DNA of 64,000 nucleotides from Verrucomicrobiota bacterium (lineage in GTDB: Bacteria; Verrucomicrobiota; Verrucomicrobiia; Opitutales; UBA953): contig VHCL01000001.1 of NCBI GenBank assembly GCA_016871725.1, forward strand, positions 1 through 64,000. Reading direction: 5' to 3'. Of this stretch, positions 1 through 64,000 are shown piece by piece. Under the pieces are notes generated by a model. It ran no database searches, was not told where the DNA came from, and saw only the letters and a program-made list of their open reading frames with translations. The first letter of the stretch is position 1. Each line of letters opens with the position of its first letter. Made by a program: the position numbers and the translations under genes.

Positions 1-1206
1 GCAGCCCTTGCCGGCGAGCAGGATCGGGAGGTCGTCGTGGTTGTGACGGTCGCCGTCGCCGTTGCCGGAGCCGTAGACGATCATCGAGTGGTCGAGGAGG
101 TTGCCGTCGCCTTCCTTCACCGACTTGAGGCGCTCGAGGAGGTACGCGAGGTGCGTGGCGTGGAAGACGTTGATGTCTTGGATCTTCGCCAGCTTCACCG
201 GGTCATGGCCGTGGTGGGAGATGCTGTGGTGGCCGTCGCGCACGCCGATGAACGGGTACGAACGGTTGCTGCCTTCATTGGCCAGGACGAACGTGGCCAC
301 GCGGGTCGTGTCGGTCTGGAAGGCGAGGACCATCAGGTCGGCGAGCAGGCGCAGGTGTTCGGCGTAGCTCTCCGGGATGCCCTTCGGGATGGGCGCGCCG
401 GCGGGGACCTTGGGCTGGCCGGAAGTGCCGGACTTCTGGATGCGCAGCTCCATCTCGCGCACCGCGGTGAAGTATTCGTCGAGCTTGCGCTGGTCGTCGG
501 CGCCGAGGCGGCCGTTGAGCTCGCGGAAATCCTCGCGGACCGCGTCGAGGACGGACTTCCGCTGGGCGTCGCGGCGCTGGCGTTCGACGTCGGTGCCGGC
601 GCCGAAGAGGCGTTCGAAGATCAGCTTCGGGTTCACTTCCTTCGGCATCGGCTGGGTCGACGAGCGCCAGGAGATGTTGGACTGGTAGATGCAGGAGTAG
701 CCCGAGTCGCAGCCGCCGGCCAGCTTGCTGGCTTCGGTGCCGATCTCGAGGGAGGCGAGGCGCGTGCGGTCACCGATGCGCGACGCGGCGAGCTGGTCGG
801 CCGAGACGCCGGCGCGGATGTTGGCGCCGTCGGTCTTGCGGGGCTGGGCGCCGGTGAGGAAGGCGGCCATCGCGCGGGCGTGGTCGCCGCCGCCGTCGCC
901 GTTGGCGCGGGCCTTGTCGGCCGTGAGGCCGGTGAGCACGGAGAAGTCGGACTTGTGCGCCGCGAGGGGCGCGAGGATCGCCGGGAGCTTGGACGGCAGG
1001 GAGCCTTCGTTGCCGACGCGCCAGCCGTCCATGTTCACGCCGTTGGGGACGTACAGGATCGCCATGCGGTTCGGCGCGGCCTGCTTCACGGGCGTGTTGC
1101 CCGCGGCCCAGCCGGTCTGGACGCCCATCGCCTCGAGCCACGGCAGGGCCATGACGGTGCCCAGTCCCTTGAGGACGGTGCGGCGATGGAGGAGGTCGGA
1201 CGGCAT
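1..1206 (-). CDS. DUF1552 domain protein (3' end outside window)
   Basis: The first 402 codons of a DUF1552 protein are visible and the gene runs off the left edge. The start ATG at 1206 is followed by a twin-arginine-like signal (RRTVLKG, residues 8-14), so export by Tat is likely. The frame stays open to base 1 and contains the family's typical stretches NRMAILYVPNG and GVRDGHHSISHHG. In Planctomycetes and Verrucomicrobia this family is nearly always encoded beside a DUF1592 cytochrome protein, as here, where the upstream gene stops 10 nt before this start. The function is not established. A periplasmic oxidoreductase-type role in polymer degradation is often suspected but is only inference. 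Confidence 0.85.
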   Translation of the reverse strand, partial: MPSDLLHRRTVLKGLGTVMALPWLEAMGVQTGWAAGNTPVKQAAPNRMAILYVPNGVNMDGWRVGNEGSLPSKLPAILAPLAAHKSDFSVLTGLTADKARANGDGGGDHARAMAAFLTGAQPRKTDGANIRAGVSADQLAASRIGDRTRLASLEIGTEASKLAGGCDSGYSCIYQSNISWRSSTQPMPKEVNPKLIFERLFGAGTDVERQRRDAQRKSVLDAVREDFRELNGRLGADDQRKLDEYFTAVREMELRIQKSGTSGQPKVPAGAPIPKGIPESYAEHLRLLADLMVLAFQTDTTRVATFVLANEGSNRSYPFIGVRDGHHSISHHGHDPVKLAKIQDINVFHATHLAYLLERLKSVKEGDGNLLDHSMIVYGSGNGDGDRHNHDDLPILLAGKGC

Positions 1207-1216
1207 GGCGGAGTGC

Positions 1217-3529
1217 TTACTTCTTAAGAGCTTCTGACCCGCTTTCAACCTGAGAGGTTCCCCGGCGGAGGCGGAAAGGATCGCTCTGGACCACGCCCAG
1301 GACGAGGGCCGAGAAACGGCCGTCGGCCTTGAGGGCGGCTTCGGTGATCTTATCGACCGCCGGACCGTCGTAGTAGTCGAGCCCGCGGCCGAGGCCGAAG
1401 GTCAGCAGTTTGGAGGCGAGGTTGCGGACCACCTTCTCGCGGTCGGCGAGGAGGAGCTTCTTCAACTCGCCCGCGCCGGCGAAGGCGCGGCCGTCGGGGA
1501 GCTTGCCGGAAGGGTCGATGGGCTGGCCCTCGTCGCTCTGGCGGAGCTGGCCGACCGCGTCGAACTTCTCGAACGCGAACCCGATGGCGTCCATGCGGGT
1601 GTGGCAGGAGGCGCAGGCCGGGTCGGCGCGGTGCTGCTCCATGCGCTGGCGGAGGTTGCCCTTGAGCGGCTGGCCTTCGAGGGTCGGGACGGAGGGCGGC
1701 GCGGGCGGCGGCGGCGAGCCGAGGATCTGCTCCATGATCCACTTCCCGCGCTTCACCGGGGACGTGCGGGTCGGATTGGAGGTCGCCGTGAGGATCGAAG
1801 CGTGGGTGAGGATGCCGCCGCGTTCGCCCTTGGGGAGCGTCACGCGCACGAAGGGCGAAGGACCGCGGGTGCGCGGGAGGTCGGCCGGAATGCCGTAGAA
1901 CTGGGATAGATTGCGGTCGAGGTAGGTGAAGTCCGCGTCGATCAGGTCGAGCACGCTGCGGTCCTCGCGCACGATCTCGGCGAAGAAGAGCTCGGTCTCC
2001 TTGATCATCGACGTGCGCACCGCGTCGTTGAAGGCCGGGAACATCGTCGGGTCGGGCGAGACCGTGGACAGCTGGCGGAGCTGGAGCCACTGGAGGCCGA
2101 AGCCCTCGGTCAGGTAGCGCGAGCGCGGGTCCTTGAGCAGGCGGCGCGTCTGAGCCTCGAGGTTGGCCGAAAGCTTCTTGGCGTAGGCGAGCTGGAAGAG
2201 CTCGTCGTCGGGCATCGAACCCCAGAGGAAGTAGCTGAGGCGCGAAGCCAGGGCGAACTCGCTGATCGGATGCGCGTCCTTGGCGGTCGGGGCCTCGTCC
2301 TGTTCGGCGCGGAAGATGAACTTCGGCGAAGCGAGCACGACGGCGATCATCGCCTGGGCGCCGGCTTCCCAGCTGCCGCCGCTCTTCTCGCCGTCGAGGA
2401 AGACGCGCACGTAGCGCGTGAGCTCGGCGGGCGTGGCCGGACGGCGGAAGGCCCGGCTGACGAAGGAATTGGCGACGAGGCGGGCGCGGGCTTCGCCGGT
2501 CGCGTTGCCGATGACGACGGCCAGGCGGCGCTGGAGTTCGGTGCGCGTGTCGGTCGGGCCGAGCAGGCGGAGGCGCAGGCCGGAGAGCGTGCGATTGCTG
2601 CCGGTGATCTTCGCGGGCGGGTTGAGCCACTTCAGCGTGAACTCGTGCGGCCCGGCGGTGAGGCGGACCTTGGCTTCGGCGACTTCGGTCTTCTTCACCT
2701 GCTTGAACTGGTAGATCCCGACCTCGCGGCCGTCGACGAGGAAGGCCACCTTCGGGGGCGGATCGCCGGGCGAACCCGTGGAGCGGAGGGCGACCGAGAT
2801 CACGTAGTCGCCGTCGCGGGAGGCCGTCATCGGGCCCGTGAGGGTGGGCGCGGGGTCGAAGTAGCGCTGCTGGCTGTCGCGCTTGCCGCGCGGCAGCATC
2901 TCGATCATCGCGAGGCCCGTGCCTTCGAGTTCGGACGGCTTGGTCGGCATCGCCTTGGCGGCGATGGCCTCGCCCACGGAAAGGAAGCGCTCGAGGTGGA
3001 CGGGCGAGAACGTGAGCACGTCGCCGATGTTGTCGAAGCCGTAGCCCGTGTCGTCGGCCGGGAAGTCGGCGGAGAAGTTCTCGTCGAGGAAACAGAGGTC
3101 GCGGATCGTGTGGTTGAACTCCGCGCGGTTGAGGCGGCGGATGGTCACGTCGCCCGGATCGGGCTTCGCCTTGGCGATGGCGGCGGCGAGCAGCTGGTGG
3201 ACGGCCGTCTGGAGGCGCTCGACCTCGGCGGGGGACGGACGGGTCTTCTTCTTGGCCGGAGGCATCTCGCCGGAGGTGACCTGGTTGACCACCTCGCGCC
3301 AGATGCGCTGGTCGCGGAAGAAACGGGCGTCGTCCTTGAAGGCCTCGAGGTTGAGGTGGCCCTTCTCGAGCTCGGCGTCGTGGCACTCGTAGCAGTACTT
3401 GTCCAGGAACGGCACGACGTCCTTCTGGAAGTCCTGGGCCGCGGCGGGGGTGACGCCGACGCAGGCCATCGCCCCGAAGAGGGAGACAATCGGGGAAGGC
3501 CAAACGTGGCGTAGGGCCGGGGGCAGCAT
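1217..3529 (-). CDS. Planctomycete-type cytochrome protein, DUF1587/1592/1588/1585
   Basis: This 770-residue exported protein has an N-terminal signal peptide ending near AAAQ (residue 32). It then has a haem c site CYECH (residues 46-50) in the PSCyt-like domain and a second CxxCH, CASCH (639-643), in the C-terminal DUF1588/DUF1585 part. The middle fits DUF1587, a carbohydrate-binding-like segment (about 230-320), and DUF1595/DUF1592. Such proteins are abundant in Planctomycetes and Verrucomicrobia, and periplasmic electron transfer is the likely role. It is the first gene of a two-gene operon with the DUF1552 gene and diverges from the type II secretion operon. The ATG at 3529 gives a good signal peptide. 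The domain calls come from pattern recognition only. Confidence 0.88.
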   Translation of the reverse strand: MLPPALRHVWPSPIVSLFGAMACVGVTPAAAQDFQKDVVPFLDKYCYECHDAELEKGHLNLEAFKDDARFFRDQRIWREVVNQVTSGEMPPAKKKTRPSPAEVERLQTAVHQLLAAAIAKAKPDPGDVTIRRLNRAEFNHTIRDLCFLDENFSADFPADDTGYGFDNIGDVLTFSPVHLERFLSVGEAIAAKAMPTKPSELEGTGLAMIEMLPRGKRDSQQRYFDPAPTLTGPMTASRDGDYVISVALRSTGSPGDPPPKVAFLVDGREVGIYQFKQVKKTEVAEAKVRLTAGPHEFTLKWLNPPAKITGSNRTLSGLRLRLLGPTDTRTELQRRLAVVIGNATGEARARLVANSFVSRAFRRPATPAELTRYVRVFLDGEKSGGSWEAGAQAMIAVVLASPKFIFRAEQDEAPTAKDAHPISEFALASRLSYFLWGSMPDDELFQLAYAKKLSANLEAQTRRLLKDPRSRYLTEGFGLQWLQLRQLSTVSPDPTMFPAFNDAVRTSMIKETELFFAEIVREDRSVLDLIDADFTYLDRNLSQFYGIPADLPRTRGPSPFVRVTLPKGERGGILTHASILTATSNPTRTSPVKRGKWIMEQILGSPPPPAPPSVPTLEGQPLKGNLRQRMEQHRADPACASCHTRMDAIGFAFEKFDAVGQLRQSDEGQPIDPSGKLPDGRAFAGAGELKKLLLADREKVVRNLASKLLTFGLGRGLDYYDGPAVDKITEAALKADGRFSALVLGVVQSDPFRLRRGTSQVESGSEALKK

Positions 3530-3811
3530 GCGTCATTAAAGACAAAACCGACGCCCCAAGGTTGCAAACCAAAGGCCCAAACCGTCAAAAAATTGTAAAT
3601 TATTGGTAAAAATGCGTAAATGCTTGGGGTTTAATTGATTATAATCGAAAAAGGCCCGTTTTAAGGGGTTTTAGGAGGGAGAACGGGCAAAGCCCCCCAT
3701 GAACGGGGGTTAGGCCTCGATTCTAAGCCCGGCGCCCGCCAAGATTGGGCACATAATTGGCAACCTAAGCTTCCGCTTGGTGTTTCAAGGATACCCCTTA
3801 CCTGCAATCAG
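3530..3811. promoter_or_regulatory. Divergent, AT-rich intergenic region with a hairpin-rich segment
   Basis: This 282-base spacer separates the divergent DUF1592 and type II secretion operons and must hold both promoters. The part at 3580-3660 is strikingly AT-rich for this genome. From 3655 to 3709 there are two stems: CCCGTT (3655-3660) pairs with AACGGG (3682-3687), and CCCCC (3694-3698) pairs with GGGGG (3705-3709). The second stem is not followed by a T run in either direction, so it is not a simple terminator. It may be a structured leader of the plus-strand operon. I could not identify a known riboswitch class or convincing -35/-10 boxes. Confidence 0.4.
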
Positions 3812-4471
3812 ATGCGTCCCCTTACCCGACCCACCTCAGCCCTGCTCATGGCGGCGATCCTGGGCGGCCTGCCGGCCCTGGCCTTGGACCTCGAAGGACT
3901 GGCCAAGAATTCGCCGTTCGGCGGCACCGGCGCGGCGGCCGGACCGGGCGCGGCCCCGAGCTCCTTGGAGTTCCGCGGCATGTACCGCGAAGGCGGCGTG
4001 AACTATTACAGCATCTATAATACCCAGACCAAGCAGTCGAGCTGGGTGGCCGAAGGCGAAGCGCCGTCGACGAACGTCCCCGTCGTGATCAAGGGCTTCG
4101 ACGCCGTGAACGAGACCCTCAACGTCGACAACGGCGGCCAGCCCCAGCAGATGGCGCTGCACCAGGCCGTCGTCGTGACCTACAAAGGCCCGAGCCCGGC
4201 GCAGCTGGCGGCCGTGTCCGCCGCGGCGGCCCCGGCGACGAGCGTCGGCGCGCCCTCGTTCGGCGGCGGCCCGCAGAACCTCACCCCCGAGCAGGTCGAA
4301 GCCTTCCGCGCGCAGATGCGCGAACGTTTCGGCAAGCGGGGACCGGACGGCGCCAACGGCGGGAGCGACGGCCGCAGCCGCGGTCCGGACGCGAGCAACG
4401 GCCGGACGAGCAAGACCCCCGCGCCGGACGCGACCACCGCCAAGCCGCCGAAGACCCCCAAGGTCCGCTGA
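3812..4471 (+). CDS. Exported GspC/PilP-like protein at head of T2SS operon
   Basis: This 219-residue protein has a signal peptide or N-terminal anchor (residues 1-24) and a compact domain at about 50-130. The last third (about 165-219) is a low-complexity tail rich in Gly, Asp, Lys and Pro. The core pattern (EFRGMYREGGVNYY, WVAEGE, VVIKGF, LNVDNGG) looks like the short beta-sandwich homology region of GspC or PilP, which links the inner-membrane platform to the secretin. It sits 10 nt upstream of gspG, and no other gspC is present. I infer that it fills the GspC role. The similarity is structural pattern only, so an unrelated secretion accessory protein remains possible. Confidence 0.5.
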   Translation: MRPLTRPTSALLMAAILGGLPALALDLEGLAKNSPFGGTGAAAGPGAAPSSLEFRGMYREGGVNYYSIYNTQTKQSSWVAEGEAPSTNVPVVIKGFDAVNETLNVDNGGQPQQMALHQAVVVTYKGPSPAQLAAVSAAAAPATSVGAPSFGGGPQNLTPEQVEAFRAQMRERFGKRGPDGANGGSDGRSRGPDASNGRTSKTPAPDATTAKPPKTPKVR

Positions 4472-4481
4472 TCTTCCCTCC

Positions 4482-4928
4482 ATGACCACCGTCCAGAAAA
4501 CCACCGCCCGCCGTCTCCGCAAGGGCTTCACCCTGCTCGAGATCCTGATCGCCGTCGCGATCGTCGGCATGCTCGTCGGCCTCGCCGTCACGAACACCGA
4601 CAAGATCCTCGGCCAGAGCCAGGAAGGCGTCGCCAAGCTGTTCGTGAACGAATCGCTGAAGACCTCGCTCGTGCGCTACCGCATCGACCTCGGCGACTAC
4701 CCGTCGACCGAGGAAGGCATCAAGGCCCTCATCAGCGCGCCGGAAGGCAAGGCCGACAAGTGGCGCGGACCTTACATGGAAGCCAAGGGCGGGCGCGCGC
4801 CGCTCGACCCGTGGAACCAGGAATACCAGTACCGCTACCCGGGCACCAAGAACACCGAGAGCTACGACCTGTTCTCGATGGGCCGAGACAAGAAGCCGGA
4901 CACCGAAGACGACATCGGCAACTGGTGA
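4482..4928 (+). CDS. gspG: Type II secretion major pseudopilin GspG
   Basis: This 148-residue protein carries a class III prepilin leader cleaved at G15|F16. The mature N-terminus is FTLLEILIAVAIVGM with the essential Glu at mature position 5. The C-terminal half has the GspG pattern, with YPSTEEG, W(R)GPYM, DPW and YDLFSMGRD followed by an Asp-rich calcium-binding end. GspG is the major subunit of the periplasmic pseudopilus that drives substrates through the secretin. It starts the chain gspG-H-I-J-K-L-M, and its TGA overlaps the GTG of the next gene. Its length is typical. Confidence 0.95.
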   Translation: MTTVQKTTARRLRKGFTLLEILIAVAIVGMLVGLAVTNTDKILGQSQEGVAKLFVNESLKTSLVRYRIDLGDYPSTEEGIKALISAPEGKADKWRGPYMEAKGGRAPLDPWNQEYQYRYPGTKNTESYDLFSMGRDKKPDTEDDIGNW

Positions 4929-5467
4929 AGCCGGACGCGCAGCATCGATCCGGCCAGCCGGAGCGCCGCGGCTTCACCTTGCTGGAGACGCTGCTCGTCC
5001 TCGGCCTGATCAGCATGCTCGCGGCCGTGCTCGTGGGCGGCTCGGCGCAGCTCCTCAAGGGCACCGCGCGTTCGGACCCCGAGGACGCGTTGCTGGCGCT
5101 GCTGCAGACCCTGCGCCGGCAGGCCGTCGAACGCGGCCAGGTCCTCGAGCTCTTCCCGGGCGAATCCTCCGCCGAGGACGGCCCGGATTTCACCTGGACG
5201 TTCGAGCACGCGCCGGAAGACGCCGAACCGCACGAGGAGAGGCTCCCCAAGGCGGAAGGCGTCACCGTCAAGATCCTCGCGCCCGAGACCACCGGGGCGA
5301 TCCTGCTCGGCGGCGTGGCTTCGGAGGAACCGCTCGCCCGCCTGCGCTTCTATCCCGACGGCACGTGCGACCGCGTGCGCCTGGACATCCGCCGCAACGA
5401 GGAACGCCGCCTCGTGCCCATCGACCCCCTCACCTGCGCGCCCTTGCCGGCGATCGACGCCAGATGA
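4925..5467 (+). CDS. gspH: Type II secretion minor pseudopilin GspH-like
   Basis: This predicted 180-residue minor pseudopilin has a leader cleaved at G16|F17 and continues FTLLETLLVLGLISM, with Glu at mature position 5. I placed the start at GTG 4925 because it overlaps the gspG stop by 4 nt (GTGA) and gives a leader of normal length. A longer open frame to 4760 runs through gspG and was rejected. Minor pseudopilins H, I, J and K form the tip of the pseudopilus. The H assignment rests mainly on gene order, since the globular domain is poorly conserved. Confidence 0.8.
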   Translation: MKPDAQHRSGQPERRGFTLLETLLVLGLISMLAAVLVGGSAQLLKGTARSDPEDALLALLQTLRRQAVERGQVLELFPGESSAEDGPDFTWTFEHAPEDAEPHEERLPKAEGVTVKILAPETTGAILLGGVASEEPLARLRFYPDGTCDRVRLDIRRNEERRLVPIDPLTCAPLPAIDAR

Positions 5468-6111
5468 GCCGCCGCGGCTTCACCCTCATCGAAGTGCTCA
5501 TGAGCCTCGCGATCTTCGCGCTGGCCGCCGTGAGCCTGGGCGCCGCGTATTCGAACGTCCTCATGAGCCGCCTCGCGCTCAAGCAGGACGAACAGCGGCT
5601 CGACGACCAGGCCCGCTGCCGCGCGGCGCTGCTCGAGACCCCGGGCTTCGACGACGTCGAGTCCGGCGGCGAGATCTACCTGCCGGGCGGACGCAAGGCG
5701 ACCTGGCAGGGCAAGATCGAGGCGACCTCCGTCAGCGACCTCTTCGCCGTGCAGCTGACCGCGGAGATCGAACCGCCGGACGGCGGCGAAGCCGAGGAAT
5801 TCACCGAGACGCGCATGCTCCTGCGGCCGACGTGGTCGATCCCCGCGGACCGGCAGAAGATCCGCGACGAGGCCCGGCAGCGGCTCCTCCAGGAACGCGG
5901 CTACCAGGAAGCCGACGGCAATTCCGCGTTCATCAGCGCGCCCACGCGCGGCAAGAAACTCGTCCCCTCCAACCCCGGCGCCAAGGGCGCGGCCGCGCGG
6001 CCGCCCGCCTCGACGGCGCCGGCGGGCAGAGGAGCGACGCCCGGCAAAGGCGCGCCCGCGCCCACCAACCGTCCCGCGGCCCCGGCCCCCGCGCCGCGAC
6101 CCGCCCAATGA
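5464..6111 (+). CDS. gspI: Type II secretion minor pseudopilin GspI-like
   Basis: This 215-residue protein begins MSRRGFTLIEVLMSLAIFAL, with the prepilin peptidase site at G5|F6 and Glu at mature position 5. ATG 5464 overlaps the gspH stop (ATGA). Compared with classical GspI (about 120-130 residues) it has an unusual C-terminal extension from about residue 155. This extension is rich in Pro, Ala and Gly and looks like a disordered tail. The I assignment follows from gene order and the short leader. Its likely partners are GspJ and GspK at the pseudopilus tip. Confidence 0.82.
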   Translation: MSRRGFTLIEVLMSLAIFALAAVSLGAAYSNVLMSRLALKQDEQRLDDQARCRAALLETPGFDDVESGGEIYLPGGRKATWQGKIEATSVSDLFAVQLTAEIEPPDGGEAEEFTETRMLLRPTWSIPADRQKIRDEARQRLLQERGYQEADGNSAFISAPTRGKKLVPSNPGAKGAAARPPASTAPAGRGATPGKGAPAPTNRPAAPAPAPRPAQ

Positions 6112-6752
6112 GCCGCGGCCGGCTCCATCGCGGCTTCTCGCTGCTCGAGATGCTCGTCTCGCTCGCCCTGCTCGGGATCCTGATGGTCACGCTGAACACC
6201 TTCCTGTTCTCCATGAGCGAACTGTGGGGCGGCGGCCGCGACCAGCGGCTCTTCGACCAGCACGCGCGCGCCGCGACGGCGCTCGTGCGCCGGGCCTTCG
6301 CGGAGGCGACGCTCGGCCCCGGCGCCTCGGGCGTCGCGCTCCGGGACGTCGACAACGGCTCCGGCACGACCGAGCCGCGGCTGGGGTTCCTCCTCCCCGA
6401 CGCCGGCCGGCTCGCCGACTGGCCGGAAGCGCCGCTGCCCGACGTGGACTTCAACGTCTTCGTCGAGGAAGGCCGCGGGCTCGTCTTCCAATGGCAGTCG
6501 CGCCTCGAGCTCGAGCGCGACCTCACCGACCGGCACGAGACCGTCATCAGCCCGTTCGTGACCGGCCTGAAGTTCGAATACTACGACCCTGAGCTCAAGA
6601 CGTGGACCATCGAGGACGAGCCCGTGCAGGAGCCCGCCAGCACCACCTGGCGCAAGCCCGCGCGCGTGCACCTCGTCTTCGAGCGCGGCGCGCTCAAGGC
6701 CACCAAGGTCATCGACCTCCCCATCAAGCGCTCCGGCGCCACCGCCCCATGA
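6108..6752 (+). CDS. gspJ: Type II secretion minor pseudopilin GspJ-like
   Basis: This 214-residue minor pseudopilin has a leader processed at G9|F10 (HRGFSLLEMLVSLALLGI) and Glu at mature position 5. The length and the beta-rich C-terminal part (GLKFEYYDPELKTW, VHLVF) match GspJ. The ATG at 6108 overlaps the gspI stop by 4 nt, and the gene's own stop overlaps the gspK start, so translation is probably coupled along the operon. In characterised systems GspJ binds GspI and GspK to start pseudopilus assembly. Confidence 0.85.
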   Translation: MSRGRLHRGFSLLEMLVSLALLGILMVTLNTFLFSMSELWGGGRDQRLFDQHARAATALVRRAFAEATLGPGASGVALRDVDNGSGTTEPRLGFLLPDAGRLADWPEAPLPDVDFNVFVEEGRGLVFQWQSRLELERDLTDRHETVISPFVTGLKFEYYDPELKTWTIEDEPVQEPASTTWRKPARVHLVFERGALKATKVIDLPIKRSGATAP

Positions 6753-7993
6753 AGCGTCGCCGCGGCTCCGTCATCATCGTCGTCCTCGTGCTGATCACGC
6801 TGGCCTCGCTGCTGCTGGCCCGGTTCATGGAGGACAACTCGCTGGAGCTCTCGCTCGCCACGCGCGAAGCGGACCGCCGCCGCCTGCGGGCGGACGCGCA
6901 GAGCGAGCTCGAGCTGGCCCTGGCGGTCATCGCCGAGATCCGCGCGATCGACCTGAACAAGGTGCACGCGCCGAGCCAGGGCTTCGACGACCCGCACGCC
7001 TACGCCGGCTTCCCGCCGCGCGACGGCCTCACGGTCCAGTTCGAATACGAGGACGAGTCGGCCAAGCTGCCGCTGAGCGTGCTCACCAAGAACGACCTCA
7101 TCCAGCTCCTCTATTCGCTGGGCATGGAGCAGCGCGACGCCGAGCGCGCCGCGGACGCCATCGTGGCCTGGCAGAGCAAGTCCTACGAATCGCTCGAGGA
7201 GGAGGCCTCGGACGCCGCCTACCAGCGCGCGACGCTCTCGTTCCGGCCCGCGCGCCGGCCGATCCGCAGCTTCGAGGAGTTCCGCAGCATCGGGGTCGCC
7301 AAGGAGCTGTTCTTCGACGCGAGCGGGCGGCCGACGCCGATCTTCCAGGCGTTCAAGGCGTGCGTGAGCCTGTACACCTTCCCGCAGGCCAACATCAACA
7401 CCGCCTCGGACGCCGTGCTCCTCTCGCAGGGCCTGGACGAGAACCAGCTGGCGCTCATCCGCGAGCGCCAGAACGAGCTGGGCCGGCGCATCGTCGGCAC
7501 CCCGCCCTACTTCCGCGTCACCGACGAAGTCCGCCGGCTCATCGGCGGAGGCGCCCCCCTGCAGAAGTTCGACGACGAGATCATCCTCATGTGGGTGCGC
7601 GTGACCGTGAAGGAAGGCCTCGCCAAGTGCCGCGTCAGCGCGCTGGTGGCCATCCGGGAGGACGTCGCCTACCCCAGCGCGGCGGCCAACCCGGACACCA
7701 ACCCGGACGTCGGCCTGAACGGACGCTCCGCGACGGCCACGATCCCGCGGACGACGGGAACCTCGACAGCCGCCCCGCGGTCTGCTACGAGAACCCCCAC
7801 CCCTTACCTCACCCCCGGCATCGAACCGCCCGCCACCCTGGGCAAGTCGACCACGAGCGGCCGCGTGGCCAGCAACACGATCGCCTACCCCTTCCAGATC
7901 CTCGCCTGGGAGGAAGACAACGGCGCTCCGCCCGAGCCGAAGCCCCTCGCCGACCATTCCGACCCCGCGGCCCCGCCGCCCCCCACCAAATGA
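6749..7993 (+). CDS. gspK: Type II secretion pseudopilin GspK
   Basis: This 414-residue protein starts MKRRRGSVIIVVLVLITLAS. It has a very short basic leader cut after G6 and, as is normal for GspK, no Glu at mature position 5. The large periplasmic domain contains FPQANINTASDAVL, a helix-hairpin-like segment found in GspK proteins. The region after about residue 330 is rich in Thr, Pro and Ala and looks unstructured. GspK is the largest minor pseudopilin and caps the pseudopilus. The gene overlaps both neighbours by 4 nt. Confidence 0.9.
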   Translation: MKRRRGSVIIVVLVLITLASLLLARFMEDNSLELSLATREADRRRLRADAQSELELALAVIAEIRAIDLNKVHAPSQGFDDPHAYAGFPPRDGLTVQFEYEDESAKLPLSVLTKNDLIQLLYSLGMEQRDAERAADAIVAWQSKSYESLEEEASDAAYQRATLSFRPARRPIRSFEEFRSIGVAKELFFDASGRPTPIFQAFKACVSLYTFPQANINTASDAVLLSQGLDENQLALIRERQNELGRRIVGTPPYFRVTDEVRRLIGGGAPLQKFDDEIILMWVRVTVKEGLAKCRVSALVAIREDVAYPSAAANPDTNPDVGLNGRSATATIPRTTGTSTAAPRSATRTPTPYLTPGIEPPATLGKSTTSGRVASNTIAYPFQILAWEEDNGAPPEPKPLADHSDPAAPPPPTK

Positions 7994-9156
7994 CCACCCC
8001 CCTCAAGCGCATGTTCCAAGGCGCCCAGACCCAGGAAGCCGCCATGCTGCCCGGCAACCGCTTCTTCGTCCGCCGCCTCGCGGTCGAAGGCGAAGACGTC
8101 CCCGGCCAGGTGAACCTCGCGCTCGAGGCCGTGTCGCCCTTCCCGCTCGAGCAGATGCTCGTCGGCTTCGTCACCGCGACGGACGGCAAGCAGGTGCTGG
8201 CCTACGCCGCGCATCGCCGCCGGTTCACCGCGGAGGAAAGCTTCGCGTGGCCGGAGGACTGCCAGGTCGTCCCGGAATTCCTCGCGCTCTGCGGCCATCG
8301 GCCGGCCGGCGACGGCGTCGTCGTGCACCGCGGCGAAGAACGCCTGACCGCCCTGGCCTGGAAGGCCGGCGAAGAACTCCCCGCCGCGGTCGCCGTGGCC
8401 GAGCTCGCCGACACGGACGAAGCCGGCCTGGCCAAGGAGGCCGCCGCGCGCGCCGGCCTGCCGGCGGACGTCGCCGTCGAGACCGTGACCGGCGCCCTCT
8501 CCGGTTCGCTCGTCGAAGGCGCCCTCGTGCTGAAGCGCGAAGGCGACGGCACCTTCACCATCCCCAAGAAAGGCCTGGACGACTCCGACATCCGCGACAG
8601 CGACTTCCTGGCCGAACGCCGGAAGAAGGAGCGGCTCAACCTGCTCCTCTGGAACGCCGCCCGGCTCGGCGCGGCCGTGCTCGTGGTCTCGCTCCTGCTC
8701 GACATCGGCGCCTTCGTGATCGGGATGCGCTCCGGCACGCTCGAGGCCGCCAACGAGGCGCGGCGCCCGCTCGTCGAGGACATCCTCGAGTCGCAGAAGA
8801 TCACCGACCGCATCCTCGAGCTCGGGGTCAAGCGCCTGCTGCCCGTCGAGATGCTCGCGCTCGTGAACGAGAAGCGGCCCGCCACCGTCGAGTTCACCAA
8901 CGTGCACTGCGAGCTCAAGAAGCCCAAGGACAGCGTCCTGACGAAGCCGATCATGACCGTCGACGCCCGCACGCCGAACGCCGGCGACATCTCGGACTTC
9001 CTCAAGGCCGTGCAGGCGCTGCCGGAAGTCGAGTCCGTGACGAACAGCGAACCGCGCGTGCGCGAGACCTCCACCACCTTCCGCCTCGAGATCACCTTCC
9101 GCCAGGCCGCCCTCCTCAAGACGGCCGAAGCCGCCCCCGCCCCCCAAGCCCAATGA
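7990..9156 (+). CDS. gspL: Type II secretion assembly platform protein GspL/PilM-PilN-like
   Basis: This 388-residue protein has a long cytoplasmic part (about 1-220), one membrane segment (about 227-250, AARLGAAVLVVSLLLDIGAF), a predicted coiled region and a small periplasmic ferredoxin-like domain. That is the layout of GspL, which ties the GspE ATPase to the inner-membrane platform. The sequence is divergent and the actin-like fold is not obvious by eye, so the call depends on layout and position between gspK and the gspM-like gene. The start ATG 7990 overlaps the gspK stop. Confidence 0.7.
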   Translation: MTTPLKRMFQGAQTQEAAMLPGNRFFVRRLAVEGEDVPGQVNLALEAVSPFPLEQMLVGFVTATDGKQVLAYAAHRRRFTAEESFAWPEDCQVVPEFLALCGHRPAGDGVVVHRGEERLTALAWKAGEELPAAVAVAELADTDEAGLAKEAAARAGLPADVAVETVTGALSGSLVEGALVLKREGDGTFTIPKKGLDDSDIRDSDFLAERRKKERLNLLLWNAARLGAAVLVVSLLLDIGAFVIGMRSGTLEAANEARRPLVEDILESQKITDRILELGVKRLLPVEMLALVNEKRPATVEFTNVHCELKKPKDSVLTKPIMTVDARTPNAGDISDFLKAVQALPEVESVTNSEPRVRETSTTFRLEITFRQAALLKTAEAAPAPQAQ

Positions 9157-9710
9157 AGCACTTCTTCTTCAGCCTGAAACCCCGCGAACGCCTCATGGCG
9201 CTCGCCGCCCTCCTCGTGGCCGCGACCCTGTGGTCGACCGGCGCGTGGGCGCGCGTGCAGGGCGGTTGGGACGCGTGGCGCCTCCTCGAGGAGGACGCCC
9301 TCGCGCAGAAGGCCACCCTCGCCAAGGAGCGCGAGGTGCGCAACGCCACCGCGCTGGCCGTGCAGGGGCTCGACTCCGGGCATGGCTTCGATCCCGCCAA
9401 GCTCGTCGCCGAGGCCGTGACCGCGACGCGCGACGCCGGCCTGAACGCGAACACCGACGCCCCCAAGACGACCAAGACCGGGAAGTTCGCCGTGCACTCG
9501 CTGCAGTTCAGCTGCCGCAAGGCGGACCTCGCCAGCATCCTGCGCTTCTACGACAGCGTGAAGACGCGCGCGCCCTACCTCGCCATCGGCGACATGGTCC
9601 TGACCACCGAACGCGGCGGCAACGGCACCGTGACCTTCAAGGCGACGCTCACCGCGCTCGAACTCATCGGCCAGATCCCCAGCGGGGTGAAGGCGGAGGA
9701 AGGGAAGTAA
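9153..9710 (+). CDS. gspM: Type II secretion platform protein GspM-like
   Basis: This 185-residue bitopic membrane protein has a short basic cytoplasmic N-terminus, a membrane segment at about 15-33, a coiled-coil-like stretch, and a small periplasmic domain ending in a beta-strand pattern (NGTVTFKATLTALEL). The size and topology match GspM/PilO, the partner of GspL. It is the last gene of the plus-strand operon and overlaps gspL by 4 nt. A repeat-mosaic region follows immediately. The sequence itself is weakly conserved, so the call is mostly contextual. Confidence 0.65.
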   Translation: MKHFFFSLKPRERLMALAALLVAATLWSTGAWARVQGGWDAWRLLEEDALAQKATLAKEREVRNATALAVQGLDSGHGFDPAKLVAEAVTATRDAGLNANTDAPKTTKTGKFAVHSLQFSCRKADLASILRFYDSVKTRAPYLAIGDMVLTTERGGNGTVTFKATLTALELIGQIPSGVKAEEGK

Positions 9711-10104
9711 AGGGCGCGAGGGCCGGTGGGCGCGAGGGCACGAGCAAGAGGCCCGGAGGCTCAGAGGCTCGGTTGACCAGAGCGCGACGGAGCCGCGAGG
9801 GGGCAAGCTGGCACGGGGACACGGGGACATGGGGATGATGCAGCGCAAAGGTGCAACTGCGGCGGAGCCGCGTGCAAAAGTGCAAAGGTGGGAGACAAGA
9901 GCGCGAGGGGTGGCGTGGGCGGTCAGGAGCCTGGCCAGGATATGAATCTCACCCGGTGCCCGCACCGACGCCTGATAAGCCGAACCGGAGACCTGAGGGC
10001 CGAGACCTGGGGCCCGAAGATGATCCCACGTTTGCACCTTTGCACAGGCCGAAGGCCGGTTCGCACTTCTGCACTCAGGACCGCACGGGGTGCGGCCCCT
10101 ACCC
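9711..10104. repeat. Repeat-mosaic intergenic region 1 (between convergent gspM and gspF)
   Basis: This 394-base spacer has no credible gene. It is built from modules that recur elsewhere in the window: module A (9746-9782, GGCCCGGAGGCTC core), module B (9780-9803, a GCGCGnnGGAGCCGCGAGG hairpin) and module C (9801-9834, GGCACGGGGACACGGGGAC). Module D is present at 9843-9891, with GTGCAAA-type heptamers flanking the hairpin GCGGC-GGA-GCCGC at 9859-9871. An inverted D copy lies at 10030-10074 with hairpin GGCC-GAA-GGCC. Module G (10081-10103) is CCGCAC-GGG-GTGCGG followed by CCCCTACC. Module G ends directly at the gspF stop codon. Confidence 0.8.
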
Positions 10105-11337
10105 TCAGAAGCGGAAGCTGGAGCTGACCTCGAAGACGGCGGCGACGATCGCGAAGGCGATGAAGGCGACGAACGAGAAGGCGGCGACGAGGACCGAGGC
10201 GGAGATCGTCTGCGAGATCGTGCCGAGCCAGCGGTCGAGCTCGGCGCGGTAGGAGCGCGAGATGTCGCGGAGGCCGGGCGCCAGGTTGCCGGTCTGTTCG
10301 GCGACGGCGACGCGGTCGAGGAGCAGGCGCGGGAAATAGCCCGTGCGGGCGAGGGCCTTCGAGAGGCTGTCGCCTTCGAGCACGCGGTCGGTCGCCTCGC
10401 GGAGCTGCTGGCGGAGGGCGCGGTTCGGGGCGGTCTTCTCGGCGAGGCGGAGGGCCTCGGCGGTCGTGATGCCGTTCTCGAGGAGCACCGCGAGCGTGTG
10501 GCAGAAGTTGAGGACCGAGACGCGCATCACGAAGGAACCGGCGAGCGGCACCTTCAGGAGCAGGCCGTCGGAGGCCAGCCGGCCTTCCTCCGTCTTGCGC
10601 CAGCGGGCGACGCCGACGACCGTGAGCACCGCGAGCACCAGGAAGACCGGCCCGACGACGACGAAGACGTCGGCGAAGGTCATCAGCAGCTTCGTGGAGA
10701 GCGGCAGCTTGCCGCCGAGGGAGGTGAGGAGCGTCTGCAGGCGCGGCAGCAGGAAGAGCACGAAGAAGATCACCACGCCGACGGCGACCACGCAGATGAA
10801 GAGCGGGTAGGCCATCGCGCTGATGAGCTTGCGCTTGAATTCCTTCTGCTCCGTGAAGTGGGTGATCAGCCGCTCGAGGACGTCGCGGATGTTGCCGGTC
10901 GCCTCGCCGGCGGCGATGAGGTTGAGCGTCTGGCCGTCGAAGACCTGCGGGTAGGCGCCCATCGCGGCGGAGAGGCTCTGGCCTTCGCCGAGCTTGGCCC
11001 AGATCCCGGCGCAGAGCGCGCGGAGGCGGGACTTCTGGAGGCGGAGGGCGAGGAGGCGGAGCGATTCGCCGGCGGACATCCCCGAGCGGACCAGGTCGGC
11101 CATCGCCTCGAGGAACGGCAGGCACTCGGCCTCGGTCGGGAGGAGGTCCTTGTCGTCCGGACCGCCTTCGCGGGCGGACTCCTTGGCGCGGACGGCGGCG
11201 CCGGCCTCCTCGACCTTGAGCGGCTTGAGGCCGCGGGCCTGGAGCCGGCGGAGGGCGTCGCGGCGCGCGGGGGCCTCGAGGGTGCCTTCGGTCACGGCGC
11301 CGGCGGCGTCGCGCGCGGTGTAGTTGAAGACGGCCAT
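10105..11337 (-). CDS. gspF: Type II secretion inner-membrane protein GspF
   Basis: This 410-residue polytopic protein contains two T2SSF domains, each with the family pattern (LPFLEAMADLVRSGMSAGES at about 63-82, then FCHTLAVLLENGITTAEAL). It has three membrane segments, at about 170-190, 220-240 and the C-terminus. GspF is the inner-membrane platform that couples the GspE ATPase to pseudopilus assembly. The N-terminal YTARDAAGAVTEGTLEA stretch is also typical. It is the last gene of the minus-strand gspD-E-F operon, 7 nt after gspE. Length and start ATG are normal. Confidence 0.95.
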   Translation of the reverse strand: MAVFNYTARDAAGAVTEGTLEAPARRDALRRLQARGLKPLKVEEAGAAVRAKESAREGGPDDKDLLPTEAECLPFLEAMADLVRSGMSAGESLRLLALRLQKSRLRALCAGIWAKLGEGQSLSAAMGAYPQVFDGQTLNLIAAGEATGNIRDVLERLITHFTEQKEFKRKLISAMAYPLFICVVAVGVVIFFVLFLLPRLQTLLTSLGGKLPLSTKLLMTFADVFVVVGPVFLVLAVLTVVGVARWRKTEEGRLASDGLLLKVPLAGSFVMRVSVLNFCHTLAVLLENGITTAEALRLAEKTAPNRALRQQLREATDRVLEGDSLSKALARTGYFPRLLLDRVAVAEQTGNLAPGLRDISRSYRAELDRWLGTISQTISASVLVAAFSFVAFIAFAIVAAVFEVSSSFRF

Positions 11338-11344
11338 CGCGGCG

Positions 11345-13027
11345 TTACTCGTTCGAGCTCAGGTTGCGGATGAGCTCGTCGATGGTCGTGAGCCCGGCGG
11401 CGACCTTGAGCCAGCCCGCCTTGGCGAGGGGGCGCATGCCGAGGGCGATCGCCTTCTCCGTGAGCTCGCGGTTGGAGATGCGGGTGATGATGAGGTCGTG
11501 GAGCGGCTTCGGATGGAAGATCTCGAAGACCCCGACGCGGCCGCGGTAGCCGGTGCCGCGGCACTTGCGGCAGCCGACGGCCTCCTTGAGCGACGGCACG
11601 TCCTGCAGGTAGGACTCGTCCATGCCGAGGGTGGCGAGGGCCGGCACGAGCTTCGCGCGGTCGACGGGGACGGTCTTGGCGCAGTCGGGGCAGAGGCGGC
11701 GGACGAGGCGCTGGGCGATGACCAGCTCGACGGCGGAGCCGACGAGGAAGGGCTCGACGCCCATGTCGATGAGGCGCGTGATGGCGCCCGGGGCGTCGTT
11801 GGTGTGGAGGGTCGAGAAGACCAGGTGGCCCGTGAGGGAGGCGCGGATGGAGATCTCGGCCGTCTCGAGGTCGCGGATCTCGCCGACCATGATCACGTCG
11901 GGGTCCTGGCGCAGCGTGCTGCGGAGGGCGCCGGCGAAGGTCAGGCCGATCTCGGCGCGGGTCTGCACCTGGTTGGCGCCGGGCACCTCGTACTCGATCG
12001 GGTCTTCGATCGTCACGATGCGGATGTCGGGCGAGTTGATGGCCTGGAGGAAGGCGTTGAGCGTCGTCGACTTGCCGGAGCCCGTCGGGCCGGTCACCAG
12101 GATGATGCCGTGCGGGTAGTCGAGGACCTTGCGGACGGCGGCCTGCTCCTCGGCGTTCATGCCGATGCGGTCCATGTTGTAGGCCTCCTTGCGCTGGTTG
12201 AGGAGACGGAGCGAGACCGACTCCGCGTAGATCGTCGGGATGGTCGAGACGCGGATATCGAGCACGTTCTTGCCGTCGCGGAAGTTGATGCGGCCGTCCT
12301 GCGGGAGGCGGCGCTCGGAGATGTTGAGGCGCGCCATGATCTTCAGGCGCGAGATGATCGCGTCCTGGAAGCGGGCGAGGTTGTCGGGGAGCGGGATCGG
12401 GATGAGGATGCCGTCGACGCGGTAGCGGATGCGCAGGTTGTTCTCCTGCGGCTCGAAGTGGACGTCGGTCGCGCCTTCGGCGACGGCCTGCGTGAGGACC
12501 TCGGTGACGAAGCGGACGACGGCGGCGTCCTGGTCGGCCTCGTCGGACGCGGCGACCTCGGCCACGGGGAGGTCGTCGCCTTCGTCCTCGAGGCTGCCGG
12601 AACCCACGCCGTAGTTCTCGTTGATGAGGGCGGCGACGCGTTCGGGCGGGGCGAGGTACCACTGCGGGCGGCGGGCGGCGAAGGTCGCGACCCAGTCGGC
12701 CGTGTCGGTGTCGGGCGGGAGCGCGGTCACGAGGCGGAGGCGGCCCGCTTCGCCGCCGGGGAGGAGCGTCGGGACGACCTGCGCCTCGGAGGCGATGCGC
12801 GCCGGCAGGACCTTCATGCCGTCGGGATCGATGGCGGGTTCCTCGAGGACCTCGAGGCCCGTGAGGCGGGCGAGCTCGGCGAGGAGCGCGGCCTCGTCGA
12901 GGCCGAGGGCCTGGGCGAGGAACTTGAAGCGGGCCTCGCGCGGCGTCTCCGCGAACGTGGCGCGGGCCTCGTCGGTCAGGCGCTCGGCGAGGGCCGAGGG
13001 CAGTCCGTGCCGGTCGACGGTCAGCAT
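11345..13027 (-). CDS. gspE: Type II secretion ATPase GspE
   Basis: This 560-residue cytoplasmic ATPase powers pseudopilus extension. An N-terminal GspE/PilB domain (about 20-140) precedes the ATPase core. The core has Walker A GPTGSGKST (313-321), the Asp box EDPIEYEVPG (341-350), a Walker B-like DPDVIMVGEIRD (375-386) and the His box HLVFSTLHTND (401-411). A zinc site is formed by two CxxC pairs, C446/C449 and C486/C489, as in GspE and PilB. It lies between gspD and gspF with spacings of 1 nt and 7 nt, indicating one transcript. All catalytic elements are present. Confidence 0.96.
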   Translation of the reverse strand: MLTVDRHGLPSALAERLTDEARATFAETPREARFKFLAQALGLDEAALLAELARLTGLEVLEEPAIDPDGMKVLPARIASEAQVVPTLLPGGEAGRLRLVTALPPDTDTADWVATFAARRPQWYLAPPERVAALINENYGVGSGSLEDEGDDLPVAEVAASDEADQDAAVVRFVTEVLTQAVAEGATDVHFEPQENNLRIRYRVDGILIPIPLPDNLARFQDAIISRLKIMARLNISERRLPQDGRINFRDGKNVLDIRVSTIPTIYAESVSLRLLNQRKEAYNMDRIGMNAEEQAAVRKVLDYPHGIILVTGPTGSGKSTTLNAFLQAINSPDIRIVTIEDPIEYEVPGANQVQTRAEIGLTFAGALRSTLRQDPDVIMVGEIRDLETAEISIRASLTGHLVFSTLHTNDAPGAITRLIDMGVEPFLVGSAVELVIAQRLVRRLCPDCAKTVPVDRAKLVPALATLGMDESYLQDVPSLKEAVGCRKCRGTGYRGRVGVFEIFHPKPLHDLIITRISNRELTEKAIALGMRPLAKAGWLKVAAGLTTIDELIRNLSSNE

Positions 13028-13028
13028 G

Positions 13029-15161
13029 TCACTTCTGGGCCGGGGCGGCGGAGGCCTTGCCGGGGACGTTCTCGAGGGCCTTCTTGGCCTCGGGTCCGAG
13101 GGCGCTGGCGGTGGCGCGGCTGATGGCGTCGAGGTTGTCGACGGCCGAGCCGTTGAGCACGTAAGGGCGGAGGAAGATGATCAGCTCCTGCTTCTCCTCG
13201 AGGACGGTGGACGAACCCAGGAGGTCGCCGAGGAACGGGATGGGGCCGAGGCGGGAGGTGGACTGCGTCTCGATGGTGCGCTGCAGGCCGCCGAGGACGA
13301 CGATCTCGCCGCTCATCGCGCTCACGAAGGAGTCGGTCGTGCGGCGGCCGATGATCGGCTGGTCGTTGCCGTCGAGGCGCACGCTGCCGAGGATGTCCTC
13401 GACCGACTGGGAGACCTGGAGCTGCACGGCGCCGTCCTTGCCGATGAGCGGCAGGACCTTGAGCTGGATGCCGATGTCGCGCTGCGAGACCTGGGAGGTC
13501 ACCTGGCCCGTCTGCGGGGCGATGGTGGCGCCGGTGATGACGGGGCGGGATTCGCCGACGAAGATCGTGGCCTCCTTGTTATGGGTGGTCGTGACCGCGG
13601 GCACCGAGAGCACCTTGAGGTCGCTCTTGCGCGGCGTGGTGGTGAGGCCGATCGTGGCGCTCAGGTCGTTGGTCGCGGTGTTGAACGTGCCCTGCGAGGC
13701 GATGACCTGGGTGTTGTTCGGCCCCAGCGTGGTGTTGGTCGTGGCGGGGGCGCCGTTGACGCCGAAGCCGGCGCCGGTGCCGCCGATGCCGACGAGCTTG
13801 CCGTTGTTGACCGTCAGGCCGAGCGTATTGAAGCCGTTGGTCTCGTTGTCGGAGAGCTTGACCTCGACGATCACGACCTCGATGCGCACCTGCGGGAGGA
13901 CGATGTCGACCTTCTCGATGAGCTCGTGGAGCAGGCGGAGGTCGTCGTTGGTGCCGGAGACCACGACGGAGTTGCTGCGGACGTCGGGGAGGACGGTGAG
14001 GTTGCTGCTGAACTCGTCGGCGCCCATCTGGGAGGCGCCGGCGGCGGCGGCGGCCGTCGCGGCGGTCGTCGGGGTCGGCGTCGGGGCGCGGTTGAGGGTC
14101 GTGTTGCGGACGGAATTGCCGGCGCGGGCGGCGGCGGTCGTCTGGCCGGTGACGAGGGAGGTCACGAGCGTGGCGACCTGCTGGGCGTCGGCGTGGCGGA
14201 GGAAGATGACGTCCGTCTTCGTGTTCGGATTGGACTTCTGGTCGAGCGTCTCGATGAGCTTGTCGAAGAAGTCATGCTGGTCGGCCGAGCCCATGAGCAG
14301 GACCCGGTTGGTGCGCTCGTCGGCGAGGAAGGTCGTGCCGGTGCTGAGGCGGAACGGCGCGCCGCCGGAGACGGTGGCGGGCGAGCGGAGCATCGACGTC
14401 AGCTTGTTGACCATGTCGGTCGCCATCGCGTTCTTGAGCGGGTAGCTCTTGGTGACGACGAGGTCGAGCTGGGGCCGGTCGATCTGGGCGGTCAGCGTCT
14501 CGATCTTCTGGAGGTTCGAGACCGAGTCCGTGATCATCAGCGCGTTGTTGCGGCCGAAGTAGACGGGGGGAGAAGCCAGCGTGGTGTTGAGGCTCGAGGC
14601 GATCTGGGCGACGAGCTCCTGGGCGTTGGCGTGCTTGAGCGTGAAGATCTTGGTGGCGATGCGGCCGCTCGGGGGCAGCGCGAGGACGGAACCCGTGATG
14701 AGCTGGGGCGACTCGGCCTTGGCGACGAGGTTGGGGACGACCTTGAGGAACTTGTCGCCCTGCTGGATGACGGCGATGCCGTTGAGATTGAGCAGCGTCT
14801 CGAGGGCGAGGAGGGCTTCGTCGCGGGTGATCGAGGCCGGCAGCGAGAGCGTGTACACGCTGGCGGGGAGGGCTTGCGGACGGAGGATGGACTTGCCGGT
14901 CCAGCGCTGCATCAGGTCGAGGACCTGGGCGACGGTCTCATCCCGCAGGATGACCGGACCGATCTGGTCGGAACCGCTGAGGCCGGGAAGCGGGACGGCG
15001 CCGGCGACGCCAGGGACCACCGTCGGCGCGGCGGGGGCCGCGGGGGCGGTCGGCGCGGCTTGCCCGAAGCCCACGAGGGGGGCGGACGCGGCGGCCAGCA
15101 ACAGGCAGAAAATGGGCACAGCGGCCCGCCGTTGACGAGGGTGGAAAGTAGGGCTGGTCAC
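13029..15161 (-). CDS. gspD: Type II secretion secretin GspD
   Basis: This 710-residue outer-membrane secretin forms the exit channel. A signal peptide (about 1-33) is followed by N-domain repeats (for example IFTLKHANAQELVAQI and VIFLRHADAQQVATLV) separated by Ala/Thr-rich linkers. The C-terminal secretin domain carries VVVLGGLQR-type and LGPIPFLGDLLGSS motifs near 625-655. The start is GTG 15161, since no in-frame ATG lies nearer with a better signal sequence. Only 1 nt separates its stop from gspE. No pilotin gene is visible. Confidence 0.93.
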   Translation of the reverse strand: MTSPTFHPRQRRAAVPIFCLLLAAASAPLVGFGQAAPTAPAAPAAPTVVPGVAGAVPLPGLSGSDQIGPVILRDETVAQVLDLMQRWTGKSILRPQALPASVYTLSLPASITRDEALLALETLLNLNGIAVIQQGDKFLKVVPNLVAKAESPQLITGSVLALPPSGRIATKIFTLKHANAQELVAQIASSLNTTLASPPVYFGRNNALMITDSVSNLQKIETLTAQIDRPQLDLVVTKSYPLKNAMATDMVNKLTSMLRSPATVSGGAPFRLSTGTTFLADERTNRVLLMGSADQHDFFDKLIETLDQKSNPNTKTDVIFLRHADAQQVATLVTSLVTGQTTAAARAGNSVRNTTLNRAPTPTPTTAATAAAAAGASQMGADEFSSNLTVLPDVRSNSVVVSGTNDDLRLLHELIEKVDIVLPQVRIEVVIVEVKLSDNETNGFNTLGLTVNNGKLVGIGGTGAGFGVNGAPATTNTTLGPNNTQVIASQGTFNTATNDLSATIGLTTTPRKSDLKVLSVPAVTTTHNKEATIFVGESRPVITGATIAPQTGQVTSQVSQRDIGIQLKVLPLIGKDGAVQLQVSQSVEDILGSVRLDGNDQPIIGRRTTDSFVSAMSGEIVVLGGLQRTIETQSTSRLGPIPFLGDLLGSSTVLEEKQELIIFLRPYVLNGSAVDNLDAISRATASALGPEAKKALENVPGKASAAPAQK

Positions 15162-15352
15162 GGGTGTAAGAAGGGGTACGGCTTGATAACACCCATTAGG
15201 AGGAATAGTTCGACGAAAAATCGGCTTTTGAGAGGTTTATTCGAAGGCTAAGCCTACCAGCGCCAGCGAGATACCCTACGAAGGTGAACATATTTTCACC
15301 TTTTGCTTGCCGACCCGCGTCAGAAAAGCCAAAACTTGGTCGTTAAGCCCCT
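15162..15352. promoter_or_regulatory. Divergent gspD / hypothetical gene spacer
   Basis: This 191-base AT-richer spacer lies between gspD (minus) and the gene at 15353 (plus), so it should contain both promoters. At 15281-15302 it has a perfect 8-bp inverted repeat, AAGGTGAA-CATATT-TTCACCTT, followed by TTGC. On the plus strand it lies about 50 nt upstream of the start codon, and on the minus strand about 120 nt upstream of gspD. It could be an operator for a dimeric regulator or a transcript-end hairpin. I see no convincing -35/-10 pair. Confidence 0.45.
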
Positions 15353-15892
15353 ATGCGTGAAGATTTCCCCGACTGGCTGGGCAAGCCACCTCTCCGCGGA
15401 ACCGACCAGTGGGAAGCCTGGCTGACCAAGTGGCGCCGCTATGCCAAGGTCGAGCTGCGGGACGCGGCGGCCGACGACCCGGAATATGATTTCGGCCTGC
15501 TGACACCCGAGGAGCGCTGGCGCGTGGCCTTGGCTCTCCAGATCAAAGCCCAGATCGAGGCCGGCCGGCAGAACGTCCCCGTGGCCGTGTCCTTCGTCGG
15601 CGGCCGGAAAGTCAGCGACCTCGAACATGCCGGCGTCGTCGCCTGGCAGGTGGGGCGCTCGGTCGTCGCGCCGATCCCCGACGAAGCCTTCACGGCCGCG
15701 CTCGAGTGGAGCAACGCGCGGGAGAACCCGCGGCGTCGCCGGATCTCGCACGCCATCCGCTACGGCTTCCTCGCGGGGCTGGGCGGCGAGGCCGCCGCGC
15801 CGGCATGGTCGTCGCCGGACTACGTCGCGGCCTACGAAGCCGCGTGGGAGCTCGGCAACGCGCAGGCCATCGAGACGGACCCGCGGGGATAG
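15353..15892 (+). CDS. Conserved-looking hypothetical protein
   Basis: I do not recognise this 179-residue protein. It has no signal peptide and no membrane segment, is rich in Trp and charged residues (for example WLTKWRRYAKVELRD), and looks like a compact soluble cytoplasmic domain. The codon use matches the neighbouring genes and a start ATG follows the divergent spacer, which supports a real gene. It lies 46 nt upstream of rmuC on the same strand and may be cotranscribed with it. A hairpin closed by GAAAGCC and GGCTTTC (about 15898-15930) sits between them. No function is proposed. Confidence 0.7.
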   Translation: MREDFPDWLGKPPLRGTDQWEAWLTKWRRYAKVELRDAAADDPEYDFGLLTPEERWRVALALQIKAQIEAGRQNVPVAVSFVGGRKVSDLEHAGVVAWQVGRSVVAPIPDEAFTAALEWSNARENPRRRRISHAIRYGFLAGLGGEAAAPAWSSPDYVAAYEAAWELGNAQAIETDPRG

Positions 15893-15938
15893 GTTGCGGA
15901 AAGCCCGCCCGCGGGCAGAGTGGCTTTCTCTAAGACCC

Positions 15939-17252
15939 ATGGACACCTTCGTCATCTGCACCGTCGTGATCGTCAGCGCGGCGGCTCTCGGCTTCCTGCT
16001 ACGCGGCTCCGCGCGCGGAGGTTCGGTGACTCCCGAAGAACAGGCCAGGCTGGCCGAACTCGTAGCCCGGACCGTCCGCGACGACATCGCCAAAGAGACG
16101 GAACGACTGCGGAACGCCCAAGCGCAGCAAGCGAATGACATCCGCAAGGAACTGACCGACGGACTGCGCGAGTCGCGGCTGGAAATCGTCGCCTCCCTGT
16201 CCGAATCGCGCCGGGAGTCCGCCAAGTCCGTGGCCGACTTCTCGACGGAGAACGCCAGGAAGACCGAACTCCTGCAGGCCAACATGCAGAAGGCGCTCGA
16301 GGCCATGCGGGCCGACAACGAGAAGCGCCTGAACGAGATGCGCGAGGTCGTCGGCGAAAAACTGCAGAAGACCTTGGAGGCACGGCTGGGCGAAAGCTTC
16401 AAGCAGGTCTCCGAGCGACTCGAAGCGGTCAGCAAAGGCCTCGGCGAAGTGCAGCAGATCACTTCCAACATCAACGACCTCAAGCGCGTCATGGGCAATG
16501 TGAAGACCCGTGGCGTCTGGGGTGAGACTTTCCTGGAAAGCCTGCTGTCCGACTCGCTGGTGCCCGAGAAGCAGTTCGTTAAGAACTTCCGGCCCAAGGA
16601 ACGCAGCGCTGAAACCGTGGAGTTCGCCATCATCCTCCCGGGCAACGATGAAGGGCCGGTCTACCTGCCCGTCGATTCGAAGTTCCCGCGCGAAGATTAC
16701 GACCGAATCGTGGCCGCGGCGGAGGTAGGCGACACCGCCGCCCTGCTCCAGGCCCAGAAGGACCTCGCCGCCACCGTCATCAGCTTCGCGGCCGACATCA
16801 CGAAATACATCAATCCCCCGCGGACGACGGATTTCGCGATCCTCTTCCTGCCGACCGAAGGCCTCTACGCCGAAGTCCTGCGCTTCCCGGGCATCGAGAA
16901 AGCCCTGAAGGAGAAACGCGTCGTGGTGGCCGGGCCCTCGACGATGATGGCGCTGGTCAACTCGCTGCGCGTGGGCTTCCAGACCTTGGTCGTCCAGAAG
17001 AAGTCCGCGGAAATCGCCAAGCTTCTTGGCGCCGTGAAGAAGGACTTCGGCAACTTCGGGGACCTGCTCGAGAAGATCAACAAGAAGCTCGAGGAGGCCA
17101 GTTCCGTGGTGACGGACGCGACGGATCGCCACCGGAAGATCGCCAGGAAGATGACGAAGGTCGCGGAGTTGCCGGACGCGGAGACCCGCCTGCTGCTCAA
17201 CCTGGATTCCCCGGAAGACGCCGAAGACGAGGAGTCGCCCAAGGCGCCCTGA
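15939..17252 (+). CDS. rmuC: DNA recombination protein RmuC
   Basis: This 437-residue protein has an N-terminal membrane anchor (residues 3-22), a long coiled coil (about 45-170) and the RmuC domain (about 170-390). The domain carries the family stretches VKTRGVWGE, LPVDSKFPREDY, INPPRTTDFAILFLPTEGLY and VVAGPSTMMALVNSLRVGF. RmuC proteins limit DNA inversion at short inverted repeats in E. coli, and a nuclease fold has been proposed. ATG 15939 was chosen because it gives the usual N-terminal anchor; the open frame extends further upstream through the previous gene. The gene ends just before a tRNA gene on the other strand. Confidence 0.93.
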   Translation: MDTFVICTVVIVSAAALGFLLRGSARGGSVTPEEQARLAELVARTVRDDIAKETERLRNAQAQQANDIRKELTDGLRESRLEIVASLSESRRESAKSVADFSTENARKTELLQANMQKALEAMRADNEKRLNEMREVVGEKLQKTLEARLGESFKQVSERLEAVSKGLGEVQQITSNINDLKRVMGNVKTRGVWGETFLESLLSDSLVPEKQFVKNFRPKERSAETVEFAIILPGNDEGPVYLPVDSKFPREDYDRIVAAAEVGDTAALLQAQKDLAATVISFAADITKYINPPRTTDFAILFLPTEGLYAEVLRFPGIEKALKEKRVVVAGPSTMMALVNSLRVGFQTLVVQKKSAEIAKLLGAVKKDFGNFGDLLEKINKKLEEASSVVTDATDRHRKIARKMTKVAELPDAETRLLLNLDSPEDAEDEESPKAP

Positions 17253-17265
17253 CCGGGAATCCTGC

Positions 17266-17341
17266 TGGTGGAGCCGATGAGGTTCGAACTCACGGCCTCG
17301 TCATTGCGAACGACGCGCTCTACCAACTGAGCTACGGCCCC
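17266..17341 (-). tRNA. tRNA-Ala (anticodon CGC)
   Basis: The 76-nt minus-strand sequence folds as a complete cloverleaf: acceptor GGGGCCG/CGGCTCC, D stem GCTC/GAGC, anticodon stem CGTCG/TGACG with loop TTCGCAA, and T arm with GTTCGAACC. The anticodon is CGC, which reads GCG. The acceptor stem carries the G3:U70 wobble pair that marks alanine tRNAs, confirming the identity. The 3' CCA is encoded. It lies between rmuC and the SlyD-like gene, transcribed against both. A CGC alanine isoacceptor fits a GC-rich genome. Confidence 0.96.
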
Positions 17342-17450
17342 AAACAGCAGGAAGGTAAGGCAAGCCGTCCCGGCGGGGGCGGTCAAGGTTTAGATGCCTG
17401 TCGCCTTGCCTCGGCCCGGAATGGCCGTAGATTCGACCTTCCTGAACACC

Positions 17451-18071
17451 ATGCGCGTAGCCAAAGAAACCGTCGTCGCCATCGAATACACCCTGAAGGA
17501 CGACCAGGGGAACATCATCGACGCCTCCGGCGAACGCGGTCCGATGGAGTACCTCCACGGCGCGCAGAACATCATCCCCGGCCTCGAGCAGGGCATCGAG
17601 GGCCTCGTCGCCGGCGACACGAAGAACGTCCTGGTCCCGCCGCAGCTCGGCTACGGCGAATACAGCGAGAAGCTGATCCAGCAGGTGCCCCTCTCCGCCT
17701 TCGGCGCCAACACGCCCCAGGTCGGCATGCGTTTCCACGCCGAGACCAACCTCGGCATGCGCGTCCTCACCATCAAGAAGATCGAGGGCGAGGAAGTCAC
17801 CCTCGACGGCAACCATGAGCTCGCCGGCAAGACCCTGCATTTCGACATCAAGGTCGTCGCCGTCCGCGCGGCCGAGCCGACCGAACTCGCCCACGGCCAT
17901 CCGCACCAGTCGGGCGGCTGCTGCGGCGGCGGCGGCTGCGGTTCCGGCGAAGGCTCGGGCGGCGGCTGCTGCTCGTCCGAAGAGGGCGCCGAAGGCGGTT
18001 GCTGCTCCGCCGAAGAACCCGCCGCCCAGAAGCAGGGTGGTTGCGGCTCCGGCGGCTGCGGCTGCTCGTAA
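17451..18071 (+). CDS. slyD: SlyD-like FKBP peptidyl-prolyl isomerase with Cys-rich metal tail
   Basis: This 206-residue protein starts MRVAKETVVAIEYTL at ATG 17451; an upstream extension to 17394 is unlikely. Residues 1-70 and 125-150 form the FKBP domain, with the SlyD insert-in-flap domain between them (YLHGAQNIIPGLEQGIEGL, PPQLGYGEY). The tail from about residue 150 starts with HGHPH and is almost entirely Gly, Ser, Glu and Cys, with ten Cys, six of them as three CC pairs. E. coli SlyD uses a similar His/Cys tail to bind nickel for hydrogenase maturation. Here no hydrogenase gene is nearby, so metal storage, buffering or chaperoning is an inference. A strong terminator follows. Confidence 0.92.
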   Translation: MRVAKETVVAIEYTLKDDQGNIIDASGERGPMEYLHGAQNIIPGLEQGIEGLVAGDTKNVLVPPQLGYGEYSEKLIQQVPLSAFGANTPQVGMRFHAETNLGMRVLTIKKIEGEEVTLDGNHELAGKTLHFDIKVVAVRAAEPTELAHGHPHQSGGCCGGGGCGSGEGSGGGCCSSEEGAEGGCCSAEEPAAQKQGGCGSGGCGCS

Positions 18072-18094
18072 GCCCTCCCGGTCAGCACAAGACA

Positions 18095-18119
18095 GGCCGC
18101 CCGCCCGGGCGGCCTTTTT
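18095..18119 (+). terminator. Rho-independent terminator after slyD
   Basis: An 8-bp perfect GC stem (GGCCGCCC / GGGCGGCC, loop GCCC) is followed by TTTTT, 23 nt after the slyD stop codon. It is a canonical intrinsic terminator on the plus strand. Confidence 0.9.
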
Positions 18120-18199
18120 CATGTCGGAAAGAGAGCGCCCGTCGGCGGACGCCGCCAAGAAGCCGTTGTCTTCCGCGCGCCGAAGCCTAGTAACGGAAC

Positions 18200-18604
18200 A
18201 TGCGCTCCCTCCTGGCCTTGCTCCTCATCGCCACCGTCGCTCACGCGGTCCCCAGCCAACGGGACGCCCTGCTCACCGCGAAGCGGGCGGCTCAGGTCGA
18301 ATACACCGCCGCGCAACGCGCCAAGGACAAGGAAAAGTTCCTGGCGGCGGCGAGCCGTTTCCAGGCCGTGGGACGGCAGGTCGCGGAAGCGAACCAGAAC
18401 TTGGTCCGGAAGATCGAAGGCAACGGGCTGCGCAAGACGGAACAAGACCACGTGAAGCCGCTCAAGGCTTCGGTCGTCGCCTTAGGTAATTTCGTCCTGC
18501 CCACCGAATTCACCCCGGAAACCATCCGCACGGTCGACCGCCATATCCGCGAAATCGACCAGGCCATCGAGGCGCACCACGCCGCGAGCCTGAACATCCG
18601 CTGA
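18200..18604 (+). CDS. Small secreted helical hypothetical protein
   Basis: This 134-residue protein has a clear signal peptide (MRSLLALLLIATVAHA, residues 1-16) and a mature part rich in Ala, Lys, Glu and Gln. The mature part is predicted to be mostly alpha-helical and is probably periplasmic. I recognise no domain. Codon use resembles its neighbours. Its stop is followed at once by repeat-mosaic region 2, and the terminator of slyD separates it from the upstream gene. The secreted protein at 57864 is similar in style, but I see no clear sequence relationship. Confidence 0.65.
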   Translation: MRSLLALLLIATVAHAVPSQRDALLTAKRAAQVEYTAAQRAKDKEKFLAAASRFQAVGRQVAEANQNLVRKIEGNGLRKTEQDHVKPLKASVVALGNFVLPTEFTPETIRTVDRHIREIDQAIEAHHAASLNIR

Positions 18605-18926
18605 GCGCGCCAGCGCGAGGGGACAAGCTGGCACGGTGACATGTGGGCAAGGGGGGATGCACCTCCAGTTGATCGGTGGATCGGTTGGCCAGAGCGCGGC
18701 GGAGCCGCGAGGGGGCGCGTGGGCACGGTGACACGGGGACAAGGAGCACAAACACAAGAGGCCCGGTGGCTCGGCGGACCAGATTCGTGGGCGGGAGGGC
18801 GATGCAGGTGCAAAGGTGCAAATCGGAGCGAAGCTCCTGTGCAAAAGCGCAAAGGTGGGCGCGCTAGCGCGAGGGTCTGGGGTTGCCCCGGCCGGAAGGC
18901 CACGCAGGCTGTGGTCACCCCCGCGC
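18605..18926. repeat. Repeat-mosaic intergenic region 2
   Basis: This 322-base spacer has no credible gene and shares modules with regions 1, 3 and 4. Module B-like hairpins lie at 18603-18621 and 18691-18715 (GCGGC-GGA-GCCGC). Module C copies lie at 18620-18657 and 18713-18744. Module E (TTGATCGG-type repeats) is at 18666-18690 and module A at 18756-18782. Module D is at 18808-18857, with the hairpin GGAGC-GAA-GCTCC (18825-18837) between GTGCAAA-type heptamers. A further small GCGCGCTAGCGCG palindrome follows. It precedes the sugar transporter, whose promoter must therefore lie in or after this region. Confidence 0.8.
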
Positions 18927-20249
18927 ATGCGTCCCGATTCCGTCCATGCCCGTGACCTGACGCCCGGCCAGACGCGCGGCGCGCTCGCGATCGTCGCGGT
19001 CCTGTTCTTCATCTTCGGCTTCGTCTCGTGGGCGAACGCGATCCTCATCCCCTACTTCAAGATCGCCTGCGAACTGACGCACTTCGAAGCCTATCTCGTC
19101 ACGTTCGCCTTCTACATCTCCTACCTCCTGTTCTCCTGGCCGGCGGCGGGCCTGCTCCGGCGGACCGGCTTCAAACGCGGGATGATGTCCGGCTTCTGGA
19201 CGATGGCGGCCGGGGCGCTGCTCTTCATCCCGGCGGCCTACGCGCGCGCCTACCCGGTCTTCCTCGCCGGCCTGTTCACGCTCGGGGCCGGGCTCGCGAT
19301 CCTGCAGACCGCGGCGAACCCTTACGTCACCGTGCTCGGTCCGCGGACGAGCGCGGCGCGCCGCTTCAGCCTGATGGGCATCGGCAACAAAGGCGCCGGC
19401 ATCCTGGCGCCGATCCTCTTCGCCGCCGTCGTGCTACGGGTGACCGACACCGAACTGTTCGCCGCCTTGCCGGCGATGGCGCCGGCCGCGAAGGCGGCCG
19501 CGCTCGATGAACTGGTCCGGCGGGTGATCCCGCCTTACGCCGCGGTCGCCGCCTTGCTCGGCCTGCTCGGGCTGCTGGTCCGCTGGTCGCCGTTGCCGGA
19601 GATCGACACCGACCACGAAGACGGCACGGTCGCCGAAGCCAACGCCGGGAAGACCAGCGTGTTCCAGTTCCCGCAGCTCGTGCTGGGAGCGATCGGCATC
19701 TTCCTGCACGTCGGTACGCAGACCGTGGCCGTCGACACGATCATCGGTTACGCGGACACCATGGGCATCCCGCTCGCGGCGGCGAAGATCCTGCCCGGGT
19801 GCGTGCTCGGGGCGATGATCGTGGGCTACCTCCTCGGCCTGGCGTTCATCCCGCGATACGTCTCTCAGGTGACGGCCCTGCGCGCGTGCACCGTGCTCGG
19901 CGTCGTCGGCACGCTCGGCGTGCTCTTCGCGCCGGGCCGGCTGACTTTCCTCGGGGTGACGGCCGACGTCTCGCTCTGGTGCCTCGCCGTGCTCGGCCTG
20001 TCGAACTCACTGACCTGGGCGGGCATCTGGCCGCTCGCGCTGGACGGACTCGGCCGGTTCACCAAGTCCGGCGCCTCGCTGATGATCATGGGCCTGTGCG
20101 GCAACGCGCTCATCCCGCTCGCTTACGGCTGGCTGGCGGACGATCACGGCGCCCGCGCAGGCTACTGGGTGCTCCTTCCCTGCTACCTTTACCTGACCTA
20201 TTACGCGGTGAGTGGGCACAGGAAGAGAAGTTGGTCGGAGCGCGCGTAA
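18927..20249 (+). CDS. FucP/GluP-family sugar:proton symporter (MFS)
   Basis: This 440-residue protein has about 12 membrane helices and belongs to the FucP/GluP/NagP branch of the major facilitator superfamily. Diagnostic stretches are FFIFGFVSWANAILIPYFK (first helix), ILQTAANPYVTVLG, the NKGAGILAPI segment, and FLHVGTQTVAVDTIIGYA in helix 7. Members import fucose, glucose/galactose or N-acetylglucosamine with protons, and the substrate cannot be told from sequence alone. ATG 18927 starts just before the first conserved helix; the longer open frame runs back into repeat region 2 and was rejected. No catabolic genes lie beside it. Confidence 0.9.
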   Translation: MRPDSVHARDLTPGQTRGALAIVAVLFFIFGFVSWANAILIPYFKIACELTHFEAYLVTFAFYISYLLFSWPAAGLLRRTGFKRGMMSGFWTMAAGALLFIPAAYARAYPVFLAGLFTLGAGLAILQTAANPYVTVLGPRTSAARRFSLMGIGNKGAGILAPILFAAVVLRVTDTELFAALPAMAPAAKAAALDELVRRVIPPYAAVAALLGLLGLLVRWSPLPEIDTDHEDGTVAEANAGKTSVFQFPQLVLGAIGIFLHVGTQTVAVDTIIGYADTMGIPLAAAKILPGCVLGAMIVGYLLGLAFIPRYVSQVTALRACTVLGVVGTLGVLFAPGRLTFLGVTADVSLWCLAVLGLSNSLTWAGIWPLALDGLGRFTKSGASLMIMGLCGNALIPLAYGWLADDHGARAGYWVLLPCYLYLTYYAVSGHRKRSWSERA

Positions 20250-20795
20250 GCGCGCGAGGGGGGCGCATCGCGAGGACTCGAGGGCCGGAGGGCAGGCGAG
20301 AGGCAATGTTAGTTGATCAGTTGATCGGTTGGCCGGTGGGCCAGAGGGACAAACGAGAGGCCCGGAGGCTCAGAGGCTCGGTTGATCAGAGAGATACAGG
20401 CCTCAAGGGGGAACCGGAGACAGGATGATTGGCTGAGGTGAGACATTTCAGGTCTCGGGTCTCGGCCATCGGGAGCCAGGTTCAGGGGTTCAGGTTCGGG
20501 CACAGGTTCAGGGCCTGATTTATGGCAGGGGCGCGCGCCACGCGCGCCCGCGGTGACCAGGTCGCATGGCGCAGACGGGGTTAGATACGTTCAGAATTCC
20601 GAACGAAGTCAGACCCCATCTGCGACCGCGGTCGGCTCGGAGAGCCGTGCCTACCCGAGGCACGCTAGGGCAGCACGCGGTGCTGCCCCTACCTAGAGGC
20701 AGCTAGGTCGTGACGCGGTCCCGACCCTACCCATGCATTGCAGCGGCTCAATTCAGTCCTCCACGCAGTCCTCTACGCCGCCCTCCATTCAGCGC
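20250..20795. repeat. Repeat-mosaic intergenic region 3 (between convergent sugar transporter and OsmC)
   Basis: At 546 bases this is the longest gene-free stretch. It contains module E (20311-20348, tandem AGTTGATC), module A (20354-20391), and CAGGTTCAGG-type direct repeats (about 20477-20514). A 9-bp hairpin with loop CCA lies at 20529-20549. Module F (20572-20622) has outer arms CAGACGGGGT / ACCCCATCTG around an imperfect palindrome GTTCAGAATTCCGAAC. Module G (20668-20693) has a 9-bp hairpin with loop GCG followed by CTACC. Finally there are five 12- to 13-nt direct repeats of CAGTCCTCCACG type (20741-20801) that run into the OsmC stop codon. I found no coding potential. Confidence 0.8.
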
Positions 20796-21209
20796 TCAAC
20801 TCTGCCACTTCCAAGTCAGCACGATCTCGGTGTCAGGATGGAAGGACTGCTTCACGGGACAGGCTTCGGCGGCGCGGACGAGACGGTCGCGGACTTCCGC
20901 CGGGACGCCGGGGGGCATCGTGATGTCGACCTCGAGCTTGGCGATGCGGCGGGGCGGCGTGGTCGTCATGTGCTTGGCGACGGACGCGCGCGCGCCGCGG
21001 AGATCGAGGCCCGTGTTGCGGGCGTGGATGCCGAGGATCGTGAGGAAGCACGTCGCCATGGCGGTGGCGGCGAGGTCGGTGGGCGAGAACCCTTCGCCCT
21101 TGCCTTGGTTGTCGACCGGAGCGTCGGTCACGATCACGTGGCCCGAAGGCCCGTGCACGGCGCGGACATGGAGGTCGCCGAGGTATTCGCAGGAGATGTT
21201 GACGGCCAT
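20796..21209 (-). CDS. OsmC-family peroxiredoxin-like protein
   Basis: This 137-residue protein has the OsmC fold pattern. The two reactive cysteines are C54 in ATAMATCFLTILGIHA and C117 in RAAEACPVKQS. Characterised OsmC/Ohr proteins reduce organic hydroperoxides with these two thiols. The spacing and the GFSPTDL motif fit the OsmC (YhfA-like) side rather than Ohr. It is cytoplasmic, with a start ATG at 21209. It lies 81 nt downstream of the ferredoxin gene but is separated from it by a terminator. Confidence 0.88.
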   Translation of the reverse strand: MAVNISCEYLGDLHVRAVHGPSGHVIVTDAPVDNQGKGEGFSPTDLAATAMATCFLTILGIHARNTGLDLRGARASVAKHMTTTPPRRIAKLEVDITMPPGVPAEVRDRLVRAAEACPVKQSFHPDTEIVLTWKWQS

Positions 21210-21244
21210 GGCGGGAGTTAAGCCGCCCGCCGGGCGCTCCCAAC

Positions 21245-21266
21245 AAAAAACCCCGGCGGACCGGGG
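21245..21266 (-). terminator. Rho-independent terminator after the ferredoxin gene
   Basis: Read on the minus strand, the stem CCCCGG / CCGGGG with a 4-nt loop is followed by TTTTTT, 25 nt beyond the ferredoxin stop. It separates that gene from OsmC downstream. Confidence 0.85.
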
Positions 21267-21290
21267 TCGGGGGAACGGATGGGCCGTGGC

Positions 21291-21527
21291 TTATTCGTCG
21301 CCGTCCTTGCCGATGGCGTCGACCGGGCAGCCTTCGAGGGCTTCCATGCACTTGTCGATGCCTTCCTGGTCGGTCGGCTGGGCGAAGACGTAGGAGTAGC
21401 CGCCGTCATCCTGGCGGGTGAAGAACTTCGGGGCGGTCTCGCGGCAGAGGTCGCAGTCGATGCACTGCGAATCCACGTAGAATTTGCCCGGGACGCTTTC
21501 AGGGCGCTTGTCGTTCTTATCGGCCAT
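21291..21527 (-). CDS. Small single-cluster [4Fe-4S] ferredoxin
   Basis: This 78-residue acidic protein has CIDCDLC at residues 22-28 and a distal CPV near residue 67, giving four Cys ligands for one [4Fe-4S] cluster. It lacks the second CxxCxxCxxxCP motif of 8Fe ferredoxins. Similar small ferredoxins occur widely in Bacteroidota and Verrucomicrobiota as stand-alone electron carriers. The redox partner cannot be inferred from the neighbours (OsmC and a hypothetical membrane protein). The start ATG 21527 and terminator delimit a monocistronic unit. Confidence 0.9.
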   Translation of the reverse strand: MADKNDKRPESVPGKFYVDSQCIDCDLCRETAPKFFTRQDDGGYSYVFAQPTDQEGIDKCMEALEGCPVDAIGKDGDE

Positions 21528-21574
21528 AGGACCCCACTATTTGGAAGCCCGCCCGCAGGTGTCAAGAATCCGCG

Positions 21575-22024
21575 TCAGTTGGCGGGAAGCATGACGACCA
21601 GCCGATGCCGGAAGACGCCGTCAGGGCCCGCGAGGTAGGCGGCGGAAAGACGATCGGCCGTGGCGAACGTCACTTCGATGACCGCGTCCGGGGACAGGTT
21701 CGGGCGCAAGCCCGGGCTGGCCTGACGCTCGATGGCCGACAGCGGGCGGACGGCCACGGAGGCGACCGGCAGCTCGTGTTCCTGCTGGATGACCAGGCGC
21801 AGCCGGGCGCGCGTGGCGGCGTCGACCCCGTCCCAGCAGAACAGCGCCTCGATCGCCGCGGCATCGTGCCGGGCGAACGCCGCGCGGAGCTCGGCCGCGA
21901 GCACGCCGGCGGTATGCGTCCGCCACCCCGACCAGACGGCCACGAGCAGGAAGCCGAGCGACAGGCCGAGGACCGCGGCGAAGACGCGGCGGGCCCAAGG
22001 TGAACGGAGGAGAAGCGGACGCAC
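21575..22024 (-). CDS. Hypothetical single-pass membrane protein
   Basis: This predicted 149-residue protein has one N-terminal membrane segment (about residues 13-32, RRVFAAVLGLSLGFLLVAV) and a periplasmic domain. The domain begins AELRAAFARHDAAAIEALFCW, which resembles a small NTF2/SnoaL-like domain. No in-frame ATG is near the domain start, so I used GTG 22024; the start is uncertain. Upstream, in the other direction, is purM with a 39-nt spacer. The frame stays open far upstream because of purM codon bias, so the upstream part is not believed. The function is unknown. Confidence 0.55.
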   Translation of the reverse strand: MRPLLLRSPWARRVFAAVLGLSLGFLLVAVWSGWRTHTAGVLAAELRAAFARHDAAAIEALFCWDGVDAATRARLRLVIQQEHELPVASVAVRPLSAIERQASPGLRPNLSPDAVIEVTFATADRLSAAYLAGPDGVFRHRLVVMLPAN

Positions 22025-22063
22025 GCGGGAGAAGGACGTTGACCGAATAGCAGGAGCGGAGAT

Positions 22064-23287
22064 ATGCACGCAAGAGCCATGGCGCACGAAAGCAAGCCCT
22101 CCGCGGATTCCGGCCGTTATGCGGCCCGGGGCGTCTCCGCCTCCAAGAGCGAAGTGCACGCCGCGGTCGACCGTCTCGACCCCGGCCTGTACCCGCAGGC
22201 CTTCTGCAAGATCGTGGCCGACCACCTGACCGGCGACGCGGCGAAGTGCGTCGTCACGCATTCGGACGGCTCCGGCACCAAGGCGTTGCTCGCCTACCTC
22301 TGGTGGAAGGAGACCGGCGACGCCTCCGTGTTCCGCGGCATCGCGCAGGACAGCATCGTCATGAACATCGACGACCTCCTGTGCGTCGGCGTGACGAAGG
22401 GCGTCATCCTCTCCTCGACCATCAACCGCAACGCCAAGGCCATCCCCGGCGCCATCCTCGCGGAGCTCATCAACGGCACCGAGGACGTGCTCGCCATGCT
22501 GCGCGCGCAGGGCTTCGGCATCACCTCCGGCGGCGGCGAGACCGCCGACGTCGGCGACCTCACGCCCACCTTGACCGTCGACTCCACCGCCACGGCGATC
22601 CTGGCGCGCGCCGAGGTCGTGGACGCCGCGCGCGTCGTGCCCGGCCTGGTCATCGTCGGCATCGCTTCGCACGGCCGCGCCACCTACGAACAGACGGAGA
22701 ACAGCGGCATCGGCTCCAACGGCCTGACCAGCGCCCGTCACGAACTGCTCTCCAAGTACTACGCCGAGAAGTACCCCGAGACCTACGACAAGGCCACCCC
22801 GGCCGACCTCGCCTACTGCGGTCCGCACCGGCTGACGGACCCCCTGCCCGGGTCGACCCTGACCGTCGGCCAAGCGCTGCTTTCCCCCACCCGGACCTAC
22901 GCCCCTTACGCCCTGCGCCTCCTGCAGGCCTTGGGCAATCAGCGGGTCAAAGGCCTGGTCCATTGCTCCGGCGGGGGCCAGACCAAGTGCCGGCGCTTCG
23001 GCACCAAGGTCCATTTCATCAAGGACAACCTCTTCCCGACCCCCCCGATTTTCGCCGAAATCGCCCGGGTCAGCGGCACGGAACCCAAGGAAATGCACCA
23101 GGTTTACAACATGGGGCATCGCCTGGAGGTCTTCCTCGAGCCACAGGACGCCGAGACCGCCGTCCGTCTCGCCCTCGAGCTCGGCTTGGACGCCCGGATC
23201 ATCGGGCGGACCGAAGCCTCGACCCGTCCGGACGGGGCCAACCACGTGACCATCATCAAAGACGGCCAGACCCTGGCCTACGCCTGA
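22064..23287 (+). CDS. purM: Phosphoribosylformylglycinamidine cyclo-ligase-like (AIR synthase)
   Basis: This 407-residue protein of the AIR synthase superfamily catalyses the ATP-dependent ring closure of FGAM to AIR in purine synthesis. The glycine-rich and acidic motifs are present: [14 protein letters not shown] (about 66-79), [13 protein letters not shown], and [17 protein letters not shown]. It is longer than E. coli PurM (345) and resembles the Bacteroidota/Verrucomicrobiota long form. An AGGAG at 22052-22056 sits 7 nt before ATG 22064 and decides the start. It is followed by a tRNA-Pro gene on the other strand. A paralogous AIR-synthase-like role is possible but less likely. Confidence 0.85.
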
Positions 23288-23315
23288 AGCTCCCCGGAGG
23301 GGTCGGTGGCTCGGG

Positions 23316-23391
23316 TGGTCGGGCAGACAGGACTTGAACCTGCAACACCCTGCTCCCAAAGCAGGGACTCTACCAATTGAGATACTGCCCG
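23316..23391 (-). tRNA. tRNA-Pro (anticodon TGG)
   Basis: The 76-nt minus-strand gene has acceptor CGGGCAG/CTGCCCG, D arm with AATTGGTAGAG, anticodon stem CCTGC/GCAGG with loop TTTGGGA (anticodon TGG, reading CCA/CCN), and T arm GTTCAAGTC. The discriminator is A and the CCA end is encoded. It lies between convergent-facing purM and the LysM gene, transcribed against both. Confidence 0.96.
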
Positions 23392-23479
23392 GTACCCGAG
23401 AAAACAGTCTGATTTTGTGTTGCCGTCCCTGTCAAACCGCTAATCTCAACCTGTTCTAACCCGCAAAACACCTCCACAC

Positions 23480-23980
23480 ATGGAAAACGACAGCATCTCC
23501 TCCACCTCTTCCGAATCCAAGCTCCCGCTGATCGTGGGCGTCCTTGGTTTCGCCCTCGGCGCCGCCGGCCTCGTGCTCGGCATCAAGGCGAAGGGTGCCG
23601 CCCAGCTCGCCAGCGACGAAGCCGCTCTCGCCAAGACGCAGGTCTCTGAGCTCGGCGCCCAGCTCGCCAGCAAGGCCAACGCCGACGCCGTCGCCTCCCT
23701 CCAGGCCGACCTCGCCGCCACCAAGGAACAGACCGCGAAGAACGAAGCCGAACTGCAGGCCGCCATCGTCGCCCTCCAGAAGGTCGCCGCCGCTCCGAAG
23801 GCCTCCGCTTCCGGCAAGTCCGCCGCTCCCGCCGGCCCCGGCGAATACGTCGTCGCCAAGGGCGACAACCTCGGCTCCATCGCCAAGAAGAACGGCATCT
23901 CCCTCAAGGCCATCCAGGACCTGAATCCGGGCGTCAACCCGAACCGCCTGCAGATCGGTCAGAAGCTGAAGGTCAAGTAA
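23480..23980 (+). CDS. Membrane-anchored coiled-coil LysM protein
   Basis: This 166-residue protein has an N-terminal membrane segment (about 15-35, PLIVGVLGFALGAAGLVLGI) and a coiled coil of heptads (about 40-105). A short Ala/Ser/Pro linker follows, then a C-terminal LysM domain (about 121-166, EYVVAKGDNLGSIAKKNGI, LQIGQKLKVK). LysM binds peptidoglycan, so the protein probably bridges the inner membrane and cell wall. It starts at ATG 23480, 88 nt beyond the tRNA-Pro gene. The NUDIX gene begins 7 nt after its stop, so the two may be cotranscribed. Confidence 0.88.
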   Translation: MENDSISSTSSESKLPLIVGVLGFALGAAGLVLGIKAKGAAQLASDEAALAKTQVSELGAQLASKANADAVASLQADLAATKEQTAKNEAELQAAIVALQKVAAAPKASASGKSAAPAGPGEYVVAKGDNLGSIAKKNGISLKAIQDLNPGVNPNRLQIGQKLKVK

Positions 23981-23987
23981 GCCGAGC

Positions 23988-24545
23988 ATGTCGGCGCCCT
24001 CTCGCTGGTCCGTCCGGCACGAAGAGCTCCACGCCGACTGCAGGGTTTTCCGGGTTTTCAAAGAACGCTGTCATCACCCTCTCGATCATCGGGAGGGTGA
24101 TTTCTTTGTGCTCCGTTCCCGCGACTGGGTGCTCGCGCTCCCCGTCACCGACGACGGCCGGCTCGTGATGGTGCGGCAGTACCGGTTCGGCACGCGCGAC
24201 CTCTCGACCGAGGCGCCCGGCGGCGTCATGGAGGCGGGCGAGGATCCGCGCGTGACCGCCGCCCGCGAGACCGAGGAGGAGACGGGCTTCGCCGGCGGCC
24301 GCGCCCGCCTGCTCGGCACGTGCGCGCCCAATCCCGCCATCCAGGCCAACCGCTGCCATTTCGTGCTGCTCGAAGGCGTGCGCCCGACGGGCCGCCGCGC
24401 GCCCGACGAGCACGAGGAGATCCAGGTCCTCGCCGTCGCGCCCAAGGCCGCCCTCGCCGCGGCGCTCGCCGACGCCGCGCAGCATTCGCTCGCCCTCCTC
24501 GCCCTCTACCGTCTTCGTGACGAGCGACCCGACCTCTTCTCATGA
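23988..24545 (+). CDS. NUDIX hydrolase, ADP-ribose pyrophosphatase-like
   Basis: This 185-residue cytoplasmic protein has a complete Nudix box at about residues 75-97 (GGVMEAGED followed by RETEEETG), with all catalytic Glu residues present. The upstream beta-strands (VMVRQYRFGTRDLSTEAPGG) are typical of ADP-ribose/ADP-sugar pyrophosphatases such as NudF. It would hydrolyse a nucleoside diphosphate linked to another group, but the substrate is not determined. The stop overlaps the start of the PfkB kinase gene by 4 nt (ATGA at 24542), so the two are translationally coupled. Confidence 0.88.
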   Translation: MSAPSRWSVRHEELHADCRVFRVFKERCHHPLDHREGDFFVLRSRDWVLALPVTDDGRLVMVRQYRFGTRDLSTEAPGGVMEAGEDPRVTAARETEEETGFAGGRARLLGTCAPNPAIQANRCHFVLLEGVRPTGRRAPDEHEEIQVLAVAPKAALAAALADAAQHSLALLALYRLRDERPDLFS

Positions 24546-25486
24546 CCACTCCCACCCGCATCAAGCACAAGGGCCGCGCCGCCGACCCCGTCCTCGTCGT
24601 CGGCTCCGTCGCCTACGACAGCATCATCACGCCGCACGACAAGGGCGAACGCATCCTCGGCGGCAGCGCGTCCTACGCGTGCCTCGCGGCGAGCTACTTC
24701 GCGCCGCCCCGCATCGTGGGCGTCGTCGGGCACGACTTCCGCGACCGCGACCGCAACAAGCTCGCCAAGCGCGGCATCGACCTCGACGGCCTGCTGACCG
24801 ACTCGTCGGGCAAGACCTTCGCCTGGCGCGGCCGCTACCACGAGAACTACAACCGCCGCGACACCGAGGACCTGCAGCTCAACGTCTTCGAGCACTTCAG
24901 GCCGCGCCTGCCCGAGGCGCACCTTTCGACGCCGTTCGTGATGCTCGGCAACATCCGCCCGGACCTGCAGCTCGACGTGCTCAACCAGCTCACGAACCCG
25001 CGCTTCGTGCTGGCCGACACCATCGACATCTGGATCGAGATGGAGCGCGACAAGCTCGGCGAAGTCATGCGCCGGGCCGACCTCCTGGTCGTCAACGACA
25101 CCGAATCCGCCAAGCTGACCGGGGAGAGCAACGTGATCGTCGCCGGCCGCGAGCTGCGCAAGCACGGCTGCAAGACCGTCATCATCAAGAAAGGCGAGCA
25201 CGGCGCCGTCCTCTTCCATGAGGAAGGCATGTTCGCCCTGCCCGCCTATCCCGTGACCGAACTCCGCGACCCCACCGGCGCGGGCGACAGCTTCGCGGGC
25301 GCGCTCCTCGGCCACCTCGCCGCGACCGGCGCCACCGACTTCGCCGCGCTCAAGCAGGCCATGGTCTACGGCACCGCCGTGGCCAGCCTGACCGTCGAGG
25401 CGTTCTCGACCGACCGCCTGGCCAAGGCCGGCTGCCGCGAGATCCGCGCGCGCCGCAGGGAACTGCTGAAGCTGATCAAGGCCTAG
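24542..25486 (+). CDS. PfkB-family carbohydrate/nucleoside kinase
   Basis: This 314-residue protein has the two PfkB signatures: an N-terminal glycine-rich stretch (GERILGGSASYACLAASYF, about 35-53) and the C-terminal DPTGAGDSFAGALLG (about 240-254) with the catalytic Asp. The lid region and the NDTESAKLTGE loop are also typical. The family phosphorylates sugars or nucleosides with ATP; the closest pattern seems ribokinase/adenosine kinase-like, but the substrate is unknown. It overlaps the NUDIX gene upstream. Its stop codon overlaps the convergent stop of the small gene at 25483. Confidence 0.9.
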   Translation: MTTPTRIKHKGRAADPVLVVGSVAYDSIITPHDKGERILGGSASYACLAASYFAPPRIVGVVGHDFRDRDRNKLAKRGIDLDGLLTDSSGKTFAWRGRYHENYNRRDTEDLQLNVFEHFRPRLPEAHLSTPFVMLGNIRPDLQLDVLNQLTNPRFVLADTIDIWIEMERDKLGEVMRRADLLVVNDTESAKLTGESNVIVAGRELRKHGCKTVIIKKGEHGAVLFHEEGMFALPAYPVTELRDPTGAGDSFAGALLGHLAATGATDFAALKQAMVYGTAVASLTVEAFSTDRLAKAGCREIRARRRELLKLIKA

Positions 25487-25686
25487 CCCCGGGGGCGGCC
25501 GAGCATCCGCCACAGCACGAAGAGGAGCACGCCGGAGAAGACCAGGTCGCCGACCACGAGCGGCCAGAGCTTCGGGAGCTTCTGCGCGAACAGGCCGTAG
25601 CCGAGGAAGCCGGCCTGCAGCACGATGAGGATGGCGAGCGCCGGGACGAAACGGCGGAGCTTGGCCAGCGGGTCGGGGGAACTCAT
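25483..25686 (-). CDS. Small two-helix membrane protein
   Basis: This 67-residue protein has two predicted membrane helices (about 13-32 and 42-60) and a basic C-terminus. I recognise no family. ATG 25686 overlaps the coaX stop (ATGA), placing it at the end of the coaX operon. It is short but its overlap geometry and two clean hydrophobic helices support a real gene. Its TAG overlaps the TAG of the convergent PfkB gene. Confidence 0.65.
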   Translation of the reverse strand: MSSPDPLAKLRRFVPALAILIVLQAGFLGYGLFAQKLPKLWPLVVGDLVFSGVLLFVLWRMLGRPRG

Positions 25687-26435
25687 GCGAAGCAGCGGCG
25701 GTGGGACTCGGCCAGGCCGAGCAGCGTGAGGTGCGGCTCGTGCGCGACGCGGTCGCGCCACGAGGCCGGCAGGTAGACGGCCGCCCCGCCGGTGACGATG
25801 ACCTTGGGCGGCGGCGAGCCTTGGCGGACGAGCTCGGCGCACACGCCGTCGAGGAGCGCGCCGATCATCCCGGCGAATCCGAGGGCGCAGCCCGCGCGCA
25901 TGGCGTCGACGGTCGACTTGCCGATGGCGGGCCCGCCGAGCAGCGCGGCCGGATCGAGCGCGGGCAGCAGCGCGGTGCGCTCGTGGAGATAACGCGTCAT
26001 CACGCCGAGGCCCGGGGCGATGATCCCGCCGGCGTAGCCCCGTTCGGTGAGGATGTCGACCGTGGTGGCCGTGCCCATGCCGACGATCACCGCGGGCGCG
26101 CCGGCGACGAGCTGGGCGCCGACGCAGTCGGCGAGGCGGTCCTGGCCGACCTCGGCCGGCTGGGGATAGTCGAAGCCCAGTCCCTTCACGGTGTCGTGCC
26201 GGAGATGGTGGAACGGCCGGCCGCAGCTCAGCAGCGTCGGCTGGAGGACGGCGGTCGCGGCCGGGACGACGCTGGCGAAGGCGACGCCGGCGGTCGGGTG
26301 CGCGGCGAGGAGCGCCGTCAGCGCGACGGTGTCGAGCGTGGCGGTCGGGACTTCGCCGTGGGCGAGCACCCGTCGGCCGTCGACGACGCCCCAGTGCGCG
26401 TGCGTGTTGCCGACATCGAGACAGAAGAGAGCCAC
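25683..26435 (-). CDS. coaX: Type III pantothenate kinase
   Basis: This 250-residue CoaX phosphorylates pantothenate in the first step of coenzyme A synthesis. Its ASKHA-fold motifs are visible: phosphate-1 LDVGNTHAHWG (about 5-15), AEVGQDRLAD, GMGTATTVDIL (phosphate-2 region) and VIVTGGAA. Type III enzymes need a monovalent cation and resist CoA feedback. The start is GTG 26435 without a clear Shine-Dalgarno sequence. It follows birA at a 38-nt distance, a common pairing in many phyla. All catalytic Asp residues appear present. Confidence 0.94.
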   Translation of the reverse strand: MALFCLDVGNTHAHWGVVDGRRVLAHGEVPTATLDTVALTALLAAHPTAGVAFASVVPAATAVLQPTLLSCGRPFHHLRHDTVKGLGFDYPQPAEVGQDRLADCVGAQLVAGAPAVIVGMGTATTVDILTERGYAGGIIAPGLGVMTRYLHERTALLPALDPAALLGGPAIGKSTVDAMRAGCALGFAGMIGALLDGVCAELVRQGSPPPKVIVTGGAAVYLPASWRDRVAHEPHLTLLGLAESHRRCFA

Positions 26436-26473
26436 AGGAGGGAAGGTGCCGAGAGGCCGGTCCGGCGCAAGCG

Positions 26474-27463
26474 TCAGGGTTTGCGCAAGGTCACCTCGCC
26501 GGAAGAGACGACCGCGCGGCGGCCGCCGCCGGTCCGCAGGATGAGCGAGCCCTCGTCGTCGATCCCGTCGACGACGCCCGCGACCGGGTCGCCCCGGAGG
26601 CCGACGCGGACGGACTTGCCGGCCAGGACGTCATGATGGCTCCAGAGCCTGCGGAAGGAGCGGGACCAGGTCCCTTCCTCGAACTGCTCCCAGGCGCGGA
26701 AAAGGGCGGCGATGACGCCGGCCGCCTCGCGATTGAGGTCGAGCGGGGCGCCGAGCGCGGCCTCGAGCGAACCCGCCGTGGCGCGGAGGTCGGCGGGGAA
26801 ATCCTTCGGCGCGCCGGTCAGGTTCAGGCCGACGCCGAAGACCAGTTCGCGGACGGAATCCGCGTCGAGGCGAGCCTCCGTGAGCATGCCCGCGACCTTG
26901 CGCCCGTCGGGTGACTGCAGGTCGTTGGGCCACTTGAGTCCGAGCCTCAGGCCGAGGGCTTTCTCGACATGCGCGCAGAGGGCGAGGCCCATCCAGAGCG
27001 TGAACGGCTTGAGCCGGTCCGGCGGGATGAACGGACGGAAGGCCAGCGAGAGGTAGAGGTTGCCGGAGGGCGCGCTGTGCCACTTGCGACCAAGCCGACC
27101 GCGGCCCGCCTTCTGGGTCCGGGCGAGGACCGCGAAGGGCGCCTCCTGGCCGACGGCGAGACGACGCTCGGCCTCGGAGTTGGTGCTGTCGACCTCGGCG
27201 AGGAACTCGACCTTCGGCGCCACCTTAAGCCGGCGGAGGTGCGCGTCGAGCAAGGCGGGGTCGAGCTGCCGGGGGACGGCACGCAGCGCGTAGCCCTTGC
27301 GGGTCGAGGCCGCGAAGACGTAACCCGCGGCGCGCAGACGCTCGAGGCGGCTCCAGATGGCCACGCGCGAGACGCCGAGCTCCTTCGCGAGCCGGTCGCC
27401 GCTGACCGGTTCGCCGTCCGCTTCGAGGAAGGCCAGGAGGATGCTGCTGTCGAGGTCCGGCAT
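26474..27463 (-). CDS. birA: Biotin ligase / biotin operon repressor BirA
   Basis: This 329-residue bifunctional enzyme attaches biotin to carboxylase carrier proteins. Residues 1-65 form a winged helix (LAKELGVSRVAIWSRLERLR), indicating that it also acts as a biotin-responsive repressor. The ligase core has STNSEAERR, the GRGRLGRKWHS biotinyl-AMP loop (about 119-129), the KWPNDL motif and GVGLNL. The C-terminal SH3-like domain is present. It lies 4 nt downstream of nadC and upstream of coaX in a cofactor operon. No biotin operator was identified in the window. Confidence 0.95.
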   Translation of the reverse strand: MPDLDSSILLAFLEADGEPVSGDRLAKELGVSRVAIWSRLERLRAAGYVFAASTRKGYALRAVPRQLDPALLDAHLRRLKVAPKVEFLAEVDSTNSEAERRLAVGQEAPFAVLARTQKAGRGRLGRKWHSAPSGNLYLSLAFRPFIPPDRLKPFTLWMGLALCAHVEKALGLRLGLKWPNDLQSPDGRKVAGMLTEARLDADSVRELVFGVGLNLTGAPKDFPADLRATAGSLEAALGAPLDLNREAAGVIAALFRAWEQFEEGTWSRSFRRLWSHHDVLAGKSVRVGLRGDPVAGVVDGIDDEGSLILRTGGGRRAVVSSGEVTLRKP

Positions 27464-27467
27464 GTCG

Positions 27468-28394
27468 TCAGAGCCAGTCGAGGCCGAGGTCGCACCACGG
27501 CGCCGCGTGGGTGAGCGCGCCGCACGAGACGAAGTCAGGCGCGAGCGCGCCGATCTGCGGCAAGGTCTCCAGGCTCACCCCGCCGCTGACCTCGGACCAG
27601 GCGCGGCCGCGGAGGAGCGGGATCGCGGCGCGGAGGTCGTGCGGCGTGAAGTTGTCGAGCAGCACGACGTCGGCGCCGGCGGCGAGCGCGGGTTCGAGCT
27701 GGTCGAGCCGGTCGACCTCGACCTCGACGAGCAGGTCGGGGCGCTCCGCGCGGGCGCGGCGGACCAGCGCGGTGAGGCGTTCGCCGGCGGCGGCGCCGCC
27801 GGCCGCGAGATGGTTGTCCTTGACCATGATGCGGTCGAAGAGGCCGAGCCGGTGGTTATGGCCGCCGCCCTGCCCGACCGCGTATTTCTCCAGCATGCGG
27901 AAGCCCGGCGTCGTCTTGCGCGTGTCGAGCAGCTTCGTCGGCGAGGAGCCCAGCGCGCGCACGTGGGCGCGCGTGTGGGTGGCCACGCCGCAGAGGCGCT
28001 GGAGGAAGTTCAGGAGGACGCGTTCGGCGGAGAGCAGTTCGGCCGCCGGGCCTTCGACTTCGGCGACCGCCGTGCCGGCCGGGACCTCCGCGCCGTCGGC
28101 GACGAGCAAGGTCGCGCGGCAGCGGCCGCCGTAGGCGGCGAAGACGACGTCGAGGAGACCGAGGCCCGCGAGGACCATGGGGCGACGGGCGACCACGCGG
28201 GCGCGGGCGCGCGCGGCGCCGGCGAGCAGGTCGGCGGACGGATCGCCCGCGCGCGGCGGGCGGGCGGCGAGGCCGAGGCCGGCGAGGTCTTCCTCGCGGG
28301 CGAGCTCGGCGAAGCGGAGCAGCCACGCGCGGTCCAGCTCGTCCCAGCGGAGACGGCGGATGAGGCGGGAAGTCTGGCCGGGATCGCGCGGCAT
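27468..28394 (-). CDS. nadC: Nicotinate-nucleotide pyrophosphorylase (carboxylating)
   Basis: This 308-residue quinolinate phosphoribosyltransferase makes nicotinate mononucleotide in de novo NAD synthesis. The active-site signatures are LLDTRKTTPGFR, GQGGGHNHRLGLFD and MVKDNHLAAGG, followed by EVEVD and VLLDNFTP. It is cytoplasmic and of usual length. It lies 39 nt after dnaJ and 4 nt before birA on the same strand. nadA and nadB are not in the window. Confidence 0.95.
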   Translation of the reverse strand: MPRDPGQTSRLIRRLRWDELDRAWLLRFAELAREEDLAGLGLAARPPRAGDPSADLLAGAARARARVVARRPMVLAGLGLLDVVFAAYGGRCRATLLVADGAEVPAGTAVAEVEGPAAELLSAERVLLNFLQRLCGVATHTRAHVRALGSSPTKLLDTRKTTPGFRMLEKYAVGQGGGHNHRLGLFDRIMVKDNHLAAGGAAAGERLTALVRRARAERPDLLVEVEVDRLDQLEPALAAGADVVLLDNFTPHDLRAAIPLLRGRAWSEVSGGVSLETLPQIGALAPDFVSCGALTHAAPWCDLGLDWL

Positions 28395-28433
28395 GGCCTC
28401 ACCTTACGCCCCCCGCCCTCGCGGGCAAGGGGG

Positions 28434-29567
28434 TTAAGGGAAGAACTTCTTGAACTTCGAGCGCCAGGACTCGGAGACCGGCGCCGCTTCGTCGCCGCAG
28501 GCGGCGGCGTAGGCCTTGAGGGCCTCCTTCTCCTTGTCGGTCATCTTCTTCGGGACGTCGATGTCGACGCGCACCAGGAGGTCGCCGGCGGCGGAGCCGC
28601 GCAACGGCGGCATGCCTTCGCCGCGGAGGCGGAAGATCGTGCCGCCCTGGGTGCCGGCGGGGATGTTGAGGTTGGTCTTCCCCTTGAGTTTCGGGACGAC
28701 GATCTTGCCGCCGAGGGCGGCCACGGAGAACTTCACCGGCACGCTGCAGGCGAGGTCGTCGCCGTCGCGCTCGAAGAGTTCGTGCTCCTGGACGGAGATG
28801 TAGACGTAGAGGTCGCCGGCCTGGGCGCCGCGGCGGCCGGAGGAACCGTTGCCGCTGGAGCGGAGCTTCGTGCCCGTGTCGACGCCCGGGGGGATGCGCA
28901 CGTTGACGCTGGATTCGGCGACCGTGCGGCCTTCGCCGGAGCAGGCCTTGCAAGGCCTGTCGATGCGCTCGCCTTCGCCGGCGCAGCTCGGGCACGTCTG
29001 CTTCATCGAGAAGAAGCCCTGGGATCGGACCACCTGGCCGTGGCCGTGGCAGGTCGGGCAGCGGGTCTTCTTCGCGCCGGCTTCGGCGCCGGAACCGGCG
29101 CACTTCGCGCACGCGACGTGCTTGCGGTAAGGGATCTTCCGTTCGACGCCTTCGGCGGCCTCCTCGAGGGTCACCTTCAGGTCGACGCGGAGGTCTTCGC
29201 CGGCGTTGTCATGACCGCCCCCGCCGCCGCCGAACATGTCGCCGAAGCCGCCCCCGCCGCCGAACATCTGCTCGAAGATGTCGCGCGGGTCGGCGCCGCG
29301 GAAACCGCCGCCGGCCGGGCCGCGCGGTCCGCCGCCCATGTTCGGATCGAAGGCGGCCTCGCCGTGCTGGTCGTAGAGCTTGCGCTTGGCCTCGTCGCCG
29401 AGGATCTCGTAGGCGCGGGAGACCTTCTTGAACTTCTCCTCGGCCTCCTTGTTGCCCGGATTGCGGTCCGGGTGGAATTCCATGGCCTTCTTGCGGTAGG
29501 CCTTCTTGAGCTCGTCGGCGGACGCGGACTTCGCGACCCCGAGCAACGTGTAGTAATCTTCGGCCAT
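28434..29567 (-). CDS. dnaJ: Chaperone DnaJ (Hsp40)
   Basis: This 377-residue type I DnaJ has a J domain (5-70, with HPD at 33-35), a Gly/Phe-rich region (about 77-115), four zinc-binding CxxCxGxG-type repeats (about 133-210) and the C-terminal substrate-binding domains. It delivers unfolded clients to DnaK and stimulates its ATPase. It is directly downstream of grpE (9-nt spacer), but dnaK is not in the window. No CIRCE-like element was found upstream of the operon. Confidence 0.97.
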
Positions 29568-29576
29568 CGCGGGGGC

Positions 29577-30083
29577 TTACTGGGCGGGACCGGAAGAGAC
29601 GAAGACGGCGGCGGGGCGGAGCACGCGGTCATGGAGCAGCCAGCCGGCGCGGGCGACGCGGAGCACCGTGCCCTCGGCGACGGTCGCGGAGGCCTCGGAG
29701 CCGACGGCCTCGTGGCGGGCGGGATCGAAAGGCTGGCCGACGGGATTCACCTCGACGAGCCCCTGGGCGGAGAGGATGCCGCGGAGCTGGCCGATCGCCA
29801 GGCGGAAGCCTTCGGCGACGGCGCGGCCGTCGGTCTGCGTGGCGGCGGACTCGAGGCCGAGGGCGAGCGAGTCGAGGGCGGGCAGCAGGTCCTCGAGGAG
29901 GCCGGCGGTCGCGAACTTGCGGAGCTCCTCGCGTTCGCGCTGATGGCGGCGCTGCTGGTTCTGCTGGTCGGCGTTGCTGCGGAGCACGGTGTCCTTGAGC
30001 CGCGCGATCTCGCCCTCGAGTTCGGCGAGGCGGACGGCGGGATCGACGGGGGTCGGAGCGGCTTCGGGGGCGGGTTCGGTCAT
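29577..30083 (-). CDS. grpE: DnaK nucleotide-exchange factor GrpE
   Basis: This 168-residue GrpE has a long N-terminal helix (about 20-60), a four-helix region, and the C-terminal beta-wing domain with NPVGQPFDPARHEAVG (about 117-132) and GWLLHDRVLRPAAVFVS. It promotes ADP release from DnaK. It is typical in length and lies 4 nt after the AsmA-like gene and 9 nt before dnaJ, so it belongs to this operon. Confidence 0.95.
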   Translation of the reverse strand: MTEPAPEAAPTPVDPAVRLAELEGEIARLKDTVLRSNADQQNQQRRHQREREELRKFATAGLLEDLLPALDSLALGLESAATQTDGRAVAEGFRLAIGQLRGILSAQGLVEVNPVGQPFDPARHEAVGSEASATVAEGTVLRVARAGWLLHDRVLRPAAVFVSSGPAQ

Positions 30084-30087
30084 AAGG

Positions 30088-30831
30088 TCATTTCTCTTCG
30101 CGGGAGGGGCGGCGGAGTTTCTCGCGGGCGAGCTCGAGCATCAGTTCGGGCTGGCGGCGGAGGGCGGTCTGCAAGGCCTGCTGGCCCATCGGGCCGGAGA
30201 CCTTCGCGTCGAAGTTCCGGTCGGTGATGTCGCGGGCCTCGAACTCGTAGCCGTAATCCTGGTCGAAGACGACGCGGCGGGCGGCGGTGCCGTCGCCGGA
30301 GATGACGGTGACGCGGCCCACGCGGACGCGGAGATGCTTGATGGCGAACGGCTGCGCGGGCTTGGCGGGCTCCGCGGAGGGAGACGGCGCCCCCTTGAGG
30401 CCGTTGCCGATGTCCTTGGCGTTGTTGTCGACCAGGAAGTCCTGCTTCCCGACGATCGTCACGCGGTCGATGTCCAGCACGGCCTCGTTGACCACCTGGC
30501 CGCCGCCTTCGACGAAGCTGAGCGGATCGACGTCCAGGATCAGCCGCTTCACGCGGAGGAACTCGCGTTCCTGCCAGCGGGAGGGATTGGTGATGACGAG
30601 GCCGGCGTAATCCACGCGGCCCGTGAAAAGGTTCGTCTGGTTATCCTCGACCGTCAGGCGGGCGCCGGACTGGCCGGAGAGGGAGGCGTCCAGGAGGCGG
30701 GGGGAGTAGCGGCCGAGCGCCCAGACCGCCAGCACGCCGACCAGGACCAGGAACAACGCCACGCCGCACAGCAAGGTGACAAGCTTGCGCAGGACGGAAC
30801 CCGGACGGGACTGGAGGCGGCGCAGGGACAT
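30088..30831 (-). CDS. AsmA-like membrane-anchored periplasmic protein
   Basis: This predicted 247-residue protein has an N-terminal membrane helix (about 20-40) and a beta-rich periplasmic part (VTIVGKQDFLVDNNAKDIG, VRVGRVTVISGDG, DYGYEFEARDIT) that resembles AsmA/DUF748-type repeats. Such proteins are linked to outer-membrane lipid homeostasis in other bacteria, but function here is unproven. The start is uncertain: ATG 30831 and ATG 30861 are both possible, and neither has a Shine-Dalgarno sequence. Placement 4 nt before grpE suggests that it heads the grpE-dnaJ-nadC-birA-coaX operon. Confidence 0.6.
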   Translation of the reverse strand: MSLRRLQSRPGSVLRKLVTLLCGVALFLVLVGVLAVWALGRYSPRLLDASLSGQSGARLTVEDNQTNLFTGRVDYAGLVITNPSRWQEREFLRVKRLILDVDPLSFVEGGGQVVNEAVLDIDRVTIVGKQDFLVDNNAKDIGNGLKGAPSPSAEPAKPAQPFAIKHLRVRVGRVTVISGDGTAARRVVFDQDYGYEFEARDITDRNFDAKVSGPMGQQALQTALRRQPELMLELAREKLRRPSREEK

Positions 30832-30931
30832 CGACGAGCAGGGAAAAGGAGCAGTAGGCATGCCACGAAGCAGGGTCAATGTCGGAGGGAAAACGCAGGC
30901 TTATGCCCGTTTTTCCGGGCATGCTCGCAAA

Positions 30932-30962
30932 CAAAAGACCCGCCGAGGTCCGTCGGCGGGTC
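30932..30962 (-). terminator. Rho-independent terminator after the lipoprotein gene
   Basis: A 10-bp perfect stem (GACCCGCCGA / TCGGCGGGTC, 6-nt loop) is followed on the minus strand by TTTTGT. It lies about 30 nt after the lipoprotein stop codon and isolates that gene from the AsmA-like operon. Confidence 0.85.
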
Positions 30963-30993
30963 CTTCTGTCACGCTCGGTGTGACGCGCGACCC

Positions 30994-31374
30994 TTACTGG
31001 GCCAGGACGGCGAAGGTGAGGTCGTCGCCGACGCGGACTTCGGGGACCGAGGCCTGGTTCGGGCTGATCGCCACGATCGTGGAGGCGTCGTCGCCCTTGA
31101 TCACTTCGACGAGGAAATTCTTGCCGGCCTTGGTGAGCTGGAGGCGGGTGCCCGCGTCACGCTTCTCGAGGGCGCCGAGTTCGAGGAGCGAAAGGTCGGC
31201 GCGGATGGCGCGGACGGTGGTGCGGGTGGGGTCGACGGCGGCGGCCGGGGCGTCCTTCTCCCAGGAGAAGCGCGCTTCGCCGGAGGACGAAGCGGCGCCG
31301 GCGGAGGCCGACTTAGGGGATTTGCAGCCGACGAAAAGGGCGGCCAAGGCGAGGAGGAGCAGAGAGCGCTGCAT
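30994..31374 (-). CDS. Small putative lipoprotein
   Basis: This 126-residue protein has a lipoprotein signal peptide with lipobox LFVGC (Cys17), followed by a Ser/Ala-rich linker. The C-terminal domain (about 55-126) looks beta-rich (TRLQLTKAGKNFLVEVIKGD, EVRVGDDLTFAVLAQ). It is probably anchored to a periplasmic-facing membrane. I recognise no family. It is monocistronic, with its own terminator, and diverges from hisG across a 98-nt spacer. Confidence 0.7.
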   Translation of the reverse strand: MQRSLLLLALAALFVGCKSPKSASAGAASSSGEARFSWEKDAPAAAVDPTRTTVRAIRADLSLLELGALEKRDAGTRLQLTKAGKNFLVEVIKGDDASTIVAISPNQASVPEVRVGDDLTFAVLAQ

Positions 31375-31472
31375 AGGAGTCAGGGGTGAGAAAAAGGGTC
31401 ATTTCGGGCTAGTTCCTAGTCAACCCCTTAATGCTTGCGGAGGGGCTGGCGGTGGGCTTCCTCCAAGCTCTC

Positions 31473-32357
31473 ATGAGTCAGGAAGCCGCCAAACTGATGC
31501 TCGGACTGCCCAAGGGCAGCCTCGAGGAGGCCACCCTCCAGCTGTTCGCCCGGGCCGGGTTCCCCGTGGCCAAGAGCAGCCGCTCCTACCGCCCCTCTTT
31601 CGACGACCCCGCCCTCGACGGACGCTTCATCCGCGCCCAGGAAGTGGCCCGTTACGTCGAGCACGGCTTCTTCGACTGCGGCCTGACCGGCCAGGACTGG
31701 GTCCAGGAGAACAACGCCGACGTCGTCCAGGTCTGCGAACTGATCTACAGCCGCGCCTCCGCCCAGAAGTCCCGCTGGGTCCTGTGCGTCCCCGAAGCCT
31801 CGCCCGTCAAGACCGCCAAGGACCTCGCCGGCAAGCGCGTCGCCACCGAACTCGTCGAGACCACCCGCCGCTGGTTCAAGTCCCAGGGCGTCGAGTGCGA
31901 GGTCGAGTTCTCGTGGGGCGCCACCGAAGTGAAGGTCCCGGAGCTCGCCGACGCCATCGTCGACATCACCGAGACCGGCTCCTCCATCAAGGCCAACAAG
32001 CTGCGCATCGTCGCCCAGCTGATGGAGACCACCACCGTCCTCGTCGCGAACAAGGCCGCCTGGGCCAACCCCGCGAAGCGCGCCAAGATCGAGCAGATCG
32101 TGCTCATGCTGCAGGGCGCCCTCGCCGCCCAGCACATGGTCGGCCTGAAGTTCAACCTCCCCAAGGCGAAGCTCGAACAGGTCGCCGCCGCCCTGCCCGC
32201 CCTGCGTAACCCGACGGTCTCCCCGCTCAGCAACGCCGAGTGGATCGCCGTCGAGACCATCATCGACGCCCGCCAGGCGCGCGAGTTCATCCCGACCCTC
32301 AAGGCCGCCGGCGCCGAGGGCATCGTGGAGTACCCGATCAACAAGCTCGTCTACTGA
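31473..32357 (+). CDS. hisG: ATP phosphoribosyltransferase, long form
   Basis: This 294-residue HisG catalyses the first step of histidine synthesis. The catalytic domain has LMLGLPKGSLEEATLQLF, the EVARYVEHGFFDCGLTGQDW stretch and the PRPP-binding loop VDITETGSSIKANKL. The C-terminal roughly 80 residues form the ACT-like regulatory domain of the long form (HisG_L), which binds histidine and does not need HisZ. ATG 31473 was preferred over an upstream start at 31431 because it matches the family N-terminus. It is followed within 11 nt by aguB. No other his gene is adjacent. Confidence 0.92.
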   Translation: MSQEAAKLMLGLPKGSLEEATLQLFARAGFPVAKSSRSYRPSFDDPALDGRFIRAQEVARYVEHGFFDCGLTGQDWVQENNADVVQVCELIYSRASAQKSRWVLCVPEASPVKTAKDLAGKRVATELVETTRRWFKSQGVECEVEFSWGATEVKVPELADAIVDITETGSSIKANKLRIVAQLMETTTVLVANKAAWANPAKRAKIEQIVLMLQGALAAQHMVGLKFNLPKAKLEQVAAALPALRNPTVSPLSNAEWIAVETIIDARQAREFIPTLKAAGAEGIVEYPINKLVY

Positions 32358-32368
32358 CGACCCTCGCC

Positions 32369-33238
32369 ATGGCTGACTCCGTCCGCGTCGGTCTCATCCA
32401 GCTCACCGCCGAGGACACCCCGGCGGCGAACGTGCGCAAGACCCTGCCCCGCATCGAGGAAGCGGCGGCCAAGGGCGCGAAGATCATCGGCCTGCAGGAG
32501 ATGTTCACCACGAAGTATTTCTGCGTCACCCAGGACCCGAAGCACTTCGACCTCGCGGAGCCGATCGAGACCGGCCCGTCCGTGACCGAGCTCGCCCAGG
32601 CCGCCAAACGCCTCGGCGTCGTCATCGTCGCCCCGCTCTTCGAAGCCCGCGGCAGCGAGGTCTACCACAACACCGCGGCCGTCATCGACGCCGACGGCAC
32701 CGTGCTCGGCAAGTACCGCAAGATGCACATCCCGCAGGATCCCGGCTTCGAGGAGAAGTTCTACTTCACGCCCGGCGACCTCGGCTTCCGCGCCTGGAAG
32801 ACGGCGCACGGCGACATCGGCGTGCTCATCTGCTGGGACCAGTGGTACCCCGAAGCCGCGCGCCTCACCGCGCTCGGCGGCGCGCAGATCCTCTTCTACC
32901 CGACCGCGATCGGCTGGCTGCCCGAAGAGAAGGCCGCCCTCGGCAAGGCCCAGCACAACGCCTGGGAGACCGTCCAGCGCGGCCACGGCGTCGCCAACGG
33001 CTGCTACGTCGCCGCGACCAACCGCGTCGGCACCGAAGGCCGCACCCAGTTCTGGGGCCAGAGCTTCGTCTCCGACCCCTACGGCGAGATCGTCGCCCGC
33101 GCGTCCGTCGAGCAGGAGGAAGTCCTCCTCGCCGACTGCGACCTCCGGAAACAGCGCGAATTCCGCCGCATCTGGCCGTTCTTCCGCGACCGCCGCATCG
33201 ACGCCTACGGCGACCTGACGCGCCGCCTGCGCGACTGA
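32369..33238 (+). CDS. aguB: N-carbamoylputrescine amidase
   Basis: This 289-residue nitrilase-superfamily enzyme converts N-carbamoylputrescine to putrescine, CO2 and ammonia. The catalytic Glu-Lys-Cys triad lies in GLQEMFTTKYF, KYRKMHIPQDPGF and LICWDQWYPEAAR. The long match to AguB-type sequences and the adjoining agmatine deiminase gene (8 nt downstream) make the assignment firm. It acts in the cytoplasm. Together the two genes form the agmatine route to putrescine; arginine decarboxylase is not in the window. Confidence 0.95.
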   Translation: MADSVRVGLIQLTAEDTPAANVRKTLPRIEEAAAKGAKIIGLQEMFTTKYFCVTQDPKHFDLAEPIETGPSVTELAQAAKRLGVVIVAPLFEARGSEVYHNTAAVIDADGTVLGKYRKMHIPQDPGFEEKFYFTPGDLGFRAWKTAHGDIGVLICWDQWYPEAARLTALGGAQILFYPTAIGWLPEEKAALGKAQHNAWETVQRGHGVANGCYVAATNRVGTEGRTQFWGQSFVSDPYGEIVARASVEQEEVLLADCDLRKQREFRRIWPFFRDRRIDAYGDLTRRLRD

Positions 33239-33246
33239 CCTTCCGC

Positions 33247-34272
33247 ATGTCCACGCCTCGCTCCCTCGGATTCCGCATGCCTGCGGAATGGGAATCCCAG
33301 TCCGCCACGTGGCTCTCGTGGCCGTCGAACACCTCGCTCTGGCCCGGACATTACGGTCTCATCCCGGCGAAGTTCGCCGAGTTCGCCGCCGCGATCTCGC
33401 GCTTCCAGCCGGTGAAGATCAACGCCGCCGGCAGGCTGCGCGCCGAAGCCGAGCGCGAGCTCAAGGCCGCCAAGGCCGACCTCTCCGTCATCGAGCTGAC
33501 CGACATCGCCACCGACGACGTCTGGTGCCGCGACCATGGCCCGATCTTCGTGAAGAACGACCGCACGAAGGAACTCGCGCTCACCGACTGGGAATTCCAC
33601 GGCTGGGGCGGCAAGTTCGAGGCCTCGCTCGACAACCAGGTGCCCGGCAAGGTCGCCGCGAAGCTCGGCGTGCGGCAGTTCAGCTATCCGTTCGAGCTCG
33701 AAGGCGGCGGCATCGAGGTCTCCGGCGACGGCCTGCTCCTCACCACCGAGGCCGTGCAGAACAACCCGAACCGCGCCGAAGGGCGCGACGACGCCGCGTT
33801 CCACGCCGCCATCCGCGACGGCCTCGCGATCGACGAGCTCCTCTGGATCGGCGAAGGCCTGGCCAACGACGATACCGACGGGCACATCGACAACCTCGCG
33901 CGTTTCATCGCGCCGCGCGCCATCCTCGCCGTCAGCGAGTCCGACAAGGCTTCGCCCAACTACGCGCCGATGCAGGAGAACCTGCGGCGCCTGCGCGAGA
34001 TGCGTCCGCGCGGCCAGCGCCTCGACATCCTCGAGCTGCCGTTGCCGAAGCCCATCCGCCTCGCCGGCCGCGACCTCCCGCCGAGCCACGCAAACTTCCT
34101 CATCGTGAACGACGGGGTGCTCGTGCCGCTCTACGGCCAGGAATCCGACCAGGTGGCCATGGGCATCATCGGCGACTGTTTCCCGGGTCGCAAGATCGTG
34201 GGCATCGACTGCCGCGTGCTGCTCATCGAAGGCGGCGCGTTGCACTGCCTCAGCCAGCAGCAGCCGGCGTGA
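33247..34272 (+). CDS. aguA: Agmatine deiminase
   Basis: This 341-residue peptidyl-arginine-deiminase-family enzyme hydrolyses agmatine to N-carbamoylputrescine. Family motifs include FRMPAEWESQSATWLSWP at the N-terminus, TDDVWCRDHGPIFV (about 93-106), LEGGGIEVSGDG, NDDTDGHIDNLARF, and the nucleophile Cys in EGGALHCLSQQ close to the C-terminus. All catalytic residues (Asp, His and Cys) are in place. It follows aguB at 8 nt. Repeat-mosaic region 4 begins right after the stop. Confidence 0.96.
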   Translation: MSTPRSLGFRMPAEWESQSATWLSWPSNTSLWPGHYGLIPAKFAEFAAAISRFQPVKINAAGRLRAEAERELKAAKADLSVIELTDIATDDVWCRDHGPIFVKNDRTKELALTDWEFHGWGGKFEASLDNQVPGKVAAKLGVRQFSYPFELEGGGIEVSGDGLLLTTEAVQNNPNRAEGRDDAAFHAAIRDGLAIDELLWIGEGLANDDTDGHIDNLARFIAPRAILAVSESDKASPNYAPMQENLRRLREMRPRGQRLDILELPLPKPIRLAGRDLPPSHANFLIVNDGVLVPLYGQESDQVAMGIIGDCFPGRKIVGIDCRVLLIEGGALHCLSQQQPA

Positions 34273-34389
34273 GCGCGGCGGAACCGCGAGGAAACAATCG
34301 AGGGGCGGTGCAAAGGTGAAGGATGATCAGCCTTGGTCGATGCAGCCATCCGTCATCGACCCAGCCATCGACTCCGTCATCTACGTCGC
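34273..34389. repeat. Repeat-mosaic intergenic region 4 (between convergent aguA and feo operon)
   Basis: This 117-base spacer contains a module B copy (about 34271-34291, GCGCGGCGGAACCGCGAGG, hairpin GCGG-CGGAA-CCGC) and a partial module D (34307-34319, GGTGCAAAGGTG). It ends with a 19- to 20-nt direct repeat starting CAGCCATC at 34343 and 34362. The arrangement matches the longer mosaics but appears truncated. There is no coding potential. Confidence 0.7.
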
Positions 34390-34539
34390 TTACTTCTTCG
34401 GCTTCAGCTTGGACGAACAACCGCAATCCCCGGCGCAGCCGCCCGCTTTTCGGCGACGCGCGGCGGCGAGCCAGCGGCGGGCGAGCCAGCCGACGGCCAC
34501 GCCGACGACGGCGCCCACGATGACGGCTTCGAGGTTCAT
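34390..34539 (-). CDS. FeoB-associated Cys-rich membrane protein
   Basis: This 49-residue protein has one membrane helix (about 3-20, EAVIVGAVVGVAVGWLARR) followed by a basic segment and CAGDCGC near the C-terminus (three Cys). This is the pattern of the FeoB-associated Cys-rich membrane protein family (PF12669), which often follows feoB and may aid ferrous iron uptake. ATG 34539 overlaps the feoB stop by 4 nt (ATGA), supporting both start and cotranscription. It is below usual gene-calling length limits. Confidence 0.85.
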   Translation of the reverse strand: MNLEAVIVGAVVGVAVGWLARRWLAAARRRKAGGCAGDCGCSSKLKPKK

Positions 34540-36689
34540 GTGAGGCGGATGATGACCTGGTAGACGGCCATCGAGACCACCCAGGCGAGGGTGGTCATGG
34601 TGACGAACGAGCCTGCGGCCCATTTCCAGCCGCCGGTCTCCTGGGCGAGGGTGGCGATGGTCGGGCCGCACTGCGAGCAGAGGGCGAAGAAGACCATGAG
34701 CGCCAGCACGGCGGCCAGCGAGAAGATCGGGGTGCCGGCGCGCGGGCCTTCCGGCCACTTGGCGTCCTGCATGGCCTTGCGGAGGTCCTGGCTGTCGGCT
34801 TCGGCGCCTTCGCCGACGGAATAGGTGACCCCGAGCGTGGAGACGATGACCTCGCGCGCCGGAAAGCTGGCGAGCACGCCGACGGTGATCTTCCAGTCGA
34901 AGCCGAGCGGGTCGAAGACCGGCTGGATCGCTTTGCCGAAACGTCCCATGTAGGACTGCTCGACGTAGGCGGCCTGCGCGCGGGCCTTCACCTTCTCGGC
35001 GGACTCCGTCGGATGCGCGGCGCGGATGCGCTCGGCCACCGAGGCGTCGCGGGGGAAATACGAGAGCGCCCAGACGACGATGGTGATGGCGAAGATGACC
35101 GTACCGGCCTTGGAGACGAACTCGGCGGCGTTCTGCCACATGCGCCAGACGACGTCGCGCGGCTTCGGCATCTGGTAGCGGGGCAGCTCGAGGACGAACG
35201 GCTGGGGCTTCACCTTGAGCACGAGGCGCGTGAGGACGAAGGCGGTGGGGACCGCGAAGACCAGGCCCACGCAATGCATGCCGACCATCACCAGCGATTC
35301 CCAGCCGGGGCCGTACAGCGGCCCGATGAAGGCCGCGCACATGAGGGCGTAGATCGGGAAACGGGCCGAGCAGCTCATGAACGGCACGACGAACGCCGTC
35401 GCGAGGCGCGCCTTAGGGTCTTCGATCGTGCGGGTCGAGAGCAGGCTCGGGATCGCGCAGGCGAAGCCGGAGAGCATCGGCACGAAGCTCTTGCCGTTGA
35501 GCCCGCACCAGCTGAACAGCCGGTCCATGATGAACGCGGCGCGGGCCATGTAGCCGCTGTCCTCGAGGATGCCGATGAACAGGAAGAGGATGAGGATCTG
35601 CGGCAGGAAGACCAGGAAGGCCCCGACGCCGCCGAGGATGCCGTCGGCGACGAGGCTCTGGAGCATCGGGTACGGTTCGAGCGAGGGCGCGACGACGCCC
35701 TTGGTCCAGTCCACGCCCAGCTGGATCCAGTCCATCGGGAACTTCGCGAGCCAGAAGACCGACGCGAAGAAGCCAAGCATGATGCCCATGAAGAGGACCG
35801 GGCCGAGCACGCGGTGAAGCAGCAGGCGGTCGACGGCGGCGGTGCGTCCGGCCTTGCCGAGGCCCTCGCTGACGACGCCGTCCAAGGCCACGCGGAGCTG
35901 GGCGTAATGCACGAGCGGTTCGGCCGCCATCGGGTTGTAGCCGGAATTACGCACGCGGTCGCGCGCGGCGCGGAGGGGCTTCTCGCGGCGCTCGAGCGTC
36001 CAGCCGAGCCGCTCGGCCGTGGACACGTTGGTGTCGAAGAGCAGCCGCTGCGCGTCGGCGGAGGAGACCGTCTTGCCGGTGTCGGCCGCGGCGGCCTGGG
36101 CGACGTCGGCGAGCGCGCCCGCGATGTCGGCCGGCCAGACGACGCGCTTCAACGGCGTGCGGCGCGACAAGGCGTCGGCGAGGCCGCGCCGGACCTCCGG
36201 GATGCCCTCGCCCTTCCAGGCGGAAGTCAGGACGACCGGCACGCCGCCGAGGCGACGGGAAAGCAGCGCGGTGTCGATGCGCAGGCCCTGCTCCTGGGCG
36301 ACGTCCGCCTGATTGAGCACGAGCACGACCGGCAGGCCGAGCTCGGCGACCTGCGAGGCGAGGAAGAGGTTGCGGAGCAGGTTGGTCGCGTCGACGACGA
36401 GCACGACGGCGTCGGGTCGGCGGTCGCCGGCGATGTTGCCCGAGAGTGCGTCGATGACGACCTGCTCGTCCGGCGAGGCGGCGGCGAGGGAGTAGAGGCC
36501 GGGGAGGTCGACGAGCTCGACTTTCTGGCCGTCGCCCAGATCGCAGGTGCCGGACTTGCGCGAGACCGTCACGCCGGGGTAGTTCCCGACGCGTTGCCGC
36601 AGGCCGGTCAGGGCGTTGAAGAGGGTCGACTTGCCGGTATTCGGGTTACCGACGAGCGCGACCAGCAGGCCTGCGTCGGGAGTGCTCAC
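34536..36689 (-). CDS. feoB: Ferrous iron transporter FeoB
   Basis: This 717-residue inner-membrane Fe(II) transporter has an N-terminal G domain, with G1 GNPNTGKST, G3 DLPG and G4 NQAD. It also has the GDI segment, about eight core membrane helices and two Gate motifs (for example GFACAIPSLLSTRTI). I set the start at GTG 36689 because it overlaps the feoA stop as GTGA. The longer frame from TTG 36716 would add nine residues and overlap feoA by 31 nt. The stop overlaps the downstream FeoB-associated gene. The operon is feoA-feoB-accessory. Confidence 0.95.
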   Translation of the reverse strand: MSTPDAGLLVALVGNPNTGKSTLFNALTGLRQRVGNYPGVTVSRKSGTCDLGDGQKVELVDLPGLYSLAAASPDEQVVIDALSGNIAGDRRPDAVVLVVDATNLLRNLFLASQVAELGLPVVLVLNQADVAQEQGLRIDTALLSRRLGGVPVVLTSAWKGEGIPEVRRGLADALSRRTPLKRVVWPADIAGALADVAQAAAADTGKTVSSADAQRLLFDTNVSTAERLGWTLERREKPLRAARDRVRNSGYNPMAAEPLVHYAQLRVALDGVVSEGLGKAGRTAAVDRLLLHRVLGPVLFMGIMLGFFASVFWLAKFPMDWIQLGVDWTKGVVAPSLEPYPMLQSLVADGILGGVGAFLVFLPQILILFLFIGILEDSGYMARAAFIMDRLFSWCGLNGKSFVPMLSGFACAIPSLLSTRTIEDPKARLATAFVVPFMSCSARFPIYALMCAAFIGPLYGPGWESLVMVGMHCVGLVFAVPTAFVLTRLVLKVKPQPFVLELPRYQMPKPRDVVWRMWQNAAEFVSKAGTVIFAITIVVWALSYFPRDASVAERIRAAHPTESAEKVKARAQAAYVEQSYMGRFGKAIQPVFDPLGFDWKITVGVLASFPAREVIVSTLGVTYSVGEGAEADSQDLRKAMQDAKWPEGPRAGTPIFSLAAVLALMVFFALCSQCGPTIATLAQETGGWKWAAGSFVTMTTLAWVVSMAVYQVIIRLT

Positions 36690-36946
36690 GGCTGGCGCGG
36701 ACGCTGGATGGGACAATCGGCGGAGACGTCGACGATCAGGTTCTCGGCTTCGGCGAGCCGCAGGCTGACGACCTGGCCGCAGAATTCGATGGCCAGCGGA
36801 TCACCCAAGGGAGCCTTCCGGATGAGCTTCAAGACCATCCCGGGGAGGAGTCCCAAGGCCATCAGACGCTGATCCACCCCCCGCTCAGGGTTGAGCGAGG
36901 CCAGCTTCCCGAATTGACCGGGTAGAAGTTGGGAGAGCGGGGTCAC
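36686..36946 (-). CDS. feoA: Ferrous iron transport accessory protein FeoA
   Basis: This 86-residue SH3-like protein of the FeoA family begins TPLSQLLPGQFGKLASL and contains RLMALGLLPGMVLKLIRKAPLG (quoted in part) and LRLAEAENLIV. It is thought to bind FeoB in the cytoplasm and tune transport. The start codon is GTG 36946. A Fur-box-like palindrome lies only 6 nt upstream, so the mRNA leader must be very short or contain the operator. Its stop overlaps the feoB start. Confidence 0.92.
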   Translation of the reverse strand: MTPLSQLLPGQFGKLASLNPERGVDQRLMALGLLPGMVLKLIRKAPLGDPLAIEFCGQVVSLRLAEAENLIVDVSADCPIQRPRQP

Positions 36947-36952
36947 GCTAAT

Positions 36953-36967
36953 TGAGATTGAGTCTCA
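36953..36967. promoter_or_regulatory. Fur-box-like operator upstream of feoA
   Basis: The 15-mer TGAGATTGAGTCTCA fits the 7-1-7 Fur consensus TGATAATNATTATCA at most arm positions, with outer arms TGAGA/TCTCA exactly palindromic. It lies in the 119-nt spacer between divergent feoA and the peptide transporter, next to feoA. Iron-dependent repression of feoABC is the natural inference. No Fur gene is in the window and no promoter boxes were confirmed. Confidence 0.55.
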
Positions 36968-37065
36968 AAAGTAGGCCTTCAGCCCCCTTTGTCAACGCGG
37001 ACCCTCATTCTCTGGAGCTGGGTTTACGACTCCCCCTGCCCAGCTTACTTCCTTATAACCCCCTG

Positions 37066-38580
37066 ATGCACGAGCTGACCCCAGACGTCGAATCCCCGGC
37101 CCGGCATTCCGAACGGGATCACGGGGGCATCGGCGGTCACCCCCGGGGCCTGACCATGCTTTTCTACGCCGAGATGTGGGAGCGGTTCTCCTACTACGGC
37201 ATGCGGGCGCTGCTGCTCCTGTTCATGATCACGCCGCTGGCGATGGGCGGCCTCGGGTTCGACCAGAAGTTCGCGGCGCAGGTCTACGGCAACTACACCA
37301 TGGCCAGCTACCTGGTGTGCATCCTCGGGGGCTACCTCGCGGACAACTTCATCGGCGCGCGCCGGGCGGTCCTCGTCGGCGGCCTGATCATCACCGCGGG
37401 CCACTACGCGCTGGCGTTCGATTCCGTGCCGACCTTCTTCGCCGGGCTGATCCTGATCGCGCTGGGCACCGGCCTGCTCAAGCCGAGCATCAGCACGTTG
37501 GTCGGCGGACTCTACTCGCACGGCGACGCGCGCCGGGACGCCGGCTTCTCGCTCTTCTACATGGGCATCAACCTCGGCGCGTTCGCCGCGCCGCTCGTCG
37601 TCGGCTGGCTCGCGCAGGGCGCGACGTTCAAGGCGCTGCTCGCCGGCTGGGACCTCGATCCCGCGCACAGCTGGCACTGGGGCTTCGGCGCGGCGGGCGT
37701 CGGGATGACCTTCGGCATGATCGTCTACCTGCGCCGCCTGCATTGGCTGTCGCACGTCGGCCAGCCGCCGGCGGCCGACGCGCCGCGCCCCTGGCCGGGC
37801 CTCGCGCTGGTGACGCTCGGCACGGCGGCGCTGCTGGCCGTGATGATCGCGTCGGACTACTACGCGTGGATCAACCCCGTCGTCTACGCGCTCCCGGTCG
37901 TCGGCATCGTCTGGTTCGGCGTCGTGCGACGGGACGACGACAGCCGGCGCCTCGCGGCGATCCTCGTGTTCTTCGTCTGCGCGATCCTGTTCTGGGCGGT
38001 CTTCGAGCAGGCGGGTTCCTCGCTGACGCTCTTCGCGGACGAGCTCACGCGCAACGAACTGTTCGGCAGCCCCTTTCCTTCGTCGTGGTTCCAGTCGGTG
38101 AACTCGTTGTTCATCCTCGCGCTCGCGCCGCTGTTCGCGTGGCTCTGGGTGCGCCTGCGCGAGCGGCAGCCCTCGATGCCGATGAAGTTCGTCTGGGGCC
38201 TCGTCTGCCTCGGTCTTTCGTTCGCGCTGCTCGTCCCCGCGGCCAAGCTCACCGCCGAGGGCAAGGTCAGCCCCTGGTGGCTGATCGCGGTGTACTTCCT
38301 GCAGACCGTCGGCGAACTCTGCCTCAGCCCCGTCGGCCTGAGCGCGATGACGAAGCTCGCGCCCGCGAAGCTCGCCGGCCTCGTGATGGGGGTCTGGTTC
38401 CTCGGCACGGCGCTGGGCAACAAGCTCGCCGGCGTCGTCGCGGCCGAGTTCAACGCGAAGGACCCGCAAGCCCTCGCGCATTTCTTCTGGCAGCAAGCCC
38501 TGCTCGTCGGCGGACTCACCGTCCTGCTGCTCGTGCTGGTGCCGTGGGTCCGTCGCCTGACCGGGGAGACGACGCGCTGA
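37066..38580 (+). CDS. POT/PTR-family peptide:proton symporter
   Basis: This 504-residue transporter has about 14 hydrophobic segments. It carries the POT signature FYAEMWERFSYYGMRALL (ExxER motif in helix 1, about 30-45) and the second signature FSLFYMGINLGAFAAP. Family members import di- and tripeptides with protons, as DtpT and DtpA do. The chosen ATG 37066 lies a short distance before the ExxER helix; the open frame extends upstream to 36952 but would overlap the Fur-like site. The stop is directly adjacent to the convergent xthA stop. The final substrate range is unknown. Confidence 0.92.
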   Translation: MHELTPDVESPARHSERDHGGIGGHPRGLTMLFYAEMWERFSYYGMRALLLLFMITPLAMGGLGFDQKFAAQVYGNYTMASYLVCILGGYLADNFIGARRAVLVGGLIITAGHYALAFDSVPTFFAGLILIALGTGLLKPSISTLVGGLYSHGDARRDAGFSLFYMGINLGAFAAPLVVGWLAQGATFKALLAGWDLDPAHSWHWGFGAAGVGMTFGMIVYLRRLHWLSHVGQPPAADAPRPWPGLALVTLGTAALLAVMIASDYYAWINPVVYALPVVGIVWFGVVRRDDDSRRLAAILVFFVCAILFWAVFEQAGSSLTLFADELTRNELFGSPFPSSWFQSVNSLFILALAPLFAWLWVRLRERQPSMPMKFVWGLVCLGLSFALLVPAAKLTAEGKVSPWWLIAVYFLQTVGELCLSPVGLSAMTKLAPAKLAGLVMGVWFLGTALGNKLAGVVAAEFNAKDPQALAHFFWQQALLVGGLTVLLLVLVPWVRRLTGETTR

Positions 38581-39348
38581 TCAGAGCTCGGCCTGCACGC
38601 GCACCGACACGGGGCAGTGGTCCGAACCGGTGACCTTGTCGTGGATCTCCGGCTGAGAATACTTCAGGCCGTCGGAGGTCAGGCAGTAATCCAGGCGCCA
38701 GCCGATGTTCCGGGCGCGGATGCCGGGGCGATAGGACCACCAGCTGTAACGCTGCGCGAGGGTCGGATGCTGGGCGCGGAAGGTGTCCGTGAAGCCATGC
38801 TGATCGAGGAGCTGGCCGAAGGATTCGCGCTCCTCGTCGGTGAACCCCGCGTTGCGGCGGTTCGACGCCGGGTTGGCCAGGTCGATCTCGGCGTGCGCGA
38901 CGTTGAGGTCGCCGCAGACGACGACCGGCTTCTTCTTGGCGAGGCGGGCGAGGTATTTCCGGAAATCGGCGTCCCACTGCAGACGATAATCGAGGCGCTC
39001 GAGTTCGCGCTGCGAATTCGGCACGTAAGCGCTGACGACGAAAAGTCCGTTGAACTCCGCCGTCACCACGCGTCCTTCGAGAGGATGGTCGCCAGGGAAG
39101 TCGGTCGCGACGGAGAGCGGCGCGCGCTTGGAAAGCACCGCGGTGCCGGAGTAGCCTTTCTTCTCCGCCTCGTGCCAGAACTGATGCGGGAACGCCAGGC
39201 CGAGCGTCGAGGCGACGGCCGTCTCGCACTTGGTCTCCTGCAGGCAGAGCACGTCCGGATCGGCGGCCGCGACGAAGTCGGCGAGCCCTTTGCCCAAGGC
39301 GGAGCGGACGCCGTTGACGTTCCAGGAATAGATCTTCGCGTGACTCAC
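38581..39348 (-). CDS. xthA: Exodeoxyribonuclease III
   Basis: This 255-residue AP endonuclease/3'-exonuclease acts in base-excision repair. Motifs in order are SWNVNGVRSAL (8-18), LQETKCE (36-42, metal-binding Glu), YSGTAVLSK, the YVPNSQ catalytic stretch, CGDLNVAHAEIDLAN, and GSDHCPV (catalytic His). It is cytoplasmic and has the standard length. The start codon is GTG 39348, with the upstream gene's stop 7 nt away. It is convergent with the peptide transporter with zero spacing between stop codons. Confidence 0.95.
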   Translation of the reverse strand: MSHAKIYSWNVNGVRSALGKGLADFVAAADPDVLCLQETKCETAVASTLGLAFPHQFWHEAEKKGYSGTAVLSKRAPLSVATDFPGDHPLEGRVVTAEFNGLFVVSAYVPNSQRELERLDYRLQWDADFRKYLARLAKKKPVVVCGDLNVAHAEIDLANPASNRRNAGFTDEERESFGQLLDQHGFTDTFRAQHPTLAQRYSWWSYRPGIRARNIGWRLDYCLTSDGLKYSQPEIHDKVTGSDHCPVSVRVQAEL

Positions 39349-39355
39349 AGGCGGG

Positions 39356-40321
39356 TCACTTGAAGAGCTGGTTCATCTTCCGGTCGAGGTCCTTGCCTTT
39401 TTCTTCGACCTTGGCCGCCTCGCGCGAAGCGGGGGCCGGCGGGGCGGTCGGAGCCGGGGCGACGGCCGCATCGACCGCGGGGGCCGGGGACGGAGCGACC
39501 GCGGCGGGAGCGGGCGCCGGCACGGGAACGGCAGGAGCGGCGGCGGCCGGGGTCGGGGCGACCGGCTCGACCGGCTTGCGGCCGTAGAGCACGTCGATGC
39601 GCTCGGCGAGCGTCGGCGGACGCTTGGGCGCGACGGCGACGGCCGGGGCGGGCGGAGTCGCCGCCACGGCGACGGCCGGCGCAGGCGCGGGCGCGGGCGT
39701 CACGACCGTCGGATAGGGCGAATCGAACTTCGTGCCCTTGGCGACGAGTTCCGTGACGCGCTTACCGAGTTCGGCGGCGAAGTCCGTGAGGGTGCTCGCG
39801 ATCTCGAACTTCGCGCCCTTGGCGCGCACCTCGAGCTGGCCGTTCGGCAGCACGCGGGTGAGCTGGAGCACCGTGCCGGCCTCGAGCGCCAGGTCCTGCG
39901 GCTTCTGGCCTTCGACCGGGACGGCGACCGTGGTCGCCTTCTTCACGGCGACCGCGGTCGGCCAGAGGACGAGGTGGCGGGCGATCGCGGCGAAATCCAG
40001 GGCCGGGTCGGCGGCGGCCGGAGCAGGTGAGGCGGACGTGGCGGGCGAAACGGTCGCCGGAGCTGGCGACGACGGCGCCGGCTTGCCCGTGGCCACCGCG
40101 GTCGGCGCGGGCGCGGCGACCTTCGACGGGGCCGCGGGGACCGCGTCCGGAGCCGGGCTCGGCGTCGGCTGAGCGACGCGCGTGCCGAGATCGAGCGGCT
40201 TGATGGCCGTGTCGCCGCGACGGACGTCGACCTGGAAGCTCGGCGTCAGGAACAGGATGCCGGCGGCGCCGGCGAGCGCGCCGAAAAGGAAGAGGAGCAG
40301 ACCTCGGAAGAAAGCGGCCAT
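39356..40321 (-). CDS. Membrane-anchored Ala/Pro-rich hypothetical protein
   Basis: This 321-residue protein has an N-terminal membrane helix (about 5-27) and long Ala/Pro/Val-rich linkers (about 48-100, 205-240 and 262-305). One compact region at about 115-200 contains KKATTVAVPVEG, VLQLTRVLPNGQLEVRAKG and a helical tail. That core resembles an SH3-like module. The end KGKDLDRKMNQLF is charged and helical. I recognise no function; a periplasm-spanning scaffold is only inference. It lies between guaB (5 nt downstream of the guaB stop) and xthA, so all three may be cotranscribed. Confidence 0.65.
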   Translation of the reverse strand: MAAFFRGLLLFLFGALAGAAGILFLTPSFQVDVRRGDTAIKPLDLGTRVAQPTPSPAPDAVPAAPSKVAAPAPTAVATGKPAPSSPAPATVSPATSASPAPAAADPALDFAAIARHLVLWPTAVAVKKATTVAVPVEGQKPQDLALEAGTVLQLTRVLPNGQLEVRAKGAKFEIASTLTDFAAELGKRVTELVAKGTKFDSPYPTVVTPAPAPAPAVAVAATPPAPAVAVAPKRPPTLAERIDVLYGRKPVEPVAPTPAAAAPAVPVPAPAPAAVAPSPAPAVDAAVAPAPTAPPAPASREAAKVEEKGKDLDRKMNQLFK

Positions 40322-40326
40322 GGGAA

Positions 40327-41901
40327 TCAGGAGCCCGCCTTGATCTCGATCACGTCATGCGGGGCGGCTTCGCGCTGGCCGGCAGGCGTGACGCGGATGT
40401 AGCGGGCGCGCTTGCGGTGCTCGGCGAGGTTGGCGGCGCCGAGGTAGCCGAGGCCGCTCTGGATACCGCCGGCGAGCGTGCCGAGGACCTGGTCGACCGT
40501 GCCGGAGACCTCCTTGAGGGCTTCGATGCCTTCGGCCGCGACCTTGCTGAACTTGCCGCTGGCGGAGTGGCCGTAGCGGGCGGCCGAGCCCTTGCGCATG
40601 GCCTCGTGCGAGCCCATGCCGCGGTATTCCTTGTAAGTCTTGCCGTTGATCTCCATCAGCTTGCCCGGCGCTTCGCGCGAGCCGGCGAGGAGGCCGCCGA
40701 GGATGACCGCGTCGGCGAGGGTGAGGGCCTTGACGATGTCGCCGCTCTTCGTGATGCCGCCGTCGGCGAGGATGCGCACGCCTTTCCGGGCGGCCGCGCG
40801 GGAAGCGACGTAGAGCGCGGTGAGCTGCGGGATGCCGACGCCCGCGACGATGCGGGTCGTGCAGATGGAGCCGGGGCCCTGGCCGATCTTGACCGTATCG
40901 GCGCCGGCCGCGGCGAGGAACTCGACGCCTTCGCCGCTGGTGACGTTCCCGGCGATGAGCGTGAGGCCCTTGTGGGACTTGCGGAGGAGGCGGAGCGCGT
41001 CGCCGACGCCTTTGGTGTGGCCGTGGGCGGTGGAGATCGCGAGGGCGTCGGCGCCTTCGGCGACGAGCGCGCCGACATGGCCGAGCAGGCGGGCCCGGTC
41101 GATCTCGCCGTCGGCCGTGCGGGGGACGGAGATGGCGACGCCGACGCGCAGGCGGAAATCCGCGTCGCGGGTCGGGCGCACGTGGGCGCGGGATTCTTCG
41201 GAGATGCGCTCGATGTCGCTGAGGGTGAAGAGGCCGCGGAGGCGGTTCTTCGCGTCGACGACGAGGAGCTTGTTCTGGCCGACATGGTCGGAGAACTTGC
41301 GGTCGGCGGTGGCGATCGGGTCCTTGCCGAGGTCCTTCTCCGCGACGGTGAAGACCTTGTCGCGGGGGATCATGACGGCGACGACCTTGCGCTGGCCGTG
41401 GCGTTCCTTGACGGCGCTGCCCGGCAGGAGGCCGAGGAGCGTGCCGTCGGCGGAGGTCACGGGGAAGGTGCTGAAGGCGAGGCCGTCGCGCTCGATGCGG
41501 GCGAGGACCTCGGCGATGGTGTCGTCGGCCGACACGACGGCGGGGTCGCCGATCATGCCGTGGATGTGGTTCTTGACCCGGCGCACCTCGGCGACCTGGT
41601 CGGCCTCCGACATGTTATAGTGCAGCAGGCCGAGGCCGCCGTTCAGGGCCATCGCGATGGCCATGCGGTGCTCGGTGACCGTGTCCATGTCCGAGGACAC
41701 GATCGGGAGGGAGAGCGGGAGGGCGTCGGACAGGGCCGAATCGAGGCGCGTCATCCGGGGCAGGACCTCCGAGTAACGGGTGGCCAGGGAGACGTCGTCA
41801 TACGTCAGGCCGAGGCCGGCGTTGGCGGGGAAGAAGTCGTCCGCGGACAGGTAGAAGCGTTCGTCGAGGGAAACGCGGCCCTTGGATTTCGAGGAGGCCA
41901 T
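40327..41901 (-). CDS. guaB: IMP dehydrogenase
   Basis: This 524-residue enzyme oxidises IMP to XMP, the committed step to GMP. Two CBS domains (about 115-235) interrupt the barrel. The catalytic loop GPGSICTTR has Cys347, ILADGGI holds the IMP-ribose Asp, and [10 protein letters not shown] and the flap ARY dyad are present. At the NAD-side loop the usual D-(S/T)-(A/S)-H-G-H reads S-T-A-H-G-H (residues 290-295), so the conserved Asp is Ser. ATG 41901 was chosen over GTG 41934 from alignment to the family. The next gene on the minus strand is 5 nt away. Confidence 0.92.
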
Positions 41902-41993
41902 GAGTGGTCGGTTTCCCCCAAGGGTGTTAGGCACCCCCCCTCAGGGTGGCAAATTGATTTTGCGGAATAGGGACAATTGCCGACGATGTCAGG

Positions 41994-42944
41994 ATGAACG
42001 GCGGAAAATTCGAGTTTCTGAGGGTACGCCGCCGCTTCCGGCAGCCGGTCACCACGGGCCACGGCACCGTCGAATCCGTCGACCGCATCCTGCTGCGGAC
42101 GGAAGACGAGGCCGGGATCGGTTTCGGCGAAGCCGCGCCGTGGCCGGGCTTCCCGACCGAGGACTGCGACGCGATCGCCGGGATCCTGCGATCCGCGCGG
42201 GGCAGCCTCGCGCACCTGCGCGCGAGCGTGGCCGCTTCCCGGGGCTCCTTCCCGTGCCTGAGCGCCGCCCTTTCCTCCTGCGCGCACTGGGGGGAGATCG
42301 AAGCCTTCACGGGCGCCCTGCCCTGCGCCGGCCTGGTCCTGCGCCCGACCGCGGAGGCCGTCGCCGAGAAGGTCCGGGCGGGGTACCGTACGCTGAAGCT
42401 GAAGATCGCCGCCGAGACGGACCCGGACGCGGTCCGCGCCCTGATCCAGGCTGCGCCCGCCGACGCGTCCTTCCGGCTCGACGCCAACGGCGGACTGACG
42501 TTGGAGCAAGCCCGGGCCTGGACGGAACTCGTCCGCGCCCTGCCCGCCTGCGAATTCCTGGAACAACCCTTGCCGGTCGGGCATCCGGGCTACGCCTCCC
42601 TCGGAACCGACAAGGTGGCGCTGGACGAATCCTTCCTCACGCCCGGCGGCGTAGACTGGGCCGGGCCGATCGTGGTGAAACCGGCGCTCGTCGGCGACTG
42701 GGACGAATTCCGGAACTGGCGACGCGGGCACGCGGACAGAGTGACCTACTCTTCCTGCTTCGAGACCGCCATCGGGCGGCAGGCCGGGCTCTGGCTCGCC
42801 GCGCAAGACCCTGCGGCCGGCACGATCGGCTTCGACACCCTCGGCCGTTTCGAGATGGACGGACGGGACCGGCACGAAGCCGGGCCGATGGCACGCGGAC
42901 GCCTCGACGTGAGCTGGCATGAGCTCTGGGCCGAAATGACATGA
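41994..42944 (+). CDS. menC: o-Succinylbenzoate synthase-like enolase-superfamily enzyme
   Basis: This 316-residue protein has the enolase-superfamily barrel with all expected ligands: KLK (K135, K137), D163 of DANGG, E190 of LEQP, D211-E212 and the second catalytic Lys K229 in VVKPAL. Dehydration of SHCHC to o-succinylbenzoate in menaquinone synthesis is the most likely reaction. The overlap with the menE-like gene downstream (ATGA, 42941) strongly supports menC over a dipeptide epimerase. It diverges from guaB, with a 92-nt spacer. Confidence 0.88.
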   Translation: MNGGKFEFLRVRRRFRQPVTTGHGTVESVDRILLRTEDEAGIGFGEAAPWPGFPTEDCDAIAGILRSARGSLAHLRASVAASRGSFPCLSAALSSCAHWGEIEAFTGALPCAGLVLRPTAEAVAEKVRAGYRTLKLKIAAETDPDAVRALIQAAPADASFRLDANGGLTLEQARAWTELVRALPACEFLEQPLPVGHPGYASLGTDKVALDESFLTPGGVDWAGPIVVKPALVGDWDEFRNWRRGHADRVTYSSCFETAIGRQAGLWLAAQDPAAGTIGFDTLGRFEMDGRDRHEAGPMARGRLDVSWHELWAEMT

Positions 42945-44146
42945 GCGCCGTCGCGGTCTTCCACGCCGACCATGCCGCGCACCTGCGCGAGGCCCTGCGC
43001 GCGCACGACGCGGGCCTGCCGGTCTTCCTCGGCAATCCGCACTGGGTCGGCGCCGACCGCGACGAAGCCGCCCGGCAGATCCCGCGCGGGACGACGCTCC
43101 TCGGCGCGGACTGGGAGCCGCGCGGGCTCGGCACCTGCGACTGGCCGCGGAACTGGCGCGGCCGCGTGATGATCCCGACCGGCGGGACCGGCGGGAAGGT
43201 GAAGTTCGTCATCCATTCCGCCGACACCCTGCGCGCCGCCGCGCACGGTCTGCGCGACGCGCTCGTCGCGCGCGGGCTGTCGCCCGTGCTGCACGGCGTG
43301 ACGTGCACGCCGCCGTGGCATGTCAGCGGCTTCCTGCCGGCGGTCCGGGCCCGCGTGACCGGCGGCCGGCACGTCGTCCTCGACGGACGTTTCCCGGCGG
43401 ACGCCGCCCTGCCCGGCGTCGACCTGCCGGCCGACGGCACGCGGATCGTCTCGCTGGTGCCGACGCAGCTGACGCGCCTGCTCGCGCACGCCTCCGGCGA
43501 AGCGTGGCTCCGCGGCTTCCCGGTCGTCCTGCTCGGCGGCGCGGCCGTGCCCGCGCCCTTGCTCGCCGAGATCCGTGCGCGCCGCCTGCCGGTCTTCCTC
43601 ACCTATGGCGCGACCGAGACCGCCGCGGCGTGCGCGTTGTGTCCGCCGGAAAAGATCTGGGCGGGCGAAGCCGTGCGCGGCGCGCCGCTGCCGGGCGTGC
43701 GTCTCGCGACGACCGGCGAAGGCGTCATCACCGTCGACGCTCCTTCGCTCGGCTTCGGCGTCTGGCCCGACGGCCCGCTGGCGCGGCCCTGGACGAGCGG
43801 CGACCGCGGCGACGTGGCGGCCGATGGCAGCGTGCGGATCGCCGGACGCGCCGACCGGGTGATCGTCACCGGCGGCGAGAAAGTCGACCCCGCGCGCGTC
43901 GAGCAGACGCTGCTCGCGACCGGCCTCGTGAGCGAAGCGCTCGTCATCGGGCTCGCCGACGCGACGTGGGGCGAGGTCGTGACGGCGTGCGTCGTCGGCG
44001 AGCCCGCGGCCGAAGCGGCGCTCCGCCAGGCCTGCGAAGGGCTCGAACCCGCGGCGAGGCCGCGACGCTACGTGTTCGTGCCGTCGATGCCGACGAACGC
44101 GAGCGGCAAGCCGGACCGCGCGGCGATCGCGAAGCTGACGGCTTAG
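42941..44146 (+). CDS. menE: o-Succinylbenzoate-CoA ligase-like adenylate-forming enzyme
   Basis: This 401-residue ANL-superfamily ligase is shorter than usual MenE (about 450-490). Motifs present are A3-like [21 protein letters not shown]5 [12 protein letters not shown]7 TSGDRGD, A8 [18 protein letters not shown], and the C-terminal Lys motif [10 protein letters not shown]. The N-terminal region before A3 is compressed, to about 78 residues. It would activate o-succinylbenzoate to its CoA ester. It overlaps menC by 4 nt and its stop overlaps the convergent kdsA stop. Other men genes are not in the window. Confidence 0.86.
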
Positions 44147-44937
44147 GCGCGGACGGCTTTCCAGACGCGCAGGCAGGACTCCACCAGCGCCGGGAACTCC
44201 GCGAGCGGCACCTGGGACGGGCCGTCGGAGATCGCCTTCCGCGGATCCGGGTGCGTCTCCATGAAGAGGCCGTCGGCGCCGGCGGCGAGGGCCGCCTTGG
44301 CGAGGACCGGGACGTATTCGCGCTGCCCGCCGGAGGAGCCGCCGGCCGCGCCGGGGAGCTGCACCGCATGGGTCGCGTCCATGACCGTGGGATGGCCGAA
44401 GCCGGCCATGATCGGGAAGGAGCGCATGTCGACGACCAGGTTCTGGTAGCCGAAGGTCGTGCCGCGGTCGGTCTGCCAGATCTCGGCGGCCTGCGCGCCC
44501 GTGAGCTTGTCGACCACGAAGCGCATCTCGAACGGCGAAAGGAACTGGCCCTTCTTCACGTTGACGACCTTGCCGGTCTTGGCGGCGGCGACGAGGAGAT
44601 CCGTCTGGCGGCACATGAAGGCCGGGATCTGCAGCACGTCGACGACCTTGCCGACGGCTTCGCACTGCTCGGGGCCGTGGATGTCCGTGAGCACGTGGAA
44701 GCCGTAGTCCTTCTTCACCATCGCGAGGAGGTCGAGGCCGGCCTTCATGCCGGGGCCGCGGTCGCCGCCGAGCGAGGTGCGGTTGGCCTTGTCGTAGGAG
44801 CCCTTGAAGATGATGTTCAGCTCCGGGTGGCGGGCGGCCAGGGCCTTGAGCTCCGTGGCGACGGTCCGGCAGTTGGCCTCGGATTCGAGGGAGCAAGGTC
44901 CGGCGATGAGGAGCAGACGGCGCTTATCGTGCAGCAT
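44143..44937 (-). CDS. kdsA: KDO 8-phosphate synthase
   Basis: This 264-residue enzyme condenses PEP with arabinose 5-phosphate to make KDO-8-P for the LPS core. Its N-terminus has [44 protein letters not shown] and [12 protein letters not shown] follow, all family-specific. [14 protein letters not shown] and [11 protein letters not shown] complete the barrel. Its presence indicates a Gram-negative envelope with LPS. It is cytoplasmic, with start ATG 44937, and convergent with menE with a 4-nt overlap. Confidence 0.96.
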
Positions 44938-44986
44938 GCGGCAGGATAGGACGGGCCGCGCCCGCAGGGCGAGCCGTAAGGAGCGC

Positions 44987-46711
44987 TCAGCGACCCAGCC
45001 AGCGGAGCACTTCCGGCAGCGGTCGCGTGTTCAGCACCTGCGCCGGCGTCAGCCAGCCCTTGCGGGCGATGCGCACGCCGTGGGCGGCGAAGGCCAGCTG
45101 GGCGGTGTCGTGGGCGTCGGGATTGATCGAGCAGAGCACGCCCTTCTCGGCGGCGCGGCGCCACCAGCGCCAGTCGAGGTCGAGCCGCCACGGGTTGGCG
45201 TTGAGCTCGATGATCGTGTCGTTGGCCGCGGCGGCGTCGATGACCTTGGCGATGTCGACCTCGTACGGCTCGCGCTTGTTGAGGAGGCGGCCGGTGAGGT
45301 GGCCGACCATGTCGACGTGCTCGTTCTCGATGGCCTTGATGATGCGGGCCGTCTGGGCCTCGCGGTCCAGGGTGAAGAGGTTGTGCACCGAGGCCACGAC
45401 GAAGTCGAGGCGGGCGAGGACGTCGTCGGTGAAGTCGAGCGAGCCGTCCTTGAGGATGTCGACCTCGCTGCCCGCGAGCACGCGCACGCGATACTTCCGC
45501 GAGGCGTTGAGCTTCGCGATGTCCTCGAGCTGCTTCGCGAGGCGGGCCTCGTCGAGGCCGCCGGCCTGGAAGCTGGACTTGGAGTGGTCGGAGATGCCGA
45601 GGTATTCCCAGCCGTGGGCTTCGGCGGCGGCGGCCATCTGGTCGAGCGTGTGGTCGCCGTCGGATTCCGTCGTGTGGTTGTGGAAGACGCCCCGCAGGTC
45701 GGCGAACTCGACCAGCTCCGGCAGCCTGCCCGCCTCGGCGGCGTCGATCTCGCCGTTGCCCTCGCGGAGCTCGGGCGGGATCCACGGCAGGCCGAGGGCG
45801 CGGAAGACCTCTTCCTCGCTCTTCGCGCCGGGCGCGGGGGTCTGCTCGTCGACGGATTTGAAACCCCATTCGCTCATGCTGAGCCCTCGGCCGAGCGCGC
45901 GGTGGCGCATGGCGACGTTGTGCTCCTTGGAGCCGGTGAAGTGATGGAGCGCGAAATAGAACTGTTCGGCCGGCACGACACGGAGGTCGGCCTGGAGGCC
46001 GTTCTCGAAGCGGACGCTGGACTTCGTCTCGCCGTGGGCGGTGACCTCCTTGACGCCCGGGTAGGCGACGAACCAGTCCATGATCGGCTTCGGCTCCGAC
46101 GACGCCACGAGGAAGTCGAGGTCGCCGACCGTCTCGCGGGCGCGGCGGAGCGAGCCGGCGGATTCAGCGAGCGAGACCTGCGGGAGCGCGCGGAGGCCGG
46201 CGAGGATCGGCTCGGCGATGGCGGCCGCCTCGTACCAGCGGTGGCGCTTGCCGTAGGCGATACGGTTCTTGATGCCCTCGAGGATCTTCTCCTGGGTCTT
46301 CGCGCCGAAGCCCTTTAGCTCGGCGACCGCGCCGGACTCGCAGACCTCCTTCAGCTTCGCGAGGTCTTCGACGGCGAGCTGCGTCCAGAGGGCGCGGACC
46401 TTCTTCGGGCCGAGGCCGGGGATCTGCATGACCTCGAGGAGGCCGGCGGGGATCGACGCCTTGAGCTTCTGGTGGAACGGCAGGACGCCGTCGCGGCGGA
46501 GCGTCGTGATCTTGTCGACAAGCGCCTCGCCGAGGCCGGGGATCTCGGCCAGCCGGCCGGCGTCGATCAGCTCACCGAGGTCCTCGGTCAGGTTCTCGAG
46601 GATGCGGGCGCCGGCGGAGTAGGCGCGGATCTTGAACGGGTTCTCGCCGGTCAGCTCCATGAACGTGGCGATCTCATCGAGGACAGCCGCGATGTCGTTC
46701 TTCTCCATCAT
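44987..46711 (-). CDS. polX: PolX-type DNA polymerase/PHP nuclease
   Basis: This 574-residue family X polymerase is probably used in base-excision gap filling. The N-terminal 8-kDa-like and helix-hairpin-helix regions (about 1-140, for example [14 protein letters not shown] and [13 protein letters not shown]) are followed by the palm with the catalytic [10 protein letters not shown] Asp pair. The C-terminal PHP domain (about 335-574) has [21 protein letters not shown] and [12 protein letters not shown] metal ligands and typically gives 3'-5' exonuclease activity. ATG 46711 overlaps the gmk stop, so the genes are coupled. Confidence 0.95.
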
Positions 46712-47301
46712 GGGCGACGCGCCTTCTCGGCGAGGTAGATGGCCCGGAGGGCGGCGAAGTCGGCCTCCCGGTCGCCGCTCTCGATCACGTGATGGTAGGC
46801 GCCCGCATGACGGAGCTCCTCCTCGGCCGCGGCCACGCGGCGCTCGATCTCGTCGGCCGGATCGGTCCCGCGGCCCGTGAGCCGGCGACGGAGTTCGGCG
46901 CGGTCGCTGACGCGGATGAAGACCGTGACGAGGGCGGCGGCGAGGCGCGGGTCGGCGGCGCCCTTCGCGCGGATGGTGGCGGCGCCCTGGACGTCGACGT
47001 TGAGGAGCGCGTCGAAGCCCGCGCCGAGATGCGCGGCGACGTCGGCCGCGCGCGGCCCGTAGAGGTTGCCGTGGACGTGGGCGTGCTCGAGGAACACGCC
47101 GGCCGCGACCTGCTGCTCGAAGCTCGCGCGGTTGAGGAAATGGTAGTCGACGCCGTCGGCTTCGCCGCCGCGCGGGGCGCGCGTGGTGCAGGTGATCACG
47201 CGGCGGATGGCCTGCGGGTAGGCCTCGGTCAGGCGCGCGCAGAGCGTGGTCTTGCCGCTGCCGGCGGGACCCGAGACGACGATGAGGAGCGCGCGGCTCA
47301 C
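46708..47301 (-). CDS. gmk: Guanylate kinase
   Basis: This 197-residue enzyme phosphorylates GMP to GDP. The P loop is SGPAGSGKTTL (10-20), the GMP-binding region has TTRAPRGGEADGVDYHFL, and the lid and Asp motifs (LNVDVQGAATI, FIRVSDRAELRRRL) follow. The start is GTG 47301, overlapping the stop of the upstream membrane-protein gene by 4 nt, and the gene's own stop overlaps polX. It is complete and typical. Confidence 0.95.
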   Translation of the reverse strand: MSRALLIVVSGPAGSGKTTLCARLTEAYPQAIRRVITCTTRAPRGGEADGVDYHFLNRASFEQQVAAGVFLEHAHVHGNLYGPRAADVAAHLGAGFDALLNVDVQGAATIRAKGAADPRLAAALVTVFIRVSDRAELRRRLTGRGTDPADEIERRVAAAEEELRHAGAYHHVIESGDREADFAALRAIYLAEKARRP

Positions 47302-47837
47302 GGCAGGCGGAAGGACTGCGCCACGCAGGCGACGCCGAGGAGCAGGCTCAGGCCGCCGACGACGTTACGCCGGCCGGGCGAGGCGAGGACCCAGTCGCAC
47401 TGCCGGACGAACACGGGCGGCGAGCAGGCCCACCAGAAGCCGAAGAGGACGAGCACGCCGTAGCTGAGGGAGGCGTCGAGCAGGCTGTGCGGGAGCTGCC
47501 GATAGCCGGCGTCGAGGGTGACCCGGGCCAGGAAGAGCATCAGCACGGCCAGCGCGCGCACCGACAGGAAATCAGGCATGTACACGAAGGCGGCGAGGCT
47601 GGCGCCGAGGAAGACCACCAGGACGAGGGGGCGGTTGATGCCGGCGAGGTCGGCGTCGGGGATGTTGACGAGCCACCAGGCGAACCACGCGATGGCGGCG
47701 AGGCCGAGGAGGTAGGTCGCGCCGGGCGACCGGCGGAAGGTGCGCAGCACGGCGGCGTCGGTGACGATCAGCCAGCCGGCCAGGAGCAGGAAGGCGGCGA
47801 GGGCGTAGTAGGCTTGGGCGAGGGTCACGACCTTCAT
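47298..47837 (-). CDS. Polytopic hypothetical membrane protein
   Basis: This 179-residue protein has five or six predicted membrane helices (for example at about 8-27, 41-58, 70-86, 95-106, 126-143 and 160-175). It lies in a coupled string with gmk and polX, its stop overlapping the gmk start by 4 nt. A GGAGG-type Shine-Dalgarno stretch precedes ATG 47837. I recognise no family, and its role beside a nucleotide kinase is unclear. The frame is clean and the hydrophobic pattern convincing. Confidence 0.65.
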   Translation of the reverse strand: MKVVTLAQAYYALAAFLLLAGWLIVTDAAVLRTFRRSPGATYLLGLAAIAWFAWWLVNIPDADLAGINRPLVLVVFLGASLAAFVYMPDFLSVRALAVLMLFLARVTLDAGYRQLPHSLLDASLSYGVLVLFGFWWACSPPVFVRQCDWVLASPGRRNVVGGLSLLLGVACVAQSFRLP

Positions 47838-47872
47838 TAGGAGGCTCCCTCCGTCCGAGGCAACCCGTAGGT

Positions 47873-48880
47873 TCAACGGGCGCGCAGACGGTCGACGGCC
47901 CAGGCGGCGTGTTCGGCGACCATCGGGTCGGCCGAGCCGAGCAACGCTTCCGCGGCGGGCAGGTCGGCGGCCGTCCCGACGTTGCCGAGGACCGTGAGCG
48001 CGTTGCGGCGCCAGCGCGCGAGGCCGAGGCGTTCGACCGGCGTGCCCTTGAAGTGGGCGAGGAAACGTTCGTCCGTCCAAGCGAGCGTCTCGCGGAGGGG
48101 CGGATGCGGGCGCGGGGCGAAATGCTCCTCGCGGGTGGCGACGGCCCACTTGTTCCATGGGCAGACGTCGAGGCAGTCGTCGCACCCGAAGACGCGGTCG
48201 CCCAAGGCCGCGCGGTACTCGACCGGGATGGCGCCCTTGTGCTCGATGGTCAGGTAGGCGAGGCACTTGCGCGCGTCCAGCTTGTAGGGCGCGACGATCG
48301 CGCCGGTCGGGCAGGCGTCGAGGCAACGCGTGCAGGAGCCGCAGCGGTCCGGCTCACGGGCGGACGCGGGCTCCAGCTCCAAAGTCGTCAGGATGACGCC
48401 GAGGGTGAGCCAGGTGCCGGCGCCGCGATGGATGAGGATCGTGCTCTTGCCCTGCCAGCCGAGGCCGGCGAAGGCGGCGACGGGCTTCTCGAGCACCGGG
48501 CCGGTGTCGACGTAGGGCTTCTGCTGGCCGCCGAGCTCCCGCATGACCGCGCAGAGCGCCTGCAGGCGCCCGAGGATCACGTCATGGTAATCGGCGCCGA
48601 GCGCGTATTTCGCGATCCGGTAGCCGGCCGGCGGATGCGGCTGATAGTAGTTGAGCCCCACGACGACCAGGCTGCGCGCCTCGGGCAGCACCTTGCGGGC
48701 GTCGGTGCGGCGGTCCGGATTACGGGCGAGCCAGGCCATGTCGCCGTGCATCCCGTCCGCGATCCACTGCTTGAAATACTCCGCGCGCACGTCGACCTCG
48801 ACCGGGGCGACCCCGAAGGCGTCGAATCCCAGCTCCTTCGCCGAAGCCGCGAGACGCTGGCGGAGGGCGCGCGGATCCAT
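47873..48880 (-). CDS. queG: Epoxyqueuosine reductase
   Basis: This 335-residue cobalamin-dependent iron-sulfur enzyme carries out the last step of queuosine synthesis for tRNA. It begins with a QueG/DUF1730 domain (KELGFDAFGVAP, MHGDMAWLARNPDRRTD, VVVGLNYYQP). Two [4Fe-4S] motifs follow: CGSCTRCLDACPTGAI and CDDCLDVCPW (with further Cys). The C-terminus has HEAT-like helices (about 285-335). The reaction uses a B12 cofactor, so the organism needs cobalamin. It is 4 nt downstream of coaC and 35 nt before the next gene. Confidence 0.93.
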   Translation of the reverse strand: MDPRALRQRLAASAKELGFDAFGVAPVEVDVRAEYFKQWIADGMHGDMAWLARNPDRRTDARKVLPEARSLVVVGLNYYQPHPPAGYRIAKYALGADYHDVILGRLQALCAVMRELGGQQKPYVDTGPVLEKPVAAFAGLGWQGKSTILIHRGAGTWLTLGVILTTLELEPASAREPDRCGSCTRCLDACPTGAIVAPYKLDARKCLAYLTIEHKGAIPVEYRAALGDRVFGCDDCLDVCPWNKWAVATREEHFAPRPHPPLRETLAWTDERFLAHFKGTPVERLGLARWRRNALTVLGNVGTAADLPAAEALLGSADPMVAEHAAWAVDRLRAR

Positions 48881-48884
48881 CGGC

Positions 48885-49433
48885 TCAGCCCAGGATCGAC
48901 AGCACGCGGCTCACGATCTCTTCGACCGGGGCCAGCTTGCCGACGCCCTCGTACCCGCAGGCCAGCATGCCCTCGGCCGGCTCGACCACCGCATGGCCGC
49001 GCGCACGGAGGGTCTTCAGGTTGGCCTGCGTGGCCGGGTGCTCGTACATCTTGCCGTTCATCGCCGGGCAGAGCAGGACCGGCCCGCGGGTGGCCAGATA
49101 GATGCTCGTCAGGAGGTCCGGCGCGAGGCCGTGGGCGAACTCCGCGAGGACGTTGGCCGAAAGGGGCGCGACGAGGAGGAGGTCCGACGAATCGGCGATC
49201 TCGATGTGCCCGGGGACGGAATTGGCTCCCTCGGCCCAGAGGTCGAAGGCGACCGGCCGGCGGGAAAGCACCTGGAGGGTCATCGGGGTGATGAACTGGG
49301 TGGCGCCCTTGGTCATGACCACCTGGACCTCGGCGCCGTACTTGACCAGCTGGGACGTCAGGTCGGCGGCTTTGTAGGCGGCGATGGAACCGGTGACTCC
49401 GAGGGTGATGCGCTTGCCGACGAGCTGGGACAT
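48885..49433 (-). CDS. coaC: Phosphopantothenoylcysteine decarboxylase (stand-alone CoaC)
   Basis: This 182-residue flavoprotein decarboxylates phosphopantothenoylcysteine in coenzyme A synthesis. It has the conserved GVTGSIAAYKAADL, the catalytic His in GHIEIAD, the FMN/substrate PAMNGKMYEHPATQ loop and the catalytic Cys in GMLACGYEGVGKLA. Most bacteria have a CoaBC fusion of about 400 residues, but here the CoaB ligase half is absent and no separate coaB is in the window. ATG 49433 fits the family start; the frame's earlier start would enter the gnd leader. It is upstream of and coupled with queG. Confidence 0.9.
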   Translation of the reverse strand: MSQLVGKRITLGVTGSIAAYKAADLTSQLVKYGAEVQVVMTKGATQFITPMTLQVLSRRPVAFDLWAEGANSVPGHIEIADSSDLLLVAPLSANVLAEFAHGLAPDLLTSIYLATRGPVLLCPAMNGKMYEHPATQANLKTLRARGHAVVEPAEGMLACGYEGVGKLAPVEEIVSRVLSILG

Positions 49434-49576
49434 GACGGCGATGGACGATGGGAAACCGCTCGGATGAGGCGAGGGGAAAGGCGGCTCGGTCGGGGCGAAA
49501 ACGGGTCCTTTTGAGCGAAACCGACCCTTTTCTTGTTTGCCATGCCTGCCGACGGGGGTTCGCATTGGCTTCTCTT

Positions 49577-51073
49577 ATGCAATCCGACATTGGTCTCATC
49601 GGTCTGGCCGTCATGGGTCAGAACCTCGCCCTCAACATCGCCGACCACGGCTTCGCGATCTCGGTCTACAACCGCACGACCGCCAAGACCGACGAGTTCG
49701 TGAAGGAAAACCCGAAGACCCCGGGCAAGCTGACCGGCTGCCCCACCATGAAGGACTTCGCGGCCTCCCTGAAGAAGCCCCGTAAGGCCGTGATCCTCGT
49801 CAAGGCCGGCGGCCCGACCGACGCCGTGATCAACGAGCTCGCCGCGGTCTTCGAGCCGGGCGACATCATCATCGACGGCGGCAACGCCCTCTGGACCGAC
49901 ACCATCCGCCGCGAACGCGAGCTCAAGGCCAAGGGCCTGCGCTTCATCGGCTCCGGCGTCTCCGGCGGCGAAGAAGGCGCCCGTTTCGGGCCGTCCCTCA
50001 TGCCCGGCGGCGACCCCGCCGCCTGGGCCGAGCTGAAGCCCATCTGGGAAGCCGTCGCCTCCAAGGTCGACGCCGTCACCGGCGTCGAACTCACCGGCGC
50101 CAAGCCCGGCCAGCCCATCAAGGGCGGCGTCCCCTGCGTGGCCCACATCGGCCCCGACGGCGCCGGCCACTACGTGAAGATGGTCCACAACGGCATCGAG
50201 TACGGCGACATGCAGATGATCTGCGAAGCCTACGACCTGATGCGCGGCCTCCTGGGCATGACCCCGGACGAGATCGGCACCACCTTCGAGGAATGGAACC
50301 AGGGCGACCTGAACTCCTTCCTCATCGAGATCACCGCCAAGGTGCTCAAGCAGAAGGACCCGGAGACCGGCAAGCCGCTGGTCGACGTCATCCTCGACAC
50401 CGCCGGCCAGAAGGGCACGGGCAAGTGGACGAGCGCCAACGCCCTCGACATGGGCGTCGCCGCCCCGACCATCGCCGAAGCCGTCTTCGCCCGCTGCCTC
50501 TCCGCCGTGAAGGAAGAGCGCGTCGCCGCCGCCAAGGCCCTCCGGGGCCCGAAGCGCGCCATGACCAACCCCGACAAGGCGAAGGTCATCGAACAGATCC
50601 GCGACGCCCTCTACTGCTCCAAGATCTGCTCCTACGCCCAGGGCTTCCAGCTCATGCGCGAGGCGCAGAACGAGTACAAGTGGAAGCTCAACTTCGGCGA
50701 GATCGCCCAGATCTGGCGCGGCGGCTGCATCATCCGCGCCCGCTTCCTCCAGAAGATCACCGAAGCCTTCGGCAAGAAGCCCCGCCTCGCGAACCTGCTC
50801 CTCGACCCGTACTTCAAGAAGACGGTCAAGAAGGCGCAGAAGAACTGGCGCAAGGTGATCGCCCTCGCGGTGAAGCACGGCATCCCTGTGCCGACCCTCG
50901 GCTCGGCGCTCTCGTACTTCGACTCGTACCGCACCGAAGACCTCCCGCAGAACCTGCTCCAGGGTCAGCGCGACTTCTTCGGCGCCCACACCTACGAGCG
51001 CAAGGACAAGCCCCGCGGCGAGTTCTTCCACATCGACTGGCCGGATCCCAAGCGCCCGCAGCTCAAGGCCTGA
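49577..51073 (+). CDS. gnd: 6-phosphogluconate dehydrogenase
   Basis: This 498-residue NADP-dependent enzyme of the oxidative pentose phosphate pathway makes ribulose 5-phosphate and NADPH. The Rossmann motif [18 protein letters not shown] (in 6-23), [29 protein letters not shown] and the catalytic [16 protein letters not shown] are all present. ATG 49577 gives the standard start. It diverges from coaC across 143 nt. A strong terminator closes it, and no zwf or pgl lies nearby. Confidence 0.96.
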
Positions 51074-51092
51074 GCGCCTTGACGGAAACAGG

Positions 51093-51124
51093 AAGGGCGT
51101 CCGCACGGACGCCCTTCTTCTTTG
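51093..51124 (+). terminator. Rho-independent terminator after gnd
   Basis: A perfect 9-bp stem GGGCGTCCG / CGGACGCCC with a CA loop, flanked by AA/TT, is followed by TTCTTCTTT. It begins about 20 nt after the gnd stop. On the minus strand the flanking AA gives a weaker signal, so it may partly serve the convergent efflux operon too. Confidence 0.85.
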
Positions 51125-51129
51125 GCGGC

Positions 51130-52506
51130 TTACTTGGCGGACCAACCGCCGCCGGTGGCCGCGGCGAGGCGCACGGCGACCTGACGTCGTTCCCACACGA
51201 CCGCCGAAAGCGTGCGCGCGGCGAGCGCTTCGTCGCGGCGGGCGAGCGTGAGCTCGTTCTCGTCGGCGAGGCCGGCCTGGGCGCGGCTCTCGGCGTTGGC
51301 GAGGCGGGAACGCACGGCGGTGAGCACGCGGGCGGTGAGTTCTTCCTGCTGCGCGAGCTCGCGCAGGTCGGCGAGCGCGTCCTCGACCTCGCGGAAGGCG
51401 CCGAGCACGGCCTTGGTCCATTCGGCGCCGGACCCGTCGATCCGCGCGCGCGCGGCCTCGAGGTTGGCTTCGCGGCGACCGGCGTCGAAGACCGGCAGGT
51501 CGATCGCGGGCGTGAGGCTCCAGAAGCCGGCGGCGCCGCGGCCGATGTTCGACGCCGGGTCCGCCTGCCAGCCGGCCTGGCCGTTGAGCGTCACCGAAGG
51601 ATAGAAGTCCGCGCGGGCCGCGCCCTCGCGGGCGACCGCGGCGTCGAGACGCGCGGCGGCGGCGGCGAGGTCGGGACGACGCAGCAGGAGTTCGGACGGC
51701 ACGCCGGCGCCGAAGGCGGGCATCGCGGCGACGCCGGTCGCGACCGGCAGGCTTTCGCCGGGCGCGGCGCCGATGAGCGCGCGCAACGCGTTCTCGGCGG
51801 CGGCGACGCGGCGGCGGCCGAGGCCTTCGTCGACCTTGGCCTGCGCGGCGGCGAGGCGCGCGGAAGAAAGGGGGTCGGAGTCGGTCAGGCCGGCGGCGAC
51901 CGTCTGCTCGACGAGCTGCATCTCCCGCAGGCGGGTGGCGAATTCGGTCTCGAGGAAGGCGAGCTGCTCACGGGCGCCGCGGACCGCGAACCAGAGACGG
52001 GCGACCTCGGCGGACAGGGCGAGGTCGGCCTGCGCGGCGGTGAACTGCGCGGCGCGCACGTCGGCGGCGGCGGCCTGCGACTTCGCGGCCTCGCGGCCCC
52101 AGACGTCGAGCTCCCAGGAAGCCTTAGCGGCGACGGCGGTGACGTCGGTGCGGCGCGGGATGCCGGGCGGGAAGCGGCCGTTGGCGACGGAGATGCGGGA
52201 GGCCTCCTGGCCGGCGGCCACGGAGAACGCGGGCTGGTCGCCGGCGTCGGCGGCGCGGAGCAAGGCGACGGCCTCGCGCTGGCGCGCGCGGGCGAGCGCG
52301 AGGTCGGGGCTCCCCTGGCGGGCACGGGCCAGGAGTTCGAGCAAGGCGGGGTCCCGGAAGGCCTCGGCCCACTTCGCGTCGGCGACGACGCCGCCCTGCG
52401 AGAAGGCGGCGGGCGCCGCCGGCGCGGCGGGCTTCGCGGCCGGATCGTGCGCGCAGCCCGCGAGGGCGAGCGCCGCGAGCAGGAAGGTCTTATTTGCCCG
52501 GCGCAT
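51130..52506 (-). CDS. TolC/NodT-family outer-membrane efflux lipoprotein
   Basis: This 458-residue protein has a lipoprotein signal with lipobox LAGC (Cys18), then the two outer-membrane-efflux repeats. Helical stretches include LELLARARQGSPDLALARAR and LLLRRPDLAAAAARLDAAVA (typical RRPD motif of NodT/OprM). It would form the outer-membrane duct of a tripartite pump. It overlaps the upstream adaptor gene by 17 nt and is the last gene of the permease-ATPase-adaptor-channel operon. Confidence 0.92.
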   Translation of the reverse strand: MRRANKTFLLAALALAGCAHDPAAKPAAPAAPAAFSQGGVVADAKWAEAFRDPALLELLARARQGSPDLALARARQREAVALLRAADAGDQPAFSVAAGQEASRISVANGRFPPGIPRRTDVTAVAAKASWELDVWGREAAKSQAAAADVRAAQFTAAQADLALSAEVARLWFAVRGAREQLAFLETEFATRLREMQLVEQTVAAGLTDSDPLSSARLAAAQAKVDEGLGRRRVAAAENALRALIGAAPGESLPVATGVAAMPAFGAGVPSELLLRRPDLAAAAARLDAAVAREGAARADFYPSVTLNGQAGWQADPASNIGRGAAGFWSLTPAIDLPVFDAGRREANLEAARARIDGSGAEWTKAVLGAFREVEDALADLRELAQQEELTARVLTAVRSRLANAESRAQAGLADENELTLARRDEALAARTLSAVVWERRQVAVRLAAATGGGWSAK

Positions 52507-53413
52507 CTTGGGAGGCGTCGATGTAGACGTCCATCTGCTGGCCGACGAAGAGCGCGCGGCCCGTCGGGCGGTCGAACTGGTAGATCACCTGCAGGACGCG
52601 CGTGTCGACGCGCTCGATGCTGGCGCCGGTGAGCGAGGTCTTCGGGATGACGAAAGGCTCGATGCGGACGAACTTGAGGGCGATGGAACGGTCCTTGGCG
52701 CCGGCGAGGGAGCTCTCGCCCTTGAGGTAGCCCTTGGCGGGGAGGCCTTCGCGCATGCGCGTGGCGAGCTGTTCGTCCACGTCGCAGCGGATCTGCAGGC
52801 GCGTGATGTCGCCGAGGACGACGGGCGCCTTGGCGCCGGCGGCGACGAACTCGCCGGCGCGGACGCCGACCTGGAGCACCGTGGCGTCGATCGGCGAGCG
52901 GAGCACGAGGCGGTCGAGGAGCACGGCGGTCTGGTCGAGCTGGGCCTTCGCGAGCGCGAGCTTCGCCTGCGCCTCCTTGGCGGCCATCTGGTAGGACAGG
53001 AGGTCGGCGGCGGAGACCGCGCCGCTGTCCTTGATGCCGGTCCAGCGACGGGCGACGTCGGCGGCGCGTTCGGCCGTGGCGGCGGCGGCGTCGACGGCGG
53101 CCTTCTGCACGGCGTGCTGCGCGCGGAGGTCGCGGTCGTCGAGCGTGAGGACCGGGTCGCCGGCCTTCACCTTGTCCCACACCTTCACGTGGACCTTGGC
53201 GACGGTTCCCGAGGTCGGCGAGCCGAGCAGGGTGTTCTCGGCGACGGCCTCGACGAGGCCGGCGGCGGCGATGAGGCCGTCCTTGTCGCGGATGGCGGGC
53301 TCGTAAGGCGGCGGCTGGACCGGCGTCTCGGTGGCCGTGCCGCGGGTGAGCTGCAGGGCGGCGCCGGCGCCGGCGAGGGCGAGGGCGAAGAGCAGGAGGC
53401 GTTTCTTGAACAT
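52490..53413 (-). CDS. HlyD/DevB-like periplasmic adaptor protein
   Basis: This 307-residue adaptor has an N-terminal membrane helix (about 4-22), a biotinyl-lipoyl-like beta domain split by helices (TLLGSPTSGTVAKVHVKVWD and LRSPIDATVLQVGVRAGEF), an alpha hairpin (about 95-150) and a C-terminal barrel. It bridges an inner-membrane ABC transporter and the TolC-like channel. It lies 10 nt after the ABC ATPase gene. Length and order resemble cyanobacterial DevB-C-A exporters, but the substrate is unknown. Confidence 0.9.
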   Translation of the reverse strand: MFKKRLLLFALALAGAGAALQLTRGTATETPVQPPPYEPAIRDKDGLIAAAGLVEAVAENTLLGSPTSGTVAKVHVKVWDKVKAGDPVLTLDDRDLRAQHAVQKAAVDAAAATAERAADVARRWTGIKDSGAVSAADLLSYQMAAKEAQAKLALAKAQLDQTAVLLDRLVLRSPIDATVLQVGVRAGEFVAAGAKAPVVLGDITRLQIRCDVDEQLATRMREGLPAKGYLKGESSLAGAKDRSIALKFVRIEPFVIPKTSLTGASIERVDTRVLQVIYQFDRPTGRALFVGQQMDVYIDASQDAPGK

Positions 53414-53423
53414 AAAGGGTCGG

Positions 53424-54152
53424 TCAGAGATGGGTGGTGTCCAGGAGCTTCGGGTCGTCGACCACGCGGCTGATGCGGCCGTCTTCCATCTCCGCGATGC
53501 GGTCGGCGAAACGGAAGATGCGGTGGTCGTGGGTCACCACGACGACGCAACGTTCGGGCGAACGGGACAGGTCGCGGACCATCTGCATGATCTGGGCGCC
53601 GGTGTCCTTGTCCAAGGCGGACGTGGGTTCGTCGCAGATCAGGAGCGGCGGCTCGTGCACGAGGGCGCGGGCGATGGCGACGCGCTGCTGCTGGCCGCCG
53701 GAGAGCGCGTTGGGCCGGCCTTCCTCGCGGCCCTTGAGGCCGACCTGGTCGAGGATCGCCAGGGCGCGCGCGTGGGCTTCGTCGAAGGGACGTCCCTGGA
53801 TGAGCAGCGGCACCATGACGTTCTCGGCGACCGTGAGCGTCGGGATGAGGTTGAAAGACTGGAAGACGAAGCCGAGGTTCCGGCGGCGGAAGGCGGTGAG
53901 GGCCTCCTGACCGAGGCCGTCGAGACGCTGGCCGAAGACCTCGACCGCGCCCGCCTGCGGGGTGAGCGTGCCGGCGATGACCGAGAGGAGCGTGGTCTTC
54001 CCGCAGCCGGAGGGGCCGACGAGCATGATGAGCTCGCCGCGGCGCGCTTCGAAGCCGGCCTGCTTGAGGGCGACGACGCGGTTCTCCGGCGTGCCGAAGA
54101 ACATGTCGACGCCGGTGGCGCGGACGGCGACGGTGTGGGCGAGGCGGCTCAT
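53424..54152 (-). CDS. ABC exporter ATP-binding protein (LolD/DevA-like)
   Basis: This 242-residue ATPase has Walker A GPSGCGKTT (46-54), the Q loop VFQSFNLIP, signature LSGGQQQRVAIARAL (150-164), Walker B LLICDEPTSALD (170-181) and the H loop THDHR. It is similar to the LolD, MacB and DevA families that work with FtsX-type permeases. ATG 54152 overlaps the permease stop by 4 nt. The open frame continues upstream through the permease gene and was rejected. The downstream genes are the adaptor and the channel. Confidence 0.95.
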   Translation of the reverse strand: MSRLAHTVAVRATGVDMFFGTPENRVVALKQAGFEARRGELIMLVGPSGCGKTTLLSVIAGTLTPQAGAVEVFGQRLDGLGQEALTAFRRRNLGFVFQSFNLIPTLTVAENVMVPLLIQGRPFDEAHARALAILDQVGLKGREEGRPNALSGGQQQRVAIARALVHEPPLLICDEPTSALDKDTGAQIMQMVRDLSRSPERCVVVVTHDHRIFRFADRIAEMEDGRISRVVDDPKLLDTTHL

Positions 54153-55339
54153 CCGCGGAAGACGGAGGCGGCGTCGACGCGCGACACCTTGATGATGCCG
54201 ATGACGGCGGAGACGAGGCTGATGCCCAGCACGAGGGCGAACGTCGCCCAGAGGATCTGCGGGTACATCACGAACGGCGGCATGCCCTTCTCGATCATCA
54301 CGCGGCCGATGGCCTGGGCCATGCCCGCGCCGAGGCCGAACCCGATGAGCCCCGCGGTGAAGGCCTGCACGATGAGCATGCGCGCGATGACGCCCATGCC
54401 GGCGCCCATCGCCTTGATCGCGGCGAAATATCTCAGGTTCTCGAGCACGAACGAGTAGAAGGTCTGGCCCGAGATGGCGATGCCCACGAAGAGGCCGAGC
54501 AGCACCGCCGTCCCGAAGGAGAACGGAATGCCGGTGTTGGTCCAGAACCACCAGAAGGTGTTGCGGGCCAGGCTGCGCTCGCCCCAGCTCCAGATCACGG
54601 TGTCCGAGGTCCAGGCCTTGAGCCCGGTGTCGCGTTCGATGCGGTCGCAGAGCTCGGCCGGGGCGACGCCCTTCTGGGGTTCGACGAGCATGAAGCTGAG
54701 GGTGCGGCGGGCGCCCAGCGTGTAGCCCTTGGCGCGGTCGTAGGTGGTGTAGACGAACGGTCCGCCGGTGAAGGCGCGCTTGACGCGGCAGATGCCGACG
54801 ATGCGGGCCTGGATGTCGTTGATCTCGAAGGTGTCGCCGACCTGCAGCGGCGTGTTGCGCGGCTTGCCGTCGGGACCGACGCCCATGCGGCCCATGAGCG
54901 CGGCGCCCCATTCGTCGACGATGACGGTGTCCGGGAGGCGGAGGTCCTCGATGCGTCCCTGCGAGAGGACCGCGGGCGCGCCGGCGAAGGTGTCGGCGTC
55001 GATGCCGACGAGGGTGATCAGCTTGAAGTTGCCGTCCTGCATGCGCGCCTGGACGAAGGAGGTGTGGAGCGGCGCGGCCCAGGCGACGCCGTCGACGGAG
55101 CGCACGCGGCCGAGGTCGGTGTCGCGGAGGGGCTTGGCGTCGTTGACCTGCTCGACCATCGGGTCGCTGACCCAGACCTGGGCGCGGATGTTGACCATCG
55201 GCGTGTACGTCCAGCTCATGATCCCGAAGAAGACCGAGCTCTGCTGGGCCATCAGGAGCGCCGAGAAGGCCAGCCCGCAGAGGAGCATCGCGAGCTTGGC
55301 GCGGTCTCCGAAGAGCATGTTGAGGGCGAGGCGGTACAT
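54149..55339 (-). CDS. FtsX/DevC-like ABC exporter permease
   Basis: This 396-residue permease has a membrane helix near the N-terminus (about 18-38), a large periplasmic MacB-like domain, and three membrane helices in the C-terminal FtsX domain. It begins MYRLALNMLFGDRAKLAMLLCG at ATG 55339 (quoted here in part); an earlier start at 55387 adds an unlikely basic stretch. The layout and sequence fit the DevC family of glycolipid-type exporters rather than full MacB, which fuses ATPase and permease. It heads the four-gene exporter operon. Confidence 0.9.
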   Translation of the reverse strand: MYRLALNMLFGDRAKLAMLLCGLAFSALLMAQQSSVFFGIMSWTYTPMVNIRAQVWVSDPMVEQVNDAKPLRDTDLGRVRSVDGVAWAAPLHTSFVQARMQDGNFKLITLVGIDADTFAGAPAVLSQGRIEDLRLPDTVIVDEWGAALMGRMGVGPDGKPRNTPLQVGDTFEINDIQARIVGICRVKRAFTGGPFVYTTYDRAKGYTLGARRTLSFMLVEPQKGVAPAELCDRIERDTGLKAWTSDTVIWSWGERSLARNTFWWFWTNTGIPFSFGTAVLLGLFVGIAISGQTFYSFVLENLRYFAAIKAMGAGMGVIARMLIVQAFTAGLIGFGLGAGMAQAIGRVMIEKGMPPFVMYPQILWATFALVLGISLVSAVIGIIKVSRVDAASVFRG

Positions 55340-55398
55340 CGGCGACGGCGGACGGCGAGAGTGTCCCCTGAACAAGCCCTGCGTCAACGGGAAGTCAA

Positions 55399-55423
55399 AC
55401 GGCCCGGACGATGTCCGGGCCGT
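55399..55423 (-). terminator. Long hairpin, probable terminator of the 55449 gene
   Basis: A perfect 11-bp stem (ACGGCCCGGAC / GTCCGGGCCGT) with a 3-nt loop is followed on the minus strand by a short TTTG, 26 nt after the stop of the gene at 55449. The T run is weak, so termination is likely but not certain. It also separates that gene from the exporter operon. Confidence 0.6.
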
Positions 55424-55448
55424 CGTGACCGAAACGTGACTCGGGCGC

Positions 55449-55841
55449 TTACGGGGCGACCGGAGCGGTGGCGCCGACCTTGAACATCAGCGTGCTCTTG
55501 AAGAAATCGGGGCCCCAGGAGGCGTTGACGGACCAGGCGGCGACGAGGAGGACGAGGGCGAGCGAGAAGCAGCGGACGACCTTGGCCTGGTCCTCGCTCT
55601 TGGCGCCGGCGTGCAGGAGGCCGACCGCGCCGAGGGCGAAGATCGGGTGGAACCAGGAGATCGGCTTGGCCGTGTAGAAGAGGGCGACGACGCCGACCAC
55701 CAGGTTGATGTCGACGAGGACGGCGACGATGCGCTGGAGGACGGGCTTGGGTCCCTTGGTCAGCGCCACGACGATGACGGCCAGGACGAGGACGAGGAGG
55801 AGGGAGCCGTAGTGCTTATGGGCGGTGAGGAGCGGAGACAT
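55449..55841 (-). CDS. Small polytopic membrane protein of unknown function
   Basis: This 130-residue protein has four predicted membrane helices (about 14-28, 38-56, 65-78 and 92-106). It opens MSPLLTAHKHYGSLLLVL. Such small proteins with a His in HKH and an aromatic-rich loop (YTAKPISWFHP) occur among uncharacterised membrane families. I cannot name one. It appears monocistronic, with a hairpin downstream. The codon pattern supports a real gene. Confidence 0.6.
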   Translation of the reverse strand: MSPLLTAHKHYGSLLLVLVLAVIVVALTKGPKPVLQRIVAVLVDINLVVGVVALFYTAKPISWFHPIFALGAVGLLHAGAKSEDQAKVVRCFSLALVLLVAAWSVNASWGPDFFKSTLMFKVGATAPVAP

Positions 55842-55891
55842 GCAGCCACCTTGGGACCTGCCCGCCCCGATTCAAGCCCTCCCGCAGGAAT

Positions 55892-56590
55892 TCAGCGGTC
55901 TTCCGGGAAGAGATGCCGGAAGAACCAGGCGGCCAGGGCCGCGCCGAGGAACTGGAGGGCGACGTCGGCGGCGACGCGCGGCGCGAGCTTGGCCAGGCAG
56001 ACGGTCTCGGTGACGAAGGCCTTCGTGCCTTCGAGTCCCTCGCACAGGGCGGCGCAGGTCCCGAAGAGCGCGGAAGCGAGCGCGGTGGCCGGATTGCCGG
56101 CCGGGCCGAGGTCGCCGAAGACTCCTTGCAAGGCGAAGGCGGTCAGGCCGAGGGCGAGGCCGAAGTAGCTGTTGCCCGCGGTCAGCCGCGAGCTCCCCAC
56201 CAGCAGGAAGACGAGGGCGAGGAGGAAGGTGCCGAGCAGCTCCGCGGCCCCGGCCGCGGCGTAACCCTCGAAGACCGGCGCGCCCAGGGCGTCGACGGCC
56301 TCCTTCGTGCGCTCGGCGTCATGGCCGATCATCGCGCCGGCGACGACGGCGGCCGCGAGCGCGGCGACGACCTGGACGCCGACGGTGGCGGCGAACGCGT
56401 GGGTGCCGGTCCGGCCGCGGAGCCGGCCGGCGAGCGAAAGCGCGGGGTTGTACTGCATGACGCCGACGGGCGCGCCCATGTAGAGGAGGGCGGCGAACAA
56501 CGCGGCGACCGGCAGGGCGCCGGCGCTCATGAGCGAAGCCGCGCACAGGAAGAAGGTGCCGACGGCCTCGAGAAGGAGCTTGTTGCGCAT
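55892..56590 (-). CDS. Divergent aquaporin-family (MIP) channel
   Basis: This 232-residue protein shows the MIP internal duplication, with two NPA boxes at 48-50 (QYNPALS) and 166-168 (AGNPATALAS) and six hydrophobic segments. Normal aquaporins have His before the first NPA box and Arg immediately after the second (NPAR). Here those positions are Tyr and Thr, so the usual selectivity-filter Arg is missing. Transport of water or small solutes is probable, but selectivity must differ. It is monocistronic by appearance. Confidence 0.8.
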   Translation of the reverse strand: MRNKLLLEAVGTFFLCAASLMSAGALPVAALFAALLYMGAPVGVMQYNPALSLAGRLRGRTGTHAFAATVGVQVVAALAAAVVAGAMIGHDAERTKEAVDALGAPVFEGYAAAGAAELLGTFLLALVFLLVGSSRLTAGNSYFGLALGLTAFALQGVFGDLGPAGNPATALASALFGTCAALCEGLEGTKAFVTETVCLAKLAPRVAADVALQFLGAALAAWFFRHLFPEDR

Positions 56591-56635
56591 CGTCCTACGC
56601 TCGTCGTTCCGCCGCGGGTCTCAAGCGCGGAGTCC

Positions 56636-57787
56636 TCACCGCGCGCCGCCGGCGGCGAGCCAGCCCTCGCTGAAGGCCGCCATCTCGTCGAAGCGCGGGA
56701 GCCGCCGGGTCTTGTAACGCAGTTCGCCGGCGGCCTCCTCCTGCGCCTTGTAGAGGGCGGTGAGCGTGGCGTGCAGCGGGGTCTTCTGGTTCCGGTGGTC
56801 GACCAGCCAGAAACCGACCTGCTCGCCGTCCACGACCTCGTTGTTGTAGTACTGCCAGAAGAGCACCAAGGGCGGCCGCCAGCTCAGGAATTTCCCGAGG
56901 ATCTCGCGGTTGCGCTGCTCGTGCTTGGCGCCGTCGCCGCCGCACGCCTTCCAGGAGAGGCCGCACTCGCCGATGAAGACGCGCTTCTCCGGGAGGCCCG
57001 GCTTCGGCGGCAGCTGCGCGTTGACGTAGTCGAGGGTGGCGCGGACCTCCTCCGCCGGCAGCAGCTGGCAGTCGTAGGCGGAGTACGAGACGAAATCCAC
57101 GGCGAGCTTGGGCAGCACCGCGTTGACCATGCGGCGGCGCCCGTCCTTCATCGCGTCGCGGACGCGGTTGACCTCGGCGTAGGTGTAGACGCGGCACTTG
57201 CTGTATGGCACCTCGGAGCGGGCGTCGTCGACGGCCTTCTGCCGCAGCGCGAGCCATTCGATCATGGCGGCGACGCGCTCCGGCGGGGCGTCCTTCTTCA
57301 CGTCCTTGTCCGGCAGGAGGTACCAGTCGCCCTCCCAGTGCCCGATGAAGAACGTCTTGCCGGTGGCGTCGTAACGCGTGAGCAGGTCCTTGGTGAAGAG
57401 GTACAGGGCGTTGTATTCGCGGCGACGGAGCTCGGGCGTGAGGCCCTTGGTCCAGGCGTCGTTCGAACGGTACCAGACGACGTAGTGCGTGAAAGGCATC
57501 GCGATGTACGGCGTCAGCTGGCCGCCGGACACGGCGTCGATCTTGAGGATGCGCGACCCCATCGCGGCGATGCCCTTGGCGGCTTCGAGCACCGCGGGGT
57601 CCTTCGTGAACTTGTAGGCCGGGCCGAAGGCCTGCGTGCCGACGACCTGCGGGAAAGCGTCGGGCATCGTCGGCACGGCGGGCAGCGGCGTCATCTCCAG
57701 CTGCGGCGCGGGCCGGTTCTTCTGCGCCGACGCGACGGCCGGCACGAGCAGGAAGGCTCCCAGGAGGAGGCGGAGGATTAGACTCAT
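56636..57787 (-). CDS. Secreted putative TIM-barrel glycoside-hydrolase-like protein
   Basis: This 383-residue exported protein has a signal peptide (residues 1-21) and a soluble domain rich in aromatic residues. Strands such as SRILKIDAVS, KTFFIGHWEGDWYL, VDFVSYSAYDC, RVFIGECGLSWKA and PPLVLFWQYYNNE recall a TIM-barrel glycosidase, with Glu residues at HWEGD and GECG as candidate acid/base and nucleophile. I cannot assign a GH family. ATG 57787 gives a clean signal peptide, and the open frame extends upstream without biological support. It may act on polysaccharide in the periplasm or outside the cell. Confidence 0.6.
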   Translation of the reverse strand: MSLILRLLLGAFLLVPAVASAQKNRPAPQLEMTPLPAVPTMPDAFPQVVGTQAFGPAYKFTKDPAVLEAAKGIAAMGSRILKIDAVSGGQLTPYIAMPFTHYVVWYRSNDAWTKGLTPELRRREYNALYLFTKDLLTRYDATGKTFFIGHWEGDWYLLPDKDVKKDAPPERVAAMIEWLALRQKAVDDARSEVPYSKCRVYTYAEVNRVRDAMKDGRRRMVNAVLPKLAVDFVSYSAYDCQLLPAEEVRATLDYVNAQLPPKPGLPEKRVFIGECGLSWKACGGDGAKHEQRNREILGKFLSWRPPLVLFWQYYNNEVVDGEQVGFWLVDHRNQKTPLHATLTALYKAQEEAAGELRYKTRRLPRFDEMAAFSEGWLAAGGAR

Positions 57788-57863
57788 GGGGCGGACCTCA
57801 GGGCGAGGGACTTGTATTGTCCGACTTCGACGCCCTTCCTTCAAGCCCGTTCCCACCCACACC

Positions 57864-58316
57864 ATGAACACCACCCACGCCACCCTCGCCGCCGTGCTCC
57901 TCGCCGTCGGCGTCCACGCCCAGCTCGTCGCCGCCCCCGCCAAGGAGGCCGGCGCGGCCGAGCCCGACCACGCCCGCCTCGTCGCCGCCCGCAAGGCGGC
58001 GCTGGAACTGCCGGAGATCGCCGCCGCCGAGCAGCAGGCGAAGGCCGACCGCGCCCTCACCGCCAAGGCCTACGCGGAATACAAGACGGCTCGCAAACGT
58101 TCGAACGATTCCGAGGCGGCCTACCGCAAGGCCTACGACGAAGCGCTCGGCAAGGTCGACCCCGCCGCGCCGGCGCTCCAGGAGAAGGAGCGCGCGGCCT
58201 TCCGCGAACGCATGCTCAAGGCCCGCTCGGCCAAGAAGGCCGGCGCGAAGAAGCCAGGCGTCAAGGACGACGAAGCCGACGACGAGCCGACGGCCGACGA
58301 GAAGGACGCCGAGTGA
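57864..58316 (+). CDS. Small secreted Ala/Lys/Glu-rich helical protein
   Basis: This 150-residue protein has a signal peptide (about 1-24, MNTTHATLAAVLLAVGVHAQ). The highly charged mature region (LELPEIAAAEQQAKADRALT) is predicted helical, with an acidic, low-complexity end rich in Asp and Glu. I recognise no domain. A hairpin terminator follows the stop. It diverges from the glycosidase-like gene across 76 nt and may be a periplasmic helix-forming protein. Confidence 0.6.
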   Translation: MNTTHATLAAVLLAVGVHAQLVAAPAKEAGAAEPDHARLVAARKAALELPEIAAAEQQAKADRALTAKAYAEYKTARKRSNDSEAAYRKAYDEALGKVDPAAPALQEKERAAFRERMLKARSAKKAGAKKPGVKDDEADDEPTADEKDAE

Positions 58317-58323
58317 ACCCCCC

Positions 58324-58352
58324 GCGACCCGCCGACCGGCGGGTCGCTTATT
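58324..58352 (+). terminator. Shared hairpin between convergent genes
   Basis: A perfect 10-bp stem GCGACCCGCC / GGCGGGTCGC (loop GACC) is followed on the plus strand by TTATT. The minus-strand gene's stop codon (58348-58350) abuts the stem, so the same hairpin could end transcription from both sides. Confidence 0.7.
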
Positions 58353-59805
58353 CGGGCAGCGCGGCGACGAACGCCGCCCAGATCTCCTCGACCGGCTCGA
58401 GGCCGACGGAGACGCGCAGGAGGTCCGGGTCGAGGCCGGCGGCGCGGAGACCCGCCCTGCCCTGTTCCGTGGTGACCTCCTCGAAATGCGCGAGCCAGAG
58501 GAACGGCGCGGCCAAGGTGTAGCGCAGGCCGAAGCTCGGGCCCTTGCCGACGGCGAGGCGGTCATAGACCGCGCGCAGGTCGCCGCGCAGCTCGAGCGTG
58601 AGCAGCGCGCCGGCGCCGGCGCCCGGCCGACGGACGCGGCGATAGGCGTCGGCGGTCGGACCCTGGTCGGCGGTGCGCACGCGGGCGACGGCGGGATGCG
58701 CCGCGAGCCGACGCGCGAGTTCGGCCGCGTTGGCCGAGAGCCGGCGGGTGACGTCCTCCATCCGGCCGATCTGGGCGGCGAGGACGCGGAGGTCGAGCGG
58801 ATGCAGGGGCTCGAGCCGCGCGCGCGCGGCGGCGAGGAGCGCGGCGGCGTCGGGACGGTCCGGATGGACGGCGAGGACGCCGGCCATGACGTCGCCTTCG
58901 GAGCCGGCGTACTTCGTGAGGCTCGACACGACGACGTCGGCGAACGGCAGGACGTCGACCGAGGCGAGGCCGACGCTGCTCGGGTCGAGCAGCAGCTTGG
59001 CGCCGTAGCGGTCGCAGAGGGCGCGCAGGACGTGCAGGTCGGCGGTCTCGAGCTGCGGGTTGTTCGGGATCTCCGTGAGGACGCCGGCGACCGTGCCCGT
59101 GGCGAGGAGCCGCTCGACGGAGCGGAGGTCGCGGACGTCGGCGACGAAGTGATGCCTCGCGTCGCGCGCCTTCTCGAAGAGCCGGGTGGAGTCGACGTAC
59201 AGCCAGCCGAGCTGGACCCAGGCGGTGCGGCCCCGCGGACGCTGCACGGACTCGACGGCGGCGAGGCCGGCGTCGACCGCGTTCATGCCGGCGGCGGCGA
59301 CCAGGAGATCGGCCGGCGCCACGCCGGCGAGGTACGGGGCGAGCGTGGCGCGGGTCGTCGCGAGCGCGTCGGCGGCGTCGGCGGGCGCCGCGCCGGCGAG
59401 CCACGCTTCGGCCTGCCGCGAGGAGATCAGCGTGCCGGTGTGCTGCACCATCTTCGCGAGGCGGAGCGCGGCGTCGCCGGCGGGCGTCACGGCCAGCCAC
59501 CAGTCGCCGACGGCGTCGAGCGAGGCGAGCTCCGCGCCGACGTGCGCGGCGAGGCGCCGGGCGGCCGCTTCCGAGACGAGCGGGAAGAGTTCGCCGGCGC
59601 GGCCGAGGCGCCGGGCGGCCTCCGCCGCCGCGCGCGCGACGAGCGCGTTCCGGACGAAGCGCGGATAACCGGCGCGCAGCCGCTCCCAGACGCGCGGCTC
59701 CTTGCGCTCGTAGCTCTCGACGTCGGCGAGCGTCGGCAGGCAGACGACCGTCGCGTGCGGCGAGTCCGGCAGCGTCTCGCCCAGCGCTGGGGAAAGGAGC
59801 GTCAC
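58348..59805 (-). CDS. Fungal-type cystathionine gamma-synthase-like PLP enzyme
   Basis: This 485-residue Cys/Met-metabolism PLP enzyme has the PLP lysine in SSLTKYAGSEGDVMAG and the LTEIPNNPQLETAD core. The N-terminal roughly 100 residues (VVCLPTLADVESYE, EPRVWERLRAGYPRF) are not in E. coli MetB but closely resemble the start of fungal Str2-type cystathionine gamma-synthases, from memory of that family. It probably joins cysteine to an activated homoserine in methionine synthesis. The start is GTG 59805, 2 nt after the lysA stop, and no nearer ATG exists. Substrate preference is unproven. Confidence 0.75.
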   Translation of the reverse strand: MTLLSPALGETLPDSPHATVVCLPTLADVESYERKEPRVWERLRAGYPRFVRNALVARAAAEAARRLGRAGELFPLVSEAAARRLAAHVGAELASLDAVGDWWLAVTPAGDAALRLAKMVQHTGTLISSRQAEAWLAGAAPADAADALATTRATLAPYLAGVAPADLLVAAAGMNAVDAGLAAVESVQRPRGRTAWVQLGWLYVDSTRLFEKARDARHHFVADVRDLRSVERLLATGTVAGVLTEIPNNPQLETADLHVLRALCDRYGAKLLLDPSSVGLASVDVLPFADVVVSSLTKYAGSEGDVMAGVLAVHPDRPDAAALLAAARARLEPLHPLDLRVLAAQIGRMEDVTRRLSANAAELARRLAAHPAVARVRTADQGPTADAYRRVRRPGAGAGALLTLELRGDLRAVYDRLAVGKGPSFGLRYTLAAPFLWLAHFEEVTTEQGRAGLRAAGLDPDLLRVSVGLEPVEEIWAAFVAALPE

Positions 59806-59807
59806 GT

Positions 59808-61064
59808 TCAGAGACCTTCGGCGGGCAGTTCGTTCTGCAGGATCTGCTCGAGGGACTGGCGGCGACGGATGAGCGAGACGCGCCCGTCGCGGCGGAGGAG
59901 GACTTCCGGCGCTTCCGGGAACGAATTGTAGTTCTTGGTGCTCATGCCGGCGCAGTAGGCGCCGGCGCCGCCGATCACGCAGAGGTCGCCGGGCGCGGCG
60001 ACGGGGAGACGCCGCGTGGCGAGCGTCTCGGGCTCGCCGGGCGCGCAGCTGATGAGGTCGCCGGATTCGCAGCAATGGCCGACGATCACGTAGTCGCGCT
60101 CACCGGCGGCGGGCTTCGCGGGATAGAGATGCACCGGATGCTGCGAGCCGTAGAGGGACGGACGGAGGATCTCCGTCATGCCGGAATCGAGCTTGAGGAA
60201 TTCGCGGGCGCCGGTGGAGACGACGTCCTGGACGCGCGCGAGGACGGCGCCGGCGTTCGCGACGAGGAACGTGCCGGGCTCGATCTCGAGACGGAGCTTA
60301 CGGCCGTCGGCCGCGGCGAACTTCTCGAAGGCGACCTTGACCGGGGCGCCGACGACCTGCGGGTCGGTGCCCTTCTCCGTCGCCACGCGGGCGACCTTGT
60401 AGCCGCCGCCCAGGTTGAGGGTCTGGACGGCCGGGAAGCGGGCGACGAGCGCGAGGCTGGCGGCGGAGACTTCCTGCCAGACCAGCGGATCGCTGCCGGA
60501 GCCGATGTGGGTGTGGATGCGGACGACCTTGAGGCCGTGCTGCTTCACGATGGCCTGGGCCTGGTCGGCCCATTCATGCCAGATGCCGAAGGAGGAGTCG
60601 GGTCCGCCGACGTTGGTCTTGCCGTTGCCGCCCGAGCCTTTGCCGGGATTGAAGCGCAGGCCGACCTCGTGGCCGGGGAGGGCCTGGCCGATCCGCTCCA
60701 GCTGAAGGAGGGAGCAGGCGTTGACGTGCACTCCTTTATTAAGGAGGGCCGCGAAATCCTCGGGCAGCTCCTGGGAGGACAGCGAGATGCGGTCGGCCGG
60801 GACCCCGGCGTGCATGGCGCGGCGGACTTCCCAGCCGGAGCTGGCGTCGAAATGGAGGCCCTTGTTGGCGAAGACCTTGAGGATGGCCGCGTTGGGGCAG
60901 GCCTTCATCGCGAAGCGGACCGTCAGGCCGAAGGCGTTCGGGAACGCGAGCATGGCGTCGGCCTGGGCCTCGAGGGTCGCCTGGTCGTACACATAGCAAG
61001 GGGTGCCCTGGGCCGCCGCGATCTGGCGGGCCGGTTCAGGAAGAAGGAAGCGGTGATTTTCCAC
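59808..61064 (-). CDS. lysA: Diaminopimelate decarboxylase
   Basis: This 418-residue alanine-racemase-fold PLP enzyme makes lysine from meso-diaminopimelate. The PLP lysine is in RFAMKACPN (about 50-58); [34 protein letters not shown] and GHCCESGD (active-site Cys/Glu) follow, then [13 protein letters not shown]. The start is GTG 61064, since the longer frame crosses into the divergent mnmE region. It lies 2 nt upstream of the cystathionine gamma-synthase-like gene and diverges from mnmE over 121 nt. Confidence 0.93.
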
Positions 61065-61185
61065 GGGAGTGTCTCGGGCGGACTTTGGCAGGCCCGCCCT
61101 TCCCTTCCAGCCTTTTTGCGGACGTATGACACCGCTTGCCTCCCCTCCCCTCGCCCCTTGGGATGACCTCGGCTCACGCCGTCCC

Positions 61186-62544
61186 ATGTCCGCCACCGAG
61201 ACCATCGTCGCCGCCGCGACTCCTGCGGGCCGCTCGGCCCTGGCGATCGTCCGCATCGACGGTCCGCTCGCCGCTTCGATCGCGACGGCGGCGCTCGCCC
61301 GGAAGGCGCCCCCCGCCGAGAAGACGTCGACGCTCGGCATCTGGCGCGACCAGACCGGCGCGCCGATCGACCAGGTCGTCGTCGTGCTCTGGTCGGCCGG
61401 CCGTTCGTTCACCGGGAACGACTCGCTCGAGATCACCTGCCACGGCAACCCGCTGCTCGTGCGCCGGATCACCGAGGACTGCCTTGCGCGCGGCGGCCGC
61501 CTGGCCGAGCCCGGCGAGTTCACGCGCCGCGCGTACCTCGCCGGCCGCCTCGACCTGACGCAGGCCGAGGCCGTCGCGGACCTGATCCACGCCAGCTCCG
61601 AACGCGCGCTCGCCTCCGCGCGGCGCATGCTCGCCGGCGAGCTCGGCCGGCACGTCGCGCGGTGGACCGACCGCACGCTGCAGGTCCTCGCCGAACTCGA
61701 GGCCCACATCGATTTCCCGGAGGAAGACCTCCCGCCCGAGGATCCGCGCGGACCGGCGTCCCGCTTGGCCGGAATCGCGTCAGAACTTTCCGCATACGCC
61801 CGCACCGCGAAGCACGACGGCGCCCTGAGGGCCGGCCTGCGCGTGGCCGTCGTCGGCGCGCCGAACGCCGGCAAGTCGAGCCTGCTCAACGCCCTGACCG
61901 GCGCCGAGCGCGCGATCGTCAGCGCGGAGGCCGGCACCACGCGCGACTACCTCGAGGCGCCCGTCGCCGGGCTGCCGCTCGCCGTCACCGCGATCGACAC
62001 CGCCGGCCTGCGCGACGGCGGCTCGACGGTCGAGAACCTGGGCATGGCGCGTTCGCTCGAACAAGCGCGCGGCGCGCACCTGCTGCTCCTCGTGGTCGAC
62101 GCCGCGGCCGAGCCCCCCGCCCTGCCCGCGGAACTCGTCGCGCTGCTCGATCCCGCGCGCACGCTCGTGGTCGCGAACAAGGCCGACCTGCCCGCGCACC
62201 CGGCGCAGAAAGATTTCCTGCCTCAGCTCATGAAGCTGTCGGCCTGCCTCCTGGACGGCCGCGACGCCGAGAAGCTGCGCGCCAAGCTCGGCGACTTCCT
62301 GATCGCCCAGGAGATCGCCCCGGGCGCCGAAGAGCTCGTCGTCTCGGTCCGTCACGCCGAGGCCATGGCCCGGGCGGCGGTCGCCCTGACCGAGGCGGTC
62401 GGCCACCTGAAGGCCCCGATCCAGACCGAGTTGGCGGCCGCCCAGGCCCGGGCCGCCCTGGACGCCCTGGGGGAGATCGTGGGCCGCATCGACAATGAGC
62501 GTATGCTGGACAAGCTCTTTGCTTCCTTCTGCATAGGTAAGTGA
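61186..62544 (+). CDS. mnmE: tRNA-modification GTPase MnmE
   Basis: This 452-residue protein has an N-terminal tetrahydrofolate-binding domain (1-120), a helical domain, and an inserted G domain with G1 [15 protein letters not shown]3 DTAG and G4 NKAD. It ends FCIGK, the diagnostic C-terminal motif with the catalytic Cys. With MnmG it builds the cmnm5 modification of U34 in tRNAs. ATG 61186 matches family starts; in-frame upstream starts are less likely. mnmG starts 23 nt downstream, as in many bacteria near the origin. Confidence 0.96.
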
Positions 62545-62567
62545 TTCCCTCCGGTGAGGGAGCGCCC

Positions 62568-64000
62568 ATGCGACCTCACAAACAAATCCGCCTCGGGCCC
62601 GACCGCCCCTACGACGTCATCGTCTGCGGGGCCGGCCATGCCGGCGTGGAGTCCGCCCTGGCCGCGGCCCGCATGGGCGTGGATGTCCTGCTCCTGACGG
62701 GCAACATCGACACCATCGCCCAGATGAGCTGCAACCCCGCCATCGGGGGACAAGCCAAGGGGCACATCGTCCGGGAGATCGACGCCCTGGGGGGCGAGAT
62801 GGGCCTGACCGCCGACGTCACCGGCATCCAGTTCCGCCTGCTCAACTCATCCAAGGGTCCGGCCGTCCAGGCCCCCCGCGCCCAGTGCGATAAGAAGGCT
62901 TACCAGTTCCGGATGAAGCACCTCTGCGAACTGCAGGAGGGTCTGACCATCTTCCAGGCCCAGGTCACCGGCCTGATCTTCAAAGCGGGCGCCGTCGTCG
63001 GGGTGCAGACCAATCTGGACCTCGATTTCCACGCCAAGACCGTGGTCGTGACGACGGGCACCTTCTTGCGCGGCCTGATGCACATCGGGGCGAATAAAAC
63101 CGAAGGAGGTCGGCTGGGTGACTTTAGTGCTAAGTCATTGTCAGCCAGTTTCTTAGAGGCTGGCATTGAACTCCAAAGGCTCAAGACCGGCACCCCTCCG
63201 CGCATCCTCGGATCGTCCATTGATTTCACCAAGTGCGAGGAGCAACCAGGCGACGCCTCCCCTACCCTCTTCGCCTTCCATGACACCCGGCAGCAAACCG
63301 ATTTGTTCCACGTGGAACAAGCGGGCGAGCGACTCCCTGGATGGACCCCGGGAAGCGAGCAGGTCTCTTGTTGGATGACGGAAGCCACAGGCGCCACGGG
63401 TAAGATCGTCCAGGAGAATCTCCACCTCTCCCCCTTATACGGAGGCGAGATCACCGGGGTCGGCCCGCGCTATTGCCCCTCCATCGAGGACAAGTTCGTG
63501 AAGTTCTCAGATAAGGACGCCCATAAGCTCTACCTAGAGCCAGAAGGACGAAATACCGACGAATGGTACATCAACGGATTGTCCACCTCCCTGCCCTTCA
63601 CGGTCCAGCTGCAGATGCTGGCCTCCGTCCCTGGCCTGGAAAACGCCGTCATGCTGCGCCCGGCTTATGCCGTGGAGTATGATTTCGCGCCCCCTACCCA
63701 ACTCTACCCCACCCTGGAGTCTAAAAAGGTGGATGCCCTCTTCTTCGCAGGCCAGATCAATGGGACATCGGGCTACGAGGAAGCCGCCGCCCAAGGGTTG
63801 GTAGCCGGGGTCAATGCCGCCTGTAAGGTCAAAGGCCGGACCCCGATGGTCCTCGGCCGCGACGAAGCCTATATCGGCGTCCTGATTGATGATTTGGTGA
63901 CCAAAGGCACCCAAGAGCCTTATCGGATGTTCACGAGCCGAGCCGAATTCCGCCTTTTGTTCAACCACGGCAGCGCCGAACTCCGCCTAAAGGACAAAAT
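62568..64000 (+). CDS. mnmG: tRNA uridine 5-carboxymethylaminomethyl modification enzyme MnmG (3' end outside window)
   Basis: The first about 477 residues of this FAD-dependent partner of MnmE are present and the C-terminal part is cut by the window edge. The dinucleotide motif is [21 protein letters not shown] (quoted in part). [42 protein letters not shown] and GTPPRI (catalytic Cys nearby) are family signatures. A GAGGGAG-type ribosome site precedes ATG 62568. From about 63080 the codon choice shifts to many more A/T-ending codons. A parS-like palindrome lies inside the gene at 63304. Confidence 0.95.
63304..63319. promoter_or_regulatory. parS-like centromere site inside mnmG
   Basis: The 16-mer TGTTCCACGTGGAACA is a perfect palindrome, extended to 18 bp by flanking T and A. 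It differs from the classical parS site TGTTTCACGTGAAACA at two symmetric positions, and this variant is known in several phyla. ParB-CTP loading sites cluster near oriC, and mnmG is a usual neighbour of parA-parB. The site is translated as part of LFHVEQ in MnmG. Confidence 0.8.

Follow-up and report, generated by a model that had tools for sequence, protein, structure and literature searches.

Several gene-free gaps of a Verrucomicrobiota genome look as though they were assembled from the same short modules in different orders and numbers. What are these modules, and how did the gaps come to look shuffled? Our analysis started from a 64,000 nt stretch of contig VHCL01000001.1 (the window), for which the original prediction described such modules in three long gaps and a short fourth one. 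It attributed them either to a REP/BIME-like family spread by an unseen RAYT-type transposase or to a termination or nucleoid element. We consider it very likely that the gaps hold two kinds of small mobile DNA, namely GTAG REPs and elements built around genes for IVP (PF05635, ‘23S rRNA intervening-sequence protein’, a four-helix bundle).

Modules of the window and their distribution

An independent gene caller recovered the limits of the three long gaps exactly. Region 1 (9711–10104) lies between convergent genes and has forward arms in its left half and reversed arms in its right half. On the forward strand it carries a GAGGGC/CGAGG iteron arm (9718–9744) of the type found at IVP loci L342 and L344, the GGAGGCTC arm of module A (9750–9764; IVP partners in other genomes, L284 and L287), a pattern match to module B, a hairpin with CGCGAGGGG (9789–9802), the GGGGACA arm of module C (9815–9829; own-genome IVP partner C54, L283) and the left copy of module D, a heptamer-flanked hairpin (9843–9886; own-genome IVP partner C123, L293). 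On the reverse strand, an inverted D copy (10031–10074) completes a gene-less D pair with 9843–9886 and is followed by a REPa-type GTAG hairpin end (10090–10103), a type that accompanies a RAYT fragment in the same genome (C100).

Region 2 (18605–18926) separates tandem genes and contains, all on the forward strand, the TTGATCGG arm of module E (18668–18688; own-genome IVP partner C124, L294) and pattern matches to module B (18701–18714), the GGGGACA arm of C (18727–18741), the GGAGGCTC arm of A (18760–18774) and one D copy alone (18808–18853). Two congeners (L073, L074) lack about 222 bp of this gap (18654–18875, limits set by eye) at the orthologous place.

Region 3 (20250–20795) lies between convergent MFS and OsmC genes, and the orthologous gaps of nine congeners hold different module combinations. 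Its forward-strand features are pattern matches to a GAGGGCCGGAGGGC iteron block (20280–20293), the TTGATCGG arm of E (20312–20332), the GGAGGCTC arm of A (20359–20373) and a GGTCTCG arm (20450–20466), together with the left arm (GGAGACC plus ATTGGCTG; 20412–20438) of an element, E2, that occurs with an IVP gene at L191 and L179. A GGGGTYAGA-type palindrome (20577–20618, limits by eye) resembles those that accompany this genome’s long, TIRYT-like Y1_Tnp genes. The reverse strand bears a pattern match to the REPa GTAG hairpin end that constitutes module G (20680–20693), a REPd GTAG hairpin (20707–20731) and a reversed GAGGACTG arm (20748–20773; own-genome IVP partner C37:4145, L292).

The place of the short Region 4 (34273–34389) in the family is weak: it gave no module-pattern match, and what was recognized by eye is a hairpin resembling B, a single pair of heptamers and a block of the GATGACTG type in reverse orientation. 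The window itself contains no IVP gene, and Rfam at gathering scores detected two tRNAs but no CRISPR or other structured RNA in it.

The modules of the long gaps are shared, as had been predicted, and they are not confined to the window but recur through the genome and genus (freshwater Opitutae). Region 1 has at least 62 matches in its own genome at E≤1e-3, itself included, a lower bound from scoring 40 of 106 candidate places. Across 332 kb of genome, 21 module patterns matched 394 times in non-coding DNA (37,141 bp) and 22 times in the eightfold larger coding DNA (295,215 bp); these counts, like the nesting counts and syntenic arm test below, cover 80 of at least 111 loci, picked by the D pattern. 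The commonest eleven-base words, from the core of D, are present in as many as 30 of 125 gaps, against zero to two occurrences in 434 kb of coding sequence, in which some lower-ranked words have up to seven matches. A left/right base polarity is present in 54 of 60 own-genome gaps of at least 200 nt; we rejected base skew as a cause, because the polarity, though real, stems from the inward-facing arms.

IVP genes are bracketed by their own arms

Most of the non-REP modules are blocks of 7–8 nt iterons or, for D, an iteron-flanked hairpin, and they correspond to the inward-facing terminal repeats of small IVP-encoding elements; A, C, D and E all have IVP genes as partners. At an arm score of 15 or more, inverted arms were found at 113 of 124 scored IVP genes of the genus (79 of a first 87 and 34 of 37 further ones), against 2 of 96 other genes serving as controls at the same loci as the first 87. 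We had fetched 130 of the 138 IVP matches, the remaining eight being mostly partial. The arms mostly have a period of 7–8 nt and vary in unit number. The genome of the window has five IVP genes, each above the TIGR02436 cut-off. Four have both arms, corresponding to modules C, D, E and GAGGACTG, and the fifth (C37:122) has a right GCGGTTA arm, its left one being lost at a contig end.

Arm type follows IVP descent. On a tree of 86 IVPs, of a quick kind built from few columns, 16 arm types change 16 times where the minimum is 15, the types having been assigned to 78 IVPs by rules written after the arms were seen, with 8 of the 86 rows unlabelled. When arm types were shuffled on this tree the mean was 56.4 changes and none of 200 shuffles was as low as 16, figures that are inflated by near-copies. 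One arm type, GAGTAY, is shared by two IVP clades. Matches to GGTGGCG adjoin IVPs of the GCGGTTA type and are probably cross-matches, and no IVP partner was found among the loci examined for GTGACGG, GGTCTCG, REPd or B. Arm matching in the syntenic set was at chance level (5 versus 5.2). Rfam gave no match in six IVP loci and PADLOC nothing useful. We also rejected a reverse-transcriptase route, and neither a retroelement nor a DGR Avd system is indicated: PF00078 reverse transcriptases turned up in just 1 of the 55 genus genomes, and one of the five own-genome IVPs matches Avd weakly, at 21.6 bits where the cut-off is 80.

Gene-less copies and nesting

Copies without a gene resemble MITEs in their behaviour and lie nested within each other. 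Among 17 copies of E2, nine have a centre of 34–40 nt, five have another palindrome in the centre, one has a REP and a second E2, and two have an IVP gene, one of these also with a D copy. All nine short-centre copies have both arms in common with the gene-bearing elements at L191/L179, and the likeness of the next bases inward was judged by eye. Pairs of different families within one gap were nested in 44 cases, side by side in seven and crossing in three, and neighbours of the same family faced inward 160 times, in the same direction 64 times and outward five times. This nesting gives the gaps their shuffled look.

REPs, RAYTs and Y1 transposases

GTAG REPs are moved by RAYT transposases. 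The prediction of a REP/RAYT system was borne out for module G, a classic GTAG REP, but A, C, D and E have neither a GTAG tag nor a RAYT partner and are accompanied by IVP genes; for these, the idea of a BIME-like family with a hidden mobile element behind it was close to the mark in kind and wrong about the enzyme. The window has GTAG-tagged imperfect palindromes, GGTAGGG hairpins of the REPa and REPd types. A REPa/b/c/e pattern lies within 450 nt of the short RAYT gene in 36 of 41 RAYT loci (the exceptions are L225, L227, L230, L231 and L232), and REP type tracks RAYT group as judged by eye rather than on a RAYT tree. No RAYT partner of the REPd type was seen. A search for RAYTs, as had been recommended, revealed fragments near two contig ends of this genome, one of which (L042) is adjoined by REPa.

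It is unlikely that all modules are REP/BIME families mobilized in trans by Y1 enzymes of the RAYT or TIRYT kind, with IVP genes as passengers. RAYT relatives and Y1_Tnp matches are each found in 28 of 55 genus genomes, RAYTs do have GTAG REP flanks, and D is denser where Y1_Tnp was found (median 13.2 versus 2.2 copies per Mb, p=3e-4). The regular RAYT flanks are nevertheless GTAG REPs and not D or other non-REP modules: the three RAYTs that have D no more than 90 nt away represent a single orthologous place, at which a fourth genome lacks D (by eye), and we therefore rejected RAYT as a universal mover. This reading is further opposed by the correspondence of IVP clades with arm types, and by genome G012 (85% complete), in which 30 D copies and six IVP genes were counted and no Y1 or RAYT match was found. 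The two long Y1_Tnp genes of the window’s genome are adjoined by GGGGTCAG palindromes.

Variation of module D and the case for host sites

In favour of the IVP-element reading, genomes with a D-type IVP (14) have a median of 31 D copies and those without (41) a median of five (one-sided p=1.3e-4), several D-type loci having been fetched for a nearby D or likely clade membership. Of the 41 genomes in which no D-type IVP was detected, 17 have at least 15 copies, which indicates that this partner is unnecessary at present, though the drafts are incomplete.

We regard it as very unlikely that the modules are regulatory or structural sites of the host (terminators, nucleoid or RNA-processing sites) bound by IVPs as resident regulators. 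In favour of such a role, one D consensus extends across species, with flank identity of 0.861 within and 0.847 between genomes (species-specific drift, which we rejected, is hardly visible; GAGTAY, unlike D, has genome-specific variants). Paired changes in the D hairpin (30 sequences picked for variety) and purifying selection on IVP (median dN/dS of 0.05–0.15 in seven clades) also favour it. On the other side, D copies range from 0 to 63 per genome in one genus, with none found in the 99% complete G048, and orthologous gaps differ. A terminator-like hairpin with a T run was seen by eye in several relatives that lack the Region 2 modules. Nothing was found in support of the predicted termination or nucleoid role, and both the placement and the orientation of modules are indifferent to the direction of flanking genes. 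Three of the four regions are indeed convergent (1, 3 and 4; Region 2 is tandem), but no rule follows: in the relative BS8 modules were present in 5 of 54 convergent, 6 of 52 divergent and 9 of 195 tandem gaps, and we rejected a convergent-gene or terminator rule.

Candidate IVP elements beyond the genus

Arm–IVP–arm units are also present, with weaker arms, elsewhere in Verrucomicrobiota and on plasmids of cyanobacteria, Gemmatimonadota and Azospirillum. Arms were found at 17 of 30 IVP loci at order level (4 of 27 controls pass) and at 11 of 26 at class/phylum level (1 of 29 controls), in both cases among the best-scoring loci rather than a random sample. Of 16 plasmid loci (from 34 records, the top 19 by rank minus H6, H10 and H17), 11 reach an arm score of 12.5 and 10 reach 15; five fall below 12.5, and in some of these, such as L414, an arm overlaps an annotated gene end (by eye). 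Filled and empty sites for IVP elements were found on plasmids, with no clear target-site duplication in five comparisons. A tblastn search for phage carriage with one IVP gave no match. The notion that the iterons and arms arose through replication slippage and template switching alone, with IVP genes there by chance, suits the 7–8 nt period of most arms and their variable unit number but is highly improbable given the IVP–arm match on the tree, the far rarer arms of control genes and the filled and empty sites.

Discussion

We propose that two kinds of small mobile DNA have their graveyards, and also their nurseries, in these gaps. The hairpin–CTACC blocks are GTAG REPs moved by RAYT transposases. 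Modules A, C, D and E, with several further blocks, would be the terminal inverted repeats of IVP elements, each a gene of about 120–150 aa between inward-facing arms of mostly degenerate 7–8 nt iterons, arm types and IVP clades corresponding almost one to one. Copies without a gene retain either both arms, as in D pairs and E2, or a single one, new elements would tend to land within resident ones to give nested inverted repeats, and truncation with iteron gain and loss could account for the remaining shuffling. We infer from these patterns that the elements move. We know of no catalytic motif in IVP; the protein may participate, for example by attaching to its own iterons in DNA that is single-stranded or folded into a hairpin, and host functions would cut and join.

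No module matches an rRNA part, as predicted; this is literally correct, and the IVP family is nonetheless known from 23S rRNA intervening sequences, which RNase III excises. Parts of PMC4990558 describe that of Coxiella burnetii as having an S23p/IVP ORF, complementary ends that form a long stem and, just before the ORF, tandem heptamers of variable unit number; it occupies an rRNA helix, replacing a small loop, and is called selfish, with mobility suspected. The IVP/S23p (PF05635) gene and complementary ends are common to those sequences and the present elements. The window copies are not inserted in a 23S rRNA helix: the sequences described in PMC4990558 lie in 23S rRNA, whereas ours lie between protein genes. 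Ours also come in many types per genome, with arm types that match IVP clades almost one to one, and numerous copies of them have no gene.

Compared with REP/REPIN-RAYT systems as presented in portions of PMC3733652, the likeness lies in a gene with cognate flanking repeats and many gene-less gap copies, and G is a member. The other modules differ in having a four-helix-bundle partner instead of a Y1 HUH enzyme, mostly iteron arms and no GTAG tag. The same portions of PMC3733652 describe TIRtrons/TIRYT with GGGGWSAS TIRs, which the GGGGTCAG palindromes resemble; one such palindrome was noted in the window, and A, C, D and E do not derive from TIRtrons. The Beggiatoaceae TAACTGA heptamers form short intergenic arrays with no known origin in the parts of PMC4679880 concerned, and a term search of its main text returned none of ‘intervening’, ‘S23’ or ‘four helix’. 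PMC5698493, which concerns an Opitutae symbiont, has no bearing on the modules.

On cyanobacterial plasmids, arrays of a similar kind lie on both sides of IVP genes, which sets them apart from the TAACTGA and STRR arrays. Cyanobacterial STRRs are short intergenic heptamer arrays of obscure origin. The Volvox palindromes and sponge RHE are reportedly organelle intergenic hairpin repeats thought to be selfish; we know of no coding partner for them. Among top-ranked matches in the open-licence PMC literature, we recognized no report linking IVP genes to intergenic iteron arms, a weak negative result.

On balance, we lean towards viewing IVP elements as a broad, unrecognized class of bacterial mobile DNA, in which a four-helix-bundle protein and its own inverted heptamer or octamer arms move without their own transposase or reverse transcriptase and insert into gaps and hairpin centres. 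The rRNA intervening sequences would be the branch that came to settle in rRNA, and the STRRs and other orphan heptamer arrays would for the most part be ends that such elements have shed. Genes for IVP four-helix bundles are widespread and have lacked an explanation. Short heptamer repeats in bacterial intergenic DNA have been on record over several decades and, to our knowledge, have had no owner. These two puzzles are tied together here, as protein clade and repeat type go together. The spread of rRNA intervening sequences becomes testable in cyanobacteria that are harmless and culturable, and much of the ‘junk’ in the gaps of lake Verrucomicrobiota would be explained.

Results

The window (C1:1-64000) belongs to a draft genome of 2.37 Mb that is 96% complete. 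An independent gene caller reproduced exactly the limits of the three long gaps (regions 1-3; 9711-10104, 18605-18926 and 20250-20795) that the original prediction described as built from shared, shuffled modules, an observation that was right; the modules of these regions recur throughout this genome and the genus. Of the matches to 21 module patterns in 332 kb, 394 were non-coding and 22 coding. An Rfam search placed tRNA genes on the minus strand of the window at 17269-17341 and 23319-23391.

Orientation and nesting were counted in loci of the window's genome, syntenic loci and 80 loci picked by the pattern of module D, a heptamer-flanked hairpin. Neighbouring copies of the same family faced inward 160 times, the same way 64 times and outward five times, while pairs of different families were nested (44), side by side (7) or crossing (3). 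Both arms of one family occurred in the same gap in 38 cases vs 24.5 by chance in the own gaps and in 101 vs 59.9 in the pattern loci; the small syntenic set was not above chance (5 vs 5.2). Going from the edge of a gap to its centre, modules were loosely ordered, with one linear order fitting 79% of 1358 ordered pairs as compared to 59% (maximum 62%) on shuffles. Among own gaps of at least 200 nt, G-over-C skew was higher in the left half than in the right in 54 of 60, regardless of gene directions. In a same-strand gene run (L036 5600-20000 and L037; C1:129-145 kb), the ~300-460 bp gaps are mostly bounded by D and, by eye, repeat two inner sequence types at high similarity. Because these types recur, whole composites may have been copied as units.

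Among 17 copies of E2, a gap element with two inverted arms, the centre is 34-40 nt in nine, contains a second palindrome (E4) in five, a REP and another E2 in one, and an ORF in two, one of which also has a D copy. This ORF is PF05635, the '23S rRNA intervening-sequence protein' (IVP); for one E2-type IVP the solved relatives were 2gsc (E 7e-11) and a weaker match, 2rld (E 0.027).

PF05635 genes were present in 44/55 genus genomes (43 above cut-off; 138 matches in total), including five in the window's genome, all above the TIGR02436 cut-off; none was found within the window. Most genus IVP genes lie between two inward-facing copies of a single type of module: GGGGACA, GAGTAT/GAGTAC, GCGGTTA, GAGGACTG, GGAGGCTC, TTGATCGG, D, GGGGTA and others. 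When scored independently of module names, inverted arms with a score of at least 15 flanked 79/87 genus IVP genes vs 2/96 other genes at the same loci, and 34/37 further IVP genes; an earlier control at other loci gave 6/187. When arm types were mapped on a tree of 86 IVPs (78 labelled), the 16 types required 16 changes, the minimum plus one, as compared to a mean of 56 with shuffled labels. Median dN/dS in IVP clades was 0.05-0.15.

On a wider scale, PF05635 was detected in 96/223 order and 181/240 phylum genomes. Arms scoring at least 15 occurred at 17 of the 30 best-scoring loci from other genera of the order (controls 4/27) and 11 of the 26 best-scoring loci wider out in the phylum (controls 1/29). 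A period of 7 or 8 was best for 63/79 genus, 17/17 order and 10/11 phylum arms. Of 34 plasmid records with an IVP match, 28 are cyanobacterial by name; in the 16 examined, arms reached a score of 12.5 at 11 and of 15 at 10, 12.5 being reached by 1% of shuffles. Plasmid arm units include TAGGGAG, AGGTGAC and TTAGCTT, and arms were also found in Gemmatirosa and Azospirillum. Three cyanobacterial plasmid loci (L407, L410, L418) have IVP genes within CRISPR-Cas gene runs, twice between cas6 and cas4 and once between cas10 and cmr3.

Filled and empty plasmid sites could be compared. The element replaces 32 nt between cas10 and cmr3 (Picosynechococcus 7003 filled, 7002 empty); the corresponding lengths were 13 nt at ribonucleotide reductase genes (Nostoc edaphicum vs Calothrix) and 16 nt and 2 nt at an ORF pair (Nostoc C052 vs ATCC 53789 and vs C057, respectively). 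Calothrix 7716 vs NIES-4105 was less clean, with 162 nt unmatched. No target duplication was obvious at the compared sites. In the Nostoc C057 plasmid (L427, ~320-463), a gap near the site that is filled in C052 holds an inverted pair resembling a TCAGGAG heptamer arm, without an annotated IVP.

A scan of GTDB genomes found the D pattern in at least 111 stretches, in Opitutae and Verrucomicrobia bins; the matches listed include UBA953, UBA957, UBA7397 and other bins, BS6 and BS8 among them. We take these bins to be mostly freshwater, and BS6 and BS8 to be PacBio bins from Lake Biwa. Four loci with the D pattern (L088, L091, L138, L154) are on contigs titled Polynucleobacter meluiroseus HRS-ES1-bin-412, a bin that is probably mislabelled; elsewhere this pattern was seen in Opitutae. 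D had at least one match in 48/55 genus genomes (0 to 63 copies per genome). Among 273 sampled order genomes, 16 of the same genus matched and one other genome did so weakly; the 15 sister-genus genomes on the list gave no match. Comparison with orthologous places in ten congeners revealed the same module vocabulary in other combinations. By eye, ~222 bp of region 2 is absent from two of these loci (L073, L074), and several other species have a terminator-like hairpin in its place. Module variants differ between genomes, BS8 (G021, L202-L220) having GAGTAC where the window's genome has GAGTAT; D, by contrast, keeps a single consensus across genomes, and its small hairpin exhibits paired changes (30 sequences chosen for variety).

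The CTACC hairpins are GTAG REPs, repeats in which Opitutus terrae is reported to be rich (PMC3733652). Relatives of a short RAYT, the REP-partner transposase (NCBIfam REP_Tyr_transpos, 77.5 bits, just below the cut-off of 80), occur in 28/55 genus genomes. A REPa, b, c or e pattern adjoins 36/41 RAYT loci, and REP type goes by RAYT group as judged by eye. In the window's genome, fragments of RAYT genes lie close to two contig ends, one of them accompanied by REPa. The genome's two long Y1_Tnp genes have GGGGTCAG palindromes next to them, resembling in this the TIRYTs described in PMC3733652; two long Y1_Tnp genes, at L044 3683-4615 and L045 3215-4072, have GGGGTCAGG palindromes. Similar repeats occur in gaps that lack the gene (e.g. 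L027), and region 3 has one such palindrome (20577).

Discussion

The original suggestion of a REP-like family held for one module, the CTACC hairpin; the other modules belong largely to IVP elements. We observed arm-gene-arm units, gene-less copies, nesting in hairpin centres and presence/absence of elements. A route through reverse transcription is unlikely, because PF00078 matched in only 1/55 genus genomes (G014:C112:2869-3561). D appears to do without RAYTs: one genome (G012; 85% complete) has 30 D copies and six IVPs, and neither Y1 nor RAYT searches gave a match in it. Median D copy number was 31 where a D-type IVP was found vs 5 elsewhere (one-sided p=1.3e-4), but 17/41 genomes without a D-type IVP have at least 15 copies, and copy number also follows Y1_Tnp presence.

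We propose that IVP elements move at the DNA level, that the IVP may recognise its own iterons and that hairpins could steer where insertion occurs. According to PMC4990558, rRNA intervening sequences occupy helices 9, 25 and 45, replacing small loops, and that of Coxiella has heptamers ahead of its ORF, both of which fit this mechanism. Open PMC text, of limited coverage, yielded no published link of intergenic modules to IVP elements. These elements are a dispersed, gap-dwelling relative of the rRNA intervening sequences.
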